A DNA stretch of 64,000 bases from Gordonia heveisoli (GTDB taxonomy: Bacteria > Actinomycetota > Actinomycetes > Mycobacteriales > Mycobacteriaceae): contig NZ_JASXSH010000003.1 in NCBI RefSeq assembly GCF_030315745.1, positions 186,001-250,000 on the forward strand. Direction: 5' to 3'. Shown in pieces: positions 1 to 64,000 of the stretch (position 1 is the first letter of the stretch; every line of letters begins with the position of its first letter). The notes beneath the pieces are model-generated. The model made no database searches. It had not been told where the DNA came from and saw nothing but the letters and a program-made list of their open reading frames with translations. The position numbers and the translations under genes were made by a program.

Positions 1-2
1 GT

Positions 3-122
3 GCGGTACTGGACGATGCGGCGGGGCGCGAGATCGTGGTCACGATCGGTTTCGTAGCTCACCGCACCGAGGCGGCTACCCCGAAGTACTCGATCTGCCA
101 TGGAATGTTCCTCTCAACCTGA
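3..122 (+). CDS. C-terminal fragment of an unidentified protein (5' end outside window)
   Basis: An open frame enters from the left edge and stops with TGA at 120-122. It encodes about 39 residues beginning AVLDDAAGREIVV. Nearly every codon ends in G or C, as in the real genes around it, so I take it as the tail of a plus-strand gene. No family is recognisable from so short a piece. The following 210 bp up to the next gene contain only its promoter. Confidence 0.5.
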   Translation, partial: AVLDDAAGREIVVTIGFVAHRTEAATPKYSICHGMFLST

Positions 123-320
123 GTCGTGTGCGGCTGACGACATCTCGGCCCGTTCCGGTCGTGTCGTTCCCGGGCTGCATGAGGCGCGGCTCGGACCGAA
201 CTCCGCATGCGAACTGAGCCCGAATCTCGGTACCGCGTCGCGCGCAGGGTCGTCAACAGGACTATTCTACCCGCCCGCCGGGAGTGGATGTCGCATGTGA
301 GTCGTTACCGGTGCGCACGG

Positions 321-326
321 TAGGTT
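321..326 (+). promoter_or_regulatory. -10 element, leaderless start
   Basis: TAGGTT lies 6 nt before the GTG at 333, so transcription would start at or next to the start codon. No convincing -35 hexamer is visible. Confidence 0.5.
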
Positions 327-332
327 GGCGAC

Positions 333-671
333 GTGGAGACCCTAGGCAGACGCCGACGCCCGTACGCGTGTGCGTGGTGCGGCAGCAGCATGGTCGACTC
401 CGAACTCGGACGTCGCCGCAAATACTGCAAGAGGTCCTGCCGACAGCGCGCATACGAGCAGCGTTCCCTCGTCGCCGGGACCTCGATCCCCGACGACGCG
501 GTCATCTTGTCCGCCGCGGAGGTCGCCGACATCGGTGATCGAATGTTCGCGTTGCGTTGCGCGGCCGAGGACCTCGACATCGCGGTCGCCGAACATGCCG
601 ACCACTCGACCCTCGCCGAGCTCGCGGCACAGGTCCTGCAGTGCGCGAAGGAAGCAGAGAAACTCCGGTGA
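333..671 (+). CDS. Small conserved actinobacterial protein with Cys-rich N-terminus
   Basis: 112 residues. The N-terminus carries CAWC (residues 13-16) and then YCKRSC (about 30-35), a C-x2-C...C-x3-C arrangement that could bind zinc. It is followed by a basic RQRAYEQR stretch and an acidic/alanine-rich helical C-terminus. Proteins with this RSCRQRAYE motif are common hypotheticals in Mycobacteriales, but I know of no assigned function. GTG 333 is chosen because the motif starts soon after it and a TAGGTT -10 lies 6 nt upstream. The stop overlaps the next start by 4 bp (GTGA), so the gene is translationally coupled to the DUF475 membrane protein. Confidence 0.8.
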   Translation: METLGRRRRPYACAWCGSSMVDSELGRRRKYCKRSCRQRAYEQRSLVAGTSIPDDAVILSAAEVADIGDRMFALRCAAEDLDIAVAEHADHSTLAELAAQVLQCAKEAEKLR

Positions 672-1825
672 TTGTTCGTGTCTTCGGACTGTCCGCCCTG
701 GTGTCGTTGGCCGCGCTCGCGGTCGCCTTCGGCTACGCCGGGTGGACGGGACTGGTGCTGTGCGCGATTCTCGGCATCCTCGAGGTCTCGCTGTCCTTCG
801 ACAACGCGGTCATCAACGCCACCGTCCTGGCGCGGATGAGCGACTTCTGGCAGCGGATGTTCCTGACGGTCGGCGTCATCATCGCCGTATTCGGTATGCG
901 GCTGATCTTTCCGCTGGCGATCGTGTGGATAACTGCGGGACTCGATCCGGCCGAGGCTATGCGACTGGCGCTGAACCCACCGCCTGACGGAGCCGACCAC
1001 TTCGCCGATGGCAGCCCAAGCTACGAACTGCTCCTCGAAGAGGCCAATCCGCAGATCGCCTCGTTCGGCGGGATGTTCCTGCTGCTGCTGTTCCTGAACT
1101 TCGTGCTCACCGACCGTGAACGCACCTGGCTGACGTGGCTGGAACGGCCACTCGGCGCGATCGGCAAACTCGAGACCCTGTCGATCGTGATCGCCGCGAG
1201 CAGTCTGCTGGTCTTCGCCCAGTATGTGGCCGCCGACGACGATCGCACCACGGTGCTGGTCGCCGGCCTGCTGGGCATCATCGTCTATCTCCTCGTGGAC
1301 GGGCTCAGTTCGCTGTTCGAGGTGTCCGGTCCGGGATACGAGGTGACCGACACCGTCGACGACACCGGCCATGTCCATCTGAGCGGGCCGACCACGGTCA
1401 CCCGTGCGGTGGGCAAGGCGGGCTTCTTCCTGTTCTTGTATCTGGAAGTCCTCGACGCCACCTTCTCCTTCGACGGCGTCATCGGCGCCTTCGCGATCAC
1501 CGCGGACCCGATTCTCATCGCGCTGGGGCTGGGGTTCATCGGCGCGATGTTCGTCCGGTCGATCACGATCTATCTCGTGCGCAAGGGAACCTTGTCGCAG
1601 TACCGCTATCTCGAGCACGGGGCGCACTGGGCGATCGGTGCGCTCGCGGTGATCTTGCTCGTCAGCATCGCCCACCACATCCCCGAGGTCATCACCGGGC
1701 TGATCGGGGTGCTCTTCATCGGAGCGTCATTGCTCAGCAGCATTCGTGCCAATCGTCGCGATGCCCGTACCGCAGCCCGCCGACAGGCCGACCCGACGGG
1801 CGCGGACGCAGGCGTGCCACGGTGA
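668..1825 (+). CDS. DUF475 / TerC-like integral membrane protein
   Basis: 385 residues, starting at the GTG that overlaps the previous stop by 4 bp. A longer frame reaches back to 557 but would overlap the upstream gene heavily. Many hydrophobic segments span the protein. The conserved SFDNAV motif (residues 43-48) recurs in modified form as SFDGV in the second half, giving the two-repeat layout with buried acidic residues seen in the TerC/DUF475 superfamily. TerC-type proteins are linked to metal export or co-translocational metalation of secreted enzymes. The function of the DUF475 branch is not established, so metal handling here is an inference. Confidence 0.85.
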   Translation: MIVRVFGLSALVSLAALAVAFGYAGWTGLVLCAILGILEVSLSFDNAVINATVLARMSDFWQRMFLTVGVIIAVFGMRLIFPLAIVWITAGLDPAEAMRLALNPPPDGADHFADGSPSYELLLEEANPQIASFGGMFLLLLFLNFVLTDRERTWLTWLERPLGAIGKLETLSIVIAASSLLVFAQYVAADDDRTTVLVAGLLGIIVYLLVDGLSSLFEVSGPGYEVTDTVDDTGHVHLSGPTTVTRAVGKAGFFLFLYLEVLDATFSFDGVIGAFAITADPILIALGLGFIGAMFVRSITIYLVRKGTLSQYRYLEHGAHWAIGALAVILLVSIAHHIPEVITGLIGVLFIGASLLSSIRANRRDARTAARRQADPTGADAGVPR

Positions 1826-2025
1826 CGCGGCACGGACGCGTGCGGCACCGATAGCCGGTCGTTCCGCTCGAATCGGACATGGCGCGCTGTCGTTGCGCCG
1901 CAGCGGATTCGGAATGTACGAACCACCATTTGCCGGTGTTCGCGCAGCGTCGTTCCACCACGGTGCACCAGACTGGGAATCATCGCGAGAAAGACGGTGT
2001 TGTCCGGAGCGGCGACGGTGTACAA

Positions 2026-2418
2026 ATGACGGCGACGGCGAGTCCGGCGGCACCGGATACGGCGACTTTTGGACTCACGACTTTTGGACTCACGACTCAC
2101 AACGTGGTGGTTGCGGTGGACAAGGCAGCAATGGACAAGTCAGGACGAGACAGGGCGGCGACGATGGAGAAGCTGGTGCTGGACAACAGCTCGACGCTCG
2201 ACAGTCGTCAGCGCGAGATGCTCCAGTTCGAGACCGAGTGGTATCCGCTCGGTGGCGGATCCTCGCGTCAGATCGTCGAACAGTTCGGTGTGGACGACCG
2301 CGATTTCTTCGCCGAGGTCGGACGCCTGGTGGACAACGATCCGCCGGAGGCACTGACCCAGGCGGAGTTGCGTCGTATGCGCGAGGTCATTCGACGCCGC
2401 CTTTGGATGGCCCGCTGA
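2026..2418 (+). CDS. DUF3263 family protein
   Basis: The C-terminal 85 or so residues (from LDSRQREMLQFETEWY to RRRLWMAR) match the DUF3263 family, short actinobacterial proteins resembling sigma-factor/helix-turn-helix helices. They are probably DNA-binding, but unproven. The ATG at 2026 gives 130 residues and includes a 15-bp tandem duplication encoding TFGLT twice. Internal starts at 2131 (MDKSGRD) or 2164 (MEKLV) give the more usual family length of about 80-95 residues. None has a strong ribosome-binding site, so the N-terminus is uncertain. Confidence 0.75.
   Translation: MTATASPAAPDTATFGLTTFGLTTHNVVVAVDKAAMDKSGRDRAATMEKLVLDNSSTLDSRQREMLQFETEWYPLGGGSSRQIVEQFGVDDRDFFAEVGRLVDNDPPEALTQAELRRMREVIRRRLWMAR
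2064..2100 (+). repeat. 15-bp tandem repeat, 2 copies plus 7 bp
   Basis: GACTTTTGGACTCAC occurs at 2064-2078 and again at 2079-2093, followed by a partial copy (2094-2100). The unit length is a multiple of three. It lies near the 5' end of the DUF3263 gene, either in its N-terminal codons or in its leader. Confidence 0.95.
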
Positions 2419-2479
2419 TCGTCGCTGTTCGGTCGGCCGCCGACGACGCTCGGACATGCCCGACGCCGAGGCGGGGGAG

Positions 2480-2485
2480 TAACCT
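2480..2485 (+). promoter_or_regulatory. -10 element, leaderless start
   Basis: TAACCT is followed by 7 nt and the GTG at 2493. Confidence 0.45.
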
Positions 2486-2492
2486 CACGCGC

Positions 2493-2900
2493 GTGTCCCC
2501 GTTCTCCGACGACGATCTCGCGGCCTACTACCGCGAGATCGAGTGGCGGACCGCGGCGAACGAGCCGGTACGTCGCCGGGGGCCGACGCCGATCCATCGC
2601 AGCGTCCGCGGTCGCGACAGCGACGAGGGCTCCGGGCGTGGTCGGGGCGACCGCAGCGATCGCCGGAGGCAGCCCTGCCCCACACCGGACAAGGTGGCCT
2701 ACACCGATCCCGCGCAGGTGCGGGAGGCGATCGACTACGGACGGCGATACCGGCGAAGTGGTGTCGAGTTGCGTTCCTACCTGTGTCGGTGCGGTTGCTG
2801 GCATATCACCAGTTCACCGCGCCTTTCGGAGGACGAATCGGCACGCGGTCGGCGCCCACGGCACATCCCGCAGCGGGGCAAGGGTAAGAAGAAGCGGTGA
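2493..2900 (+). CDS. Hypothetical protein with C-terminal Cys-rich motif
   Basis: 135 residues. The middle is very basic (runs of Arg, Asp and Gly). The C-terminal half has YLCRCGCWHITS, a knuckle-like Cys/His cluster seen in small actinobacterial proteins, and the protein ends in a lysine-rich GKGKKKR tail. This looks like a nucleic-acid- or ribosome-associated protein, but that is inference from composition only. GTG 2493 fits a leaderless start. The last codons overlap the following GTG by 4 bp, coupling it to the VOC protein. Confidence 0.7.
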   Translation: MSPFSDDDLAAYYREIEWRTAANEPVRRRGPTPIHRSVRGRDSDEGSGRGRGDRSDRRRQPCPTPDKVAYTDPAQVREAIDYGRRYRRSGVELRSYLCRCGCWHITSSPRLSEDESARGRRPRHIPQRGKGKKKR

Positions 2901-3643
2901 CCGCGTACGCACCCACCCCGGCCGTCGAGATCTCGCTCGCATCAGCCGACCCCACCCGAAGCCGGGCCGCGTACGACACGCTGCTCGATCGCACCGAGAG
3001 CACGGTGATCGGTCGTGGGAATGCGACGATCCGCCTCGTCGACGCCGATGCGGTCAATCGCACCTACCTGTTCACCGTTGATCCGGACACGCGGGCGCGG
3101 CTGCTCGCGCGCCGTGGCCTGCCCTTCACCGCGCCGACTAGCCCCGCCCATGCCGACGAGCTGATCGCCGCGGAGGCGCCCTTCGGCATCATCGGCGTCA
3201 CACACACGAACGTCGACCCCGATCCGACTACGACCGCCGGCGACATCACAGCCAGCGACATCACCGGTATGGACCACCTGGTCTACATGTGTCGCGGGCG
3301 GGACCAGGCCCTCGCATTGTTCGGGGCGACACTGGGTTTCGACTTCCGCCTCGACCGCACCCTGGCCGATGGCGTCCACCAACTGTTCTTCCGCGCCGAC
3401 GACCTCATCTTCGAGGTCATCGTCAACGAGGCCGACGGCGACGAGGCCGACGGCGCCGGGCCAGTCGAGCTATGGGGACTGGCGTGGCGGTCCGCCGATA
3501 TCGAACTCAGCCATGCGCGCCTGCATCAGGCCGGCATGCCCGTCTCAGACATCCGTCGGGGCGCCAAACCGGGAACCCGCATCTTCACCGTTCGCGACCG
3601 GGCGCTGAGCACTCGCACCGTCGTAATCGAGCAGGGCAGCTGA
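2897..3643 (+). CDS. VOC (glyoxalase/bleomycin-resistance/dioxygenase) superfamily protein
   Basis: 248 residues in two related halves, the layout of a fused two-module vicinal-oxygen-chelate protein. The second half starts at about residue 121 with ITGMDHLVYMC, the typical first strand carrying a metal-binding His. An acidic loop (EADGDEADG, about residues 178-186) is made by a near-perfect 15-bp duplication. The substrate cannot be told. GTG 2897 overlaps the previous stop (GTGA), so the two genes form one transcript. Confidence 0.75.
   Translation: MTAYAPTPAVEISLASADPTRSRAAYDTLLDRTESTVIGRGNATIRLVDADAVNRTYLFTVDPDTRARLLARRGLPFTAPTSPAHADELIAAEAPFGIIGVTHTNVDPDPTTTAGDITASDITGMDHLVYMCRGRDQALALFGATLGFDFRLDRTLADGVHQLFFRADDLIFEVIVNEADGDEADGAGPVELWGLAWRSADIELSHARLHQAGMPVSDIRRGAKPGTRIFTVRDRALSTRTVVIEQGS
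3427..3456 (+). repeat. 15-bp tandem duplication inside the VOC gene
   Basis: Two adjacent 15-bp units (3427-3441 and 3442-3456) differ at one base, adding five acidic/Gly residues to a surface-type loop. Confidence 0.85.
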
Positions 3644-3753
3644 GAGCGGCCATCCCGAGGCGAGTTCCGGCCAGGTGTGGCGCAGGGCACACTTCATGAG
3701 TTAATCTGACTACGGACGTTATCGAATTGAGGGCGCTGTAGTACTCATGACGG

Positions 3754-3805
3754 CCCATCCATATGACGACGACCCATCCATATGACGACGACCCATCCAT
3801 ATGAC
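3754..3805 (+). repeat. 19-bp tandem repeat, 2.7 copies, upstream of the MpaB-like gene
   Basis: CCCATCCATATGACGACGA is repeated at 3754-3772 and 3773-3791, with a 14-bp third copy at 3792-3805. Each unit contains an NdeI-type CATATG. The array ends 30 bp before the preferred ATG at 3836. The unit is not a multiple of three, which supports it being leader rather than coding DNA. Confidence 0.95.
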
Positions 3806-3835
3806 ACTGTCAGACGCGCTACGCCAGGGGGTTTC

Positions 3836-4831
3836 ATGACCGCGGTACACGACAAGGCCGACGCAGCACCGGTCGATCCCGCCGACGAGGTACTCCCCGG
3901 TGGCGATCACCTGATCAACAACGCCGACGACGAGATCGAGCTCATCTCGCCGGATTCGCTGACCGCCGAACTGACCGGCCACTTCACCTTTCTGCCGGTC
4001 AACGGCGCCGCCTTCGTCATGCAGGTGATGCATCCGATCATCGGTGATGTGGTGGACAAGTACTCGGTCTTCCGCACCGACCCGCTCGGTCGGGCCATCC
4101 GCTCGACGGATTCGGTCATGCGCTGGATCTACGGCGGAACCGAGGCCCTCGAGGAGGGCAAACGACTGCGCAAGATGCATCAGCCGCTGCAGATGCGCAA
4201 CGCCGACGGCAAACACATCAGTGCGCTGAACCCGGAGGCCTACGCCTGGGTCATCGCCACGGCGTTTCCGACACTGCTGTCGAGCGCACCGCTGCTCGTC
4301 GGCCGCCAGTTCAGCGTCGTCGAACAGCGCGAGCTCCTCGAGGACAACCGGCGCATCGCCAAGATCGTCCAGGTGCCGATGAAGGGTTACCCGACAACGG
4401 TGGAGGAGTTCGGCGAGTACTTCGACGACTTCGTCGAGAACAAGCTCGTGCGCCATCCGGTGGCCGTCGAACTCATCGAGCAGATGCAGGCCGCCCCGGC
4501 GATTCCCCGCAACATCCCGGCCCGCCGCCTCGTGACGGCGATCGCGGCCAAGGCATCGATCCCGTTGCAACGGTTCAACTACCTCACCACCGTCGGGGTG
4601 ATGGATCCTCGCGTACGCGAGATCCTGGGCGTGACGTGGAGCGATGACGAACAGCGGCAGCTCGAGCGGATGCACGCGGTGGTGCGCGGCGCGTATCGGG
4701 TCCTGCCCGAGCGGGTGACCTATTTCCCGTTGGCCTACCACGCCCGACGGCACCACGACGCCATCGTCGCGATGAAGAAGCGGGAGAAGCAGGGCGCGGC
4801 GTATGCGCACGCCCGCCGGGGTGTCGAGTAG
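3836..4831 (+). CDS. Oxygenase MpaB-family (DUF2236) protein
   Basis: 331 residues. It belongs to the DUF2236/MpaB/latex-clearing-protein group, predicted haem-dependent oxygenases. Visible landmarks are the N-terminal VNGAAFVMQVMHPIIGD stretch, a D-x-LGRAIRS segment, and GTEALEEGKRLRKMHQPL with the conserved region around the proposed haem-ligand His. Mycobacteriales carry many paralogues with unknown substrates. ATG 3836 is preferred because AGGGGG sits 4 nt upstream. In-frame ATGs at 3782 and 3803 lie inside the 19-bp repeat array. It appears to be a single-gene unit and converges with the FAD oxidoreductase. Confidence 0.75.
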   Translation: MTAVHDKADAAPVDPADEVLPGGDHLINNADDEIELISPDSLTAELTGHFTFLPVNGAAFVMQVMHPIIGDVVDKYSVFRTDPLGRAIRSTDSVMRWIYGGTEALEEGKRLRKMHQPLQMRNADGKHISALNPEAYAWVIATAFPTLLSSAPLLVGRQFSVVEQRELLEDNRRIAKIVQVPMKGYPTTVEEFGEYFDDFVENKLVRHPVAVELIEQMQAAPAIPRNIPARRLVTAIAAKASIPLQRFNYLTTVGVMDPRVREILGVTWSDDEQRQLERMHAVVRGAYRVLPERVTYFPLAYHARRHHDAIVAMKKREKQGAAYAHARRGVE

Positions 4832-4837
4832 TCGGAT

Positions 4838-4866
4838 CGCCACCGCCGCATCGTCAGGCGGTGGCG
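4838..4866. terminator. Hairpin between convergent genes
   Basis: CGCCACCGCC and GGCGGTGGCG form a perfect 10-bp stem with a 9-nt loop. It lies just past the plus-strand stop and overlaps the 3' end of the minus-strand gene. There is no T-run. It probably serves both convergent transcripts. Confidence 0.55.
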
Positions 4867-6071
4867 AGTTCGCGCTCGACCTCCTCGGCGATCGCCAGGC
4901 ACGATGTGAGGCCGGGGGATTCGATGCCGAACAGGTGCACCAGCCCGGGGATCCGGTGGACCCGAGGCCCGCTGATCACGAAGTCGGCGGCGGGCATACC
5001 CGGCCCGGAGACCTTCGGTCGGATCCCCGCATAGGCAGGCACCAACATGTCCGCGGTCAGGTCCGGCCAGTAGTTGCCGATCGCCGTGGCGAATTGTGCA
5101 ACTCGTGTTTCGTCGACCCGCAGGTCCACGGTGTTGTCGTCGGCGTCGGAGGGCAGCCACTGCACATCCGGCCCGAATCGGGCCGCGCCGGCCAGGTCCA
5201 GCGTCAGGTGTACTCCCAGACCACCATCGACAGGCAGCGGATAGACCAGATGATCGAAGGGTGCCGACCCGGACGCCAGCCCGAAGTAGTTTCCCTTCGC
5301 CAGGTAGCGCGGGGGGATCGTGGACACGGCTTCAGTAACTGCCAATGACTTTGCCACGGTGACGGATTCGGCGACCGACCAGGAAACGAGACCAGCGCAG
5401 TTGATCAGTTCGTGGCAGCGCAGTCCGGTCCCGTCGCCGAGTTCGACGACAAATCCGGACCTATCGGCATGGGCGGCGCGCAGCCCGGTACGCAGCGCGA
5501 CAATCCCCTCGGCCGCCCCGATGTCCCGGACGAAGGCACGCATCAGTGCGGCGGAGTCGACAATGCCGGTCGACGGCGAGAGCAGCGCGCCCACTCCTCG
5601 CAGTGCCGGTTCGCGCCGGTGCAGTTCGTCGCCGCGGAGCAGCCGCAGATCATGCACTCCGTTGGCGTCGGCGTGCGCGCGGATCCTCTCCAGGCCGGGC
5701 ATCTGCGACTCGTCGGCGGCGACGATGAGCTTGCCGATTCGCCGGTGCGGCACACCGTGATCGGCGCAGTAGCGGTACAACTCGTCGCGACCGCGCACAC
5801 AGAGCCGCGCCTTCAGACTGTCGGCCGCGTAGTAGATGCCCGCATGGATGACCTCGGAACTGCGCGAACTGACCTGTGTCCCAATCTCATCCATGGCCTC
5901 GATCACCGCGACCCGGCGGTTCACCCGCGACAGCCTGCGCGCGACGGCCAGTCCGATGACGCCGGCCCCGACAACCAGCGTGTCGACGTCGACGTCGGGT
6001 GCGGACCGCGATACCTCGGGCGTGGCGACGGCCCGGTCGGGATCGGCGGGGCTCGCCGGTGACTCTGTCAT
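4854..6071 (-). CDS. FAD-dependent oxidoreductase, L-2-hydroxyglutarate oxidase-like
   Basis: 405 residues. After about 28 variable residues comes the Rossmann FAD-binding motif VVGAGVIGLAVARRLS and then the acidic end of the second strand (VAVIEAMDEIG). The segment SSEVIHAGIYYAADSLKARLC and the later C-terminal GPGMPAADFVISGP and GIESPGLTSCLAIA match the DAO-fold L-2-hydroxyglutarate dehydrogenase (LhgO) group. The likely reaction is flavin oxidation of a 2-hydroxy acid, with electrons passed to oxygen or quinone. The substrate is unproven. It stands alone on the minus strand, divergent from the phospho-sugar mutase. Confidence 0.8.
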   Translation of the reverse strand: MTESPASPADPDRAVATPEVSRSAPDVDVDTLVVGAGVIGLAVARRLSRVNRRVAVIEAMDEIGTQVSSRSSEVIHAGIYYAADSLKARLCVRGRDELYRYCADHGVPHRRIGKLIVAADESQMPGLERIRAHADANGVHDLRLLRGDELHRREPALRGVGALLSPSTGIVDSAALMRAFVRDIGAAEGIVALRTGLRAAHADRSGFVVELGDGTGLRCHELINCAGLVSWSVAESVTVAKSLAVTEAVSTIPPRYLAKGNYFGLASGSAPFDHLVYPLPVDGGLGVHLTLDLAGAARFGPDVQWLPSDADDNTVDLRVDETRVAQFATAIGNYWPDLTADMLVPAYAGIRPKVSGPGMPAADFVISGPRVHRIPGLVHLFGIESPGLTSCLAIAEEVERELATA

Positions 6072-6133
6072 CGCTCGATGGTCTCACCGGTGTGCCATGT
6101 CGGTGGGCTGCCGCCGAGATACTCCGGACGACG

Positions 6134-6139
6134 TAGGTT
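6134..6139 (+). promoter_or_regulatory. Possible -10 element upstream of the phospho-sugar mutase
   Basis: TAGGTT in the context GACGTAGGTTGG, about 97 bp before the gene start. The same TAGGTT core precedes other starts in the window. No clear -35 is visible. Confidence 0.3.
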
Positions 6140-6235
6140 GGTACGGTCTGCTCATCCGGCGCGCGGATTCGGTGCGTCCGCGGCGCACGTAGGGATGTCC
6201 TTCGACATCGGGACAGAGTGGAATGAGGATCGCAC

Positions 6236-7957
6236 GTGGATCACGACGACTCGGCTCACCAGGATGTGGAGTCCACCGGGGATCTCATCCGTCGTGCCAT
6301 CCGCTGGTGTTCGGGCGACCCGGATCCCGCCACGCGTGCCGAACTCGACGCGATCATCACGGCCACCCAGGCGGGCGACGACGCCGCGCTCGCCGACCTG
6401 GCCGGTCGCTTCACCGGACCGCTGACCTTCGGCACGGCCGGATTACGTGGCGAGGTCGGTGCGGGGGAGTCACGGATGAACGTCGCGGTGGTGACGCGTG
6501 CAACCGCCGGGGTCGCACGTTATGTGCTCGACACGGTCGGACCCGGTGCCCGGGTGGTGGTCGGTTGTGACGCACGCCGGGGTTCCGCGGAGTTCTTCGC
6601 GGCCACGACGGGGGTCCTGGCCGCGGCCGGCCTCGAGGTGTTCGCGCTGCCCGCCCAGTTGCCGACACCGCTGGTCGCCTATGCGGTCCGCGCACTCGAC
6701 TGCGCGGCCGGGATTATGGTCACCGCCTCACACAATCCGCCGGCGGACAACGGATACAAGGTCTACCTCGGTGGTCCCACCCTCGACCCCCACGCTCGCG
6801 GCGTCCAGATCGTGCCGCCCGCGGACACCGCGATAGCGGACCGGATCGCAGCCGCGCCGCCCGCCATCGAGATCCGCCGGGAAGTCGCACCGGACACAAC
6901 ACCGGAGGCGAGCAGGATCGTCGACGACTACGTGGACCGCACCGCGGCATTGCGGACGCGCAGTGGCCCGGCCGCGGTGCGGGTCGTACTGACCGCGCTG
7001 CACGGAGTCGGTGGTCAGGTCGCCCGGCAGGTACTGGTGCGGGCCGGGATCGACGACGTCCACGTCGTAGCCGAACAGATCGATCCCGACCCGGGGTTCC
7101 CGACGGTCGCCTTTCCCAATCCGGAGGAACCCGGGGTCCTCGACGCGTCGATCTCGCTGGCGCGCAAGGTTTCCGCGGACGTGGTGATCGCACTCGATCC
7201 GGATGCCGACCGCTGCGCGGTCGCCATCCCGGGACGCGACGGCGGGTGGCGCAGGCTCACCGGCGACGAGCTCGGCGCGTTGCTGGGCGAACAGGCCGCC
7301 GCCGACCACGATCGGCCCGGCGATACTCTCGCCTGCTCCATCGTGTCGAGTCGTCTGCTTGCTCATGTCGCAGCGGCACACGGACTCCGACATCGGTTCA
7401 CCCTCACCGGATTCAAATGGATCGCACGGACACCGGATTTGCGGTTCGGGTACGAGGAAGCGATCGGCTACTGCACCGACCCCGCGGCGGTCGCCGACAA
7501 GGACGGCATCTCAACGATGGTTCGCGTCGTCACACTGGTCGAAGCAGCTCGGACCGCCGGCCGGTGCCTCGACGACCTGCTCGACGACCTGGCCCGCCGA
7601 CATGGTCTGCACGCCACCGCGCCGTTGAGTTTCCGGGTGTCGGATCCGGCGACGATCGGCACCGCGATGACTCGCCTGCGTGCGCGCGGCGTGTCCGCGC
7701 TGGCCGGTTCACCGGTCGTCGAATTCCGTGACCTCGCGACTGGTTCGGCGGACCTGCCGCCGACCGACGGCCTGCTGATCCGCACCGCCGACGACGCCCG
7801 GGTCATCGTCCGACCGTCGGGCACCGAACCCAAACTCAAGTGCTACCTCGAAGTCGTCCTGTCCTGTGCCGACGATGGCCGCGTGCCACGCGAGGCGGCC
7901 GCGCACCGGCTACGGATGCTGGCCGACGACATGACCGCCGTGCTCGGATTGACCTGA
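6236..7957 (+). CDS. pmmB: Phospho-sugar mutase (phosphomannomutase/phosphoglucomutase), PmmB type
   Basis: 573 residues, alpha-D-phosphohexomutase superfamily. Domain 1 begins with FGTAGLRGEVGAG. The phosphoserine loop is TASHNPPADNGYKVY (near residue 163), the Mg-binding loop is DPDADRCA (near 322), the sugar-binding GYEEAIGY follows, and the C-terminal phosphate-binding loop is VRPSGTEPK. Length and motifs fit the mycobacterial PmmB branch. It interconverts hexose 1- and 6-phosphates, probably mannose or glucose. In these bacteria this feeds GDP-mannose for mannolipids or glycogen/trehalose metabolism. The start is GTG 6236, with GAGG about 9 nt upstream. Confidence 0.9.
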   Translation: MDHDDSAHQDVESTGDLIRRAIRWCSGDPDPATRAELDAIITATQAGDDAALADLAGRFTGPLTFGTAGLRGEVGAGESRMNVAVVTRATAGVARYVLDTVGPGARVVVGCDARRGSAEFFAATTGVLAAAGLEVFALPAQLPTPLVAYAVRALDCAAGIMVTASHNPPADNGYKVYLGGPTLDPHARGVQIVPPADTAIADRIAAAPPAIEIRREVAPDTTPEASRIVDDYVDRTAALRTRSGPAAVRVVLTALHGVGGQVARQVLVRAGIDDVHVVAEQIDPDPGFPTVAFPNPEEPGVLDASISLARKVSADVVIALDPDADRCAVAIPGRDGGWRRLTGDELGALLGEQAAADHDRPGDTLACSIVSSRLLAHVAAAHGLRHRFTLTGFKWIARTPDLRFGYEEAIGYCTDPAAVADKDGISTMVRVVTLVEAARTAGRCLDDLLDDLARRHGLHATAPLSFRVSDPATIGTAMTRLRARGVSALAGSPVVEFRDLATGSADLPPTDGLLIRTADDARVIVRPSGTEPKLKCYLEVVLSCADDGRVPREAAAHRLRMLADDMTAVLGLT

Positions 7958-7987
7958 AACGGTCTCCACCGCTGCGCGGGTACCGAC

Positions 7988-7993
7988 TAGCAT
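7988..7993 (+). promoter_or_regulatory. -10 element, leaderless start of the AraC gene
   Basis: TAGCAT is followed by 8 nt and the GTG at 8002. Confidence 0.4.
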
Positions 7994-8001
7994 TGGCGAA
8001 G

Positions 8002-8445
8002 GTGAGTGCCCTCTCCGCAGATCAACAACGACTACGCGACCTGGCGTCGCTGCGCCGGGTGCGTGATCGCATCGACCGCGACTACGCCGAACCGCTCGAC
8101 GTCGAGGCGCTGGCCCGCGGGGTCAACATGTCTGCCGGTCACCTCAGCAGGCTGTTCCGGAAAGCCTATGGCGAGTCACCGTATTCGTATCTGATGACCA
8201 GGCGGATCGAGCGCGCGATGAATCTGTTGCGCCGGGGCGACCTCAGCGTCACCGAGGTGTGTTTCACCGTCGGCTGCACGTCGCTGGGCACGTTCAGCAC
8301 ACGGTTCACCGAGTTGGTCGGGATGTCGCCGAGCGTCTACCGCCAGACGCAGACCGAGGCCACCGCGGGCATCCCGTCGTGCGTGGCCAAACAGGTCACC
8401 AGACCGATCAGGAATCGAGAAGTCCCGCCGCCGGCATCTCAGTAG
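8002..8445 (+). CDS. AraC-family transcriptional regulator
   Basis: 147 residues, essentially a stand-alone AraC DNA-binding domain. The first helix-turn-helix is VEALARGVNMSAGHLSRLF and the second, VTEVCFTVGCTSLGTFSTRF, is followed by the family signature GMSPSVYR. There is no effector domain, so ligand sensing is absent or unusual. Its stop overlaps the -10 of the VOC gene, and the VOC gene and UvrA-like gene follow in the same direction. The three probably form one regulatory unit. The start at GTG 8002 was chosen by the leaderless -10; frames further upstream run back into the mutase gene. Confidence 0.85.
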   Translation: MSALSADQQRLRDLASLRRVRDRIDRDYAEPLDVEALARGVNMSAGHLSRLFRKAYGESPYSYLMTRRIERAMNLLRRGDLSVTEVCFTVGCTSLGTFSTRFTELVGMSPSVYRQTQTEATAGIPSCVAKQVTRPIRNREVPPPASQ

Positions 8446-8448
8446 GGT
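8443..8448 (+). promoter_or_regulatory. -10 element, leaderless start of the VOC gene
   Basis: TAGGGT is followed by 7 nt and the ATG at 8456. Its first three bases are the TAG stop of the AraC gene. Confidence 0.5.
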
Positions 8449-8455
8449 TGGCATC

Positions 8456-8866
8456 ATGAGCATCTCCATCCACTCCAGCTTCCTGCCGCAGAACGATCCC
8501 GACGCCGCACTGACCTTCTACCGCGACGTCCTCGGTTTCGAGGTCCGAAACGATGTCGGCTACAACGGTTTACGGTGGATCACCGTCGGTCCGGCCGGCC
8601 AGCCCGACACCTCCATCGTGCTCTATCCGCCGACCGCGACACCGGGCATCACCGACGATGAGCAGCAGGTGATCGCCGAGATGATGGCCAAGGGCACCTT
8701 CGCCAGCCTGCTGTTGGCCGCCGACGATCTCGACGCCACCTTCGCTGCCGTGCAGTCGACCGACGCCGAGATCATCCAGGAACCCACCGATCAGCCATAT
8801 GGCGTACGTGACTGCGCGGTTCGTGATCCGGCCGGAAACATGATCCGCATCCAGCAGAAGGCCTGA
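8456..8866 (+). CDS. VOC family protein (glyoxalase-like)
   Basis: 136 residues, a single paired-beta-alpha-beta VOC protein. [24 protein letters not shown] at the N-terminus and [18 protein letters not shown] at the C-terminus are typical of the family's drug-binding and lyase members. It lies 11 nt after the AraC gene, and a UvrA paralogue starts 60 nt downstream. That context suggests a role in resistance to a DNA-damaging or DNA-binding compound. This is inference, since the ligand cannot be read from sequence. Confidence 0.85.
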
Positions 8867-8925
8867 CCCCGAGGCCCGGTCCGCCCTACCCAGACGCAGC
8901 GAATCAGACCCAGAGAGAAGCAGGT

Positions 8926-11307
8926 ATGTCCGCGAAACAGACGCGCACACCCCATCCCGCCGACGGCCACGACTGGATCCGAGTGCACGGCGCCCGCGAG
9001 AACAACCTCAAGAACGTGGACGTCGACTTGCCGAAACGCAGGTTGACCGTATTCACCGGGGTGTCCGGATCGGGGAAGAGTTCATTGGTTTTCGGCACGA
9101 TCGCCGCCGAATCGCAGCGCATGATCAACGAGACCTACAGCGCTTTCGTCCAGGGCTTCATGCCCACCCAATCGCGGCCCGACGTCGACATTCTCGAAGG
9201 ACTGACCACCGCGATCATCGTCGACCAGGAACGGATGGGCGCCAATGTGCGGTCTACCGTGGGCACCGCCACCGACGCCAACGCCCTCCTCCGAATCTTG
9301 TTCAGCCGCCTCGGTGAACCCCACATCGGGTCGCCGCAGGCCTTCTCGTTCAACGTCGCCTCGATCAGCGGAGCCGGCGCGGTCACCGTCGACAAGGGCG
9401 GACGACAGGTCAAGGAGCGCCGCACCTTCTCCATCACCGGCGGCATGTGTCCGCGATGTGAGGGCCGCGGATCGGTCTCCGACTTCGACCTGACCGCACT
9501 CTACGACGAGACGAAGTCGCTCAACGACGGCGCGCTGACCATTCCGGGTTACAGCATGGACGGATGGTATGGCCGGATCTTCCGCGGATGCGGGTACTTC
9601 GATCCGGACAAGCCGATCGCCACGTTCACCAAGAAGCAACTCGACGACCTGCTCTACCGGGAGCCGACCAAGATCCAGGTCGACGGGATCAACCTGACCT
9701 ACGAGGGACTGATCCCGAAGATTAAGAAGTCGATGCTGTCGAAGGATCGCGAGGCGATGCAGCCGCACATCCGGGCCTTCGTCGACCGGGCGATCGCCTT
9801 CGCCGAGTGCCCCGACTGTGGCGGCACCCGACTGTCGGCGGCGGCGCGGTCGTCGACGATCAACGGTCTCAGCATCGCCGACGCATGCGCGATGCAGATC
9901 AGCGACCTGGCCGACTGGGTCGACGGCATCGATGAGCCATCGGCCGCGCCGCTGCTCGCCGGTCTGCGCGCCAACCTCCAGTCCTTCGTCGACATCGGTC
10001 TGGGTTACCTGTCGCTGGACCGTCCGGCCGGAACCCTGTCCGGAGGAGAGTCCCAGCGCACCAAACTGATTCGCCACCTGGGTTCATCTCTGACCGACGT
10101 CACCTACGTCTTCGACGAACCGTCCATCGGCCTACACCCGCATGACATCGAACGAATGAACCAGCTGCTGCGTCAGCTGCGCGACAAGGGCAACACGGTA
10201 CTCGTCGTCGAACACAAGCCCGAGGTCATCACCATCGCCGACCACATCGTCGATCTGGGGCCAGGTGCGGGTGTCGACGGTGGGCAGGTCATGTTCGAGG
10301 GCACGGTCGACGGGTTGCGCGCGAGCGGCACCGTGACCGGTCACCACCTCGACGACCGGATACGACTCAAGGAGTCAACGCGGCCGTCGTCGGGCAAAGT
10401 CGAGATCCGTGGCGCCACTACGCACAATCTGCGGGACGTCGACGTCGACATCCCGCTCGGCCAATTCGTCGCGGTCACCGGGGTGGCGGGCTCGGGCAAG
10501 AGCTCACTCATCCACGGATCGGTGGCCGGACGTGAGGGTGTCGTCGCCATCGACCAGAGTGCGATCAAGGGTTCACGGCGCAGCAACCCGGCGACCTACA
10601 CCGGTGTCCTCGATCCGATCCGCAAAGCCTTCGCCAAGGCCAACGGCGTGAAGCCGGCACTGTTCAGCGCCAACTCCGAGGGCGCCTGCCCCAACTGCAA
10701 CGGCGCCGGGATGATCTATTCGGATCTAGCTGTGATGGCCGGGGTCGCCACCGTGTGTGAGGTCTGCGATGGCAAGCGGTTCCAGGCGGAAGTGCTCGAA
10801 TACACCCTGGGCGGGCGCGACATCGACCAGGTCCTGTCGATGTCGGTGGCGCAGGCGCAGGCCTTCTTCGCCGATGGCGAGGCGAAGATCCCCGCAGCCC
10901 ACAAGATTCTGACTCGGCTGGCCGACGTCGGGCTGGGGTACCTCAAGATCGGGCAACCGCTGACCACCCTGTCCGGGGGCGAGCGGCAGCGACTGAAACT
11001 TGCCTCACTGATGGGGGAGAAGGCCGAGATCTACATCCTCGACGAGCCGACCACCGGGTTGCATCTCGCCGACGTCGAACAGCTACTCGACCTACTCGAC
11101 CGGCTGGTCGACAGCGGTAAGTCGATCATCGTGATCGAACACCACCAGGCGGTGATGGCACGCGCGGACTGGATCATCGACATCGGCCCCGGTGCCGGCC
11201 ACGACGGCGGGCAGGTGGTTTTCGAGGGCACACCCGCCGAACTGGTCGCCGACCCGTCCACCCTCACGGGTAAACATCTCGCCGAGTACGTGGGTGCCGC
11301 CGGGTAA
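8926..11307 (+). CDS. UvrA-like ABC ATPase (short, UvrA2/DrrC type)
   Basis: 793 residues against about 950 for housekeeping UvrA, so it is shortened in the inserted domains as in class II UvrA/DrrC proteins. There are two ATPase modules. Walker A is GVSGSGKSS (about residues 45-53) and GVAGSGKSS (near 524). ABC signatures are [11 protein letters not shown] and [11 protein letters not shown]. Walker B regions are [10 protein letters not shown] and [10 protein letters not shown]. Zinc-finger cysteines ([28 protein letters not shown]) remain. Such paralogues are thought to strip drugs from DNA rather than recruit UvrB. A ribosome-binding AGAGAGAAG precedes ATG 8926. It is the last gene of the AraC-VOC-UvrA cassette. 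Confidence 0.9.
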
Positions 11308-11371
11308 CCCGCCTGCCAACGCCCGAACGGGGCGTCCGCGATATCCTCTCGTCGGAGATGAGAGGGTGGTC

Positions 11372-12610
11372 GTGACGGTTGTGGTAGACGGCTACCTGCG
11401 CAGTTCGTGGGCGCGCGCGGCCGCGGCGGTCGCACTGGTGGTCGCGACCTTCGCCTTCGTCTTCGTCTTCCCGGGCGGCGCGTTCACGCCCTATCACGTC
11501 GACTACGACGTGTACCGGACCGGTGCGCAGGTCTACCGCGACGGTGGCGACCTCTACGGCACGCTGCCGCAGTTGGCCGATGGCACCTATCTGCCCTTCA
11601 CCTACCCGCCGATCGCGGCCGCCCTGTTCACCGTGTTCACGCCGATCCCGCTCGGCATCGGCGCCCAACTGTTCACCGTCTTCTCCATCCTGTGCCTGAT
11701 CCTGGTGCTGCGGCTGGTGATGGTCTCACTGATCGATCGTCCCAGCGCCCAGGTGTGGTGGCTGGTGGTGCCGGTGGCGGCGCTGTCACTCGGCCTGGGA
11801 CCAGTCCGCGACACCTTGACCTTCGGCCAGGTCAACATCGTGCTGATGGCGCTCGTGGTCGTCGACCTGCTGCGCGGGCGGGGCCGCTGGTGGAGCGGCA
11901 CGCTGATCGGGCTGGCGATCGCCGTCAAGCTGACGCCTCTGGTCTTCGTGCTGTTGCTGGTCTTGCGCCGTGACCTTCGGTCGGCGGTGGTCGCGGTGGT
12001 GTCGGCGTTGGTGTGGACGCTCCTCGGCTATCTACTCATGCCTGCTGCATCGGCTGAGTACTGGCAGCAGACCCTGCGCGACACCAGCCGGATCGGCAAC
12101 CTGGAGTACGCCGACAACCTGTCCATCAACGGTGTGTTGCGCCGACTGGGGATCGACTCGGGCGCGGTGTGGTTCGTGCTGGCCGGGCTCGCAGGCCTAC
12201 TCGTGGTGTGGGCGACCTGGCGGCTGCTGCGTGCCGACAGCCAGGTGGGTGCGATGCTCGCGGTGTCGATGGCGGCACTGCTGTGCTCGCCGGTTGCGTG
12301 GGAGGAACACTGGGTCTGGGTGTCGCCGCTACTGGTGACCATGGCGGTCTGGGGCGCCGAGACCTCGTCGAGGCGAGTCTGGTGGCCACTGACCGCCGTC
12401 GGCCTGGTGGTCCTCTACGTGGCCGCGCACCACCGGATCGCCAACGGCCACCAGGTGGAACTGGACTGGACGTGGTGGCAGCACCTGGCCGGCGCGTCAT
12501 ACCTGATCTGGGGGCTCGCGGTGCTCGTCGCGATGGGCCGGTGCGCGCGTGACGTACCCGTCGACATCACTCGCCGACGACCGACCGCCCCTTCTCCGTC
12601 AATCGCCTGA
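11372..12610 (+). CDS. GT87-family polyprenyl-phosphate mannosyltransferase-like membrane protein
   Basis: 412 residues, nearly all hydrophobic, with about ten predicted membrane spans. The first periplasmic loop has the acidic YHVDYDVYRTGAQVYRDGGDLYG motif. This, with the following PFTYPPIAAALF segment, is characteristic of DUF2029/GT87 enzymes such as the PimE alpha-1,2-mannosyltransferase group of mycobacteria. It would transfer mannose from polyprenyl-phospho-mannose to a lipid or glycan outside the membrane. The acceptor is unknown. GTG 11372 is preferred (GAGAGGG about 6 nt upstream). GTG 11366 is also in frame. Confidence 0.8.
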   Translation: MTVVVDGYLRSSWARAAAAVALVVATFAFVFVFPGGAFTPYHVDYDVYRTGAQVYRDGGDLYGTLPQLADGTYLPFTYPPIAAALFTVFTPIPLGIGAQLFTVFSILCLILVLRLVMVSLIDRPSAQVWWLVVPVAALSLGLGPVRDTLTFGQVNIVLMALVVVDLLRGRGRWWSGTLIGLAIAVKLTPLVFVLLLVLRRDLRSAVVAVVSALVWTLLGYLLMPAASAEYWQQTLRDTSRIGNLEYADNLSINGVLRRLGIDSGAVWFVLAGLAGLLVVWATWRLLRADSQVGAMLAVSMAALLCSPVAWEEHWVWVSPLLVTMAVWGAETSSRRVWWPLTAVGLVVLYVAAHHRIANGHQVELDWTWWQHLAGASYLIWGLAVLVAMGRCARDVPVDITRRRPTAPSPSIA

Positions 12611-12649
12611 CGCGGTGACCACCTGCTCGTAGACTCGTTCCGAACACGC

Positions 12650-12677
12650 TTGAAACAATCCGTGCATTCCGTTTCAA
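12650..12677. promoter_or_regulatory. Inverted repeat upstream of the P450 gene
   Basis: TTGAAAC (12650-12656), 14 nt, then GTTTCAA (12671-12677). It is a perfect 7-bp dyad 36 bp before the P450 start, a plausible regulator site. No adjacent regulator gene is obvious. Confidence 0.4.
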
Positions 12678-12713
12678 TGGATCTACCGTCCACGAGCACC
12701 AGGGGGAGCCGCC

Positions 12714-14156
12714 ATGTCGTCCGCATCGTCATCCAAGAAGTCACCGGACCTGAAGCGAACCCTGCAGGCTGCGATCGGTAAGGCCAGCGCGGCCTACCCG
12801 AGTCCACCGCGCGCGCTCGCCGAGCCGCCCGCCGGATCCGGCCTCAAGCCGGTGATGGGCGACGGCGGCCTGCCGTATCTGGGCAACACGTTGCAGATGC
12901 TCGCCGACCCGCTGGCGGTGTCGATGCGACGGTTCGAGGAATACGGCCCGGTGTCCTGGTCCGGTTCACTCGGCATGAACCTGGTGACGCTCGTCGGCCC
13001 GGAGGCCATCGAATGTGCCTGGATGAATCGCGAGAAGGCATTCTCCAGCGAACAGGGCTGGGAACCGATGATCGGCCCGTTCTTCCGCCGCGGCATCATG
13101 CTGATGGACTTCGACGAGCACATGCACCATCGGCGAATCCTGCAGCAGGCATTCACCCCCGCCCGCCTGAAGGGCTACCTGGGCCGGATGACCCCGCACA
13201 TCGAGAAGACGCTGTCCAATTGGGAGGTCGGACCCGACTTCCGGATGTATTCGCGGACCAAGGATCTGACCCTGTCGCTGGCCACCGAGGTATTCGTCGG
13301 CGCCGAACTGAACGAGGCCGACACCCATCGGCTGGAGAGCGCTTTCGAGGCCGCCGTGCGCGGCGGTCAGGCCATCATCCGCAAGGATGTCAAGGTCGGC
13401 ACCTGGGCGCGTGGCCTGCGCGGCCGGGAGGCCCTGCAGGAGTATTTCCGGTCGGAGATCCCCAAGCGCCGCACCACCGAGGCCGACGACCTGTTCAGCG
13501 TGCTCTGCCACAGTCAGAGCGACGAGGGCCACATGTTCTCCGACGAGGACATCGTCAACCACATGATCTTCGTGATGATGGCCGCCCATGACACCAGCAC
13601 GATCGCACTGTCCATGCTGGCCTACTTCCTCGGCAAGCACCCGGAGTGGCAGGAACGCCTGCGGGCCGAGTCACTGGCCCTGGGCAAGGAGAACCTCGAC
13701 TACGAGGACGTCGACAAGCTCCCCAGCCTCGATCTCGCGTTCAAGGAAACACTCCGCATCAACGCTCCGGTGGGCATGCTGTTCCGCAAGACGATCGTCG
13801 ACACCGACATCCTCGGCCACTACGTGCCGGCCGGCACCCTGCTCGCCATCCACCCGTGGGCGACGATGCTGCGCAAGGAATGGTGGCCCAATCCGACCCA
13901 CTGGGATCCCGAACGATTCTCCGCGGAACGTCGCGAGGACAAGGTGCACCGGTTCGCCTGGGCCCCGTTCGGGGGCGGCGCACATAAGTGCATCGGACTG
14001 TATTTCGGTGGCATGGAGGTGAAGTCGATCATGCACCAGATGCTGCAGCGCTTCGAATGGACCGTCCCCGCGGACTACCGCCCCGTGCTGACCTACGGCA
14101 CCGGACCGACGCCGGCGGACGGCCTCCCGATCAACCTGCGGCACCGCCGGGTGTGA
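12714..14156 (+). CDS. Cytochrome P450
   Basis: 480 residues. The I-helix oxygen-activation motif is MAAHDTST, the K-helix E-x-x-R is KETLR, and the haem loop is FGGGAHKCIG with the thiolate Cys at about residue 426. The N-terminus has no membrane anchor, so it is a soluble bacterial class needing ferredoxin partners, none of which are encoded nearby. The haem loop and general layout recall the mycobacterial CYP136/CYP51-like branch, but I would not assign a subfamily without alignment. RBS GGGGAG lies 7 nt before ATG 12714. It converges with an LLM oxidoreductase gene. Confidence 0.92.
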   Translation: MSSASSSKKSPDLKRTLQAAIGKASAAYPSPPRALAEPPAGSGLKPVMGDGGLPYLGNTLQMLADPLAVSMRRFEEYGPVSWSGSLGMNLVTLVGPEAIECAWMNREKAFSSEQGWEPMIGPFFRRGIMLMDFDEHMHHRRILQQAFTPARLKGYLGRMTPHIEKTLSNWEVGPDFRMYSRTKDLTLSLATEVFVGAELNEADTHRLESAFEAAVRGGQAIIRKDVKVGTWARGLRGREALQEYFRSEIPKRRTTEADDLFSVLCHSQSDEGHMFSDEDIVNHMIFVMMAAHDTSTIALSMLAYFLGKHPEWQERLRAESLALGKENLDYEDVDKLPSLDLAFKETLRINAPVGMLFRKTIVDTDILGHYVPAGTLLAIHPWATMLRKEWWPNPTHWDPERFSAERREDKVHRFAWAPFGGGAHKCIGLYFGGMEVKSIMHQMLQRFEWTVPADYRPVLTYGTGPTPADGLPINLRHRRV

Positions 14157-14194
14157 CGGGCCGCCCGCGGTCGCCGGGGCCGGGGCACTGGGCC

Positions 14195-15219
14195 TCAGTC
14201 CAGTAGCCCGGCCAACTGTTCGATCTCGGCGGCACTGCCGGGTGAGACGAGCATCGTCGTGACGCCGGCACGTTCCCAGACTGCGATCTGTTCGCGCACA
14301 TGGTCGAGGTCGCCGAATCCTCGACGACCTCGTCGGGAATGATGTTCGCGGCCTCGTCCTTCCGATTGCTGCGGAAGAGCGCGGTCACCTCGTCGACGAC
14401 GTCGCCGTATCCCATCCGGCGATAGACCTCGGCATGGAAATTGGTGTCCTCGCTACCCATTCCACCCATGTACAGCGCAAGGAACGGTTTGATCGCGGCG
14501 AAGGTGGCGGCCCGATCATCGGTGATGGCGATCTGCGCGGTGGCGCAGATCTCGAAGGTTTCGCGGCTGCGGCGTGCTCCCGGTCGGGCGAATCCCTCAT
14601 CGAGCCATTCGTTGTAGGTGTCGGCCATCCGGGCCGTGTAGAACAGCGGCAGCCAGCCATCGGCGATCTCGGCCGTGAGCGCGATATTCTTGGGCCCTTC
14701 GGCGCCGAGCATGACGGGGATGTCGGCGCGACGAGGATGCACGATCGGCTTGAGTGGCTTCCCGAGTCCCGTCGTACCTTCACCCCGCAGGGGCAGCGGA
14801 TAATGCGGGCCGTCGCTCACGACGGGCGCCGCACGCGCCCAGACCTGGCGCATGATGTCGATGTATTCGCGGGTGCGCGCAAGGGGTTTCGCGAACTGCT
14901 GGCCGTACCAGCCCTCGACGACCTGAGGTCCCGACACCCCGAGTCCGACCACGTGCCGCCCGCCGGAAAGATGATCGAGGGTAAGCGCGGCCATCGCGCA
15001 GGCGGTGGGCGTACGCGCCGACATCTGCAATACCGAGGTGCCCAGCCGGACGCGCTCGGTCGACGACCCCCACCAGGCCAGCGGGGTATACGCGTCCGAG
15101 CCCCAGGCCTCGGCGGTGAATACGCTGTCGAAGCCCGACGCCTCGGCGGCGGCCACCAGTTCGGCATGGTTGGACGGCGGCTGCGCGCCCCAATATCCCA
15201 GTTGCAGACCGAATTTCAT
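14195..15219 (-). pseudogene. LLM-class (F420-type) oxidoreductase, frameshifted near the C-terminus
   Basis: The frame from ATG 15219 (MKFGLQLGYWG; GGAGGG 9 nt upstream) encodes a luciferase-like TIM-barrel oxidoreductase. It shows GSDAYTPLAWWG, the SARTPTACAMAALTLDHLSGGR region and GLGVSGPQVVEGWYGQ. After IPDEVVEDS the frame breaks. The expected ending (GDLDHVREQIAVWERAG...LVSPGSAAEIEQLAGLLD) continues in another frame to a TGA at 14195-14197. Without correction translation runs on to 14131 with a nonsense tail. The break lies at about 14313-14320 and looks like a small deletion. The gene is either a recent lesion or an assembly error. The enzyme would be a flavin/F420 oxidoreductase of unknown substrate. 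Confidence 0.75.
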
Positions 15220-15285
15220 CTTCTGTCGCCCTCCCATGCCGTAGGTTTGCCCGCGGCGTCATGTCCACGCCTGACGAATCACCCC

Positions 15286-15315
15286 AACCTACGACAGGAC
15301 CGTCACGCCGATCAA
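15286..15315 (-). promoter_or_regulatory. Promoter of the LLM oxidoreductase gene
   Basis: On the minus strand a -35 TTGATC (15315-15310), an 18-nt spacer and a -10 TAGGTT (15291-15286). This is a good sigma-70-type match. It faces the PadR promoter and lies next to the PadR operator-like site. Confidence 0.55.
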
Positions 15316-15321
15316 GCACTC

Positions 15322-15345
15322 AGATAGTAAAATTGTTGAGTAACA
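15322..15345. promoter_or_regulatory. PadR operator-like site 1
   Basis: This 24-bp stretch matches the near-perfect palindrome at 16409-16432 at 17 of 24 positions, counted by eye. Shared cores are GATAGT and TTGA-T-A. It sits between the divergent LLM and padR genes. Confidence 0.45.
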
Positions 15346-15390
15346 CCAGAGCGGTCGCCAGAAGGCCCGGCCGGCTGAGAGTGGAGGTCC

Positions 15391-15969
15391 GTGATGTCGC
15401 TGCGCCACGCCATACTGGCTGCCCTGCTCGATGGTGAGGCCTCGGGCTATCACCTCGCCAAGAACTTCGACGTCTCGGTCGCGAGCTACTGGTTCGCGAC
15501 CCCTCAGCAGCTCTACGCCGAACTCACCCGACTCGAGACGGCGGGACTCATCACCGGCCGCGAGGTCGTTCAGCAACGGCGACCCAACAAGCGAATGTTC
15601 ACCATCACCGAAGCGGGCATGTCGGCCCTGCACGACTTCGTCGCATCAGCGTCGCGCCCGACGTTCATCCGCGACGAACTGCTCGTGCAGGTCTACGCCT
15701 GCGATGCCGGTGACGCCGCGAAACTCGCCGGGCATCTGCAAGAGCGGGCCGCCCAGGCGATCGCCAAGGCCGAACTCATCGAGAAGCTGCTGGCGAAGTT
15801 GCGTGGCGAGCGATCGGAGGACCGCTATCTCGCCGAGGCCGTCCGGGTCGGCCCGTATCTGACCGGATTGCGGGGGAGCACCTTCGAACGCGAGAACGCC
15901 GCCTGGTGCCACCGTGTCGCCAGCGTGCTCCGGCTGCGTGCGAATCTCGCGGCCGAGACCGTCGATTGA
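15391..15969 (+). CDS. PadR-family transcriptional regulator
   Basis: 192 residues. The N-terminal winged helix begins MSLRHAILAALLDGEASGYHLAKNF, with the family's wing region LETAGLITGREVVQ...RRPNKRMFTITEAG. The rest is the helical dimerisation domain of the Vir/AphA-type PadR C-terminus. Such regulators repress neighbours until a small aromatic or toxic ligand binds. Very similar operator-like sequences flank the gene (15322-15345 and 16409-16432). This suggests control of itself, the divergent LLM gene and the convergent SnoaL gene. GTG 15391 or ATG 15394 can start it; GGAGG lies just upstream. Confidence 0.9.
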   Translation: MMSLRHAILAALLDGEASGYHLAKNFDVSVASYWFATPQQLYAELTRLETAGLITGREVVQQRRPNKRMFTITEAGMSALHDFVASASRPTFIRDELLVQVYACDAGDAAKLAGHLQERAAQAIAKAELIEKLLAKLRGERSEDRYLAEAVRVGPYLTGLRGSTFERENAAWCHRVASVLRLRANLAAETVD

Positions 15970-15979
15970 CCGATACCGG

Positions 15980-16393
15980 TCAGTTCTGTTGGGCAGCAGC
16001 GATCTCCGCGGCAGCCTCGGACTTGATGCGGTCGAACTGTGCGCCCATCGCCTCGGCGAGCGCCTGCGCCCCCGACAGCGGCCGAACCATCACCATGAAG
16101 TCGACGATCTTGCCGTCGTCGTCGGTACGGATGAAGTCACACCCAGTGATCTTCTTGCCGTTCACGACCGTCTCGAAGACCAGTGCGTGGTCACGATCGG
16201 TCTCGCCACCGATCTCACGGATGTACCGAAAGTCGGTGAAGACCCGGAGGACGCCGCGCAGAATGGCCATCGTGATCGGCTTACCGGGGTATGGCGTGAA
16301 GGCGACCGGACTGGTGAAGACCACATCGTCGGCCAGCAGGTCGGCCATCGCGTCGGTGTCCTGATTCTCCACCGCGACACGGAACGGATGCAT
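15980..16393 (-). CDS. SnoaL-like / nuclear-transport-factor-2-fold protein
   Basis: 137 residues. FRVAVENQDTDAMADLLADDVVFTSP is the usual opening helix and strand of the NTF2/SnoaL cone-shaped fold. TGCDFIRTDDDGKIVDFMVMVRP is the typical closing sheet. Members are cyclases, isomerases or simple binding proteins, and the ligand cannot be read here. GGAGG 6 nt before ATG 16393 fixes the start. A 24-bp palindrome resembling the one upstream of the neighbouring padR gene lies immediately upstream, so PadR control is likely. It converges tail-to-tail with padR, with 10 bp between stops. Confidence 0.8.
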   Translation of the reverse strand: MHPFRVAVENQDTDAMADLLADDVVFTSPVAFTPYPGKPITMAILRGVLRVFTDFRYIREIGGETDRDHALVFETVVNGKKITGCDFIRTDDDGKIVDFMVMVRPLSGAQALAEAMGAQFDRIKSEAAAEIAAAQQN

Positions 16394-16408
16394 GAGCGAC
16401 CTCCATGG

Positions 16409-16432
16409 TGATAGTCCAATAATTGACTATCA
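16409..16432. promoter_or_regulatory. PadR operator-like site 2 (palindrome)
   Basis: TGATAGTC, 8 nt, GACTATCA: a perfect 8-bp dyad overlapping the promoter region of the SnoaL-like gene. Dyads with an 8-nt centre are usual for PadR operators. It matches 17/24 to 15322-15345. Confidence 0.6.
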
Positions 16433-16479
16433 GGGTAGGGGGCGTCATCCGAACGGGCAAGGCCTGACGGCAACGACGA

Positions 16480-17595
16480 TCAATGCGTCGGTTCGGCCTC
16501 GGGATCGGGTGTCACATGCATGGCGGACAGTTCACCCAGCGCACGGAACACGCGTTTGGACGCCTCGGACCATGGCATCAGGATCGGGAACACATGGAAC
16601 ATCCCGGGTTCCTCCATGTCGAACACCTCGACATCGGCCTTCTTCAGGATCTCGGTGAACTCGCGCAGACCGTCACGGAAGATCTCGTCCCCGCCCCAGC
16701 AGATGAAGGTGGGCGGGAACCACGACGGGTCCAGTTCACCGTGACCGACCGACACTCTCGCGTCATTCGGCTGCACTCCCTGCAGATAGGGGGCAACCGG
16801 AACATTCCACGGCAGGATGTCGAGAGCCGCATTCGCGGTCACCGACGGCTGGTCGAGATCGAGATCGATCTCAGGGGAGAACAGTGCCAGCGCCGCCGGC
16901 GCCGGCATCTCCTCCGTATGCAGGTATGCGATCAGCGATGCCGCGAGCCCACCACCGCCGGAGTCGCCGGCGATGACCAGATGTTCGGGGTCCACACCTC
17001 GGTCGAGCAGGCCCTGATAGGCAGCCGCAGCGTCCACGACACCCGCCGGGAACGGGAATTCAGGTGCCATCCGGTAATCGGCGATGAAGATCTCGTTGCC
17101 GGCGATCTTCACCAGCGACGACGCGAACGACGCGTACATCATCGGAGTGGTGCCGATGTAGCCACCGCCGTGGAGGTACAGCACGGTTCCGTTGATGGTC
17201 TCCTTGTCCGCGCCGTCCTCGACGAACGCGTCGGTACTCGCCTTCGCCCGGCACCAGATACCTGGAATGCCGCCGACGACGTCGCGGGTGATCTCGACAC
17301 CGTCGGTCACCCCGACGAACGGCGGCATGACGACGCGGCAGATGTTGTCGAGGACCTTCTCCATGGACCGGAACTCCGGGATGGGCAGACCCATCGAATA
17401 GCCCATGAAGGCGCGAATCGTCTGTCGGGTGACCGACTGTCCGACATTGTCGAGTAAGCCACCCGGCCCCTGCCACGGACGGTCGAACGGCACGTGGGCC
17501 AATCCGTTGAGCATGCGGTTCGCGAGGCCCCACACAGCGAGCGCGGTGACGGGAGCCGAGGCGGTCTCCACCTCGGGACGATCAGCCATGACCAT
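16480..17595 (-). CDS. Alpha/beta-hydrolase (hormone-sensitive-lipase-family esterase)
   Basis: About 371 residues. The oxyanion motif is LYLHGGGYIGT, the nucleophile elbow is GDSGGGG, and the acid/His part comes near the C-terminus (HVFP). This is the bacterial HSL/family IV esterase pattern, abundant in lipid-rich actinomycetes (Lip proteins). It likely hydrolyses short-chain esters in the cytoplasm. ATG 17595 is chosen because TACACT lies 6 nt upstream (leaderless). ATG 17589 and a longer frame to 17619 are alternatives. Confidence 0.88.
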   Translation of the reverse strand: MVMADRPEVETASAPVTALAVWGLANRMLNGLAHVPFDRPWQGPGGLLDNVGQSVTRQTIRAFMGYSMGLPIPEFRSMEKVLDNICRVVMPPFVGVTDGVEITRDVVGGIPGIWCRAKASTDAFVEDGADKETINGTVLYLHGGGYIGTTPMMYASFASSLVKIAGNEIFIADYRMAPEFPFPAGVVDAAAAYQGLLDRGVDPEHLVIAGDSGGGGLAASLIAYLHTEEMPAPAALALFSPEIDLDLDQPSVTANAALDILPWNVPVAPYLQGVQPNDARVSVGHGELDPSWFPPTFICWGGDEIFRDGLREFTEILKKADVEVFDMEEPGMFHVFPILMPWSEASKRVFRALGELSAMHVTPDPEAEPTH

Positions 17596-17601
17596 GCCGC
17601 G

Positions 17602-17607
17602 AGTGTA
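17602..17607 (-). promoter_or_regulatory. -10 element, leaderless start of the esterase
   Basis: TACACT on the minus strand, 6 nt before the ATG at 17595. Confidence 0.5.
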
Positions 17608-17645
17608 TCCAGCGGCCACCGATCACGCCGATCGAGCACGCCCAC

Positions 17646-17700
17646 AAAAAAGCTCCGGCCGACCTGCCGGGTCGGGGGTCTGGCAGATCAGCCGAAGCCT
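17646..17700 (-). terminator. Strong intrinsic terminator; likely 3' end of a minus-strand small RNA
   Basis: Read as minus-strand RNA, 19 consecutive bases (AGGCUUCGGCUGAUCUGCC) pair with the far side if G-U pairs are allowed. The loop is 13 nt and C-rich (AGACCCCCGACCC), followed by six U. The plus strand would have A-C mismatches, so it acts on minus transcripts only. No minus-strand gene ends here. The downstream esterase has its own -10 after the hairpin, and a plus-strand gene starts at 17872. A short RNA starting somewhere in 17700-17810 is therefore implied; TAGCCT at 17817-17812 is a possible -10. Confidence 0.7.
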
Positions 17701-17871
17701 CATGAGTATGGCAGACCCGATCATGCGTTACATCGAGCACCCGGACTGTCACCCGAGCCGCGACACGCGGACCGCCCGCCCACACGAATCGATACCGTTC
17801 CCGATGGCGGCAGGCTAGCGTCGGGACGGTACGACCGATACCACGATCACGACACCCGACGGCACGGAGCA

Positions 17872-18429
17872 ATGTCCCAGAATCTGACATATGAGGAATT
17901 CGGCCGCCGATTCTTCGAGGTCGCCGTCACCGAGGATCGGATCGGCGCCGCATTCGCCGCGATCACCGGCGGCGCCTTCGAGGTGGGACCGATACCGTCC
18001 GGACCGGGCGGCCTGGCGAAGGTACGGGCCCGCGTCCGGATCGCCGAACCGCAGATCACGCGCAACGTCGGCGAACTCATCACCTTCGAGGTCGCGATAC
18101 CACTGCGGATCGGGCTGCTCGTCGATCTGCGGCTCGACCGGGTCAAATACGACGTCGACGGCCTCGTCACCCTGCCGTTGACGGCCCGGGCGGTCGAACC
18201 CCTCGAATTGCGCATCGAGGTGGAACCCCCGCGACCTCAGGACGTCGTCGTCGGGGTGGCCTCACGAAACCTGCGCGGCGAGATCGTCCGGATGGTCGGG
18301 CAGGTCGACGACGAGATCAAACGCTTCGTCGCCCGGCACGTCGCCGAGGAGATCGACAAGCCAGAGGTCCGCAAAGCCCGCATCATCGATGTCGCCGCCG
18401 AGCTCGGACGGGCATTCGAAGCAATGTGA
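17872..18429 (+). CDS. Conserved hypothetical protein
   Basis: 185 residues, MSQNLTYEEFGRRFFEVAVTEDRI at the N-terminus. It has no signal peptide or membrane span. The middle is beta-rich with many Val/Ile/Arg alternations, and the C-terminus is helical (GQVDDEIKRFVARHVAEEIDKPEVRKARIIDV). This resembles a lipid- or membrane-associated soluble protein family kept in Mycobacteriales, but I do not recognise an assigned function. The start codon ATG 17872 has only a weak GGAG close by. It stands just upstream of the jet operon in the same direction, with a 178-bp gap. Confidence 0.7.
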   Translation: MSQNLTYEEFGRRFFEVAVTEDRIGAAFAAITGGAFEVGPIPSGPGGLAKVRARVRIAEPQITRNVGELITFEVAIPLRIGLLVDLRLDRVKYDVDGLVTLPLTARAVEPLELRIEVEPPRPQDVVVGVASRNLRGEIVRMVGQVDDEIKRFVARHVAEEIDKPEVRKARIIDVAAELGRAFEAM

Positions 18430-18607
18430 GGCGGGGCACGTCCATCAGCGGATGTGCACAGACACCCCAGATCGGCGGTGGCGATCGGCGCGTGCGAGCT
18501 CCAGCATGGCAAACTACCTTGCGGCCCGGGGAGATCGTCCGGTGCTCGTTTCGTGCATTGAGCCGATGCATGTCACCCGTCCAGTCAGGAATCGTGAGGC
18601 AGAGAAT

Positions 18608-20068
18608 TTGAGTGCTGAACAGCCGACGCTGACGGAGATCTGGGAGGCCAACCGCGGGATCCAGGAGTCCGCAGCGGTGCGATTGTTCGCGGCGACGAAC
18701 GCCGCCCTCTACGTCACGCTGATGGAACGCCATCTGGACTTCGGTGCCCGGCGCACCGAGAACGAACTGGCGCTGCGCCTCGAACGCGATATGGCCGAAC
18801 TCGGCGTCGGCGACCATCCCAATGGTCTGGAGTTGGTGAAATCGTGGGCCCGGCAGGGGTGGCTGCATCGGGTGACCGACACGGCCACCGCGTCGTCGCA
18901 GAATCTCTGCTCGCTGACCCCCGAGGCGCGGACGGTCCTCGACTTCGTGCGACGGCAGCGTCGGGCGGACAGTGTCGCCACCGGTGGTTCGATCAGTGCC
19001 GTCGCCGCCGGACTCCGCCGTGTCGCCGGCCGCGTCACCGACGATCCCGACCAGATTCGTGGCGACATCGAGGCGCAGATCTCCGAACTCGACGCCGAGT
19101 TGGCCGACCTGGACGCCGGTGTCCCCCGGAACCCCGACCTTCAGGCCGCCGAGGACGAGGCGCGTGCGATCGCCTATCAGATGGAACAGATCATCTCCGA
19201 CATCGGGCAGTACGGCAGCATGCTCGACCGCATCACCACCGCGCTCCTCGACGATCCGCACGACTCCGACCTGGCCTACCGCGACCGCCAGCGCCAGATG
19301 TTCGACGACTACGAGGCGCTGTTAGAGTCGTCGCAGAGTGCGTCGTATCAGGCGTTCACGCGGATGATCCAGGATCCGACCGAACGCGCACGTCTGGTCA
19401 CCGACATCGACACCCTGACCGAACGCCTACCGGGAATCGAACCCGGACTGCGGGCGGTGATGGAGAACTTCTTCGAGCTGGTGTCCGCCCAGATGGGCGA
19501 GGTCGGCCGCACGCGCCAGCGGTGTGCGCGGCGTATTCGTCGATTCTTCGCCGCAGGCACGCTCGAGCAGAGCCGCGGCATCGCACGCCAGCTCAACGAC
19601 GCCCTGGCCACCGCCAACGAATTGCTCAAGAGTTCACTGGCCGACCGGCGCATCGGATACGAGCTACCACTCGCCGCACCGGCGGTCACCTCCATCGGCC
19701 GCCTGTCGTTCGAGATCCGCGACCCGGCTCCACCGACACCGGCGCTCCCGTCGACGACGACCGCCGACCTCAACTCTTTCGCGTCGATGGCCGGGCAGGT
19801 CGACACCGTCGAACTCACCGAGGTGGTGAATGCCGCGATCGCCGACGGCCCGGTGTCGCTGTCGCAGGCCGTCGAACAGATCGCCGAGCCCTACCTCGGT
19901 CATGTGATCGTGCTGTGGTCGTGGGCACTGCGGCAGCCCGGCGGTGAATCCGGTCAGGCGTCGGTGCCGGTCCGGTTCCGTTCATTACAAGGGGAGGACC
20001 ACGTGATCGAGGTGCCGGCTCTGATGTTCTCCGAACCGATTCCGACCGCGGAGGTCGATGCGCTGTGA
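18608..20068 (+). CDS. jetA: JetA-like protein (DUF3375), Wadjet system
   Basis: 486 residues from TTG 18608 (GAGG about 10 nt upstream). In-frame upstream ATGs at 18566 and 18509 are less convincing. It opens with a helical/winged region ([36 protein letters not shown]...[12 protein letters not shown]), followed by long alpha-helical stretches, as in the DUF3375 kleisin-like subunit of Wadjet/MksF-type SMC complexes. It bridges the heads of the JetC ATPase. The stop overlaps the jetB start by 4 bp (GTGA). Wadjet complexes extrude plasmid DNA loops and cut circular plasmids, but cutting needs JetD, which is not found here. Confidence 0.85.
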
Positions 20069-20871
20069 CTACTGAAACCGATGCGGTGACGACCGGTACC
20101 GATGAACCGGCCACCCCACCACCGGCCGTGGGCGTGCCCGACGAATACGCGGGCTTCGACGATCTGCCTGCCGTCCCCAAGACCGCGGTCGCCGATACCG
20201 GGCCCCGCGCCCCACGCTTCGACGGCGATGTCAGCGCACTTCCAGACCGTGCCTGCTGGGCGTTGCAGAATCTGCTGACCCGTCGGTATGTGAGCGGCGA
20301 CCGTCAGCCGCAGCTGTGGGCATGGGTGTCGGAGTACCAGGACGACCTGCGGGTGCGTCTGTCCGAGCTGGATCTGCGGCTACGGATCGTCGACGAGCTC
20401 CAGGTCGCCTTCGTCGAACAGGTTGGCTACGACTCTCGCTGGGGCAGAAGGATTCTCAAACGTGAGACGATCAACACCTACGACGCGATCCTGGCGCTGC
20501 ATCTGGCCAAATATGCACGCACCGCGCGGGACGAACACATGCTGATCACCCGCGAGGAGATCCACGAACTCTTCGCCGGTGTCACCAACACCATCGACCG
20601 TGACCTGGCCCTGTTCGACAAACGGATCGAGCGGGCGATCGAGAAACTCGACGAGATCGAGTTCCTCCGCAAGCAGCGCGACGATCCCGACACCTTCGTC
20701 GTCAGCCCGGCGATATCGGCGGTGATGACCGCATCGGTGATCACCGATCTGCAAAAGCAGTTCGACCAGTTCATCGGGGCGGGGGAGACCGGTGACGAGG
20801 AGCCCGGGGAGGACGACGGTGCGGCCACCGACCGCACCGAGGACATCGACGACGAGGGAGACGATTGGTGA
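20065..20871 (+). CDS. jetB: JetB-like protein (DUF4194), Wadjet system
   Basis: 268 residues. A Pro/Thr-rich N-terminal tail (about 50 residues) leads into the DUF4194 core ([22 protein letters not shown]...[12 protein letters not shown] region), a KITE-like winged-helix subunit. The C-terminus is a very acidic tail ([24 protein letters not shown]). KITE proteins bind the kleisin JetA. GTG 20065 overlaps jetA by 4 bp and the TGA overlaps jetC's GTG by 4 bp, so the three subunits are tightly coupled for stoichiometric synthesis. Confidence 0.85.
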
Positions 20872-23800
20872 GCGGCCAGGTCGACCAGTACCACCTGTCC
20901 CGGTTGCAACTGATCAACTGGGGTGTCTTCGACGGGTATCACTCGATCCCGTTCAGCCCCAACGGCGCGTTGATCACCGGATCCTCGGGAAGTGGCAAAT
21001 CCTCACTCTTGGACGCGATCTCACTGGCCTTCCTGCCCGATCACCGACGCAATTTCAACGCCTCCGGCGACGCAACCGCGGCGGGTTCCTCGAGTGGAAA
21101 ACGCACCGTCGGCAAGTACGTGCGCGGCGCATGGGGTGAACGTCGCGGGGCCACCAGTGCGCAGCGCGAGATCATGTACCTGCGCGGGACCGGCCCGGCG
21201 TGGGCGGCGATTGCGGTGACCTACACGTCCGCATCGGGTGTCGCGATCACCGGTCTGGTCTTGAAGTGGCTGGCCGCGGGCAAGATGACCGACGCACACA
21301 GTTCGTATTTCATCAAGGACGGCGACGCCGACATCGTCGATGTCTGCAACGAATGGGCACGGACGAACTACAACTCGGCACGGTTTCGCGAGCAGGGCTG
21401 GCGGGGTGGCCCCGGCGAGGGTAAATATCTCAGCACGCTGTACTCGCTGATCGGCATTCGCGGTTCCGAGGCGGCCCAGCAGCTTCTCGGAAAGGCTAAG
21501 TCACTCAAGAGCGTCGGCGGCCTTGGGCAGTTCGTCCGGGAGTTCATGCTGGACGAGCCGACGAGCATCGTCGGTATCTCCGACGCCCTCGAGCAGATCG
21601 ATCCTCTGGTCGAAGCTCGAGAGTTGCTCGACGTCGCGCGCCGCAAGCGAACGATCCTCGGAAACATCGAGACCGTGCAGGAACGCTATGTCACCGAGTC
21701 GGCGACCTTCACCGTCCTCGATACCATCGACGCGGCGACCGTGCGCTCGTATGTCAACAACCTGCGCAGGCACAACGCCGAACCGGAGATCGCCGATCTC
21801 GACGACCAGATCGCGCGGCTCGACGGCGATCTCGCGGCACTGACCGCCCAGCACGATCAGCTTCGTACCGACCACAGCCATCTGCTCTCCCGGATCGCGA
21901 CCTCGACCGGCGATCTGGCGCCGCTTCAGGAACAGCTCACCGCGGCACAGCGATTCAGCACCGAGGTGTCCGCGCGCCGCGCCACCTACGAGGACAAGGT
22001 GTCGGCGCTCGGCTACGGGCTGCCCGACGATGCCGAACAGTTCTGGGCGCTGCGTGAAGAGCTGATGGAAGAGGCGACCCGTATCGACGGCCAACTGGAG
22101 GCGGGCAAGGCGAACTTCGCCGAGAGCCTGGCTCGAGAGGTGGCCGCACGCACCCAGCGCGACGCCGCGCGTGACGAGCTGGGCCGTGTCGAACAGGCAG
22201 GCTCCGCGCTGCCCCGGGCCGAACACGAGATGCGCCGGGTCATCGCGAATGCACTTCAGATCGACGACGATGAACTGCGCTACGTCGCCGAACTCGTCGA
22301 ACTCGACCCCGGCCAGGAGCGCTGGCGACTGGCAGTGGAGAAGGTGCTGCGCGGTGCAGGTCTGCGTCTGCTGGTGCCGGATCAGCATTTCGCGGCCGCT
22401 TTGCGGTTCGTGAACACCCATGACATGCGCGGCCGAATCCAATTGCACCACGCCGAGAATCGTCCGGGTCCGGTGGCCGAGGCGGGTACGCTCGGTGCGC
22501 TGCTGCGGCCGGTCGACGCCGATCACCCGTGTTCGGCAGAGGCATTGGCGGTGCTGGCGCGGCTGGGCAACTACGTGTGCGTCGAGGACACCGCCGAGTT
22601 CGGTGAGCACACCCGGGCGGTGACCCCGCAGGGACTGCGCAAGGATTCGGCCAAGCTCGCGGTCAAGGACGATCGTCAGGCACTGCGTCCATCGCAATAC
22701 GTCTTCGTCGGCAATGGCGACGCGAAGATCGCCGCTCTCCAGGATGAACTCGACCTCGACCAGCGGGCCTACGACGTCGCCCGCGAGGCGAGCGCCGAAC
22801 TCGACCGCGAACGCAGCGAGAAGGGCAGACGCCGCGACGCCTATCGTCGTGTCTGCGAACAGTTCAGCCAGTGGAGCGAGATCGACGTCGACAACGCCGA
22901 CGATCGGGTCGGGCAGCTCACCGAGCAGTACGAGCTGCTGATGGACGAACATCCCGACATCGAGGCGCTCAATCGCAAGGCCGAGGACATCTGGGAGCAG
23001 GTGCGCGCCTCGATCTCGCAGGCAGCCCTCGTCCGGGACAAGATCGCGACCCACGACCAACGACGAACCCAACTGCTCGACCTGACCGATCGCATCAAGC
23101 TGGAAGATGTCCCGGTGCAGGCCGGCAAGACTCTCGACGGGTTCCGGGAGGAATCGGCGGCGACACTCAACGTGCTCGCACCCGAGCCGTACCGTCAGGA
23201 GCTGATGAAGGCGGTCGCCAAGGATCGTGATCGGATGCGTTCGGACGCACGGCGTTCGCGCGACGAGCTGGCCCGCATTCTGGACAGCTACGACGAGGAG
23301 TTCCCGGACGCGATCCCCAACGACAGCGACGATTTCGACGAGCGCACCCACGACTACGTCTCGCTGTGCCGACGGATCGATGAGCGCGAACTACCGTCGG
23401 CGTACGAGCGGATGCGGCGCCTGATCACCGAGCAGGCGCCGGGCGCGATCCTGAGTCTGCACATGGCTGCCGACACCGAGGAACGACGGATCGTCGAACA
23501 GATCGAGCGGGTCAATACCGGCCTGGGTTCGGTCGCGTTCAACCGGGGGACCCGCTTGCGCCTGGTCCCGGGACGCAAACATCTTGCCGCAGTTGCCGAT
23601 CTGACCGACAAGGCGCGCCAGATCTCGCAGCGGGCGACCGCGGTCAGCTTCGGTGACGAGCAGGCGATCCTGGAGCAGTACACCGACATCCTGATCCTGC
23701 GAGAACGGTTGGCGGGCAACACTCCCGAGGACCGCCAGTGGACCCGTGACGCACTCGACGTGCGCAATCGCTTCGACTTCTATTGCGAGGAGCACGATGC

Positions 23801-24215
23801 GGTCACCGGCGAGACGATCCGTACCTACAGCAACGCCGGCGACAACTCGGGCGGCGAGCAGGAGAAGCTGATGGCTTTCTGCCTCGCCGGGGCACTGAGC
23901 TTCAACCTCGCGAGTCCGGACGGCGACGACAACCGACCGATCTTCGCCCAGCTGATGCTCGACGAGGCGTTCTCGAAGTCGGATCCCCAGTTTGCCCAGC
24001 AGGCCCTGTCGGCGTTCCGCAAGTTCGGTTTCCAGCTGATCATCGTGGCGACGGTGCAGAACACCTCCACGATCCAGCCCTACATCGACAATGTGATCAT
24101 GGTGTCGAAGACCGAGGCCGGTACCGACTCCAAACCGATCGCGAACGCCATGTCGACCTCGATCAGCGCGTTCTCCGATCTGCGGCGTTCCGGCGGGAAC
24201 AGCCTCCCCGTGTAG
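20868..24215 (+). CDS. jetC: JetC-like SMC-family ATPase, Wadjet system
   Basis: 1115 residues from the GTG overlapping jetB. Walker A is GSSGSGKSS (residues 38-46), close to the N-terminus. Long coiled-coil stretches run through the middle (about 270-450 and 620-900), with a globular hinge-like part between them. The ABC signature NSGGEQEKL is near residue 994 and Walker [12 protein letters not shown] near 1030. This is the COG4913 layout of Wadjet/MksB ATPases. It would dimerise and extrude DNA loops. All ATPase motifs look intact. The next gene is a minus-strand TetR regulator 17 bp away, so the operon ends here without JetD. Confidence 0.9.
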
Positions 24216-24231
24216 CCGGGCCGGGCGGGCC

Positions 24232-24858
24232 TCAGCCGTTCTGGATTCGCAGGCCGCCCAACAGGGTGACCACGATGCGTTCGGCGTCGGCTGCTGCGGC
24301 AGCCGGCTCCGGTGTCGCTGCGATCACCAGGATCGCCGTGCAGAAGAGCCCCAGTAGAATATCGGCGGTCTCCTCGACCGGCAGCGCCACCGCCTCACCG
24401 GATTCGATCGCGTCGGTCAGCGTCGCACGGATCAACGGCAACGACATCTGTTCGTCGATCGCATGCACGCGATCCCAGCCGAGGACGTTCATCGCCTGGC
24501 GGAGCAGTTGTCCTGCCTCGCGGTCCTCGGCATAGCCGCGAACGAAGGCGCGGGTGGCCGCCTCGACCCGCTCCCAGGCCGTGGGGGCCGAGGAGTGGGC
24601 CAACACCGCCACCGCGTGGTCGATCACGCGCGCCTGGCTGTCGCGGAATACCTCGGCAAAGATCTCCTGCTTGTCCCGGAAGTGGTGGTACACAGCACCT
24701 TTGCTGGTTTGCGCATCGCCCGCGATCTGGTCGATCGACGTTCCGTCGTAACCGTTGGTGACGAAGAGTTCCTGCGCACTGGCGAGCACAGCCGACCGCG
24801 TGAGGGCGGCGTACATCTCCCGTCGGCCGGGCTTGACGCGATTCATGGACTGGAGCAT
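24232..24858 (-). CDS. TetR-family transcriptional regulator
   Basis: About 208 residues from ATG 24858; starts at 24846 or 24900 are possible. The HTH is LASAQELFVTNGYDGTSIDQIAGDAQTSKGAVYHHFRDKQEIFAEVF, a canonical TetR N-terminal domain. The C-terminus is the helical ligand/dimer domain. It is divergent from the M28 peptidase gene across a 65-bp gap. The gap carries the direct repeat ACTCGCAG twice (24859-24866 and 24885-24892), a possible binding region. It is convergent with jetC but probably unrelated in function. Confidence 0.9.
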   Translation of the reverse strand: MLQSMNRVKPGRREMYAALTRSAVLASAQELFVTNGYDGTSIDQIAGDAQTSKGAVYHHFRDKQEIFAEVFRDSQARVIDHAVAVLAHSSAPTAWERVEAATRAFVRGYAEDREAGQLLRQAMNVLGWDRVHAIDEQMSLPLIRATLTDAIESGEAVALPVEETADILLGLFCTAILVIAATPEPAAAAADAERIVVTLLGGLRIQNG

Positions 24859-24923
24859 ACTCGCAGACCTCAGTTCGTTTACCGACTCGCAGTCGGCCAA
24901 ATGTGTCGTGTAGGGGAGAACCG

Positions 24924-26102
24924 ATGACTGTCAGCACCACGTCACCCAAGGCGACGAGCTCGTCGCGGGACGCCGTCCAGAGTCGATTGCGCCATGACGT
25001 CGCGACCCTGGTGGGCCTTGATCGGCGCACTCTCGGCGAAGGGGAACGCAGAGCCGCGGACCACCTGCGGGCGAGTTTGACGCAGCTGGGTGCGCAGCAG
25101 GTGGAAGGCCTCCACTTTCGTTCGCAATCGAGTTGGGCGCCCGCCCATCTCGCCCATATTGCCGCCGCGGTGCTGGCCGCGGCCCTACCGCACCGCCTTG
25201 CGCGGGCAGCCGGGATCGCGGTCGGCGCCTCCTACGAGCTGGAGGTGTCCGGCCGACGGCGCTGGGTCGGTGACGTCCTGCCGGGTGCGACGGGGACCTC
25301 GGTGAGTGCGCGGGTCCCAGCCTCCGGGACTCCGACGCGCGTGGTGGTCCTCGTCGCCCATCTCGACGCGGCCCACACGGGTCTGGTCTGGGATCGACGA
25401 GCCGTCGCCTTCAACCGGTGGTTGGCCCGGCACACCTCGGTGACGGTGCCGAGCCATCTGATCCCGTTGTCGGCGATGACCATCGCAGCGATCGGCTCCC
25501 GCCGGATCCGGGCCATCGCGTCCGGCGTACTGATCGCATCTGGGGCGATGATGATCCAGTCGATGCACAGCCCGACGGCGCCCGGAGCGAACGACAATGC
25601 CACGGGCGTCGCCGCAATACTCGAGATCGCACGCCATTTCGCGCAGGAACCGCTGCCCGACACCGAGATCCGGATCGTCTTTCCCGGGGGAGAAGAGGCG
25701 GGGAACGCAGGCATCCGGCGCTGGATCCAGACCGACGGGCAATCACTCGATCCGGCATCGACACTGGTCATCAATCTCGATGCGGTCGGAAGCCACGGTG
25801 CGGTGGGAATCGCGCGACGCGAGGCACTGACCAATCGTCCCCCGTCGGCCGGTGTACGCCGTGCCCACGCCGCCGCACGGGAACTGGGTATCGATGCCCG
25901 GGACATGACGGTGCCGAACGCCACCGACGCCGCGCTGCTCTCGCTCACCGGCCTGGAAACCATCTCCATCCTGTCCGCCGACGACGGCTGGATCAGTAAT
26001 CTGCACACCGCTGACGACACGCCGGCGAACGTCTCCTGGACAACCGTCACCGACGCCGTCCGCCTGGTCCGCCAGATCGTCACGACCTGGTCGGCGACCT
26101 GA
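24924..26102 (+). CDS. M28-family zinc metallopeptidase
   Basis: 392 residues from ATG 24924 (GGGGAGA 5 nt upstream). Metal ligands follow the M28 order: H in VAHLDAAH, D in GANDNATGVA, the catalytic/metal Glu pair in GGEEAGNAG and D in NLDAVG. Two hydrophobic stretches (around IAAAVLAAALPHRLARAAGIAV and SHLIPLSAMTIAAIGSRRI...IASGVLIASGAMMI) suggest membrane association rather than secretion by a classic signal peptide. It is an aminopeptidase-type enzyme with unknown substrate. The divergent TetR gene may control it. Confidence 0.85.
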   Translation: MTVSTTSPKATSSSRDAVQSRLRHDVATLVGLDRRTLGEGERRAADHLRASLTQLGAQQVEGLHFRSQSSWAPAHLAHIAAAVLAAALPHRLARAAGIAVGASYELEVSGRRRWVGDVLPGATGTSVSARVPASGTPTRVVVLVAHLDAAHTGLVWDRRAVAFNRWLARHTSVTVPSHLIPLSAMTIAAIGSRRIRAIASGVLIASGAMMIQSMHSPTAPGANDNATGVAAILEIARHFAQEPLPDTEIRIVFPGGEEAGNAGIRRWIQTDGQSLDPASTLVINLDAVGSHGAVGIARREALTNRPPSAGVRRAHAAARELGIDARDMTVPNATDAALLSLTGLETISILSADDGWISNLHTADDTPANVSWTTVTDAVRLVRQIVTTWSAT

Positions 26103-26166
26103 TCACCGGACCACTCACCGCACGCCAACTTCATGTGCCCCGTTCAATTCGATGCGAAGGAACCTG

Positions 26167-27303
26167 ATGACAGCCAACCGAACATTCGACGTCGCCGTGG
26201 TCGGCGCGACTGGATATACCGGCCGGCAGATTGCTCGCGAACTCGTCGCGGCCGGCAGCCGCGTGCTCTGCGTCGGCCGTAACCGGCAGAACCTGGACCG
26301 AACCGTTGCCGAACTCGGTTCGGTCGCGTCGGCGACAGTGGATCTCGACAACACCGATGCCGTGCGTGACATCTGCGCGGAGGCGGTGACCGTGGTGAAT
26401 GCGGCCGGGTCATTCATCGAGACCGGCATCCCGGTTGCCCGGGCCGCCATCGCGGCCGGTACCCACTATGTCGACATCAGCGGTGAGCAGCAGTCGATCG
26501 ATCGACTGTACGGGTCGCTGCATGACGCGGCGGTCGCCGCCGGGGTCGCCCTCGTCCCGTCGGCGGCGTTCTATTCGACTCTCGCCGACTGGACCGCCAC
26601 CGTGCTCGCCGATCACAACGGCCCCGAAGACGGCGTGAACCCCGCCTTCGACGTCGATTCCATCGATATCGCCTACCACATCGAGAACTGGACCCCCAGC
26701 GGCGCGGCGTACGCGAACTTCCTACGCGGCATCGAGAATCCGATCATCCAGTGGCGCGACGGACAGACCACGGCGCGTCGGCCGCATACGCGTCCAGTGG
26801 ACTTCGGACCGGAGGTTGGCACCCGCACGGCTGTCACCTATCCAGCGCCCGAAGTGTTCACCATCCCGCGCCATCTCACCGTCGACCAGGTCAGCACCTC
26901 GATGACTGCCGCAACCTTCGACAACCCGGTGCCCGAACGCCTTTCAGCGATGGCGACCCGCGGTATGACCGCCCTGATGCGCACCCCGATGGCCCCGATC
27001 GTGCGCCGCGGCTTCGGCCGCGCACTCGGCGGGTCGGTGACCCGCATCGACGCCGACCCGACGCTCTTCACCATCGTGGTGACCGTAGAAGCGAACGGAG
27101 TGACCGAGCGGGCGGTGGTGCGGGGACACGGCATCTTCGACATCACTGCGCCCATCGCCGCCCACATCGCCCTGGCGACCACGGCGGACGGCTTCGACCA
27201 GGCGGGTGGACTCAGCTCGGCGCAGGTCTGCGATCCACCAACATTGATGGCGTCGCTGGCCGACCACGGTGTCCGCATGGAAGTCGACTCACCGGCCAGT
27301 TGA
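26167..27303 (+). CDS. Saccharopine-dehydrogenase-like NAD(P)-binding oxidoreductase
   Basis: 378 residues from ATG 26167 (GAAGGA upstream). The Rossmann motif is VAVVGATGYTGRQIARELVAAG. It is followed by VNAAGSFIETGIPVARAAIAAGTHYVDISGEQ, the conserved second part of saccharopine-dehydrogenase-like and trans-acting enoyl-reductase-type proteins. Homologues in Mycobacteriales act in lipid modification, but this one has no lipid-synthesis neighbours. The substrate is unknown. Confidence 0.8.
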   Translation: MTANRTFDVAVVGATGYTGRQIARELVAAGSRVLCVGRNRQNLDRTVAELGSVASATVDLDNTDAVRDICAEAVTVVNAAGSFIETGIPVARAAIAAGTHYVDISGEQQSIDRLYGSLHDAAVAAGVALVPSAAFYSTLADWTATVLADHNGPEDGVNPAFDVDSIDIAYHIENWTPSGAAYANFLRGIENPIIQWRDGQTTARRPHTRPVDFGPEVGTRTAVTYPAPEVFTIPRHLTVDQVSTSMTAATFDNPVPERLSAMATRGMTALMRTPMAPIVRRGFGRALGGSVTRIDADPTLFTIVVTVEANGVTERAVVRGHGIFDITAPIAAHIALATTADGFDQAGGLSSAQVCDPPTLMASLADHGVRMEVDSPAS

Positions 27304-27381
27304 CCGGTGACGGAGCCTGCGGGGTGATAGGACATCAGTGGATACCTCCAGGCCGGTCCGTGCGACGTCGAAGGAGTCAAC

Positions 27382-28116
27382 ATGGGTGCACTACAGTTCG
27401 AGCGTGTCGAGGACCCCGCACGGGTCCGGGCGATCCACCGCGATCTGCTGACCCCATCGTTTCCGCCGAGTGAATTGATCTCGGCTGGTGATCTGCTCGC
27501 CCAGATCACCAGCGGCGCCTCCTCACTCATCGCGGCCACGGTGGACGGAGTCAATACCCAAAGCCCCGTCGATACCCAAAGCCCCGTCGATGCGGGTGTC
27601 GCGGTGGTCGACGACCATGGTGGCGTCCTGTTGCTGTCGTATCTGGCGATCGGGAGCAACCACCGCTCCGGCGGGATCGGCGGCCGGTTGCTCGACGGTG
27701 CGGTAGCCGACTGGGCGGCCGACCCGTCGACACTGCTGGTTCTCGCCGAAGTCGAACGGCCCGACCAGCATTCGTCATCGCCGGCCCACGGAGATCCGGC
27801 TCGCCGGGTACGGTTCTACGACCGGCACGGCGGGCTCGCGCTCGATATGCCGTTCTTCCAGCCGAGCGTCGGCGACGATATGCCGCGCGAACACGGCATG
27901 CTCCTGGTCGCTCTGTACATTGCCGACGACGTGCGCGGCGCGGGCAACCAGCTCAATCAGCGCGGCAACGATCTGCTCCGCACGTTCGTCGGGTCCTACG
28001 TCGGCGAACCCGACCCCGACGATGCCGACCTCGCCCGGGTGTACGCCGCCATCGACGATCATCCCCAGGGCGTCACCCTGGTCGAGTTGAACGACTACCG
28101 GGCTATCCCGACATAG
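27382..28116 (+). CDS. GNAT-like N-acetyltransferase
   Basis: 244 residues from ATG 27382 (GAAGGAG 7 nt upstream). LLLSYLAIGSNHRSGGIGGRLLDGAVADW is an acetyl-CoA-binding region of the GNAT fold (R/Q-x-x-G-x-G/A type), followed by VRFYDRHGG, the usual late GNAT strand. An in-frame 18-bp tandem duplication inserts a second DTQSPV hexapeptide before the VAVVDDHGGVLLLSY strand. The acceptor is unknown. Confidence 0.7.
   Translation: MGALQFERVEDPARVRAIHRDLLTPSFPPSELISAGDLLAQITSGASSLIAATVDGVNTQSPVDTQSPVDAGVAVVDDHGGVLLLSYLAIGSNHRSGGIGGRLLDGAVADWAADPSTLLVLAEVERPDQHSSSPAHGDPARRVRFYDRHGGLALDMPFFQPSVGDDMPREHGMLLVALYIADDVRGAGNQLNQRGNDLLRTFVGSYVGEPDPDDADLARVYAAIDDHPQGVTLVELNDYRAIPT
27554..27589 (+). repeat. 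18-bp perfect tandem duplication inside the GNAT gene
   Basis: ATACCCAAAGCCCCGTCG is repeated exactly at 27554-27571 and 27572-27589. It keeps the frame and adds six residues. Confidence 0.95.
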
Positions 28117-28183
28117 CCGCGCGGGGACGGCCGGCCACCGACCGGGCTGCGGCGCAGGACCAACCAGGGGTTTACTACGTGAC

Positions 28184-28753
28184 ATGCCGATGTCCCGCAC
28201 CGCACCGCAGCACCGTCCCGTGCCCGTCCCGCGCATCATGTCGCGTAGTCGCTCGTCGTACTGCCGACGTACCGCAATCCTGCTGAGCGGACTTGCTCTG
28301 CTCGGTGGGGTGTTCATCGGAACCGGCACCGCGTCGGGCGCGGCTCCGACCGCCGGTCTCGACCCCGTCCTCGCCCACGCCTACACGCGGGCGGCGGCCG
28401 CGGCGCACGACCAGGGCGTCGGGCTGCACATCACCTCCGGCAAACGCAGCCGGGCCGAACAACAGCGACTGTGGCGCGACGCACTGGCCACCTATGGCAG
28501 TCCCGCCGCGGCCCGACGCTGGGTGCTGCCACCGGCCGAGTCGACCCACGTCAGCGGACACGCCATCGACGTCGGCCCCCGCGCCGGGGCTAGTTGGTTG
28601 CAGCGCAACGGTTTTCGGTGGGGATTATGCCGCACCTTCGCGAACGAGTGGTGGCACTTCGAGGTTGTCACACTCCCTGGGTTGCCATGCCCGGCCATGT
28701 GGCCCGACGCCGCAACCCGGGCCGACGCGATCCCCGGTTTGGGACTCCGCTGA
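28184..28753 (+). CDS. Secreted M15-family D-Ala-D-Ala carboxypeptidase
   Basis: 189 residues. An Arg-rich N-region is followed by a hydrophobic segment (AILLSGLALLGGVFIGTGTASGA), a signal peptide or anchor. The VanY/M15 zinc site is complete: S-x-H-x-x-G-x-A-x-D in STHVSGHAIDVG and the C-terminal EWWHFE. It would trim peptidoglycan stem peptides outside the membrane. ATG 28184, 28190 or 28238 could start it; the last gives a more typical signal peptide length. Confidence 0.88.
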   Translation: MPMSRTAPQHRPVPVPRIMSRSRSSYCRRTAILLSGLALLGGVFIGTGTASGAAPTAGLDPVLAHAYTRAAAAAHDQGVGLHITSGKRSRAEQQRLWRDALATYGSPAAARRWVLPPAESTHVSGHAIDVGPRAGASWLQRNGFRWGLCRTFANEWWHFEVVTLPGLPCPAMWPDAATRADAIPGLGLR

Positions 28754-28782
28754 CGTCCGATTGTGTGGTGCGGATATGCACA

Positions 28783-28818
28783 AACGCCTCACCGGCGATC
28801 ATTCACCGGTGAGGCGTT
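28783..28818. terminator. Hairpin between convergent M15 peptidase and icd genes
   Basis: Perfect 13-bp stem AACGCCTCACCGG / CCGGTGAGGCGTT with a 10-nt loop. There is no U-run. It probably works in both directions. Confidence 0.65.
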
Positions 28819-28832
28819 CGTGCTGCTGCGGC

Positions 28833-31064
28833 TCAGACGCTCGCGATGGCCTCGTTGAAGCTCTTACTCGGCCGCATGACCGCGGACAGCTTGTCCGGAT
28901 CGGGGGAGTAATAGCCGCCGAGATCGACCGCATGTCCCTGTGCGTCGTTGAGTTCGGCAACGATGGTCGACTCGTTGGCGGCAAGCGACTCCGCGAGCGG
29001 GGCAAACCGCTTCGCGAGTTCCGCGTCGTCGGTCTGGTTGGCCAGTTCCTGCGCCCAGTACAGCGCCAGGTAGAACTGACTGCCGCGGTTGTCCAGTTCG
29101 CCGGTGGTGCGTGACGGGCTCTTGTCGGTTTCCAGCAGCTTGCCGGTCGCGGCGTCGAGTGCCTTGGCGAGGATCGCCGCCCGCTTGTCACCGGTCTTGA
29201 TGCCCAGATCTTCCAGGCTCACCGCCAGTGCGAGGAACTCGCCGAGCGAGTCCCATCGCAGATGGTTCTCCTCGGTCAGCTGCTTGACGTGCTTGGGCGC
29301 CGAGCCGCCGGCGCCCGTCTCGTACAGGCCACCACCGGCCATCAACGGCACGATCGACAGCATCTTGGCGCTGGTACCGAGTTCGAGGATGGGGAAGAGG
29401 TCGGTGAGGTAATCGCGCAGAATGTTGCCGGTCGCGGCGATCGTGTCCATGCCACGCACCACACGCTCCAGGGTGTACCGCATCGCGCGGACCTGCGACA
29501 TGATCTGGATGTCCAGTCCGTCGGTGTCGTGATCCTTCAGATAGGTCTTGACCTTGGCGATCAGCTCATTCTCGTGCGGACGGTACGGGTCGAGCCAGAA
29601 CAGGACGGGCATACCCGAATTGCGGGCACGGGTGACAGCGAGCTTGACCCAGTCGCGGATCGGGGCGTCCTTGACGATGCACAGGCGCCAGATGTCACCC
29701 TCTTCGACGTTCTGGGTGAGCAGAACTTCGCCGGTCGCGAGGTCGGTGATGTTGGCGACGCCGCTGGCCTGGATCTCGAAGGTCTTGTCATGTGAGCCGT
29801 ACTCTTCGGCCTTCTGCGCCATGAGGCCCACGTTGGGAACGGTGCCCATCGTGGTGGGGTCGAACTGACCGTTGGTCTTACAGAAGTTGATCATCTCCTG
29901 GTAGATCCGGGCAAAGGTCGATTCGGGATTGACGGCCTTGGTGTCCTTCAGCCGTCCGTCGGCGCCGTACATCTTGCCGCCGGCGCGGATCATGGCGGGC
30001 ATCGAGGCGTCGACGATGACGTCGCTCGGCGAGTGGAAGTTGGAGATGCCGCGAGCCGAGTCGACCATCGCGAGTTCCGGACGATGTTCGTGGCACTTGT
30101 GCAGATCGTCGATGATCTCTTCGCGCTTCGAAGCCGGCAGCGTCTCGATCTTGGCGTACAGGTCCGAGAGACCGTTGTTGACGTTGACACCGAGTTCGTC
30201 GAACAGCGCGCCGTGCTTCTCGAAGGCCTCGCGGTAGAACACCTTGACCGCATGCCCGAAGACGATGGGGTGCGACACCCGCATCATGGTGGCCTTGACG
30301 TGCAGCGAGAACATGACGCCGGTCTTGTAGGCGTCCTCGATCTGTTCCTCGTAGAACTTGATCAGCGCCTTCTTCGACATGAACATGCTGTCGATGACGT
30401 CACCGTCGGTGAGTGCGACCTCCGGCTTGAGGACGACGGTTTCGCCGCTGTCGGTGATGAGTTCCATCTTGATCTTGCGGTCACCGGAGACGGTCATCGA
30501 CTTCTCACCGTGATAGAAGTCGCCCTCGCGCATGTGCGCGACATGCGTCCGCGACGCCATCGACCAATCGCCCATGCTGTGCGGGTGTTTGCGGGCGTAC
30601 TCCTTGACCGCCTTCGGTGCGCGACGGTCGGAGTTTCCTTCGCGCAGAACCGGGTTGACGGCACTACCGAGACATTTGGTGTACCGGGTGCGGATCTCGT
30701 CTTCCTCCGGCGTCTTCGGATTTCCGGGGTAGTCGGGGATCGCGAAGCCCTTGCCCTGGAGTTCGGCGATGGCGGCCTGCAACTGCGGCACGGAGGCGCT
30801 GATGTTCGGAAGTTTGATGATGTTGGTGTCGGGGTCCTGGGTCAGGCGCCCCAGTTCGGCGAGATTATCCGGGACTCGCTGGTCTTCGGTGAGATAGTCA
30901 CCGAACTCGGCGAGGATACGCGCGGCGACCGAGATATCGCTGGTGTCGATGGTGATGTCGGCCGCACCGGCGAATGCGCGAATCACCGGCAAGAAGGCGT
31001 AGGTCGCCAGCATGGGCGCCTCGTCCGTCAAGGTGTAGATGATGGTCGGTTGGTTGTCGGTCAT
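28833..31064 (-). CDS. icd: NADP-dependent isocitrate dehydrogenase, monomeric type
   Basis: 743 residues, the usual length of monomeric IDH (about 740), with no similarity to the 400-residue dimeric type. Recognisable blocks include [20 protein letters not shown] at the N-terminus, [40 protein letters not shown] (substrate binding) and [24 protein letters not shown]. It makes 2-oxoglutarate, CO2 and NADPH in the TCA cycle. ATG 31064 is chosen because GAAGGCGGG lies just upstream; the frame extends to 31094. Confidence 0.95.
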
Positions 31065-31222
31065 AACCCGCCTTCGTCTCCAATTATCTGTCACTCACCA
31101 CATGGGTCGCATGTGTCCGAGTGCGTGTACCTAATCAGTATCACGTTGCACCCACCGACCTGCCGGACGATAGGGCTACTGACGAGTAACTGTTGTTCGG
31201 CGGAGATCCGGTCAATGACGGA

Positions 31223-31255
31223 TCCGTCCGGCACTCGGGATGAGCGCCGGACGGA
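31223..31255 (-). terminator. Hairpin downstream of the S8 peptidase gene
   Basis: TCCGTCCGGC pairs with GCCGGACGGA (10-bp stem, 13-nt loop), 21 bp beyond the minus-strand stop. No U-run. Confidence 0.5.
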
Positions 31256-31275
31256 CCGGGGAGAGCCTGGCGGCG

Positions 31276-32478
31276 TCAGGGGGCCGTCGCCAGGCCGGTA
31301 CCGACGTCGGCCACCGGAAGTCCGACATTCTGCGCACCGGCCGCGACGGCGTCCCACAGCGCGCGCCCGCGCTTGCCGGTGGCTTGCGCATAGAGAGCGG
31401 CCAGCCCGGCGACGTGCGGCGTCGCCATGGACGTCCCGCTGATCACGTTGTACCGCTCGGGCATGGGCCAGCTGGAATACACATCCACACCCGGTGCCGC
31501 GATGTCCACCGAACCCCCGGCGACCGTGGTCGCGCGCGCCGAGAACGACCCCATGCGCATATCCGGCCCAAGCGCACCAACGGCCATGATCGACGGCGAG
31601 TTCGCGGGACTGCCGACGAAGCCCGGGTCGCCGGGACGCCGCGCGTTGTTGCCCGCGGCCGCGATGATCAGGGTTCCCGCGGCGAGCGCGCGTTTCCCGA
31701 TCTCCTCGTAGGCGAGCACCGGCTCACGAACATCTGCACCCAATGACATCGATACCACCACACACTGATTTGCCAGCGCCCACTCGATTCCCGCGAGAAT
31801 CGCGGCGTCCGATCCCGATCCCCGGTTGCTGAGCACCTTGCCGACGAAGATCGACGCGTTGGAAGCGATACCGTACCGGCGGTTCGTCGTCGGGGCCGAC
31901 GGCCCACACGACGTGCCGACACAGTGGGTGCCGTGTCCGTGTCCGTCCTGCACGAGTTGGCCGGGCACGAAGGAACTCGAGGTGATCGTGCGCCCCGCGA
32001 AGTCGGGATGGTTCAGGTCGAATCCGGTGTCGAGCACGGCGACCCGGATGCCGGTGCCGTCGAAGGTTGCTGCATTCGCCTTGGTCGCCTGTAAACCCCA
32101 TGTGCTCGTCGGCCCATCATGCATGCGGGTTTCCGACGCCTCGGCGACACTCAGTGCGTGTACGACGTGTTCGGGCTCAACCGCCAGGATCACCGGGTTC
32201 TGTTCGGCCTGTGTCTCCAGCGACTCGGTCCTGGTGTCGCCGAGGTCGGCGACCGCGACTCCGAGTCGCTCGAAGATGGTCGCATCGACAGACTCGACGA
32301 GTTCGGGGCCGACCGCGTCGGATCCAGCGTCGGCGCTGGACGCGACCGATTCGATGCCCTCGACCGCCTGCAGCGCGGCGATGCGCTCCGCACGGGTGCT
32401 GTCCGCCGAAAAGGTGATGAGGTGGCGCCCGGTCTGTTCCGCCGGAGTGGGCGGACTGTTGTTGTCGTCGTCGATCAT
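31276..32478 (-). CDS. S8 (subtilisin-like) serine peptidase, no signal peptide
   Basis: 400 residues. The catalytic triad is Asp150 (VAVLDTGFD), His185 (GHGTHCVGT) and Ser350 (GTSMATPH), with oxyanion Asn near 277 (AAAGNN). Residues 17-110 (GRHLITFSADSTRAERIAALQ...ILAVEPEHVVHAL) look like an I9-type inhibitory propeptide. The N-terminus MIDDDNNSPPTPAEQ is acidic, with no hydrophobic segment, so the protein appears cytoplasmic. ATG 32478 overlaps the stop of the trypsin-like gene by 4 bp, coupling the two proteases. A hairpin follows the stop. This is a likely zymogen activated by processing, perhaps by its partner (inference). Confidence 0.9.
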   Translation of the reverse strand: MIDDDNNSPPTPAEQTGRHLITFSADSTRAERIAALQAVEGIESVASSADAGSDAVGPELVESVDATIFERLGVAVADLGDTRTESLETQAEQNPVILAVEPEHVVHALSVAEASETRMHDGPTSTWGLQATKANAATFDGTGIRVAVLDTGFDLNHPDFAGRTITSSSFVPGQLVQDGHGHGTHCVGTSCGPSAPTTNRRYGIASNASIFVGKVLSNRGSGSDAAILAGIEWALANQCVVVSMSLGADVREPVLAYEEIGKRALAAGTLIIAAAGNNARRPGDPGFVGSPANSPSIMAVGALGPDMRMGSFSARATTVAGGSVDIAAPGVDVYSSWPMPERYNVISGTSMATPHVAGLAALYAQATGKRGRALWDAVAAGAQNVGLPVADVGTGLATAP

Positions 32479-33767
32479 TGTTCCGCTTCTTTCTGTGTTG
32501 GGCTCGGGTCGGGTTCGGGTGGGGGCGCGTCGGTGGGAGGCGGAGCGGGTGCGGGCGGTCCAGCGCAGACAGTGACCGTCACGGTGACTTGTCCGGGCCG
32601 CCCGGTGGCCACCGGTATGTCGACGCGGCCGTCCACCGGATGCTGGATGTCGATCGACTGCGACTCGGGCGATACGGACCGCGGGGGAGAGGATGCCCCG
32701 ACGGTCGGGGCGGTCGAACCTGCCCCGATGACGGGCACCAGAAGCGCACTCTGCGCCGGGGTCAGGTGCTGCTCGCGCAGCCACGCGATGATCCGACTGA
32801 TGCGGATGCCTTCGTTCACGATCCCCCCGAACTCGGGATGGTCGACGGCCCGTGCGCTCGCGTGGTGGAGGGCGACCACTTCCCACTGGTCGTTGAACAC
32901 CGGAGAGCCCGATGACCCCGGCTCGGTGTCGGTGGAGTAGTGCAGATATCGCTCGAGGATGTCGACAAGCTTGTTCTCACGCAGCGACACCATCTTCTTG
33001 CCGCCACCCGGATGTTGCACGATTGTGGTGAACTCACCGATCACGACCGTACCCTGCGCGTCGGTCAGCCGATTGAATCCGAACGGCGCCAACTGTTCCG
33101 GAGATCCCGTGACCACGACGAGCGCGAAGTCCAGGTCCTTGTCTGCCAGGTACAGCGTGTCGGGGTCGAGGTCGAAGGACTGCACCGGCAACGGTCGTCC
33201 GTCGGCATCATCCTGGTAGTCGAACTCGACCGCACTTCTCCGGGCTGTCGAATCATCGGGCAGCACATGATGATTGGTCAGCAGCAGGTTGGGCGCCACC
33301 AAGAATCCGGTACCAGCGGCGCGTCCGCGTGCGACATTGACGCGACCGACGGTGCGAGCGGCCCGCACTCCCGCGCTCAGATATCGAACACCGATGATCT
33401 CGCTGTTGTTGATGATGGCTTCGACTGTGCGACCGATGGACTCGTCGGTATGGGTGAGACTTCGTGCATGTGTCAGGGCGGTGGCAAGATCGATGCCGGC
33501 AGGGCCGCCGGCACCGGCAGGCGCCGCATCGAGGTAGTAGCGAGCGACCCGATCGAGCCGACGGGCGATCTGGTCGGGCGTGTTCACTGCGGCCATCCCA
33601 CCGTCGGCCCCGAGCGCCTGCTCATTCGTCGCCCGCGAAGTGGCACGAGCAGCGACTCGTTCCTGCGCGCCGGCTTGTTGTTCGACGAGCTCATCGGTGC
33701 CCAATATGGTTGGTTCAGAATGTTCTTCGAGTACGCCGGGCCTGGCGGCGAGCGGGATGATCGTCAT
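32475..33767 (-). CDS. Trypsin-like serine peptidase with helical N-terminal region
   Basis: 430 residues from ATG 33767 (AGGAA 9 nt upstream); ATG 33812 and 33863 are in frame. Residues 60-145 are a helical region (NTPDQIARRLDRVARYYLD...ESIGRTVEAIINNSEI). The chymotrypsin fold follows: His167 in LLLTNHHVL, Asp213 in DKDLDFALVVV and Ser286 in EPGSSGSPVF. After about 350 comes a beta-rich segment and a Pro-rich tail. There is no signal peptide. It is the first gene of a two-protease operon and divergent from a nuclease. The layout resembles proteases used in bacterial conflict and cell-death modules, which is inference. Confidence 0.88.
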   Translation of the reverse strand: MTIIPLAARPGVLEEHSEPTILGTDELVEQQAGAQERVAARATSRATNEQALGADGGMAAVNTPDQIARRLDRVARYYLDAAPAGAGGPAGIDLATALTHARSLTHTDESIGRTVEAIINNSEIIGVRYLSAGVRAARTVGRVNVARGRAAGTGFLVAPNLLLTNHHVLPDDSTARRSAVEFDYQDDADGRPLPVQSFDLDPDTLYLADKDLDFALVVVTGSPEQLAPFGFNRLTDAQGTVVIGEFTTIVQHPGGGKKMVSLRENKLVDILERYLHYSTDTEPGSSGSPVFNDQWEVVALHHASARAVDHPEFGGIVNEGIRISRIIAWLREQHLTPAQSALLVPVIGAGSTAPTVGASSPPRSVSPESQSIDIQHPVDGRVDIPVATGRPGQVTVTVTVCAGPPAPAPPPTDAPPPEPDPSPTQKEAEQ

Positions 33768-34013
33768 GACATACGTTCCTGACCGGAAATCCGGGAGTGC
33801 TTGGTCAACCATTGTGCAGTCGCCGACCAGGAATGAACCGCGTAGTGGATTACTTGTTTTCACCGACCACGGACCGTCGTCGCGTCGGACTACTCAGCCG
33901 ATCGGGCGACCTGGTCAGCAAGCCGATCGAATGCCCGACACCCCTTTTCGCAGAAAGGATTCCATGCGATGCTCGAATGACGACAGTAGGTCCCCAGCTG
34001 GACGGTGATCCCC

Positions 34014-34823
34014 ATGAGCATCGGTTTCGATCCCGACTTCCTCGGCACGCAAGTGCACATCCCCAGCGGCCCGCGGGGCCCGCTCCTGGACTACATGCAT
34101 TACAGCGTCCAGATGAACATTGAACGCAAACTCGCCTGGTGGTCGGCGTGGAATATCGACGGCCTGCGATTCCTGCCCGGGATCGGGCGTGAGACGGGCC
34201 GCTTCCGCCCCGACCCGCGCCTGGACAAGGCGAACCAGACGACGGACAAGGTGTATGCGAACAACCGCCTCGACCGTGGACACATCGCCAGACGCGCAGA
34301 TCTCATCTGGGGCTCGATCGCCGAGGCCACCCAGGCGAATGACGATTCGTTCTACTTCACCAACATCACCCCGCAGATGGACGACTTCAACCAATCCTCC
34401 GACGGCGGGGTCTGGGGCAATCTGGAAAATGCCGCGATGACCTTCGCGTCCGCGCAACGACGTCGGCTGTCGGTGTTCGGCGGACCGATCTTCGGCCCGA
34501 GAGACATCCCATACCGCGACCTTGTCCGCATCCCGATCGACTTCTGGAAGATCATCACCTTCGTCGAGGCCGATGTTCTCAAGGCGCGGGCGTTCGTACT
34601 GACACAGGACATCGACGTCGGCGCCGAAGTGGTCACGGCTGCGGGTGCCGCCCCCGACGTCTTCGCGCCGTTTGCCACCTTCGAGGTCACGATCGCCGAT
34701 GTGGAGGCTCGCTCGGGGCTGACGTTCCCGCAGCTGCGGGCGGCGCTCGGCCCCGCCGAGCCGGGCGAGGAGGCCGCCGGCGGTCCGCGTCGCCTCGCCG
34801 ACGTCGCCGATATCGCCTGGTGA
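34014..34823 (+). CDS. DNA/RNA non-specific endonuclease (NUC family)
   Basis: 269 residues from ATG 34014 (GTG 34005 is also in frame; the RBS is unclear). The catalytic motif DRGH (His90) is followed by FTNITPQMDDFN (metal-binding Asn, about 126) and W-G-N-L-E (Glu138), the complete NUC/beta-beta-alpha-metal signature of the Serratia nuclease/NucA family. Most relatives are secreted or mitochondrial. This one has no signal peptide, so an unrestrained active form would be toxic. It is divergent from the trypsin-S8 operon across about 245 bp. An inhibitor is not evident; inhibition by its C-terminal 90 residues or by the proteases' substrates is possible but unproven. Confidence 0.88.
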   Translation: MSIGFDPDFLGTQVHIPSGPRGPLLDYMHYSVQMNIERKLAWWSAWNIDGLRFLPGIGRETGRFRPDPRLDKANQTTDKVYANNRLDRGHIARRADLIWGSIAEATQANDDSFYFTNITPQMDDFNQSSDGGVWGNLENAAMTFASAQRRRLSVFGGPIFGPRDIPYRDLVRIPIDFWKIITFVEADVLKARAFVLTQDIDVGAEVVTAAGAAPDVFAPFATFEVTIADVEARSGLTFPQLRAALGPAEPGEEAAGGPRRLADVADIAW

Positions 34824-34849
34824 TCGCCGAAGCACACGCCCGCCACCGG

Positions 34850-35545
34850 TCAGCCGGGTGAGGCACCGGCCAGGATGATGTTCAGTCCGGCATCGAAGGC
34901 GGCATCGCCGGTCATGTCCATCGCGATGGACCGGCCGTCGGAAAGCCCGGCCAGGGTGGACCACCCCTGGGCGCGCAAGCCGTCGGAGGTCTCGGGCCAC
35001 GGCATCGGGTCGCGGTACTGGTCGTTGACCCGTTCCGAGGACACCGTCGACTGTGTGAATCGCAACGCGGTGCTGTAGAGGTACCACGCCGACGTCGGGG
35101 CGAACCCGGCCGCGACCAGGTGCGCGGTCACCTCGTCGATGGATCGGTAGGCGATGGCGATCGCCTCCGGATCGTGCGGCGCCGGGCGCATCAGCATGAT
35201 GTCGGCGAGCACGGGATGCTCGGCATAGGCGGCCCGCAGCCGACGAAAATACCGGCGCAGATAATCCGCCCAGTCGGCGGAGGCGGCGTCGTCGTCGGGC
35301 CGGATCATCATCTCGTCGAGTTGGGTCATCGCCGGGATGCTCATCGCGCGGATCAGCTCGTCCTTCGTCCTGAAGTGCCAGTACAACCCCGTCACGCCGA
35401 CGTCCAGATAGGCGGCGAGGTCGGCCATCGTGAAGTCACCGAGGCCACGGTCGGAAGCGAGCGCGAAAGCGGCGGTCACGATCCGCTCCCGCGTCAGCGA
35501 ACCCCGACGACGACGGCGGGATGCTCGGACCTGGGTCTCGGACAT
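34850..35545 (-). CDS. TetR-family transcriptional regulator
   Basis: 231 residues. After an Arg-rich start (MSETQVRASRRRRRGSLTRERIV) comes the HTH DFTMADLAAYLDVGVTGLYWHFRTKDELIRAM. The C-terminal helical domain is long, like the TetR_C tetracycline-type subgroup. ATG 35545 fits a leaderless start (TACACT 6 nt upstream). A perfect 18-bp operator lies between it and the divergent mycofactocin-type dehydrogenase, so it probably represses both. Confidence 0.9.
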   Translation of the reverse strand: MSETQVRASRRRRRGSLTRERIVTAAFALASDRGLGDFTMADLAAYLDVGVTGLYWHFRTKDELIRAMSIPAMTQLDEMMIRPDDDAASADWADYLRRYFRRLRAAYAEHPVLADIMLMRPAPHDPEAIAIAYRSIDEVTAHLVAAGFAPTSAWYLYSTALRFTQSTVSSERVNDQYRDPMPWPETSDGLRAQGWSTLAGLSDGRSIAMDMTGDAAFDAGLNIILAGASPG

Positions 35546-35551
35546 GGCGTG

Positions 35552-35557
35552 AGTGTA
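35552..35557 (-). promoter_or_regulatory. -10 element, leaderless start of tetR (34850-35545)
   Basis: TACACT on the minus strand, 6 nt before the ATG at 35545. Confidence 0.5.
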
Positions 35558-35583
35558 CGGCGACGACGGGTTTGAGCGAAACA

Positions 35584-35601
35584 TACTGAATGTATTCAGT
35601 A
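35584..35601. promoter_or_regulatory. TetR operator (18-bp palindrome)
   Basis: TACTGAAT-GT-ATTCAGTA: perfect 8-bp arms around a 2-nt centre, 39 bp from tetR and 66 bp from the dehydrogenase start. It has the form and size of TetR-family operators. Confidence 0.7.
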
Positions 35602-35667
35602 AGCGGTTAGGCTCGCGGTGACCGCCGCGGCGAGGGCCGTGGCACGCAATTCGATGAGGAGAGCTCG

Positions 35668-36480
35668 ATGGCAGGACGCGTGGAGGGGAAGGTCGCATTC
35701 ATTACCGGTGCGGCTCGGGGACAGGGGCGCTCACACGCCGTACGTCTGGCCGAAGAGGGCGCCGACATCATTGCGATGGACCTCCTCGAACCGATCCCGC
35801 ACGTCGCCTACCAGGGGGCGACGCAGGAGGACCTGGACGAGACCGTCCGGCTCGTCGAGAAGACCGGGCAACGCATCATCGCGCGCAAGGGTGACGTGCG
35901 CGATCTCCCCGGGATGAAGGCGATCGTCGATGAGGGGGTCGCCGAGTTCGGCAAGCTGGACGTCGTCGTTGCCAACGCGGCGGTGATGGTCATGCGCGAA
36001 TGGCAGGACGTCACTCCCGACATCTGGGATCTCACGATCGGCACCAATCTCACCGGCGTCTGGAACACGGTCATGGCCTCCGCCCACCACGTTGTCGAGG
36101 CGGGCGGCGGGTCACTCATCTTGGTCAGTTCGGCCGCCGGACTCAAGGGACAGCCATTCCTCACCCCGTATGTCGCAGCCAAACACGGCGTCGTCGGGAT
36201 CATGCGCGCCTTCGCCGCCGAACTGGCCGAGCACAATGTGCGCGTCAACACCGTGCATCCGACCGGGGTCGCGACACCGATGGTGAACGGGATCGAGACC
36301 CTGATGCCCGAATACCTCGGCAGACATCCGCAACTGGCCGGCATCGCGGCCAACCTCCTGCCGGTCGCCGTCACCGACCCGCGCGATCAGTCGCACGCGG
36401 TGCTGTTCCTCGCCAGCGACGAATCCAAGTACGTCACGTCGACGACGCTGCCTGTCGACGCGGGCAACACCCAGTACTGA
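35668..36480 (+). CDS. Mycofactocin-coupled type short-chain dehydrogenase/reductase
   Basis: 270 residues. The NAD-binding motif is FITGAARGQGRSHAVRLAEEGADIIAMD. The catalytic Ser is in LVSSAAGLKG and Y-x-x-x-K in TPYVAAKHGVVG. The long insertion after strand 2 (about residues 40-65) and the GQGRSHA loop are typical of SDRs that keep NAD bound and use mycofactocin as electron acceptor. It oxidises an alcohol of unknown identity. Mycofactocin genes are not in this window. GAGGA precedes ATG 35668. The divergent TetR gene and operator suggest substrate induction. Confidence 0.88.
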   Translation: MAGRVEGKVAFITGAARGQGRSHAVRLAEEGADIIAMDLLEPIPHVAYQGATQEDLDETVRLVEKTGQRIIARKGDVRDLPGMKAIVDEGVAEFGKLDVVVANAAVMVMREWQDVTPDIWDLTIGTNLTGVWNTVMASAHHVVEAGGGSLILVSSAAGLKGQPFLTPYVAAKHGVVGIMRAFAAELAEHNVRVNTVHPTGVATPMVNGIETLMPEYLGRHPQLAGIAANLLPVAVTDPRDQSHAVLFLASDESKYVTSTTLPVDAGNTQY

Positions 36481-36535
36481 GCCGGGCTCAACACTCACCA
36501 AGGTGGGCGCGGCCCCGACCCAGAGACCGAGTTCC

Positions 36536-36585
36536 CCAGGGCCGCTGCCGGATCCGATGGGGGGCAGATCCGGCAACAGCCCTGG
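36536..36585. terminator. Long hairpin downstream of the SDR gene
   Basis: CCAGGGC and TGCCGGATC pair with GATCCGGCA and GCCCTGG, separated by a 3-nt internal loop. The terminal loop is 12 nt and G-rich. There is no U-run. Confidence 0.5.
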
Positions 36586-36607
36586 AGACTCGGGTTCGAA
36601 GGTGTCC

Positions 36608-36644
36608 CCGCCGGTACCCGGGCGACAGTTCCGGGCACCGGCGG
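36608..36644. terminator. Second hairpin downstream of the SDR gene
   Basis: CCGCCGGT and CCCGG pair with CCGGG and ACCGGCGG with one mismatched position. It lies 22 bp after the first hairpin and before the convergent gene's stop at 36714. Confidence 0.45.
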
Positions 36645-36713
36645 AGACCAGACAACGACATCGTCCGGCCGAGAAGGGGACAGGCCGGGTGGATGTCATT
36701 GGCGCAGCGGGGA

Positions 36714-37814
36714 TCAGGGAGCCATATCCACCCATCCGACAAAACCAGACGGATCATGGCGGCCGAGATTCGCGTGCTCGAACAGGCCCCATCCCACGTC
36801 ACCGTCGCATGTCGCCTTGGCGACGTGGTCGATGGTTCCGTACGGCAACATCTGACGATAGTGCTCGTCGCCCAGATCGATGGAATTCGCGAACGACCAG
36901 TCGCGCCCCTTCCACTGCCCATGCACCCACGTCGGGTCGCCGATGTAACCGCAACCGCGACAGATGTTGACGTGCGTGCCGGGCTCGACATCGACGACGA
37001 CCGGTTCGCCGGCCGGGGTGGTCAGGTGAATTCGTGCGTGCACCGGCATCCGCGTCCCCGACCGATACGTGCATTCGATTCTGGGCCAGCCCAATTGCTC
37101 GACGCGCCCGTCCTGGAACACCCGCGTCGCGTGATTGAGCGTGCGATACCCGTCGGGATTCTCCTGCGCGATGACCACCAGCATGTAGTCGTCGAATCGC
37201 AGGGGGACGTAGGTCCACCAATGTCCCTCACGCACCTCGTCGGCCCGCCGTCCGGCCGGGTCCGGATCGCCGCTGGGCCTGATCCCCCAGGATCTGTCTC
37301 GACTGCCCAGCCACACACTGGGATCGACGACCGTCTCCTCACCGAAGGCGAGCAGCGTGCCCGACCAGGTACCCACCTGCGCGAAGCGCGTCGCCTCCAG
37401 GATCGGCCGCGGGCCGTCCATCGTGGTGTGCATTTCCTCGAGGACGGCGTCGAAGCTGCCGTCCCAGGTCAGGTCGAAACCTAGCGCCTCATGCTCGCAG
37501 ATGACCCGCACCCGCTGCAGCGGCTCGATCACCTCGATCCGATAGCCACCGACACGCGACTCGGTGTCGCGCTGATCGTAGGCGTCGGAGAACCGGACCA
37601 CGTGTTGCTGCTCTCCCCGACGGACGGTGGCGAACGCGTCGACCACACCGAGGTTGGGATACACCCCGAAGCCGGTGATGACAAGGGTGCCACCGTCGCG
37701 GTTGTGGGCGTTGAAGTAGTTGCGGTCGTAGAAGTTTCGGTCGGTCGTCGCAGTGCGAGCCATCGACAGCGGCGCCTGGTGGACCGGATACTCGTCGAGC
37801 CGGTGCGGCTTCAC
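36714..37814 (-). CDS. Uncharacterised lipocalin/CrtC-like protein
   Basis: 366 residues from GTG 37814 (GGAG 7 nt upstream; overlaps the upstream stop by 4 bp). It is beta-rich, with paired segments such as DGGTLVITGFGVYPNLGVVDAFATVRRGEQQHVVRFSDAYD and, in the second half, DDYMLVVIAQENPDGYRTLNHATRV. This fits a two-barrel layout resembling hydroxyneurosporene-synthase/AttH-type proteins. The C-terminal region has CRGCGYIGDPTWVHGQWKGRDW. In these bacteria it commonly pairs with a phosphotransferase gene, as here. The function is not known; a hydrophobic ligand is a guess. Confidence 0.6.
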   Translation of the reverse strand: MKPHRLDEYPVHQAPLSMARTATTDRNFYDRNYFNAHNRDGGTLVITGFGVYPNLGVVDAFATVRRGEQQHVVRFSDAYDQRDTESRVGGYRIEVIEPLQRVRVICEHEALGFDLTWDGSFDAVLEEMHTTMDGPRPILEATRFAQVGTWSGTLLAFGEETVVDPSVWLGSRDRSWGIRPSGDPDPAGRRADEVREGHWWTYVPLRFDDYMLVVIAQENPDGYRTLNHATRVFQDGRVEQLGWPRIECTYRSGTRMPVHARIHLTTPAGEPVVVDVEPGTHVNICRGCGYIGDPTWVHGQWKGRDWSFANSIDLGDEHYRQMLPYGTIDHVAKATCDGDVGWGLFEHANLGRHDPSGFVGWVDMAP

Positions 37815-38959
37815 TTCTTCTCCCACTCGTAGGTGCCGTCGAGGATCGCGGCCAACATCGGATGGTGCAGGACATAGTGGTCGGGATCGTCATGCGGTTC
37901 GACCTCGCCGAAATGAATACGGCGCCGGTCGACCTGACTCATGACGATGCCGTGCCGCAGCGCGGCGTACACCAGGTAGAAGTCGAGATCCCGGACGGTG
38001 CGGCCGGTCTCGCCTTCATACTGGGCGACAACGTCGGATACGCGGAACATGTCCGGTAGTCCGGGAAAATCGAAGGCCTCCGCGAGATCCTGAAACATCC
38101 GGTGAAAGAACAGGAACCACCCAAGATCGAGTTCGGGGGGACCGATCGTCGCCATCTCCCAGTCGAGGACCGCGTCCGCTTCGGTGCCGTCGAACATGAT
38201 GTTGCCGATGCGGGCATCGCCCCAGCAGAGCACGTCGTCGCTCAGCTCGGCAGGCCAGTGCGCTTCCAGCCAGTCGAAAGTTTTTTCCAACAGCGGTATT
38301 CGCAGCCCGTCCGCGCGACGGGTCCACTCGTAGTAGACACGCTGGTCTTCGAAGTGCCGACGCAGACTCGATACGTCGCGCGGCCCGGCCAGTCGTTCGA
38401 CGCGCTCGGAAGGGGTCCGCATCGAGTGCAACTGGGTGAGCACGTGGACCGCGGACTCCTGAACCGCGCGTCGGCTGTCGGCATCCATCTCGAACAGCCA
38501 CCCGCCGAACACATACGGCGGATTGTCGACCGGCACAACACCCTGCACCTGTTCCATCACCAGGAACGGGACGCCCAGCACCTCCGGTGAGGTCTCCACC
38601 CACAGCACGGCCGGTACCGGAAGCGTGGTGTGCTCGGCGACTGCGCGCATGACCTGGAACTGCAGGTCGATGTCGTAGTCGGGGAATACGGGAAAGGCCG
38701 ATTCTTCCGGGGCGAGGCGCGCCACCAATGCACTTGTGGTCGCCTCACTGCCGACCACCCACGTCGCGTCGAACAGGATCGAAATGCTCGACATCCCCGA
38801 ATGTCCCGGGCGACGCAGGTTGTTGATCACTGGGCGATCGTCGGTGCCGAGGAGATCGCCGAGCGCGGACGCCAGACGCTCGCCGGTCGCGTCGAGATCG
38901 GTTTCGGTGGTGCGAATCTGGGCCTCCGCACCGTCTGGCACCGACGTTTGATCGGACAC
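37811..38959 (-). CDS. Phosphotransferase family protein (APH/choline-kinase fold)
   Basis: 382 residues from GTG 38959 (AGAGGGGG upstream; a longer frame to 39043 exists). The kinase-fold core is visible: LCWGDARIGNIMFD replaces the usual HGD-x4-N catalytic loop (Trp for His), and VLDWEMATIGPPELDLGW is the metal-binding D-W-E loop. It belongs to the branch related to the N-terminal domain of ACAD10/11, which phosphorylates hydroxyacyl compounds. It forms a coupled pair with the downstream lipocalin-like gene. The substrate is unknown; a role in 4-hydroxy-acid or steroid/lipid breakdown is inference. Confidence 0.82.
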   Translation of the reverse strand: MSDQTSVPDGAEAQIRTTETDLDATGERLASALGDLLGTDDRPVINNLRRPGHSGMSSISILFDATWVVGSEATTSALVARLAPEESAFPVFPDYDIDLQFQVMRAVAEHTTLPVPAVLWVETSPEVLGVPFLVMEQVQGVVPVDNPPYVFGGWLFEMDADSRRAVQESAVHVLTQLHSMRTPSERVERLAGPRDVSSLRRHFEDQRVYYEWTRRADGLRIPLLEKTFDWLEAHWPAELSDDVLCWGDARIGNIMFDGTEADAVLDWEMATIGPPELDLGWFLFFHRMFQDLAEAFDFPGLPDMFRVSDVVAQYEGETGRTVRDLDFYLVYAALRHGIVMSQVDRRRIHFGEVEPHDDPDHYVLHHPMLAAILDGTYEWEKK

Positions 38960-39268
38960 TGCGCACCCCCTCTGGTGAACCGGGCCAGGACGCACGTCTC
39001 TAGGGGACTCCCGAACGCGCCGCCACTCTGGACGTGAGAGCAAACTTAGACGTTAATCTATATTTATGCGGCGAAATCGCGAGTCTCACCGAAGCCGGTG
39101 GTCGAACACCGCGTGCGGCCCGACGTCGCCGGTCGAGCTTCAGACAATGACGGACAACCGGGGACACGCCGGTCGCCGTATGCCGACCCGACCCGCACCG
39201 GACCGCTCTCTAGGATCTAGCTTCTAGGGATCCACCTCCCACGGAGGTCGAACGGTCGAGAACGAGGG
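38960..39268. other. Intergenic region (309 bp) with AT-rich patches
   Basis: It lies between the divergent phosphotransferase and TetR genes. An AT-rich patch at 39046-39068 contains TAGACGTTAATCTA (4-bp dyad) and TATATTTAT, probably promoter DNA for the minus-strand operon. At 39209-39232 three CTAG sites occur within 20 bp (TCTAGGATCTAGCTTCTAGG), striking in high-GC DNA. No open frame with proper codon use is seen. Confidence 0.5.
39211..39216 (+). promoter_or_regulatory. Possible -10 of the tetR at 39269
   Basis: TAGGAT lies within the CTAG-rich cluster. The direct near-repeat CTAGGATC/CTAGGGATC around it may be the regulator's own binding site. Confidence 0.35.
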
Positions 39269-39883
39269 ATGACGAGGACGATGGGTACCCACGCGACGGG
39301 GCGCCGGGAGCGCAACAAGCTCCAGACGCGGGCACGACTACTCGAGGCGGCGCGACACCTGCTCAACGCCGACGACAGTGCTGCGACCGTCGAGCAGATC
39401 GCCGACCGCGCCGAGGTCTCACGCGCCACATTCTTCAACTATTTCCCGAGTAAAGACGACCTGATGACGGCGCTGTACGGCGAACATATCGAAGCCTTCA
39501 CCGCGAAGGTCGACGAGGTGCTCGCCATCGACATGACCACCCGTGATCGGATCCTCGCGATCTTCACCGATTTCATCAGGGAATCGACCGTACTTCCCCG
39601 ATATATGCGCGCTTTCACCGGGGAGATCGAGCGGATCTCGTCGTCGGCTCCCGAGGTTCTCGCGCAGCGCGGCAACGAGTTCATGCACCAGATCGAGCGC
39701 GTCCTCGTGGCGGGTGCCGAGCAGAACGAACTGCGCGCCGACTACGACATCGACTTCCTCTGCCGCATGGTCGCGGCAATCTACCTGTCGAGCATCAGGT
39801 ACTGGGCCCAGGATCCGCGTTTCGACCTCGCCCAGAGTTTCGCCGAGGCCGGACGGTTCGCCGCCGAATCGGTGACCCGCTGA
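39269..39883 (+). CDS. TetR-family transcriptional regulator
   Basis: 204 residues. The HTH domain ATVEQIADRAEVSRATFFNYFPSKDDLMTALY has FFNYF in place of the usual YYHF, common in fatty-acid/efflux-type TetR proteins. The C-terminal domain is helical. ATG 39269 and ATG 39281 are both possible; GAGG precedes the latter by 4 nt. It lies between the divergent phosphotransferase operon and the alkyl-sulfatase gene downstream, and could control either. Confidence 0.88.
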   Translation: MTRTMGTHATGRRERNKLQTRARLLEAARHLLNADDSAATVEQIADRAEVSRATFFNYFPSKDDLMTALYGEHIEAFTAKVDEVLAIDMTTRDRILAIFTDFIRESTVLPRYMRAFTGEIERISSSAPEVLAQRGNEFMHQIERVLVAGAEQNELRADYDIDFLCRMVAAIYLSSIRYWAQDPRFDLAQSFAEAGRFAAESVTR

Positions 39884-40008
39884 CCCGACGCCGGAAATAG
39901 CCGACGATCACGGCGGGTTTCACCAAGCCGCACATGCCGTCCGCCGACGCCTCTAGGCTGGTCACGCACCCGCCTACAGATGCCGAACACTGCGAACGGA
40001 GTCCCGTG

Positions 40009-41814
40009 ATGTCACCAGATCCCGGCGATCGAACCGACTTCGACGATGCCACACGAGGTTTCATCGCCACCCTCGACCCGGTGCGCATCACCGACCCGTC
40101 CGGGCGCGTCGTCTTCGACCTCACCCGTTACAGCTTCCTCACCGGGGAGGCCCCGGACACCGTCGACCCGAGCCTGTGGCGCCAAGCCCAACTCTGTCTG
40201 ACCAATGGGCTGTTCGAGGTGGCGAATGGGATCTATCAGGTCCGCGGCTTCGACATCGCCAACATGACGATCGTCGAGGGGGACACCGGCATCATCGTCA
40301 TCGATCCGTTGGTGTCGGCCGAGTGTGCCGCAGCCGCCATGGACCTCTATCGCACCCACCGCGGGGCCCGCGCAGTCACCGGCGTCATCTACACCCACTG
40401 TCATGTCGACCATTTCGGTGGTGTCCACGGCATCCTGCCCGACGATCCCACGGGCATCCCGATTCTCGCCCCGGAAGGTTTCCTCGACCACGCGGTGTCG
40501 GAGAACGTCTATGCCGGGCCGGCGATGAACCGCCGCGCTTCCTACATGTACGGGAACGTGGTCGGCGCCGGGCCTCGTGGACAGGTGAGTACCGGGTTGG
40601 GAATCGCGGTCTCGGAGGGTTCGGTTGGCCTGGTGCCGCCGACCCTCGACATCACCAGGACCGGGCAGGAGGAAGTGCTGGACGGGGTGCGCATCGCCTT
40701 TCAGGTCACGCCGGGCACCGAGGCGCCGGCCGAGATGAACTTCCTGTTTCCCGATCGCCGCGCACTATGCCTCGCCGAGAACGCCACCCACAACCTGCAC
40801 AACTTGCTGACACTGCGCGGCGCGCAGGTTCGCGACCCCCGGCTGTGGGCGCGCTACCTCGACGACGCCATCGAGATGTTCAGTGCCGACACCGATGTCG
40901 TCTTCGCCTCACACCACTGGCCGACATGGGGTCACGACCGGATCGTGCGCTACCTGACACAGCAGCGTGACATGTACGCCTACCTCCACGATCAGACGCT
41001 ACGCATGCTCAACTCGGGTGCGACCGGAATCGAGATCGCCGAGAACTTCGTGCTGCCAACCGAACTCGACGACGCGTGGCATGTGCGCGGCTACTATGGC
41101 TCGGTCAGCCACAACGTCAAGGCGATCTATCAACGGTATCTGGGTTGGTTCGACGGACATCCGGCTTCCTTGTGGCAGCACCCGCCGGCCGCGGCCGCGG
41201 CGCGCTATGCCGAGCTCGTCGGCGGAGTCGACAATCTCGTGACCTCGGCCCGCGACTTCGCCGCCCGGGGCGATCTCCGGTTCGCCGCCGAACTGCTCCG
41301 CCACGCAGTCTTCGCCGACGCCGGACACGACGAGGCAAAGCTCGCGCTCGCCGAGGTCTTCGAGCAGCTCGGTTTCGGCTGCGAGAACGCCACGTGGCGT
41401 GGGTTCTATCTCTCCGGCGCGCATGAACTGCGCCACGGCATCACACCCCCGCCGATCAACACCAGCGGAGGCATCGCCACAGCCCTGAGCCTGGAACAAC
41501 TCTTCGATGCCATCGCCATACGGATCGACGGCCCCCGCGCCGCGACCGACGCCTTCGTGATCCGGTGGACCTTCACCGATTCCGGCACGATCGTGCGCAG
41601 CGCGTTGTCCAACGGGGTCCTGTTCCAGACCTACAACCCCCGAACGCCGATCGTCGCCGATCTGGCGGTGGAGCTGACCAAACCCTCCTTCATCGGCCTG
41701 CTGACGACCGGCTCCGCGGAGGGCATCACGACATCCGGTGATGCGACCGTCCTGACCAGGCTCGTCGGTCTACTGGAGACCCCCGACACCGCGTTTCCGA
41801 TCGTCACACCCTGA
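40009..41814 (+). CDS. Alkyl sulfatase, SdsA1-like metallo-beta-lactamase-fold enzyme
   Basis: 601 residues. The metallo-beta-lactamase zinc motif is THCHVDHFGG (near residue 127). Other ligands lie in the FPDRRALCLAENATHNLHNLLTLRGAQVRD and FASHHWPTWG regions, all typical of the SdsA/YjcS alkyl-sulfatase family. A central dimerisation domain and a C-terminal SCP2-like domain (LEQLFDAIAIRIDGPRA...) follow in the usual order. It hydrolyses alkyl sulfates such as SDS to alcohol and sulfate. No secretion signal is visible, so it probably acts inside the cell. CGGAG 7 nt before ATG 40009 sets the start. Confidence 0.92.
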   Translation: MSPDPGDRTDFDDATRGFIATLDPVRITDPSGRVVFDLTRYSFLTGEAPDTVDPSLWRQAQLCLTNGLFEVANGIYQVRGFDIANMTIVEGDTGIIVIDPLVSAECAAAAMDLYRTHRGARAVTGVIYTHCHVDHFGGVHGILPDDPTGIPILAPEGFLDHAVSENVYAGPAMNRRASYMYGNVVGAGPRGQVSTGLGIAVSEGSVGLVPPTLDITRTGQEEVLDGVRIAFQVTPGTEAPAEMNFLFPDRRALCLAENATHNLHNLLTLRGAQVRDPRLWARYLDDAIEMFSADTDVVFASHHWPTWGHDRIVRYLTQQRDMYAYLHDQTLRMLNSGATGIEIAENFVLPTELDDAWHVRGYYGSVSHNVKAIYQRYLGWFDGHPASLWQHPPAAAAARYAELVGGVDNLVTSARDFAARGDLRFAAELLRHAVFADAGHDEAKLALAEVFEQLGFGCENATWRGFYLSGAHELRHGITPPPINTSGGIATALSLEQLFDAIAIRIDGPRAATDAFVIRWTFTDSGTIVRSALSNGVLFQTYNPRTPIVADLAVELTKPSFIGLLTTGSAEGITTSGDATVLTRLVGLLETPDTAFPIVTP

Positions 41815-41841
41815 CGTCCGACGCCACCGGGTCGGCCGGTC

Positions 41842-42633
41842 TCAGACCCGACCACGTGCGGCATTGGCGACGGCCGGCACCTCAAAAGGACCGTGCCCCA
41901 AACGATTCAAGCATGCGCGGCGAAGCTCCCGGCGTTCCTCGTCGGTGATCGAGGCCACGGACTCGCCGATGGGCCCAACCCCGTGCTGGTAGGGCTCCCA
42001 CCAGTCGTCGAAGGTCTCGAACACCACGGACACCGTCAATTCGGTGCCCTGGACGTCGCGGAGTCCGCTGTCGGCGAGAATACGGCGCAGCTCCTCTCCA
42101 GAGCTCCCCGGAAGCATCGTCTCGTCGATATGGGACAAACCGACATCGGCGAAGGCGTGCCAGATCGGAGCCATCGGCGGCCGTCCGCCTGCGAGGTCCC
42201 AGACCGTTGCCGCGACCACCCCGCCGGGGACGGTGACGCGTGCCGCCTCGGTCATACCCGCCCACGGATCGGGCATGAAGGTGACGACCAGATTGGATCC
42301 GACGACGTCGAAGGTGTCATCGTCGAAGGGGAGTGGCACCGCGCCCGACCGGCGCACATCGACACCCGGCGCCGCCGCCTTGCACGCAGCGACGAACGGC
42401 TCCGACGGGTCGACCGCCGTGACCGCTTCCGCGCCGACGCGGCCAACGAGGTCCACGGTCCACTGTCCGGGGCCGCACCCGACATCGAGCACCCGCTGTC
42501 CGGATTCGATCTGCAGCCAGTCGCTGAACTCGGCGGCCAGGGGTCGCGAGAAGCGACCCATGAACCGTTCGTATGCCCCGGCGGCTACCTCGAAGCTCAC
42601 CGGAACAACGGTACGCCGACTGACCTGCGACAA
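41842..42633 (-). CDS. Class I SAM-dependent methyltransferase
   Basis: 263 residues from the upstream start; GTG 42600 (VSFEVAAGAYERFMGRFS) is an equally good start giving 252. Motif I is VLDVGCGPGQWTVDL, motif II is AVDPSEPFV, followed by PLPFDDDTFDVVGSNLVVTFMPDPW and EAARVTVPGGVVAATVW, the UbiE/methyltransferase-11 pattern. The substrate is unknown. It is minus-strand, convergent with the alkyl sulfatase gene. Confidence 0.9.
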   Translation of the reverse strand: MSQVSRRTVVPVSFEVAAGAYERFMGRFSRPLAAEFSDWLQIESGQRVLDVGCGPGQWTVDLVGRVGAEAVTAVDPSEPFVAACKAAAPGVDVRRSGAVPLPFDDDTFDVVGSNLVVTFMPDPWAGMTEAARVTVPGGVVAATVWDLAGGRPPMAPIWHAFADVGLSHIDETMLPGSSGEELRRILADSGLRDVQGTELTVSVVFETFDDWWEPYQHGVGPIGESVASITDEERRELRRACLNRLGHGPFEVPAVANAARGRV

Positions 42634-42669
42634 CCAGACCCCGAACCCTGCATTTCCAGCGGCCTGCGC

Positions 42670-43329
42670 TCAGCGGCGCCCCGCGCGCAGGGCGTCGGTG
42701 ACCGATGTGAACATCACCGACTTGATAGCGCCAACAGTTCCCTTGTCCTTACCGAGGATCGGGGTGACGCGTTCGATGGCGGCATCCACCAACGACGCCT
42801 CGTCGACCGCCCGCTCGGCGATGCCGGCCGCCACCGCGTCGGGCCCGCCATAGCGACGACCGGTAGTCATCGCCTCGACCGCATGCTGCGGAGTCAACTT
42901 GTTCTGGATCAGCGCGGCCATACCCGGTGTGAACGGGATGTTGATGTCGGCCTCCGGGAAGCAGTAGAAGCCGCGGTCCGCGCGCATCACCCGGAAATCA
43001 TGGGCGATGGCGACCATGGCCCCCGCCCCGAACGCATGTCCGTTGATCGCGGCGACGGTCGGGATCCCGAAGGTGAGAATGCGGGCGAACAGCGCATGCA
43101 CTTGGTCGACGTACCAATCGGCGCGATCGCCGTTGGCCAGCAGCCAGTCGAGGTCGAGTCCGTTGCTGTAGAACTTGCCGTCTCCTATGGTGATCAATGC
43201 CTGTGCGTTACTTTCGATCTCGTCCAAAAGCTGGTTGACCTGGGCAAGCCAGTCGGGCGAGAATCGGTTTTCGTCGGCTCCGAGCGTGAGCACGGCAATC
43301 GTCTCCCGGTACTCGATGCTTGCAGTCAT
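42670..43329 (-). CDS. Enoyl-CoA hydratase/isomerase-family protein
   Basis: 219 residues, slightly short for the crotonase family (about 250). The oxyanion-hole motifs are DGKFYSNGLDLDWL and AINGHAFGAGAMVAIAHDFRVM. The catalytic-Glu region is replaced by FPEADINIPFTPGMAALIQ, as in delta3-delta2-enoyl-CoA isomerase-like members. ATG 43329 follows directly from the upstream TetR gene's TGA (TGATG), so the two are co-translated. It probably acts on an acyl-CoA made by the divergent ligase. Confidence 0.85.
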   Translation of the reverse strand: MTASIEYRETIAVLTLGADENRFSPDWLAQVNQLLDEIESNAQALITIGDGKFYSNGLDLDWLLANGDRADWYVDQVHALFARILTFGIPTVAAINGHAFGAGAMVAIAHDFRVMRADRGFYCFPEADINIPFTPGMAALIQNKLTPQHAVEAMTTGRRYGGPDAVAAGIAERAVDEASLVDAAIERVTPILGKDKGTVGAIKSVMFTSVTDALRAGRR

Positions 43330-43997
43330 CAGCGACGTCCCTTCGTCTGTGTCTGTGATGAGCCCGCCCCAACGGTCGGGGCGGGCGGTTCGATTACGGC
43401 CACGGCGCGGACCGCGGCGGCCAGTCGTGCGCGCACCGCGGCATCCGGCTCGCGACGGCCGCGCAGCAGTAGGGCAGCAGGCAGTTCGACGACACAGTCG
43501 CGCACAGCGTCGACCGCGCTCGCATCGGCACGATCCCATAGCGAACGCGCCAGGCGGACGAACAATTCGACAAGGACCCGGTCGAGGTCGCCGAGCGCCG
43601 CGGCGGTCTCCGCCGGGATGTCCGCCGCACCGAGCAGGTCGGCCCGCCGCACCGACAGCAGGAATCGTCCAGAGGTGGGAGCGTCGAGCAGGAATTGGGC
43701 AGGCGCATCGGCCGCCGCGACGATCGCGCCGAGCGCTCCCTCCGATCCGCCTTCGGCATCTGCGAAGGCGGCGTCGACGGCCGCCCGCTGCGTCTGCAGG
43801 AAGCGGTGGGCGGCGCGCACCCAGACGTGGCCGACCAGCCCGGACCGGGAACCGAATGCGTGATAGATGGCACCGTTGGACATGCCCGTCGACTCGGAGA
43901 GTGCGCGCACGGTGATCGCGGCCGGTCCGTGGTCGACAGCCAATGACTCGGTCACGTCCATGAGGTGCTCAAGATCGTGGGTCCGGGGGCGCGGCAT
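43329..43997 (-). CDS. TetR-family transcriptional regulator
   Basis: 222 residues. The HTH is AAITVRALSESTGMSNGAIYHAFGSRSGLVGHVW. Start ATG 43997 has a TATTGT -10 6 nt upstream (leaderless). That -10 overlaps a perfect 10-bp inverted repeat, so the protein very probably represses itself and the divergent acyl-CoA ligase. It is co-transcribed with the enoyl-CoA hydratase. Together they form a small acyl-CoA catabolic unit. Confidence 0.9.
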   Translation of the reverse strand: MPRPRTHDLEHLMDVTESLAVDHGPAAITVRALSESTGMSNGAIYHAFGSRSGLVGHVWVRAAHRFLQTQRAAVDAAFADAEGGSEGALGAIVAAADAPAQFLLDAPTSGRFLLSVRRADLLGAADIPAETAAALGDLDRVLVELFVRLARSLWDRADASAVDAVRDCVVELPAALLLRGRREPDAAVRARLAAAVRAVAVIEPPAPTVGAGSSQTQTKGRR

Positions 43998-44003
43998 GAC
44001 CGA

Positions 44004-44009
44004 ACAATA
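44004..44009 (-). promoter_or_regulatory. -10 element, leaderless start of tetR (43329-43997)
   Basis: TATTGT on the minus strand, 6 nt before the ATG at 43997. It overlaps the operator. Confidence 0.5.
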
Positions 44010-44030
44010 ACAGAGCGACTGCTCTGTTAT
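44007..44030. promoter_or_regulatory. TetR operator (24-bp inverted repeat)
   Basis: ATAACAGAGC, 4 nt, GCTCTGTTAT: perfect 10-bp arms between the tetR-hydratase operon and the acyl-CoA ligase gene. Confidence 0.75.
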
Positions 44031-44134
44031 AGCTTTCGGCCGCCGATGCCACGGTTCGATCTATGGTGTGACACAGGGCACAGACATGGGGAGACCAGTG
44101 GGTCGTGCCGACTGCTCACGGACCAGGGAGAACG

Positions 44135-45738
44135 ATGACCGCGACCGCCGAACCGACGAGTGATCTCACGACCGAACCGCTGCGTTCGCGCCGTAACCAT
44201 TGGAACAATCAGATACGCCGACATGCCTTCATGACGCCAGACACCGTGGCGATCAAGTACCTCGACCGCGCGACGACGTGGCGTGAACTCGACGAGCGCT
44301 CACATGCTTTCGCAGCCGCATTACACCGTCGGGGAGTCGGTTTCGGCGATCGGGTCCTGATGATCCTGCTCAATCGCACCGAATACCTCGAAGCCATCCT
44401 CGGCGCCAATCTGATCGGCGCGATACCGGTGCCGGTCAACTTTCGGATGAGTCCAGGCGAGGTCGCCTATCTGGTCCGCGACAGTGGCGCCCGAGTCGTC
44501 GTCACCGAGCAACTGCTCGCGCCCCTCGCCGACGCGGCGACTGCTGCGACCGGCCTGATCGAGACCACCATCGTCGTCGACGCCGACGACGATGCCGGGC
44601 ACCTGGACTACGAGACGCTGCTGGCCGAGGACGGTCCGCCGATTCCGGACATCGATGTGCCCGAGGACACCGTCTCACTCATCATGTACACCTCGGGTAC
44701 CACCGGAAAGCCCAAGGGCGCCATGCTTACCCACCAGAACCTCCACGCCCAGGCGGTGACCACGATCGCCTCCACTGCGGGCGATACCGACGATATCGCC
44801 TCGGTCGTCCCGCCGATCTTCCACATCGCCGGCATCGGCGCCTTCACCCCGGTCTTCTACCGGGGAATCCGCTCGATCATCCATCCGCTCGGTGCGTTCG
44901 ACGCCGAGAAAATGCTCGATGCGATGGAACGTGAGGGAACCACGTCGGTCTTCATGGTCCAGCACAGTGGCAGGCGATCTGCGCGGCGCAGCAGGCGAAT
45001 CCGCGAGATCTCAAACTGCGCACCATCACCTGGGGCGCGGCACCGGCCTCGGATTCGGTGCTGAACGCAATGAACGAGACCTTCCCGACCGCCGCCAACA
45101 TGACGGCCTTCGGCCAGACCGAGATGTCGCCGGTCACCTGCCTTCTCGAGGGTAAAGACGCGCTACGCAAGATCGGTTCGGTCGGCAAGGTGGTGCCATC
45201 GGTTACCGCACGAATCGTCGACCCGCTGATGAACGACGTGAAACCGGGCGAGGTCGGTGAGATCGTCTACCGTGGGCCCGGTTTGATGAAGGGCTACTGG
45301 CAGAATCCGCAAGCCACCGCCGACGCTTTCCGCGGCGGCTGGTTTCATTCCGGCGACCTGGTGCGCCAGGACGACGAAGGTTTCCTCTACGTCGTCGACC
45401 GGGCGAAAGACATGATCATCTCCGGCGGTGAGAACATCTACTGTGCCGAGGTCGAGAATGTCCTGTTCTCCCACCCGAGCATTCTCGAGGCGGCGATAAT
45501 CGGTCGCGCACACGAGAAGTGGGGTGAGGTTCCGGTGGCGGTCGTCGTACTCGCCGAAGGTGTCGACGATCTCACGCTTGACGACATGGCGCCGTACCTG
45601 AACGAGAATCTCGCACGCTTCAAACACCCCAAGGAGCTCATCATCATCGATGAGTTGCCGAGAAATGCCGGCGGTAAAGTGGTCAAACCTCGGCTCCGAG
45701 AAGCCTACGGCAGCAAGGATGTCGGCCTCGAGCGCTGA
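44135..45738 (+). pseudogene. Acyl-CoA synthetase (AMP-binding), single-base frameshift
   Basis: ATG 44135 (GGGAGAA upstream) begins a normal ANL-superfamily ligase with AMP-binding loop YTSGTTGKPKGAML. After TSVFMV, at about 44957-44960, the frame shifts. One extra C (GTCCCAGCACAG instead of GTCCAGCACAG) would restore VPAQWQAICAAQQ and join it to the second frame. That frame holds the rest of the enzyme: TWGAAPAS, FGQTEMSP, GGWFHSGDL, the RAKDMIISGGENIY hinge and the catalytic GGKVVK Lys region. As read, the protein is split into two pieces (stop at 45064). It is a real recent mutation or an assembly error. The divergent TetR operator suggests regulated expression. Confidence 0.85.
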
Positions 45739-45765
45739 GGACCCACGACCGCGACGCGCAGCGCG

Positions 45766-47226
45766 TTACCGATCGCGGCGGACGGCCTCTCCGGTGATGT
45801 TGCGCGCCATACCGGCGAAGATCACGTCATGGAACGGCGAGATCATCGCCCAGTAGGCATGCCCGGCCAGACCGTTCGGAGCGAAGACCGCACGTTGCCG
45901 ATAGGTGGCCCCGCCATCGGGACCAGGCGCCACCGCGAGTTCCAGCCACGCACGTCCGGGCACCCTCATCTCGGCGCGCAAGCGCAGTAGCCGCGGACGG
46001 TCGATCGTCTCGACCCGCCACCAGTCGAGAGCTTCACCCACACGGAGCCGACGGGGGTCTCGGCGGCCACGTCTCAGGCCGACACCCCCGCTCAGCCGAT
46101 CGATCCACCCACGGACCGACCAGGCGAGGGGGAACGAGTACCAACCGTGTTCGCCCCCGATGGCTTCGATCACCTCCCACACCGCCTGCGGCGCCGCCGA
46201 CGTATCGAGCTCACGCTCGTCGGTGTACAGCGAACCGCCCGACCACTCCGGATCAGACGGGAGCGGGTCGGAGGGAATCAGCGCCGGAGTCGCGTCGGAC
46301 CAGCGGGTGGGCACGTCGAGGTTCCGGATCCGTCGGAGTGCCAGTTCGATGGCCCGTTCGACATCGATGAGGCCACCGCCTGGATCCGCGATATACGTCG
46401 CGATGTCGTGGTCGGCGCACACCACCTCGTGGATGAGTGACTCCATCAACGGAACCGCGATGGCGCGCGGTACCGGCGTGACGAGATTCACCCACTGTGC
46501 CGACAGCCAGGGCGTGAGCACCGGGACCGGGAGCACCAAGCGCCGGGGCAGTCCGGCGATCACTGCGTACTTTCGCATCATCTGCAGGTAGGTCAGGACG
46601 TCAGGGCCACCGATATCGAAGGCACGGTTGACATCTGATGGCAGGTCAGCGGCGCACACAAGATAGTGCAGGACATCGCGGACCGCGATCGGCTGGATGC
46701 GGTTGTGCACCCATTTCGGGGTGATCATCGCCGGTAGGCGTTCGGCGAGATAGCGCAACATCTCGAAGCTCGCGGAGCCGGAGCCGAGAATGACCGCGGC
46801 ACGCAGTTCGGCGGTGGGCACCCCACTGCCGCGCAGGATCTCGCCGACCTCGGCACGTGATCGCAGGTGAGGTGACAGCTCGTCGACGTCGGGAATGATG
46901 CCGCCCAGGTAGACGATGCGCTGTAGGCCTGCCCGCGACGCAACGCGCGCCACACGCTGCGCCGCGAGGCGGTCGACGGCGACGAAATCCCGCCGCACCA
47001 GCGAATGGACCAGGTAGTACAGAACATCCTGCCCGGCCAGCGCAGCGGCGACATCGTCCTCCCGACCGATGTCGCCTGCGAAGATCTCGACGTCGTCATG
47101 CCAGGGCACGTCATCGAGTTTGGCCGGCGTCCGAGCCATCACTCGCACCTGATGGCCACCGGCCAACAATTCGGGTACGAGACGCCCGCCGATATACCCG
47201 GTGGCGCCGAACACCGTGACACGCAT
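45766..47226 (-). CDS. SDR-family NAD(P)-binding protein with C-terminal DUF2867
   Basis: 486 residues. The N-terminal extended/atypical SDR begins MRVTVFGATGYIGGRLVPELLAGGHQV and carries the YYLVHSL region typical of the NmrA-like group. From about residue 330 a second domain (LDTSAAPQAVWEVIEAIGGEHGWYSFPLAWSVRGWIDRLSGGVGLRRGRRDPRRLRVGEALDWWRVE...) is DUF2867, an SRPBCC-like fold. This fusion is frequent in actinobacteria; its function is unknown. Single gene, convergent with the acyl-CoA ligase. Confidence 0.88.
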   Translation of the reverse strand: MRVTVFGATGYIGGRLVPELLAGGHQVRVMARTPAKLDDVPWHDDVEIFAGDIGREDDVAAALAGQDVLYYLVHSLVRRDFVAVDRLAAQRVARVASRAGLQRIVYLGGIIPDVDELSPHLRSRAEVGEILRGSGVPTAELRAAVILGSGSASFEMLRYLAERLPAMITPKWVHNRIQPIAVRDVLHYLVCAADLPSDVNRAFDIGGPDVLTYLQMMRKYAVIAGLPRRLVLPVPVLTPWLSAQWVNLVTPVPRAIAVPLMESLIHEVVCADHDIATYIADPGGGLIDVERAIELALRRIRNLDVPTRWSDATPALIPSDPLPSDPEWSGGSLYTDERELDTSAAPQAVWEVIEAIGGEHGWYSFPLAWSVRGWIDRLSGGVGLRRGRRDPRRLRVGEALDWWRVETIDRPRLLRLRAEMRVPGRAWLELAVAPGPDGGATYRQRAVFAPNGLAGHAYWAMISPFHDVIFAGMARNITGEAVRRDR

Positions 47227-47294
47227 GGTTGTTCACTCCTCCTCGCGGTCTTCGTCGATCAACGAAACACGTCCGCGGTCGGGTTGGGGTTCGG

Positions 47295-47894
47295 TCAACG
47301 CGCGCACAGGGGAGCAGTGACCTGCAATCCACCACGAGTCGGCGAGGTGAGGAACAGGCACTCGGCCAGACCGGCCCGGGTGATCGCCGCGCGCACCGCC
47401 GACCATTGCGCCGTCGACAGCACCGCGGTGCGCGACAACACGAACCCCGACGTTCGGTTCGGGTCGGTGACCAGAGACCAGGAGTAGTCGTCACCGAGCG
47501 CGGTCACGATGTAGTTCGTCGGTCCGCGCTGCTGGTCACCGAACGGAACGCCCGGGAAGCTGACTCGCAACTGCGCATTGCTGACCGGATCATTGACCAC
47601 GGCACGTCCGACGATCACATTGCGACCACCAGTCCACGTCGTGCAACTGTTGCGCACGACCACCGAACCATCGGCCGCCTTGCGGTAGTTGGCCGTCGTG
47701 TCGCGCGCGCATGCGAGATTGAACGGCTGGGGGTATGCGGCGAGCTGATGCCACTGGCCGACGTATCGATCCACGTCGAGCTTCGCAATCGCGCGCGGCG
47801 GGGCGGCATTCGCCTGCGGTACACCGAGTGCGGGGACCGCGGCCGCGGCCATCGCGAGGCAGGTGACGGCGACGAAACGGGGAAGGAAACGCAT
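47295..47894 (-). CDS. Secreted lipocalin-family protein (Blc-like)
   Basis: 199 residues. The signal peptide MRFLPRFVAVTCLAMAAAAVPALG...ANA precedes DVDRYVGQWHQLAAYPQPF, the lipocalin G-x-W motif. The strands NYIVTALGDDYSWSLVTDPNRTSGFVLSRT match bacterial Blc outer-membrane lipocalins. No lipobox, so probably periplasmic or secreted. It would bind a fatty acid or similar lipid. RBS GAGAGG precedes ATG 47894. Confidence 0.88.
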   Translation of the reverse strand: MRFLPRFVAVTCLAMAAAAVPALGVPQANAAPPRAIAKLDVDRYVGQWHQLAAYPQPFNLACARDTTANYRKAADGSVVVRNSCTTWTGGRNVIVGRAVVNDPVSNAQLRVSFPGVPFGDQQRGPTNYIVTALGDDYSWSLVTDPNRTSGFVLSRTAVLSTAQWSAVRAAITRAGLAECLFLTSPTRGGLQVTAPLCAR

Positions 47895-47986
47895 GAACGA
47901 CCTCTCTACTTGTGCCTACCGGACACCAGCCATTCGAAGCGGCGGCACAAATGGATGGGTCGACGTCCGATCATCGGTCATACAGG

Positions 47987-48027
47987 AGAGCGCCCCGCCC
48001 ACGCGTGCGGCGTGGACGGGGCGCTCT
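47987..48027 (-). terminator. Strong hairpin after the LGFP-like lipoprotein gene
   Basis: AGAGCGCCCCGCCCACGC pairs with GCGTGGACGGGGCGCTCT: 18 bp with one mismatch and a 5-nt loop, 20 bp after the minus-strand stop. Confidence 0.7.
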
Positions 48028-48047
48028 GCCTGTCGGTACGTCATCGG

Positions 48048-48683
48048 TCAGGACGCCGGAACGACCTCACCGTTGACGGTCACCTCGACCTTGTCGGTGG
48101 CCGAATCCCAGGTGATCTTGCCGTGTTCGAAGGTCGACGTCTTCACGGTGCCCTCTTCGGTCTCGTCGCTGGTTGCGACACCCAGCGGACCCTGCGAGCC
48201 GCCCTTACCGTCGGTGGCCGGCTTACCCGACGCATCGCGCGGCACATTCCACGCGTCACGGATCTTGCCCCACGTCACGTAAGCCGGGGTGCCCGCGTCG
48301 GCATTCTTGGCTGTGATCACACCACCGTCGAACTGCTGGAACACCACACCGTTGGTGCCGGTGCCGGATGCGTCCGGCCCGGTGAGCGGCTTGCCCAGAT
48401 CCGTCTTCTGCTTCTCGGTTGCGGTGGCGTACTTCGCTGCGATCGGCCCGGTCAGGGTGACCTTGGTGCCATCCGCCGCGGTGAGCTCAACCGGTGCCGC
48501 CTGCTCGCCGGATGCGCCTGCCGACTCCGAGGCGCCCGCAGCACCGGTATCGGTGGACATGACCGCGGTCGACGACGCCGCCGAATCGCTCGAATCGTCG
48601 TCGTCGCTACATCCCGCAACAACCAGGGCGGCGATGGAAGCGGCGGCCGCGATACCGACGACCCGCTGAATGCTCTGCTTCAT
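48048..48683 (-). CDS. Lipoprotein with LGFP-like repeats
   Basis: 211 residues. The signal peptide ends in the lipobox LVVAGC, so Cys25 should be lipidated. A Ser/Ala/Asp-rich linker (about 26-65) follows. The rest contains repeat units of the LGFP type (GPIAAKYATA...LGKPLTGPDA...GVVFQQFDGGVITAKNADAGTPAYVTWGKIRDAW and a second, weaker unit). LGFP repeats are thought to anchor proteins to the mycolate cell wall. RBS AAAGGAAA precedes ATG 48683. Confidence 0.85.
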   Translation of the reverse strand: MKQSIQRVVGIAAAASIAALVVAGCSDDDDSSDSAASSTAVMSTDTGAAGASESAGASGEQAAPVELTAADGTKVTLTGPIAAKYATATEKQKTDLGKPLTGPDASGTGTNGVVFQQFDGGVITAKNADAGTPAYVTWGKIRDAWNVPRDASGKPATDGKGGSQGPLGVATSDETEEGTVKTSTFEHGKITWDSATDKVEVTVNGEVVPAS

Positions 48684-48897
48684 GATTTCCTTTCGGTTCC
48701 CCTCATGGCCCCCCGATCCTCATACCCCCCCACGGGCCGAGACTATGCGTCTGACCCGATTAGAGACCCTAACGAATTCGGTAGAGGCAATTCCGGATTT
48801 CGGGAACTGCGGCGAACCTCACCGGCGACCCCACGGAGCCACGATCGGGCGACATGGAATCGTGGACAGAAGGTCGGCCAGTTGGAAGGTGTATCGA

Positions 48898-49701
48898 ATG
48901 GCAGTTGTCTCGTATGTGATCGCCGGGTCGGAGGCCACCGGCGGCGCCGGCATCCAGGCAGATCTTCGCACCTTCGAACAGTGCGAGACCTACGGCGTCG
49001 GGACCATCACCTGCATCGTCTCCTTCGACCCCACGAATGGGTGGGCACATCGGTTCGTCCCCGTCGAATCGACGGTGATCGCCGATCAGATCGAGGCCGC
49101 CACAGCCGCCCACGAACCCGCGGTGGTCAAGATCGGCATGTTGGGTACACCCGCGACGATCTCGACCGTTGCCACTGCACTCACCGCACGGCCGTGGCAA
49201 CACGTCGTCGTCGACCCGGTACTGATCTGCAAGGGGCAAGAACCCGGTGCCGCACTCGATACCGACAACGCCTTGTGCTCCGAGATCCTGCCACTGGCGA
49301 CCGTGGTCACCCCCAACCTCTTCGAAGCGTCGACTCTCGCGGGGATGGAGTCGATCGATTCCGTCGAGGACCTCGAGCGCGCCGCTCGCCGAATCGCCGA
49401 TCTGGGCCCCAAATACGTGGTGGTCAAGGGCGGGGTCGGGCTCCCCGGCGATGACGCGGTGGACCTCCTGTTCGACGGCACCACAATCACTGTGTTGCGC
49501 GAACCGAAGGTCGGCGAAGAACGGGTATCCGGTGCGGGTTGCACCTTCGCCGCGGTGATCACTGCCGAACTGGCCAAAGGCGCGGAGGTCGTCGACGCCG
49601 TCCGCACGGCGAAGCAGTTCACGCACGACGGCATCCTCGGGCGCGTCGGTTCACACGCCCCATTCGATGCCGTGTGGAACAGACCGCCGACGCGCCGGTA
49701 G
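48898..49701 (+). CDS. ThiD/PdxK-like kinase (hydroxymethylpyrimidine or pyridoxal kinase)
   Basis: 267 residues, ribokinase fold. N-terminal IAGSEATGGAGIQADLRTFEQCETYGVGTITCIVSFDP is the ThiD/PdxK substrate-binding signature. The C-terminal VSGAGCTFAAVITAELAKG is the anion-hole/catalytic loop with the lid Cys. It phosphorylates the hydroxymethyl group of a pyrimidine (thiamine route) or of pyridoxal. The CETYGVGTIT variant leans towards the pyridoxal/bifunctional type, but this cannot be settled by eye. GAAGG before ATG 48898. No thiamine riboswitch is evident in the 214-bp upstream gap. Confidence 0.8.
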   Translation: MAVVSYVIAGSEATGGAGIQADLRTFEQCETYGVGTITCIVSFDPTNGWAHRFVPVESTVIADQIEAATAAHEPAVVKIGMLGTPATISTVATALTARPWQHVVVDPVLICKGQEPGAALDTDNALCSEILPLATVVTPNLFEASTLAGMESIDSVEDLERAARRIADLGPKYVVVKGGVGLPGDDAVDLLFDGTTITVLREPKVGEERVSGAGCTFAAVITAELAKGAEVVDAVRTAKQFTHDGILGRVGSHAPFDAVWNRPPTRR

Positions 49702-49708
49702 GTGCAGG

Positions 49709-49770
49709 GACGACAAACGGCCCAGTCGGGAGCGAACGCTATCCGTCCGATCCGACCGGGCCGTGTCGTC
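49709..49770. terminator. Hairpin between convergent kinase and 3-hydroxyacyl-CoA dehydrogenase genes
   Basis: GACGAC...ACGGCCC-GTCGG pairs with CCGAC-GGGCCGT...GTCGTC in an imperfect stem of about 18 bp with a loop of about 20 nt. Confidence 0.55.
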
Positions 49771-49799
49771 ACCATCGACCGGGCAGACAGCCCAGGTCG

Positions 49800-50648
49800 T
49801 CAGCTGCTGTAGTCGTAGAAACCCTTGCCGCTCTTCTTGCCGAGGTAGCCCGCTTCGACCATCCGCTGCAGCAGCGGCGGCGGCGCCAGGTGCGGCTCCC
49901 GGAACTCCTGATAGAGGGACTCGGAGACGTCGAGCACAATATCGAGGCCGACGGTGTCACACAGGGTGAGCGGGCCCATCGGATGCGCGCAGCCCTTGAT
50001 CATGCCTGCGTCGATGTCTTCCTTGGTGGCGTAACCACTCTCGAACATCCGGATGGCACTGACCAGGTAGGGAATGAGCAGAGCGTTGACCACGAATCCG
50101 CCGCGGTCGCCCACCTGGATGGTGTGCTTGCCCAGGTGATCGCGCGCATAGGTCGTCACCGTCTCGACGGCGGCCGGGGAACTGGCGAGGCTGGAGATGA
50201 TCTCCACCAACGGCATCACCGGCACCGGATTGAAGAAGTGCACGCCGACGACGCGGGACGGATCCGCGACATCTTTGGCCACCCGGATGATCGGGATCGA
50301 CGACGTATTGGTCGCCAGAATCGCATTCGGTGCCGCTTTGTCGAGTTCGGCGAAGAACCCGATCTTCAGCGACTCGACTTCCGGCAGCGCTTCGATGACC
50401 AGTTCACGGTCACCGAAATCGGCGATCGAGGTGGTCAGCGTGAGTCGTGAAAGCGCCTGCTGTGCTTCATCTTCGGTGAGTTTCGACTTCGCGACTCCAC
50501 GCGCGATCGACTTCTCGATGCGGCCGCGGGCACCATCCGCGGCGGCCTGATCGCGCTCCAGAACGAGTACGTCGTCGCCGGCACGAATGGCGACCTCCGC
50601 GATTCCGGCACCCATGGTGCCGCCGCCAACAACTCCGAGCTGTGTCAT
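49800..50648 (-). CDS. 3-hydroxybutyryl-CoA dehydrogenase
   Basis: 282 residues, the usual length for single-domain HBD/FadB2-type enzymes. The NAD-binding motif is LGVVGGGTMGAGIAEVAIRAG. The catalytic region has ATNTSSIPI and HFFNPVPVMPLVEI, and the C-terminal domain has AHPMGPLTLCDTVGLD and GKKSGKGFYDY. It oxidises 3-hydroxyacyl-CoA to 3-oxoacyl-CoA in beta-oxidation or butyrate/PHB metabolism. ATG 50648 fits GGGAGAG upstream. Confidence 0.93.
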   Translation of the reverse strand: MTQLGVVGGGTMGAGIAEVAIRAGDDVLVLERDQAAADGARGRIEKSIARGVAKSKLTEDEAQQALSRLTLTTSIADFGDRELVIEALPEVESLKIGFFAELDKAAPNAILATNTSSIPIIRVAKDVADPSRVVGVHFFNPVPVMPLVEIISSLASSPAAVETVTTYARDHLGKHTIQVGDRGGFVVNALLIPYLVSAIRMFESGYATKEDIDAGMIKGCAHPMGPLTLCDTVGLDIVLDVSESLYQEFREPHLAPPPLLQRMVEAGYLGKKSGKGFYDYSS

Positions 50649-50793
50649 GAGATCTCTCCCGCTATAGATGGTGGAACATCGATTAGCGTAGTCGCCGCAG
50701 GTGACACGTCCTGCGTCCGGCCTCTCACGGGAGAATCCGGGCCTTACCACCCATGGTCTCCCGGCAGCTACCACTGGTCTCCGACAACACCGC

Positions 50794-50830
50794 ACCGGTC
50801 GCCCCGTCCGTGGCAGACGGGACGACCGGT
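50794..50830 (-). terminator. Hairpin after the first tandem secreted protein
   Basis: ACCGGTCGCCCCGTC pairs with GACGGGACGACCGGT (one mismatch; 7-nt loop), 26 bp after the minus-strand stop. Confidence 0.6.
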
Positions 50831-50835
50831 GGTGC

Positions 50836-50865
50836 TGTGCCTACTTCTTCTGTGCCTACTTCTTC
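50836..50865 (-). repeat. 15-bp tandem duplication at the 3' end of the first tandem gene
   Basis: TGTGCCTACTTCTTC occurs at 50836-50850 and 50851-50865. The second copy contains the gene's stop codon and last Lys codons; the first is a downstream duplicate. The sister gene lacks it. Confidence 0.95.
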
Positions 50866-51512
50866 TTGGGCGGCTGGTTCAGCAGCTGAATGAACGGACC
50901 AATGTTCGCGGCGACCGCACTGAGTCCACCGATCGCGGAGCCGGCCAGCGACGCACCCGACCCGAGCAGCAGCGCCCCACCGACGCACCCGGCCAGCGGA
51001 CCTGCGCCGAAGAGCAGCACCGCCGGAGCCGAGACCACCCCGGCGGCAACCGCGCCAAGCAGGCAGCCAGCAACCAAACCGGTTGCGGCGCCAATGAACC
51101 CGCCGATCGCTGCGGTCAGGGTGATGTTGTCGCGAACGCCGGAGACCGCGGCCGACAAATCGGCCTTGTGCGCCACCGGCTGGAAGCGGGCGAGCACCGG
51201 ATTCGTGTCGAGCTTCAAACGCGCCGACGTACCCGAGACCTGGGCGTTGACCGGGTGGGTGAAATCATCGACGGCAACCGTCAGCGGCACCGCATCCACC
51301 ACCGCACCCTTGGCGTCATGCAGAACCAGACGGCCACGCTCCTGAGTGAACGAACCATTGTCGGTGGTGACCACCACCGATCCACCATGACGCGCAACAT
51401 TCCAGTGCGTCGCAGCAGACTGCGGAGCGGGATCGGCATGGGCGACCCCGGCCGCGATACCCATCGATGCAACCACCGTCGTGGCAGCAGCAATCAACTT
51501 CGTGAACCTCAT
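50856..51512 (-). CDS. Secreted hypothetical protein, tandem copy A
   Basis: 218 residues. Signal peptide MRFTKLIAAATTVVASMGIAAGVAHA, then a beta-rich domain (about 35-115, HWNVARHGGSVVVTTDNGSF...), then a long Gly/Ala-rich hydrophobic region (about 128-200, two hydrophobic hairpins with single Cys residues in GCLLGA and GCVGGA) and a basic PPKKK tail. It could insert in a membrane or form a small pore or channel, but I know of no function. About 96% identical to copy B. GAGGGGA before ATG 51512 is shared with copy B, while the rest of the leader differs. Confidence 0.85.
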   Translation of the reverse strand: MRFTKLIAAATTVVASMGIAAGVAHADPAPQSAATHWNVARHGGSVVVTTDNGSFTQERGRLVLHDAKGAVVDAVPLTVAVDDFTHPVNAQVSGTSARLKLDTNPVLARFQPVAHKADLSAAVSGVRDNITLTAAIGGFIGAATGLVAGCLLGAVAAGVVSAPAVLLFGAGPLAGCVGGALLLGSGASLAGSAIGGLSAVAANIGPFIQLLNQPPKKK

Positions 51513-51889
51513 CAGCAGATATTCCCCTCAATTGTCAATCGTTAGGACGAGACTGGACGGAGTATCGAAACCCGACCGAGTACCGAAAGCTGGCTGAACA
51601 CAAAACCTTCCGATAAATCCGAGGTTTCGACACTGTGCACCACGAGACTCTGGACCGCCACGATGACGATTGCAATATTCGGACTCTGAGACGTAGCCCA
51701 CACTTGTATCTGAATCACACTGCGCGAGTGTGTCTTTCGCTAGGCAAACAATCGACATACAGCGGAGTCGCACAATCCCGTGCTCCCCGAAGTGCAATCG
51801 GCCCCGCCCCGAAAGGGGCGGGACCGATCAGTGAGAGGGTACTGCGGTTCTTCGTGTGCCTACTGCTGCAGCGCCAGTTTCTGCAGTGT
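51513..51889. other. Intergenic region (377 bp) between the tandem copies
   Basis: It holds copy A's promoter region, a CACACT-N5-AGTGTG dyad at 51716-51732 and, at 51797-51828, copy B's terminator. The part 51600-51780 is less GC-rich than its surroundings. I see no convincing gene; the open frame through it lacks the codon bias of the neighbours. Confidence 0.5.
51797..51828 (-). terminator. GAAA-tetraloop hairpin after copy B
   Basis: ATCGGCCCCGCCCC pairs with GGGGCGGGACCGAT around a GAAA loop, with one mismatch in 14 bp. It lies 61 bp beyond the minus-strand stop. Confidence 0.65.
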
Positions 51890-52546
51890 CTACTTCTTCT
51901 TGGGCGGCTGGTTCAGCAGCTGAATGAACGGTCCGATGTTCGCGGCGACCGCACCGAGTCCACCGATGGCCGTTCCGGCCAACGAGGCACCCGACCCGAG
52001 CAGCAGCGCCCCACCGACGCACCCGGCCAGCGGACCGGCGCCGAAGAGCATGACCGCCGGAGCCGAGACCACCCCGGCAGCTACCGCGCCAAGCAGGCAG
52101 CCGCCGACCAAACCAGCTGCGGCGCCGACAAATCCGCCGATCGCTGCGGTCAGGGTGATGTTGTCCTTGACACCGGAGACCGCGGCCGACAGATCGGCCT
52201 TGTGCGCCACCGGCTGGAAGCGGGCGAGCACCGGATTCGTGTCGAGCTTCAAACGCGCCGACGTACCCGAGACCTGGGCGTTGACCGGGTGGGTGAAATC
52301 ATCGACGGCAACCGTCAGCGGCACCGCGTCCACCACCGCACCCTTGGCGTCATGCAGAACCAGACGGCCACGCTCCTGAGTGAACGAACCATTGTCGGTG
52401 GTGACCACCACCGATCCACCATGACGCGCAACATTCCAGTGCGTCGCAGCAGACTGCGGAGCGGGATCGGCATGGGCGACCCCGGCCGCGATACCCATCG
52501 ATGCAACCACCGTCGTGGCAGCAGCAATCAACTTCGTGAACTTCAT
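51890..52546 (-). CDS. Secreted hypothetical protein, tandem copy B
   Basis: 218 residues, same architecture as copy A, exactly 1034 bp away. Differences are conservative (for example R2K, I/V, T/A, L/M, S/T) and all but one lie in the C-terminal half. DNA identity is nearly complete over the 5' 353 bp (2 differences counted by eye). It falls to about 90% over the 3' 300 bp, suggesting gene conversion between the copies. Each copy has its own leader and terminator, so the two are probably separately expressed. Confidence 0.85.
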   Translation of the reverse strand: MKFTKLIAAATTVVASMGIAAGVAHADPAPQSAATHWNVARHGGSVVVTTDNGSFTQERGRLVLHDAKGAVVDAVPLTVAVDDFTHPVNAQVSGTSARLKLDTNPVLARFQPVAHKADLSAAVSGVKDNITLTAAIGGFVGAAAGLVGGCLLGAVAAGVVSAPAVMLFGAGPLAGCVGGALLLGSGASLAGTAIGGLGAVAANIGPFIQLLNQPPKKK

Positions 52547-52929
52547 GTGTTGGATGTCCCCTCGGATTCCCAGAAAGTGGGGCTGAAAAATGCTTGCGGC
52601 CTGAAAGTAGGGAGAGGACACGAGCTTCAGTCGTACGACAGGCGTCCACCACGAGTACGAAAGATGAACGGAGGTTCGCAATCCGACAAAAGCCACCCCC
52701 CAGCACACTCCCCACCGGTCGAGTCATCAAGATTCAACGAATAGTAAAGAACCAGTTAGCCTTTCGCGTAACGAACGACCTTGGGGCGATGGCGCGAGCC
52801 GACCGGGAGTGACCGCTCCACCGGCAGCTGGGAGACCCGAGCAGATCAGCATCGGGTCGTTCACCTACCGTGACGCACGCAAGCATCAGCGTCGTGACGC
52901 TCCCGCGATCTCGACGCGCAAAGGAAGGA
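52547..52929. other. Intergenic region (383 bp) between copy B and bluB
   Basis: Divergent promoter region. A relatively AT-rich stretch at 52730-52790 (GATTCAACGAATAGTAAAG and nearby TTAGCC) could carry the bluB promoter. No cobalamin riboswitch signature is recognised and no gene-like frame is seen. Confidence 0.4.
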
Positions 52930-53613
52930 ATGACCATCGAAGCATCGCCCCGCAGAGCCACCGTGTCAGATCGCGCGGGCGCGCTGTACGAGATCATCAA
53001 CAGCAGGCGTGACACACGTCGCGAGTTCACCGGGGCGCCGCTCGCCGACGACGTACTTGAACGGATCCTGTCGGCTGCGCATGCCGCTCCATCCGTCGGA
53101 CTGACGCAACCCTGGGATTTCGTCATCATTCGCTCATCACAGACTCTCCAGCGATTTCGCGACCACGTGACCGGGGAACGAGAGGTGTTCGCCCGTCAGT
53201 TGACCGGCGAACGCGCACAGACCTTCGCCCGCATCAAAGTCGAGGGCATCTGCGAGTCCGGTCTGGGCATCGTCGTCGGCTACGACCCGACCCGTGGTGG
53301 ATCGACGATCCTCGGCAGGCACGCTTTCGATGAGGCCGGCCTCTTCTCGGCGGTGTGCGCGATTCAGAACCTGTGGTTGGCCGCAGCGGCCGAGGGGTTG
53401 GGCGTGGGGTGGGTCTCCTTCTACCGCGAACCGTTCCTACGCTCGCTGGTCGACATGCCCGAACATGTCAGACCGATCGCGTGGCTCTGCGTCGGACAGA
53501 TCGACGGTCTACCCGATGCACCCGACCTCGAACGCGCAGGCTGGCGCCACCGCACGCCGTTGGCGTCGGTCCTGCACTTGGAGCGGTATCAGCCGGCGGC
53601 AGATCGGCAGTAG
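52930..53613 (+). CDS. bluB: 5,6-dimethylbenzimidazole synthase
   Basis: 227 residues, flavin-destructase branch of the nitroreductase fold. Typical elements are INSRRDTRREFTGAPLADDVLERIL, AAHAAPSVGLTQPWDFVII, the SGLGIVVGYDPTRGG stretch and the C-terminal LAAAAEGLGVGWVSFY with RPIAWLCVGQ. It turns reduced FMN into the lower ligand of vitamin B12. The gene stands alone, without other cobalamin genes nearby. ATG 52930 is preceded directly by AAGGAAGGA. Confidence 0.9.
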   Translation: MTIEASPRRATVSDRAGALYEIINSRRDTRREFTGAPLADDVLERILSAAHAAPSVGLTQPWDFVIIRSSQTLQRFRDHVTGEREVFARQLTGERAQTFARIKVEGICESGLGIVVGYDPTRGGSTILGRHAFDEAGLFSAVCAIQNLWLAAAAEGLGVGWVSFYREPFLRSLVDMPEHVRPIAWLCVGQIDGLPDAPDLERAGWRHRTPLASVLHLERYQPAADRQ

Positions 53614-53633
53614 CGTCGAGGACCCACCGAATC

Positions 53634-54869
53634 TCATATGGCTTTGCGCAACACGATGTTTCGCGCAACAAGGGAATCGATCTCCGCGGGGTTCAAACCT
53701 AGACCGCCAAGGATCGACTCGGAGTGCTCGCCCAGTGCAGGCACCGCACCCATCTCCACTTCGAAGTCGCTGAAAGTGACCGGTGGCAGCAACGCGGGAA
53801 CAGTGGCGTGCTCGGTGCGCACCGTCCGCCACCGATCGCGTGCCCGCAGTTGCACATGCTCGACGACATCGCCGAGTTCTTTGACCTGGGCTGCCGGTAC
53901 ACCCGCATCGGCGAGCCGGGCATCGAGGGCGGCGGTGGTCCACCGATTCGTCAGTGCGGCGATCTCCGCGTCGCAGGCCGCGCGGTTACGCACGCGGTCG
54001 ACATTTGTGCGGAAGCGAGGATCATCGACGAGGTGCGCGGCGTCGAAGACCTCGGTGACCAGCGTTCGCCATCCACGATCACTCTGGACACCGATCAACA
54101 CCTCGCCGTCGCTGGTGGGATAGGAATCATATGGCGCGATGGTGATGTGACTGACCCCCATCCGCGGCGGCTGCGCACCGGTATACAACTGCGAATACAT
54201 CGAATGCCCCATCCACTCGATGGTGGACTCCAGCATGGAGACCTCGATCGAGGCACCTTCACCGGTGGTGGCACGACGCAGCAGCGCGGCGAGCACCGCT
54301 TGGGCGCAGTACATTCCGGAGGCGATGTCGGCGGTCGGGATCCCGGTCTTGACCGCATGCTCCGGTGTACCGGTGATCGAGATCAGTCCCGCCTCAGCCT
54401 GGATCAGCATGTCGTAGGCCTTGCGCTGCTCGAGCGGTCCACCCGTCCCGTATCCGGACATGTCCACGACGACGAGAGCAGGATGGTCGGCTCGGAGCGT
54501 CGTGGCGTCAAACCCCAGACGTTCCGCCGCACCCGGGGCGAGGTTTTGCACGAATACGTCAGCCTGGTCCACGAGCGCGCGGACCACCGCACGCCCGGCC
54601 GGCTCTTTGAGATCTACCGCCAGGGATTCCTTACCTCGGTTGAGCCAGACGAAATGCGCGCCGGTGCCCTCCACCATGTGGTCGTAGTGACGTGCGAGAT
54701 CGCCGCCGTCGACACGCTCGATCTTGATGACACGCGCGCCGAGATCGGCGAGATTTCGGGTGGCGAGGGGAGCGGCGACCGCTTGCTCCATCGCCACCAC
54801 CGTGTAGCCCGCCAGCGGTCGACGTATCGGGGATGAGCCCCCCTGAGGTGAGTCGTGAGTCGCAGTCAT
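53634..54869 (-). CDS. CaiB/BaiF-family CoA-transferase
   Basis: 411 residues from ATG 54869 (TACGGT -10 7 nt upstream). GYTVVAMEQAVAAPLATRNLADLGARVIKIERVDGGDLARHYD and FVWLNRGKESLAVDLKEPAGR are the family III CoA-transferase opening. The conserved catalytic Asp region lies in GTPEHAVKTGIPTADIASGMYCAQAVLAALLRR. It moves CoA between acids, often for degradation of branched or aromatic acids. No pathway partners are adjacent. Confidence 0.92.
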   Translation of the reverse strand: MTATHDSPQGGSSPIRRPLAGYTVVAMEQAVAAPLATRNLADLGARVIKIERVDGGDLARHYDHMVEGTGAHFVWLNRGKESLAVDLKEPAGRAVVRALVDQADVFVQNLAPGAAERLGFDATTLRADHPALVVVDMSGYGTGGPLEQRKAYDMLIQAEAGLISITGTPEHAVKTGIPTADIASGMYCAQAVLAALLRRATTGEGASIEVSMLESTIEWMGHSMYSQLYTGAQPPRMGVSHITIAPYDSYPTSDGEVLIGVQSDRGWRTLVTEVFDAAHLVDDPRFRTNVDRVRNRAACDAEIAALTNRWTTAALDARLADAGVPAAQVKELGDVVEHVQLRARDRWRTVRTEHATVPALLPPVTFSDFEVEMGAVPALGEHSESILGGLGLNPAEIDSLVARNIVLRKAI

Positions 54870-54876
54870 CGGTGCC

Positions 54877-54882
54877 ACCGTA
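54877..54882 (-). promoter_or_regulatory. -10 element, leaderless start of the CoA-transferase gene
   Basis: TACGGT on the minus strand, 7 nt before the ATG at 54869. Confidence 0.4.
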
Positions 54883-54965
54883 GCGCGACGCGATCACCGC
54901 GAACGGTCGTTCGGTGCCAACGGCCCGTCACGATGGCTGCCGGACATCGCGGCCTGGTGTCGGCC

Positions 54966-54994
54966 GGGTCCCGCCCCTGAGCGAGGCGGGACCC
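54966..54994 (-). terminator. Hairpin after the small secreted protein gene
   Basis: GGGTCCCGCC pairs perfectly with GGCGGGACCC around a 9-nt loop, 39 bp beyond the minus-strand stop. Confidence 0.6.
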
Positions 54995-55033
54995 GAGAAT
55001 CAAAGACAACCGTTCCGGCTGAGGCCGGGCCGG

Positions 55034-55504
55034 TCACCCGATGCCGTTGAAGGTGTCGCGATCGGTCTCGATGCGCAGGTTGCCACCCCATGAGCGCAGG
55101 TACCCGACGTTGCAGCCACCCCTGATTCCGATGGCACGTACCCCCACGCGATGACTGCCCGGGTAGGTCCGGATCAGGTAGCTGCCGTCGCGTTCACCTG
55201 CGCTGAGCCGGGCCTGGCCCCAGACTCGACCGTCGAAGACGATCTGCGCGAAGATGTCCGAGCAATGGCCCTGATCAGCGGTGAACTCGACGAGGATGCG
55301 ACCCGATTTGGTGTAGGTACCGACCGTGGGCACCTTCTTGCACACCTGGGTATAGGGCGCACCACAGTCGTTCACATCGATCCGGTAATTCGAGACCTGC
55401 GCCTGTGCCGGGGAGGCGAGGCCGGTGGCCGCGATCCCGACAGCCGCTGCCGCGACGGCGGTCCGTGCGACGATCTTCGTTCTGTTCCTGGTCTTGATGC
55501 TCAT
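55034..55504 (-). CDS. Small secreted hypothetical protein
   Basis: 156 residues. Signal peptide MSIKTRNRTKIVARTAVAAAAVGIAATGLASPAQAQ, with cleavage likely after AQA. The mature part is about 120 residues with four Cys (DVNDCGAPYTQVCKK, GHCSDI, GGCNVGY) that could form two disulfides. It has a beta-rich pattern (RILVEFTADQ, FDGRVWGQARL, GSHRVGVRAIG). No known family. It is a single gene with its own terminator. Confidence 0.75.
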   Translation of the reverse strand: MSIKTRNRTKIVARTAVAAAAVGIAATGLASPAQAQVSNYRIDVNDCGAPYTQVCKKVPTVGTYTKSGRILVEFTADQGHCSDIFAQIVFDGRVWGQARLSAGERDGSYLIRTYPGSHRVGVRAIGIRGGCNVGYLRSWGGNLRIETDRDTFNGIG

Positions 55505-55606
55505 GTCGGTCCTTTGTCCGAAGGGATTGGGCATCAACCATGGTCGGGACTCGGCGGCGCGGTCCGTAGCGTAGCCGCATACGCCAATCCGGTGACCGGA
55601 CGTCCG

Positions 55607-56542
55607 CTATCGCGCCCGAGTACTCATTCGCCGGGTAGGCCGTCGTCCGGCAGTCGCTGCCGGCCGGCCGGTGAGGAGCACTGCCATCGACACGGCGAGC
55701 ATGCCGATCCCGGTCCACCCCCATGGCGAAACGTGCTCGCCGAGAACAGCAACCGACAGCACCGTCGCCACCGCGGGTTCGGCGAGCGTCAATGTCGTTG
55801 CGGTGGATGCATCGACACCGCCGAGTCCGTGACTGAACAGCACATACCCGCCGAACATCGGGACGATCGCAAGATAGGCCAGCACCCACCACGATGACGG
55901 AGCGGCCGTAATGTCGGCTATGGAGCCGACGACGACCGGGAGCAGCAATGCCCCGCCGAGTCCGAGCACCGCCCCGGTGGCCGCACCGCGTGAGAGATCT
56001 TTCCGCATCAGGGTCTTGAGCACCCAGGAATAGCCCGCATAGGTGACCCCGGCGGCGAGTCCGAGCGCAACCCCGGCGGACATCGCCGCGCTGCTACCAC
56101 CGGGGCTTGGAGTGACGCACAGCAGCGAGGCGCCGATCAGGCCGATCAAGCATGCGCGCATCCATCTGGCTTCGAGCGCGCGTTTGTCGACGATGCGCTC
56201 GATCACTGCCGACGCGACCGGTGCCGACGCGAGCGACACGATGGTCCCCACGGCCACCCCGCCGACCCGCATCGAGGAATAGAAAGCCAACGGGTACAGG
56301 GCGACACACGCCGCACCGAAGATGACCAAACCGAGGTGCGGCCGCAACCGTTGTGTCTGCCGACGCAGCGCGCCTCCATTCACCAGGGTTTGCATCACCC
56401 CGCCGACACCCATCGCGACGGCCCCGATCGTCAACGCGCTCAGCGAATCGGCATAGGCCGCAGCAGTTCCGGTAGTACCCCACAGCACCGCAGCAGCGAG
56501 TACCGACAGCATTGCCTGTCGGTCACACCCCATCCGCGCCAT
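55607..56542 (-). CDS. EamA/DMT-family transporter
   Basis: 311 residues with ten hydrophobic segments in two EamA repeats. The first starts with LSVLAAAVLWGTTGTAAAYA and the second with SAGVALGLAAGVTYAGYSWVLKTL. The late motif LTLAEPAVATVLSVAVLGE is characteristic. It exports a metabolite such as an amino acid or drug; the substrate is unknown. Confidence 0.9.
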   Translation of the reverse strand: MARMGCDRQAMLSVLAAAVLWGTTGTAAAYADSLSALTIGAVAMGVGGVMQTLVNGGALRRQTQRLRPHLGLVIFGAACVALYPLAFYSSMRVGGVAVGTIVSLASAPVASAVIERIVDKRALEARWMRACLIGLIGASLLCVTPSPGGSSAAMSAGVALGLAAGVTYAGYSWVLKTLMRKDLSRGAATGAVLGLGGALLLPVVVGSIADITAAPSSWWVLAYLAIVPMFGGYVLFSHGLGGVDASTATTLTLAEPAVATVLSVAVLGEHVSPWGWTGIGMLAVSMAVLLTGRPAATAGRRPTRRMSTRAR

Positions 56543-56641
56543 CCTTGATCCGCTGTCACCGCGATCCAGCCCTCAGCGTGCAATCGTCGCATCATGCACC
56601 CGGTCATCTACCCCGCGCGGAGTATCGGGGGACAGATCAAC

Positions 56642-57373
56642 TCAGGCGGCGAAGGCACACGCCTCATCGACCACATCCTGCAGGTCCTGCTGGATCGTCC
56701 GGGTGAGTGCGGCCGGGGTCTCGTCCCGATGGGCAGTGAGGTGAACCGGATCGCCGAAAGTCACCACCGGATGCCCGCCGGCGCCCGCAGTCGGATAGGC
56801 GATCCCCGCCGACACCAGCCAGACGTCAACCCCGCCGCGCACCGCCCGGTGCGCGATGTGGCCGATACCGGTGCCGAGCTTCTGCAGTTTCGTGGTGTCC
56901 CCGAGATTGCATGTGCCCTCCGGGAATACCGCGATGCTGTCGCCGCGGCCCATCCGCTCGACGCACACGCCGATCATCTGCCTGCCCGCGTCGGCAGCGG
57001 CCCGCACCCCGTGGTCCTTGGTCCGGAAGACCGGGATCCCGCCAAGGGCGTCGATCTTCTTACGCTGCTCGGGATCCTCGAACAACTCGTCTTTGGCGAG
57101 GACGCGCAGCCGTCCGATCCGACGCTGGATGGGGGACCGGAACCCGGCCGCGGCCAAGACCAGCGGGTCGCGCTCGGAGACGTGGTTGGCGGCGACCAGG
57201 ATTGGCGCGCCACTGGCCACCACCGCTCGGATCCCGGCACGTGAACGGAAGCGCACCGCCGGACGAATCCGGGCGGCGAGCGTGGCGTACATCAGCTTCG
57301 CGCGGACCCGATTCTGCTGGTGAGCCAAGTAGTGCTGATAAACCGCCTGCGATTGAGATAAGTCCACGTCCAT
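56642..57373 (-). CDS. 1-acylglycerol-3-phosphate acyltransferase-like protein (PlsC family)
   Basis: 243 residues. The H-x4-D catalytic motif is NHVSERDP (near residue 63) and the glycerophosphate-binding motif is FPEGTCN (near 150), in the usual order. No membrane span is obvious. It acylates lysophosphatidate or a related lipid. The start codon (ATG 57373, or GTG 57367 two codons later) lies inside a perfect 32-bp palindrome that also contains a TAGGTT -10-like hexamer. Expression is therefore very likely repressor-controlled. Confidence 0.88.
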   Translation of the reverse strand: MDVDLSQSQAVYQHYLAHQQNRVRAKLMYATLAARIRPAVRFRSRAGIRAVVASGAPILVAANHVSERDPLVLAAAGFRSPIQRRIGRLRVLAKDELFEDPEQRKKIDALGGIPVFRTKDHGVRAAADAGRQMIGVCVERMGRGDSIAVFPEGTCNLGDTTKLQKLGTGIGHIAHRAVRGGVDVWLVSAGIAYPTAGAGGHPVVTFGDPVHLTAHRDETPAALTRTIQQDLQDVVDEACAFAA

Positions 57374-57402
57374 GCCAACCTACGGTACCGTAGGTTGGCA
57401 TG
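57371..57402. promoter_or_regulatory. Perfect 32-bp palindrome at the acyltransferase start
   Basis: Each 16-bp half reads CATGCCAACCTACGGT towards the centre (57371-57386), mirrored exactly in 57387-57402. The outward-facing TAGGTT on either strand could serve as -10. The left end overlaps the acyltransferase ATG. It is a likely operator for an unlinked dimeric regulator. Confidence 0.75.
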
Positions 57403-57440
57403 ATGCGGTGCACGATGGTGAATTGTTCACCCGCTCGACG

Positions 57441-58484
57441 TCAGTCCGGGACGACGACCGCCCGCCCGCGGAGGTCATTGGCAGCGAGCCGCCGATAGGC
57501 CTCCAACCCGTCGTCGAGGGAGAACCGCTCGACGGCAACCTCCAGGACGCCGTCCCGGGCCAGATCGAGAACTTCGATCAGTTCGTCGCGCGCACCCCAG
57601 TACGGTGACCGCACCGACACCTCGTAGGGCTGAGCGAAGAACCCAACCTTCGCCGCCGCGACTCCGTCGCCGATGCCGACGATGACCACATCACCCATCG
57701 TGCCGACGACGCCCAGCGCGGTGTCGATGGTCGGCTGATAGCCGACGAAGTCGAAAACTGCTGTCGCGCCGTCATTTCCCACGATCCTACGGACATTGGC
57801 GACGGCGTCGGCATCGCTGAGCACAGTTTCATGCGCGCCGACCTCGCGCGCGAACGCGAGCTTCTCCGCACTCACATCCAACGCGATGATCCGCGACGGC
57901 GTGAGGTGCCGAAGCAACTGAATGCCCACATGTCCGAGACCGCCGGCTCCGATCACCACGGCGGTCGAGCCGCCGACCAGCTTGGGCAACGAAGGTTTGA
58001 TCGCGTGATACGGGGTGAGACCTGCGTCCGTCAGCGGTACCGCGTGAACAGGATCCAGATCGCCGAGCGGAACCAGATGGCGCGCATCGTCGACAATCAT
58101 GTACTCCGCCATCGCACCAGCGCTGCCAAGACCCGGGGGTGCGATACCCAATTCGGCGGCCCGACTGCAATAGTTCTCGAGACCTCGCGAACAAAAGTGG
58201 CAGACGCCACAACCCCACGGTCCATAGACCGCGACCGCATCACCGTCAGACACCCCGCTAACACCGCTGCCGGTTTCGGCGACGACACCCGCGCCTTCGT
58301 GGCCCAGCGTCATCGGCAGGGGATAGGCGAAGTTGTCCGGTGGCAGGTTCAGGACGAAGTCATCGGAATGACATGCACCCGCGGCCGTCACCTTGAGCAA
58401 GACCTGCCCGGGACCCGGTGCCGGCTTGTCGATCTCACGCAGTTCGGGTGGATGCTCCGGCTTGACGATCTGAATGGCCTTCAA
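57441..58484 (-). CDS. Zinc-dependent alcohol dehydrogenase (MDR superfamily)
   Basis: 347 residues from TTG 58484 (GAGAGGGG 9 nt upstream; the frame extends to 58550). The catalytic zinc site is AGACHSDD and GHEGAG. Structural zinc cysteines lie in GCGVCHFCSRGLENYC, and the Rossmann motif is VIGAGGLGHVGIQLL. It is a class I-like MDR alcohol dehydrogenase oxidising an alcohol with NAD(P). The acyltransferase gene lies downstream (68 bp after its stop) but has its own palindromic promoter. Confidence 0.9.
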   Translation of the reverse strand: MKAIQIVKPEHPPELREIDKPAPGPGQVLLKVTAAGACHSDDFVLNLPPDNFAYPLPMTLGHEGAGVVAETGSGVSGVSDGDAVAVYGPWGCGVCHFCSRGLENYCSRAAELGIAPPGLGSAGAMAEYMIVDDARHLVPLGDLDPVHAVPLTDAGLTPYHAIKPSLPKLVGGSTAVVIGAGGLGHVGIQLLRHLTPSRIIALDVSAEKLAFAREVGAHETVLSDADAVANVRRIVGNDGATAVFDFVGYQPTIDTALGVVGTMGDVVIVGIGDGVAAAKVGFFAQPYEVSVRSPYWGARDELIEVLDLARDGVLEVAVERFSLDDGLEAYRRLAANDLRGRAVVVPD

Positions 58485-58630
58485 ATTCTTACCCCTCTCG
58501 ACGAATCGGCGATCGGTCTCTGGCGGCCCACCCTTCCGGTCTACTCGCATCCATCAAGCCGCACCATCGGTTCGATCAAGGTTCATCCACGCCGATCAAG
58601 GGACGAGGCCCAACCTTCCGGACAAGGACG

Positions 58631-59092
58631 TCAGCGAGCGTCGGTGATGCGTTTGCCGATCGCGGTCAACTGCCGGATCTGGGCGCGGGTCAGCCGATCG
58701 ATCACCAGGTCACGCACATTCTCGACGTACCCAGGCGCGGTGGCCACCACCTTCTCCCAACCCGATTCCGTCAGAACGGCATTCGTGAACCGTCCGTTCT
58801 CAGGACACGGGTGGCGGCGCACCCAATCACGCTTTTCCAGCCGGCCGACGACATGCGACAGACGCGACAGCGAGCCGTAGGACAATTCGGCCAGATCACT
58901 CATGCGCAGGGTGCGGTTCGGCGCCTCGGACAGGGCCGCCATCACCTCGTACTCGAAATGTGTCAGGCCGGCATCGCGGAGCAACTGGGCATCGATCGCA
59001 TGCGGCAACCGAGCCAGGACGGTCGCAACCTGAATCCAGGCGGCCATCTCCTCGTCGTCGAGCCATTTCGGCTCGGGCGCAGCGTCGGGCAT
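58631..59092 (-). CDS. MarR-family transcriptional regulator
   Basis: 153 residues from ATG 59092 (TACACT 6 nt upstream; leaderless). The winged helix includes LTHFEYEVMAALSEAPNRTLRMSDLAELSYGSLSRLSHVVGRLEKRDWVRRHP, with the wing continuing to GRFTNAVLTESGW. It is divergent from a DoxX-family gene. Two near-identical operator-like sequences lie between them, so it probably represses doxX and itself and is relieved by a quinone, aromatic or oxidant signal (typical of MarR-DoxX pairs). Confidence 0.9.
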   Translation of the reverse strand: MPDAAPEPKWLDDEEMAAWIQVATVLARLPHAIDAQLLRDAGLTHFEYEVMAALSEAPNRTLRMSDLAELSYGSLSRLSHVVGRLEKRDWVRRHPCPENGRFTNAVLTESGWEKVVATAPGYVENVRDLVIDRLTRAQIRQLTAIGKRITDAR

Positions 59093-59098
59093 TGGGGC

Positions 59099-59104
59099 AG
59101 TGTA
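59099..59104 (-). promoter_or_regulatory. -10 element, leaderless start of marR
   Basis: TACACT on the minus strand, 6 nt before the ATG at 59092. Confidence 0.5.
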
Positions 59105-59128
59105 GCCGAGCCGAAAGACACCATGCAT

Positions 59129-59147
59129 CAGTTGACGCATCAAGTCA
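59129..59147. promoter_or_regulatory. MarR operator-like site 1
   Basis: CAGTTGACGCATCAAGTCA, with core TTGA-N4-TCAA. It differs from site 2 at only two of 19 positions. Confidence 0.6.
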
Positions 59148-59161
59148 GGGCGTTCTAATCT

Positions 59162-59180
59162 CAGTTGAGGCATCAACTCA
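59162..59180. promoter_or_regulatory. MarR operator-like site 2
   Basis: CAGTTGAGGCATCAACTCA, starting 33 bp from site 1, about three helical turns. Two dimers could therefore sit on the same DNA face. Confidence 0.6.
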
Positions 59181-59207
59181 AACTCCAAGATTAAGGCTGA
59201 CCCGATC

Positions 59208-59669
59208 ATGAACAACCCCCTCGTTCGCAGTGGCGGAATCCTGCTGGCCCGCGTCGCCATCGGCATCATCTTCCTGGCCCACGGACTGCAGAAGTTCCAG
59301 CAGAACGGCTGGTCAGGACCGTCCGCCGGATTCGAGATGATGGATGTTCCCGCGGCGTCGCTGTCCGCCTTCGTCGTCACGTGGCTGGAAATCATCGGCG
59401 GCATCGCACTGATCGCCGGTGTACTGACCCCGGTCGTCGCGGCACTTTTCACCCTCGACATGCTCGGCGCACTCTTCACCGCCCACATCGACAGCGGACT
59501 CTGGGTGTCCGACGGGGGATACGAGTTCGTCCTGGCGCTTGGTGCCGCATCACTGTTGCTGGCCGTCGTCGGCGCCGGCCAGTTAAGCGTCGATGCGCTC
59601 CTGGGCGACAAAGTGCGTCGGCTGGTGCCGAACAAGGCCGGGTCCACCAGCAGCGTTACTGCCGGCTGA
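59208..59669 (+). CDS. DoxX-family membrane protein
   Basis: 153 residues with four hydrophobic segments. NNPLVRSGGILLARVAIGIIFLAHGLQKF is the canonical DoxX opening, and WLEIIGGIALIAGVLTPVVAALF and ALGAASLLLAVVGAGQLSVDALLG follow. DoxX proteins relate to thiosulfate:quinone oxidoreductase subunits; in mycobacteria DoxX joins SodA and SseA in a membrane oxidoreductase complex against oxidative stress. Regulated by the divergent MarR gene (inference from operators). Followed by a strong hairpin. Confidence 0.88.
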   Translation: MNNPLVRSGGILLARVAIGIIFLAHGLQKFQQNGWSGPSAGFEMMDVPAASLSAFVVTWLEIIGGIALIAGVLTPVVAALFTLDMLGALFTAHIDSGLWVSDGGYEFVLALGAASLLLAVVGAGQLSVDALLGDKVRRLVPNKAGSTSSVTAG

Positions 59670-59679
59670 TCCGTCCCGC

Positions 59680-59723
59680 AGCGCCGCAGGTCCGCAGTCA
59701 CACTACTGTCGACCTGCGGCGCT
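59680..59723 (+). terminator. Terminator after doxX
   Basis: Perfect 13-bp stem AGCGCCGCAGGTC / GACCTGCGGCGCT with an 18-nt loop, followed by TTCCCGTCTTCC. Confidence 0.7.
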
Positions 59724-59797
59724 TTCCCGTCTTCCTCTATCACACCCGGTTCACGAAGTATCGGCAATCACCGAACTGCAGTGATGTGTCGTGCGTC

Positions 59798-59803
59798 TAT
59801 CCT
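59798..59803 (+). promoter_or_regulatory. -10 element, leaderless start of the acetyl-CoA hydrolase/transferase gene
   Basis: TATCCT is followed by 6 nt and the ATG at 59810. Confidence 0.5.
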
Positions 59804-59809
59804 CATTGC

Positions 59810-61348
59810 ATGACCACGTCAGCAGACGAATCCGGAACCACCAGCCGCATTCGAAGCGACGTGTTCGCTCCGCGAGTCATGTCCGCTGCCGAGGCCGTGC
59901 GGTTCATTCATCCGGGGCACACCGTCGCGATCAGCGGCTTCGCGAGCGCGGGCACCCCGAAGGACACCATTCCGGCATTGGCCGACCGAATCCGGCACAC
60001 CCGCGCCGCCGGATCAAATTTCACCATCAACCTACTGACGGGTGCGTCGGTGTCCACCGACACCGAACGGCTGCTGGCCGAGGTCGACGGCATCGCACTG
60101 CGCATGCCGTACCAGTCGGAGACAACAACGCGCCAGCGCATCAACAACGGCCGGATGGACTACGTCGATCTTCATCTTTCCCATGTGGCACAACAGGTGT
60201 GGCAGGGCTACTACGGCACCGTCGACGTCGCGGTCGTCGAGGTCGCCGGCATCACCGAGGCCGGGGAGTTGATCCCGTCGGCGTCGATCGGCAACAACAA
60301 GACCTGGCTCGACGTCGCGGACAAGATCATCCTCGAGGTCAATTCGTGGGTGCCCGCGGAAATGGAGGGCATGCACGACGTCTATTACGGGACGGCGCTG
60401 CCGCCCAACCGCAGACCGATCGAGATCACCCGCGCCGACGATCGCATCGGCCAGACCACCTATCGGGTGGATCCGGCCAAGGTCGTCGCCGTCGTCGAGA
60501 CCAACGCCAGTGATACCGCCACCTCGGTCACCGCACCTGATGCGATCAGCACCGCGATCGCCGGTCACGTCCTGGACTTCTTCAGCTCCGAGATCCGCGC
60601 TGGACGCCTGCCCGCCGACACGCTCCTGCCCCTACAGGTCGGCATCGGCAATGTGGCCAACGCGGTTCTCAGTGGCCTCGACCGCGGCGGCTACCAGGGC
60701 CTGAACTGCTATTCCGAGGTGATCCAGGACGGCATGCTCGGCCTCATCAAGGACGGCACCATCGCCCACGCCTCGGCGACCGCGCTGGCGTTGAGCGAGG
60801 TAGGCCTCGCGGATCTGAACGCGAATATCGCCTTCTACCGCGATCACATCACGTTGCGTCCGCAGGAGATCAGCAACCACCCGGAGGTCGTGCGCCGGCT
60901 CGGGGTGATCGCGATGAACGGCATGCTCGAAGCCGACATCTACGGCAACGTCAACTCGACGCACGTCATGGGCACCAAGATCATGAACGGCATCGGCGGG
61001 TCCGGCGATTTCGCCCGCAACGGCTACGTGTCGATGTTCCTGAGTCCGTCAACCGCCCGCGGCGGCGCAATCTCGGCGATCGTCCCGATGGTCCCGCATG
61101 TGGACCACACCGAGCACGACACCCAGGTGATCGTCACCGAGCACGGCCTCGCCGATCTGCGCGGGCTGTCGCCGCGGCGGCGCGCCCGCGCGATCATCGA
61201 CAACTGTGCGCATCCGGAATATCGAGCGATGCTCGACGACTACGTCGCACGTGCGGAGGCTGCGGCAGACGCCGGTCAAACCCCACATCTGCTCGGCGAG
61301 TCGTTCGACTTCCACCGCCGCTACCTCGCCACCGGTTCGATGCGCTGA
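59810..61348 (+). CDS. Acetyl-CoA hydrolase/transferase (succinyl-CoA:acetate CoA-transferase type)
   Basis: 512 residues, family I CoA-transferase. It starts with a NAGAD-like phosphate-binding region (SGFASAGTPKDTIPALADRI). The catalytic Glu is in NCYSEVIQDGMLGL (near residue 303). GIGGSGDFARNGYVSMF and TEHGLADLRGLSPRRRARAII are the C-terminal signatures. It exchanges CoA between succinate and acetate, or hydrolyses acetyl-CoA, linking acetate to the TCA cycle. Start ATG 59810 by its leaderless promoter; the longer frame overlaps doxX. Confidence 0.93.
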   Translation: MTTSADESGTTSRIRSDVFAPRVMSAAEAVRFIHPGHTVAISGFASAGTPKDTIPALADRIRHTRAAGSNFTINLLTGASVSTDTERLLAEVDGIALRMPYQSETTTRQRINNGRMDYVDLHLSHVAQQVWQGYYGTVDVAVVEVAGITEAGELIPSASIGNNKTWLDVADKIILEVNSWVPAEMEGMHDVYYGTALPPNRRPIEITRADDRIGQTTYRVDPAKVVAVVETNASDTATSVTAPDAISTAIAGHVLDFFSSEIRAGRLPADTLLPLQVGIGNVANAVLSGLDRGGYQGLNCYSEVIQDGMLGLIKDGTIAHASATALALSEVGLADLNANIAFYRDHITLRPQEISNHPEVVRRLGVIAMNGMLEADIYGNVNSTHVMGTKIMNGIGGSGDFARNGYVSMFLSPSTARGGAISAIVPMVPHVDHTEHDTQVIVTEHGLADLRGLSPRRRARAIIDNCAHPEYRAMLDDYVARAEAAADAGQTPHLLGESFDFHRRYLATGSMR

Positions 61349-61375
61349 CGCCGAGCGAGACATGTGGTGACGGCG

Positions 61376-61960
61376 TCACCGCGAGGCGGCCGACCCACCG
61401 GTGAACACCGGCGTCGCAGTCGTCGGCGACGTCGGCAGGTAGTAGACCTCGACCGCATCGCGCGCCCTCGGCTGGGTTCCGACCGCAAACGAGGAGCGGC
61501 CCTCGATGGTGTGCTCAGCGCCGGCGGCGTCGACGAAACGCACCGAGTAGCTGATTCGGACATGGGTGTCCTCGTTTGCGTAGGTACCCTCGGCCGCCAC
61601 GACCCGACCCGGCGCCCGTTCCCCGGATCGGAACAGAAGCAGTCTGGTCCGCAACCGTCGGCCCCACACCGCGAACAGCACCGCCGTGATGATCAGGCAC
61701 GGTACGACCGCCAGCGGGTGTATCGATACCGACGACCCGATCCCCAAGCCCAGCGCCATGCAGCCGGTCACCAGCTGCCACCATTGAATCGGGACCACAC
61801 AGCAGGCCGCGATCGACGTGAGCAGGCCGACTACCGCGACGGCCAGCGTGTCCGGATGAGACATCGTGGCGACGAAGATCGCAACACCTGCCGTCGCGAC
61901 GACACCAGCGACCAAGGACAACACCAGCGCCTGACGGATTCGCTCGGGTCCTGGTTCCAT
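61376..61960 (-). CDS. DUF3592-like membrane protein
   Basis: 194 residues. There are about four hydrophobic segments between residues 12 and 100, followed by a soluble beta domain (RAPGRVVAAEGTYANEDTHVRISYSVRFVDAAGAEHTIEGRSSF). The domain resembles DUF3592: short strands, conserved Y-x-V-x-F-x-D and VEVYYLP. Function unknown. ATG 61960 has TAGGAT 6 nt upstream. It converges with the CoA-transferase gene. Confidence 0.7.
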   Translation of the reverse strand: MEPGPERIRQALVLSLVAGVVATAGVAIFVATMSHPDTLAVAVVGLLTSIAACCVVPIQWWQLVTGCMALGLGIGSSVSIHPLAVVPCLIITAVLFAVWGRRLRTRLLLFRSGERAPGRVVAAEGTYANEDTHVRISYSVRFVDAAGAEHTIEGRSSFAVGTQPRARDAVEVYYLPTSPTTATPVFTGGSAASR

Positions 61961-61966
61961 CTGAAC

Positions 61967-61972
61967 ATCCTA
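61967..61972 (-). promoter_or_regulatory. -10 element, leaderless start of the DUF3592-like gene
   Basis: TAGGAT on the minus strand, 6 nt before the ATG at 61960. Confidence 0.5.
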
Positions 61973-62016
61973 GAATCGGACATCCGGATGCGGCCACCGA
62001 CCGTCCGGGTAGCGAC

Positions 62017-62406
62017 TCACCAGCGTCGGGCGGGGTGCCGGGCCGCGCAGCCGACACACTGTCGGGTGGCGGGGAGCACCTCGAGCCGCTCCGGATCGAT
62101 CGCCACACCGCAGGTTTCGCACCGGCCGTAGGAACCCTCACCCATCCGAAGCAGCGCTGCGTCGATCTCGTCGAGCCGCACGCGTGAGCGTTCGACCTGC
62201 GCGACCAACTGCCCACGTTCGACCGCCAGCGTCGACCCCTCGGGATCGTGTTCGTCGTCGGCCGCCGCGTCGGCGGTGGCGTCGATGACCGCTGCAAGTC
62301 GTGCCGTCAGGGCATCGATCAGGCCGACGGTCCGCTCGCGTTCGGCGGTCAGGGCTTCGCCGGACGGATTGGGGGAGACGTCCAGGTCATCGGGGTCCGG
62401 GTCCAT
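62017..62406 (-). CDS. TraR/DksA-family zinc-finger protein
   Basis: 129 residues. A helical, coiled-coil-like hairpin (about 20-90, TAERERTVGLIDALTARLAAVIDATAD...LVAQVERSRVRLDEIDAALLRMGEGSYG) leads to the C4 zinc finger with CETCG and CVGC. This is the DksA/TraR form that reaches into the RNA-polymerase secondary channel. The exact actinobacterial role is unclear. CGGAG lies just before ATG 62406. Confidence 0.88.
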   Translation of the reverse strand: MDPDPDDLDVSPNPSGEALTAERERTVGLIDALTARLAAVIDATADAAADDEHDPEGSTLAVERGQLVAQVERSRVRLDEIDAALLRMGEGSYGRCETCGVAIDPERLEVLPATRQCVGCAARHPARRW

Positions 62407-62451
62407 TGCTCCGTTGTACGCCCGCCAACCGACACCCCCACCGAACCAGGG

Positions 62452-63957
62452 TCAGGTGCCGCAGAAGGTCTGGAATCCGGAGGTGAAGGACTCGGGTGCC
62501 GGGCCTTCGTAGGCCGCCCATTCGGGGCGATGCGCGAAGGGGTGGGTCACCACGTCGACGAGTTCTTCGACGGGGAGGAGATCACCGTCGGTCGCAGCGC
62601 GCAGGGCGGCGTCGAGATGATGGTTGCGCGGGATGTAGCGCGGATTGACCCGATCCATCGCCTTCGCCGTCGTCGCACCGTCCCGTCCATGGTCGGCCAG
62701 CGCCGTGCGCCACCGGGTGATCCAGGACGCAGCCTGCTCGCGGGGGATCAGTCCGTCGAGTGGCTCGGGGTTGCCGCGCAGGTCATCGGCCAGGGCGCGG
62801 AAGGCGCCGGTCCAATCGACGTGGTGGTCGTCCAGGAGCGTGAAGAGGTCGTCGATCAGTACGGCGTCGACGGACGCGTCGTCCAGTCCCAGCTTCGCCG
62901 CCATCCCGGCGCGGAAGTGCCGACTGTAGTGGTCGTCGAAGCTGTTCAGGGCGGCCGTGGCGGATGCGATGGCGGCGTCGGGGGTCGGGTCGATGAGCGT
63001 CAGCAGGGTTTCGGCGAACCGGGCCAGATTCCATTTGAGGACGGTCGGCTGATTGCCGAAGGCGTATCGGCCGCCATGATCGATCGAACTGAAGACGGCG
63101 TTCGGATCGAACGCGTCGATGAAAGCGCACGGACCATAGTCGATGGTCTCGCCGGAGATCGTGGTGTTGTCGGTGTTCATCACACCGTGGACAAAGCCGA
63201 CGAGCATCCAGCGCGCCACCAGCTCCGCCTGCCGTTCGACGACCGCCGCAAGGAATCGTTGGTACCGATTGCCGTCGCCGTCGGCGGGCAGCCCGGCCAG
63301 CTCCGGATAGTGTCGTTCGATGGCGTAGTCGGCAAGTGGCGCAAGCAGATTCGCGTGTCGCGCGGCCAGCTCGAAGGTGCCGACGCGCAGATGACTGGCG
63401 GCGACCCGCGCGAGCACCGCGCCCGGTTGGGCGCCCTCCCGCCGAACGTCACGCCCGGTCGCCACCACCGACAGCGACCGCGTGGTGGGGATACCGAGCG
63501 CATTCATGGCTTCACTGACCACGTACTCGCGCAGCATCGGTCCGAGGACCGCGAAGCCGTCACCACCGCGGGAGAAGGGCGTCGGACCCGAGCCTTTGAG
63601 TTGGATGTCCACCCGATGTCCGCGTGGATCGAGCAGTTCGCCGAGCAGCAACGCGCGGCCATCGCCGAGCATCGGCGCATATCCGCCGAACTGGTGGCCG
63701 GAGTATGCGGTCGCGACCGGCTGCGCATCCGCGGGCGACGCCGCACCGGACAGCACCGCCAGACCGTCGTCGGTGCGCAACGCCGACGGATCCAGTCCGA
63801 GCGCGACGGCCAGGTCGACGTTCAGGACAACCATCGTCGGCGATGACACCTCCGCGCCCTGCCACGGCACGGTGAGTGGTCCGAGCCGGTCGGCAAAGGT
63901 GTTCTCCAGCCCACTGATCGCGGTGCTGGTGCGGATGGGGGAGTCGGGGGCGGCCAC
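62452..63957 (-). CDS. selO: Protein adenylyltransferase SelO (YdiU/UPF0061)
   Basis: 501 residues. It is a pseudokinase-fold enzyme that AMPylates proteins and protects against oxidative stress in other bacteria. Landmarks are YSGHQFGGYAPMLGDGRALLLGE, the QLKGSGPTPFSRGGDG nucleotide-binding region, SEAMNALGIPTTRSL, GVMNTDNTTISGETIDYGPCAFIDAFDP (catalytic/metal Asn and Asp) and NPRYIPRNHHLD. The C-terminus ends in TFCGT, with a single Cys where eukaryotic SelO carries Sec. The start is GTG 63957, set by TACCCT 6 nt upstream. Confidence 0.93.
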   Translation of the reverse strand: MAAPDSPIRTSTAISGLENTFADRLGPLTVPWQGAEVSSPTMVVLNVDLAVALGLDPSALRTDDGLAVLSGAASPADAQPVATAYSGHQFGGYAPMLGDGRALLLGELLDPRGHRVDIQLKGSGPTPFSRGGDGFAVLGPMLREYVVSEAMNALGIPTTRSLSVVATGRDVRREGAQPGAVLARVAASHLRVGTFELAARHANLLAPLADYAIERHYPELAGLPADGDGNRYQRFLAAVVERQAELVARWMLVGFVHGVMNTDNTTISGETIDYGPCAFIDAFDPNAVFSSIDHGGRYAFGNQPTVLKWNLARFAETLLTLIDPTPDAAIASATAALNSFDDHYSRHFRAGMAAKLGLDDASVDAVLIDDLFTLLDDHHVDWTGAFRALADDLRGNPEPLDGLIPREQAASWITRWRTALADHGRDGATTAKAMDRVNPRYIPRNHHLDAALRAATDGDLLPVEELVDVVTHPFAHRPEWAAYEGPAPESFTSGFQTFCGT

Positions 63958-63963
63958 AAGTCC

Positions 63964-63969
63964 AGGGTA
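63964..63969 (-). promoter_or_regulatory. -10 element, leaderless start of selO
   Basis: TACCCT on the minus strand, 6 nt before the GTG at 63957. Confidence 0.5.
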
Positions 63970-64000
63970 GCCACGGTCGGCACCAGGAATGTCTACCGCG

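Follow-up and report, generated by a model that had tools for sequence, protein, structure and literature searches.

The window analysed here is the whole of a 64,000-nucleotide stretch of DNA from Gordonia heveisoli (assembly GCF_030315745.1, contig NZ_JASXSH010000003.1, positions 186,001 to 250,000). Between positions 18608 and 24215 its plus strand carries three genes of the Wadjet group in the order jetA-jetB-jetC. The first-pass annotation described them as an operon with overlaps of 4 bp; this is borne out by Pfam and PADLOC matches and by the jetA/jetB and jetB/jetC junctions, each of which is a 4-bp overlap reading GTGA.

The first gene, jetA or mksF (18608..20068, +), encodes a DUF3375 kleisin of 486 aa (PF11855, E 1.6e-106; PADLOC JetA1, 804 bits). 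It starts with TTG at 18608, with a GAGG-like site upstream, and an in-frame ATG at 18566 is an alternative start. The second gene, jetB or mksE (20065..20871, +), encodes the DUF4194 KITE subunit (Pfam PF13835, E 4.5e-35, and PF21980, MksE; PADLOC JetB1, 475 bits). The third, jetC or mksB (20868..24215, +), encodes an SMC ATPase of about 1115 aa with the Pfam domains AAA_29 and SbcC_Walker_B (PADLOC JetC1, 1940 bits); its start is GTG at 20868 or, in the list of open reading frames, TTG at 20865. PADLOC assigns JetA, JetB and JetC all to Wadjet type I, and the type I families stand together in one operon.

The landmarks first read from the letters alone, namely DUF3375, DUF4194 and the Walker A, signature and Walker B motifs of the SMC ATPase, are intact. 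Numbered from TTG 20865, JetC has its Walker A motif GSSGSGKS at residues 39-46 (20979..21002, +), the ABC signature NSGGEQEKL at residues 994-1002 (23844..23870, +) and the Walker B motif LMLDEAF at residues 1030-1036 (23952..23972, +). In an alignment of seven diverse members of the clade, G42, G44, K45 and S46 of Walker A are invariant, and the signature and Walker B show no variation. The nearest solved structures are the JetC chains 9qxt, 8as8 and 8dk2 (E about 1e-50). Against the canonical Smc model TIGR02168, JetC scores 40 bits, below the cut-off of 567, whereas an ordinary Smc encoded elsewhere in the G. heveisoli genome scores 975 bits.

The operon ends at 24215 and is followed by a minus-strand tetR, as first described, except that the gap is 16 bp (24216..24231) and not 17 bp, since tetR ends at 24232. 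In JetD-bearing sister operons this is the position of jetD. Ten further large frames in the window were scanned, and these belong to ordinary metabolism or to no known family; one probably UvrA-like match aside, no defence cluster was found among them. The exception is a large ABC-ATPase (8926-11304, +) matching PADLOC mad3 at 249 bits and mad8 at 109 bits, possibly just through general ABC homology.

Absence of JetD from the genome

In Wadjet systems, JetABC senses the shape of DNA and is modelled as extruding loops, and the cutting is done by JetD (PMC10586767, PMC10123090). The initial observation that the window has no JetD holds, and extends to the entire genome, which is 4.46 Mb long and 100% complete. 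The genome-wide search that had been named as a check found no JetD homologue: neither the PF09983 nor the PF11795 profile detects one, and a profile built from ten diverse JetDs gives no match in the whole genome at E<=10. The sensitivity of the search is adequate, since PF09983 finds JetD in JetD-bearing relatives of the same clade, including a sister operon, as well as in C. glutamicum and 51 of 299 genomes from the order. A replacement nuclease 3' of jetC was also looked for in the loci of the window's clade, and no conserved fourth gene is present there.

MksB, MksE and MksF thus occur without MksG anywhere in the genome, both in G. heveisoli and in 26 further Gordonia genomes. Because the nuclease was looked for and is absent, the operon is not a functional Wadjet JetABCD, and with no JetD in either operon or genome the cleavage of circular plasmids as described for Wadjet is not expected to be possible.

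Distribution in Gordonia and mycobacteria

JetC of the window type is found in 37 of 59 Gordonia genomes at 80-100% identity (80-86% in named relatives). No JetD of any kind is encoded by 27 of these 37 carriers, so automatic annotation of the operon as Wadjet defence is misleading for most of them. In nine others JetD and an adjoining second JetC, of the canonical kind, share a contig as part of a complete JetABCD, and the remaining carrier (G474) has a JetD fragment of only 134 residues. The lone JetDs of the carriers G474 and G088 are both C-terminal fragments. Beyond Gordonia, orthologues occur in about half of the 297 sampled Mycobacterium genomes, at 49-63% identity.

Since 22 of the 59 Gordonia genomes and about half of the mycobacteria sampled do without the operon, it is not essential. 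No clean empty site was found in operon-free Gordonia, because the hydrolase and M15 genes that flank the operon in carriers do not adjoin the isocitrate dehydrogenase gene in these genomes.

Support for a single ancient loss of jetD

The first-pass annotation had suggested that this copy may have lost jetD, and proposed a comparison with sister strains. Loss is upheld by the JetC and JetD trees, though not at the level of strains: they place a single ancient event on the stem of the Gordonia/Mycobacterium clade. In the comparison of sister loci, jetD is beside the operon in none of the 80 named loci of the clade; four basal mycobacterial operons of the same clade (L101, L256, L257 and L258) have a complete jetD after jetC, with little or no gap. 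A further operon, L259, from another genome, is similar to L101.

In the JetC tree, a grade of L258 and then L101, L256 and L257 lies at the base of the JetD-less clade, with SH-aLRT values of 97-98. A topology constrained to unite the JetD-bearing rows is rejected (p-AU 0.028), a moderate level of support. In the JetD tree the internal order is the same, with L258 first and support of 97-100, indicating that JetD and JetC diversified together. The basal grade and the congruent JetD tree point to descent from a JetD-bearing ancestor, and support a clade ancestor that had JetD, with, as the simplest history, a single loss on the stem of the window's group.

One mycobacterial genome, G825, carries both forms: the JetD-bearing sister operon L257 on contig C67 and, on contig C122, a JetC of the window type, from the JetD-less group. 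Such a side-by-side pair of sister operons would make the conversion from defence to maintenance directly testable.

Maintenance of the operon

The median dN/dS in Gordonia is 0.13 for JetC, 0.14 for JetB and 0.19 for JetA, compared with 0.13 for the neighbouring isocitrate dehydrogenase. JetABC is therefore under purifying selection comparable to that on a neighbouring metabolic enzyme, and the low ratios indicate that the operon is still in use. Across 15-20% protein divergence, the Gordonia copies keep their open frames and ATPase motifs intact. The operon is an intact three-gene motor whose nuclease partner went long ago, and which has since been kept by selection in Gordonia and in many mycobacteria.

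The position of the operon is also stable. Gordonia carriers have a common site, with the hydrolase upstream and M15 and isocitrate dehydrogenase downstream. Mycobacterial loci lie mainly at three shared sites (24, 14 and 8 of 61), and four of them are also near isocitrate dehydrogenase. Plasmid and phage records hold distant relatives only, whose identity across most of the protein is no higher than about 33%. Among plasmids, the nearest JetC, 32% identical, is at 1333-4610 of NZ_LR134444.1, a 22-kb plasmid of Tsukamurella tyrosinosolvens. The combination of selection, stable chromosomal sites and absence of plasmid copies suits vertically inherited, maintained genes better than mobile defence.

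Relationship to known SMC complexes

The operon belongs with the nuclease-free Wadjet-group complexes of which MksBEF is an example, a kind that is already published. In Pseudomonas aeruginosa, MksBEF, regarded as a JetABCD without its former JetD, has a part in organising the chromosome (PMC10586767). MksG/JetD is also absent from MukBEF and from several further members of the Wadjet group (PMC7617805). The present analysis adds the polarised loss of jetD, evidence that the operon has long been maintained, and a count of how often such losses recur within one order.

The window operon resembles P. aeruginosa MksBEF in having the same three subunits, no nuclease gene, and Smc-ScpAB also in the cell. 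It differs in belonging to a separate lineage, with a loss that would be separate too, the window clade being a type I Wadjet of Gordonia and mycobacteria. With Wadjet type I (JetABCD, MksBEFG or EptABCD) it shares the A-B-C gene order, the 4-bp overlaps, the subunit families and the PADLOC type I models, and its sisters L101 and L256-L258 are full JetABCD systems; however, operon and genome lack JetD. Enterobacterial MukBEF, which folds the chromosome (PMC7617805), is likewise a Wadjet-group complex without MksG/JetD, but is far more diverged and has replaced Smc-ScpAB in its hosts, while G. heveisoli keeps a normal Smc.

In Mycobacterium smegmatis, a second MukB-like SMC, MSMEG_0370, is present besides EptC and Smc (PMC6135046). 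MSMEG_0370 may be the mycobacterial representative, or orthologue, of the window clade.

Proposed function

Three readings had been offered at the outset: that JetD was lost, that a JetD encoded elsewhere is recruited, or that the complex works as a loop extruder without cutting. Loop extrusion without cutting appears to be the best remaining of these. By analogy with known complexes, and with moderate confidence, we propose that a former Wadjet has been kept as a nuclease-free loop extruder, an auxiliary condensin with a role at the chromosome. The ancestor would have been a four-gene JetABCD plasmid-restriction system which lost jetD once, on the Gordonia/Mycobacterium stem. A JetC dimer, the JetA kleisin and the JetB KITE subunit would together form a complete Wadjet-type SMC motor, and JetABC would still bind ATP and DNA and extrude loops, with no cutting. 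Its target would be the cell's own DNA, on which it would act alongside Smc-ScpAB, like P. aeruginosa MksBEF. The stable sites and purifying selection lend indirect support to a role that is probably in chromosome organisation or segregation.

Several points count against the condensin reading. Many Gordonia and mycobacteria do without the operon, and its core shows no visible re-tooling. Also, when M. smegmatis is deprived of its three SMC paralogues, the candidate orthologue MSMEG_0370 included, its DNA still condenses under stress (PMC6135046).

The core of the complex was compared with that of its JetD-bearing relatives. Of the residue columns conserved in these relatives, the JetD-less proteins of the clade have lost none in JetA, one in JetB and none in JetC, against one, none and one in the control. 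The retention of these columns means that no re-tooling of the core is visible. Erosion of JetD-contact residues was considered, and the conserved-column comparison gives no signal of it. A mark of JetD docking was sought in an N-terminal motif of JetB: the clade's FDxLP-like motif is found both with and without JetD, and the published IFDR motif is not placeable.

A core that is visibly unchanged leaves room for plasmid defence without cutting, in which JetABC would loop and compact small circles and thereby cause their poor replication, expression or segregation. In addition to the motor core, with nearly all of its conserved columns retained, this possibility can draw on M. smegmatis EptC, a MukB-like protein described, where PMC6135046 and PMC7022226 cite it, as disturbing plasmid segregation via DNA topology. 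However, EptC is part of the four-gene EptABCD, nuclease included, and in Bacillus subtilis plasmid transformation is suppressed only with all four Jet subunits (PMC10586767). The stable sites and the absence from plasmids and phages are also unlike a mobile defence gene set, and we consider this explanation rather unlikely.

Less probable still is that JetABC works with a nuclease from elsewhere, either a JetD supplied by a second Wadjet or an unrelated replacement. Nine Gordonia genomes do hold the window-type operon and a complete JetABCD together, and JetABC has kept the residues conserved in JetD-bearing relatives. But in 27 carriers, this genome and 26 more from Gordonia, the lack of any JetD excludes recruitment of one from elsewhere, the lone JetDs of G474 and G088 are fragmentary, and the clade has no conserved fourth gene beside the operon. 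As a partner in trans, JetD is ruled out in those 27 of the 37 carriers.

That the operon is a decaying Wadjet remnant with no present function would fit its loss or absence in many relatives, but is highly improbable and is in effect refuted by the selection result, with intact frames and ATPase motifs in Gordonia and dN/dS of 0.13-0.19 over 15-20% protein divergence.

Other JetD-less groups in the order

The order has other JetD-less groups besides the window clade. A second JetD-less clade, with JetC 32-34% identical, covers several other genera and comprises 34 full-length operons in the sample; no JetD was found in its genomes. In the simplest history, this clade would have lost JetD separately. 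An AlkZ-like DNA glycosylase frame lies directly 3' of jetC in 11 of 14 second-clade loci (for example, at 8952-10433, +, in L109). This is taken as synteny, and the frame may simply be adjacent or may encode a partner.

Four smaller groups are also JetD-less: L129/L130; L131-L134 with L119's second operon; L135/L136; and L143-L147. The last of these, from another family of the order, runs through one genus, and in the JetC tree it is nested within relatives that have JetD. L131-L134 are from Gordonia (genomes G439, G286, G514 and G520), and their JetC, as well as that of the second operon of L119, is 24-27% identical to the window's. This type occurs in 12 of the 59 Gordonia genomes, ten of which have no JetD at all. 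Within Gordonia it does not overlap with the window type (37 genomes), a mutual exclusion that is probably phylogenetic rather than functional evidence. In L119, the JetD-less second operon comes immediately after a JetABCD with an in-frame TAG in its jetC.

On a larger tree, the JetD label changes at least seven times, a count that includes one error, since the JetD-less second operon of L119 was scored as JetD-bearing via its neighbour. It is tentatively suggested that, within this one order, a plasmid-cutting Wadjet became a nuclease-free SMC about six times: in the window clade, in the second large clade and in four smaller groups. If true, recurrent loss of JetD may be a route by which a defence gene becomes a chromosome-maintenance gene. 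This bears on the plasmid-defence origin of the chromosome-folding MukBEF and MksBEF, for which reviews propose JetD loss. The window clade is a clear, polarised case, since in the gene tree JetD-bearing operons lie just below the JetD-less clade, which takes in both Gordonia and mycobacteria.

Lone C-terminal fragments of JetD also occur in L251 (7859-8329), L252 (7910-8275), L253, L254 and L255. With no complete jetA, jetB or jetC nearby, these are wrecks of former Wadjet operons.
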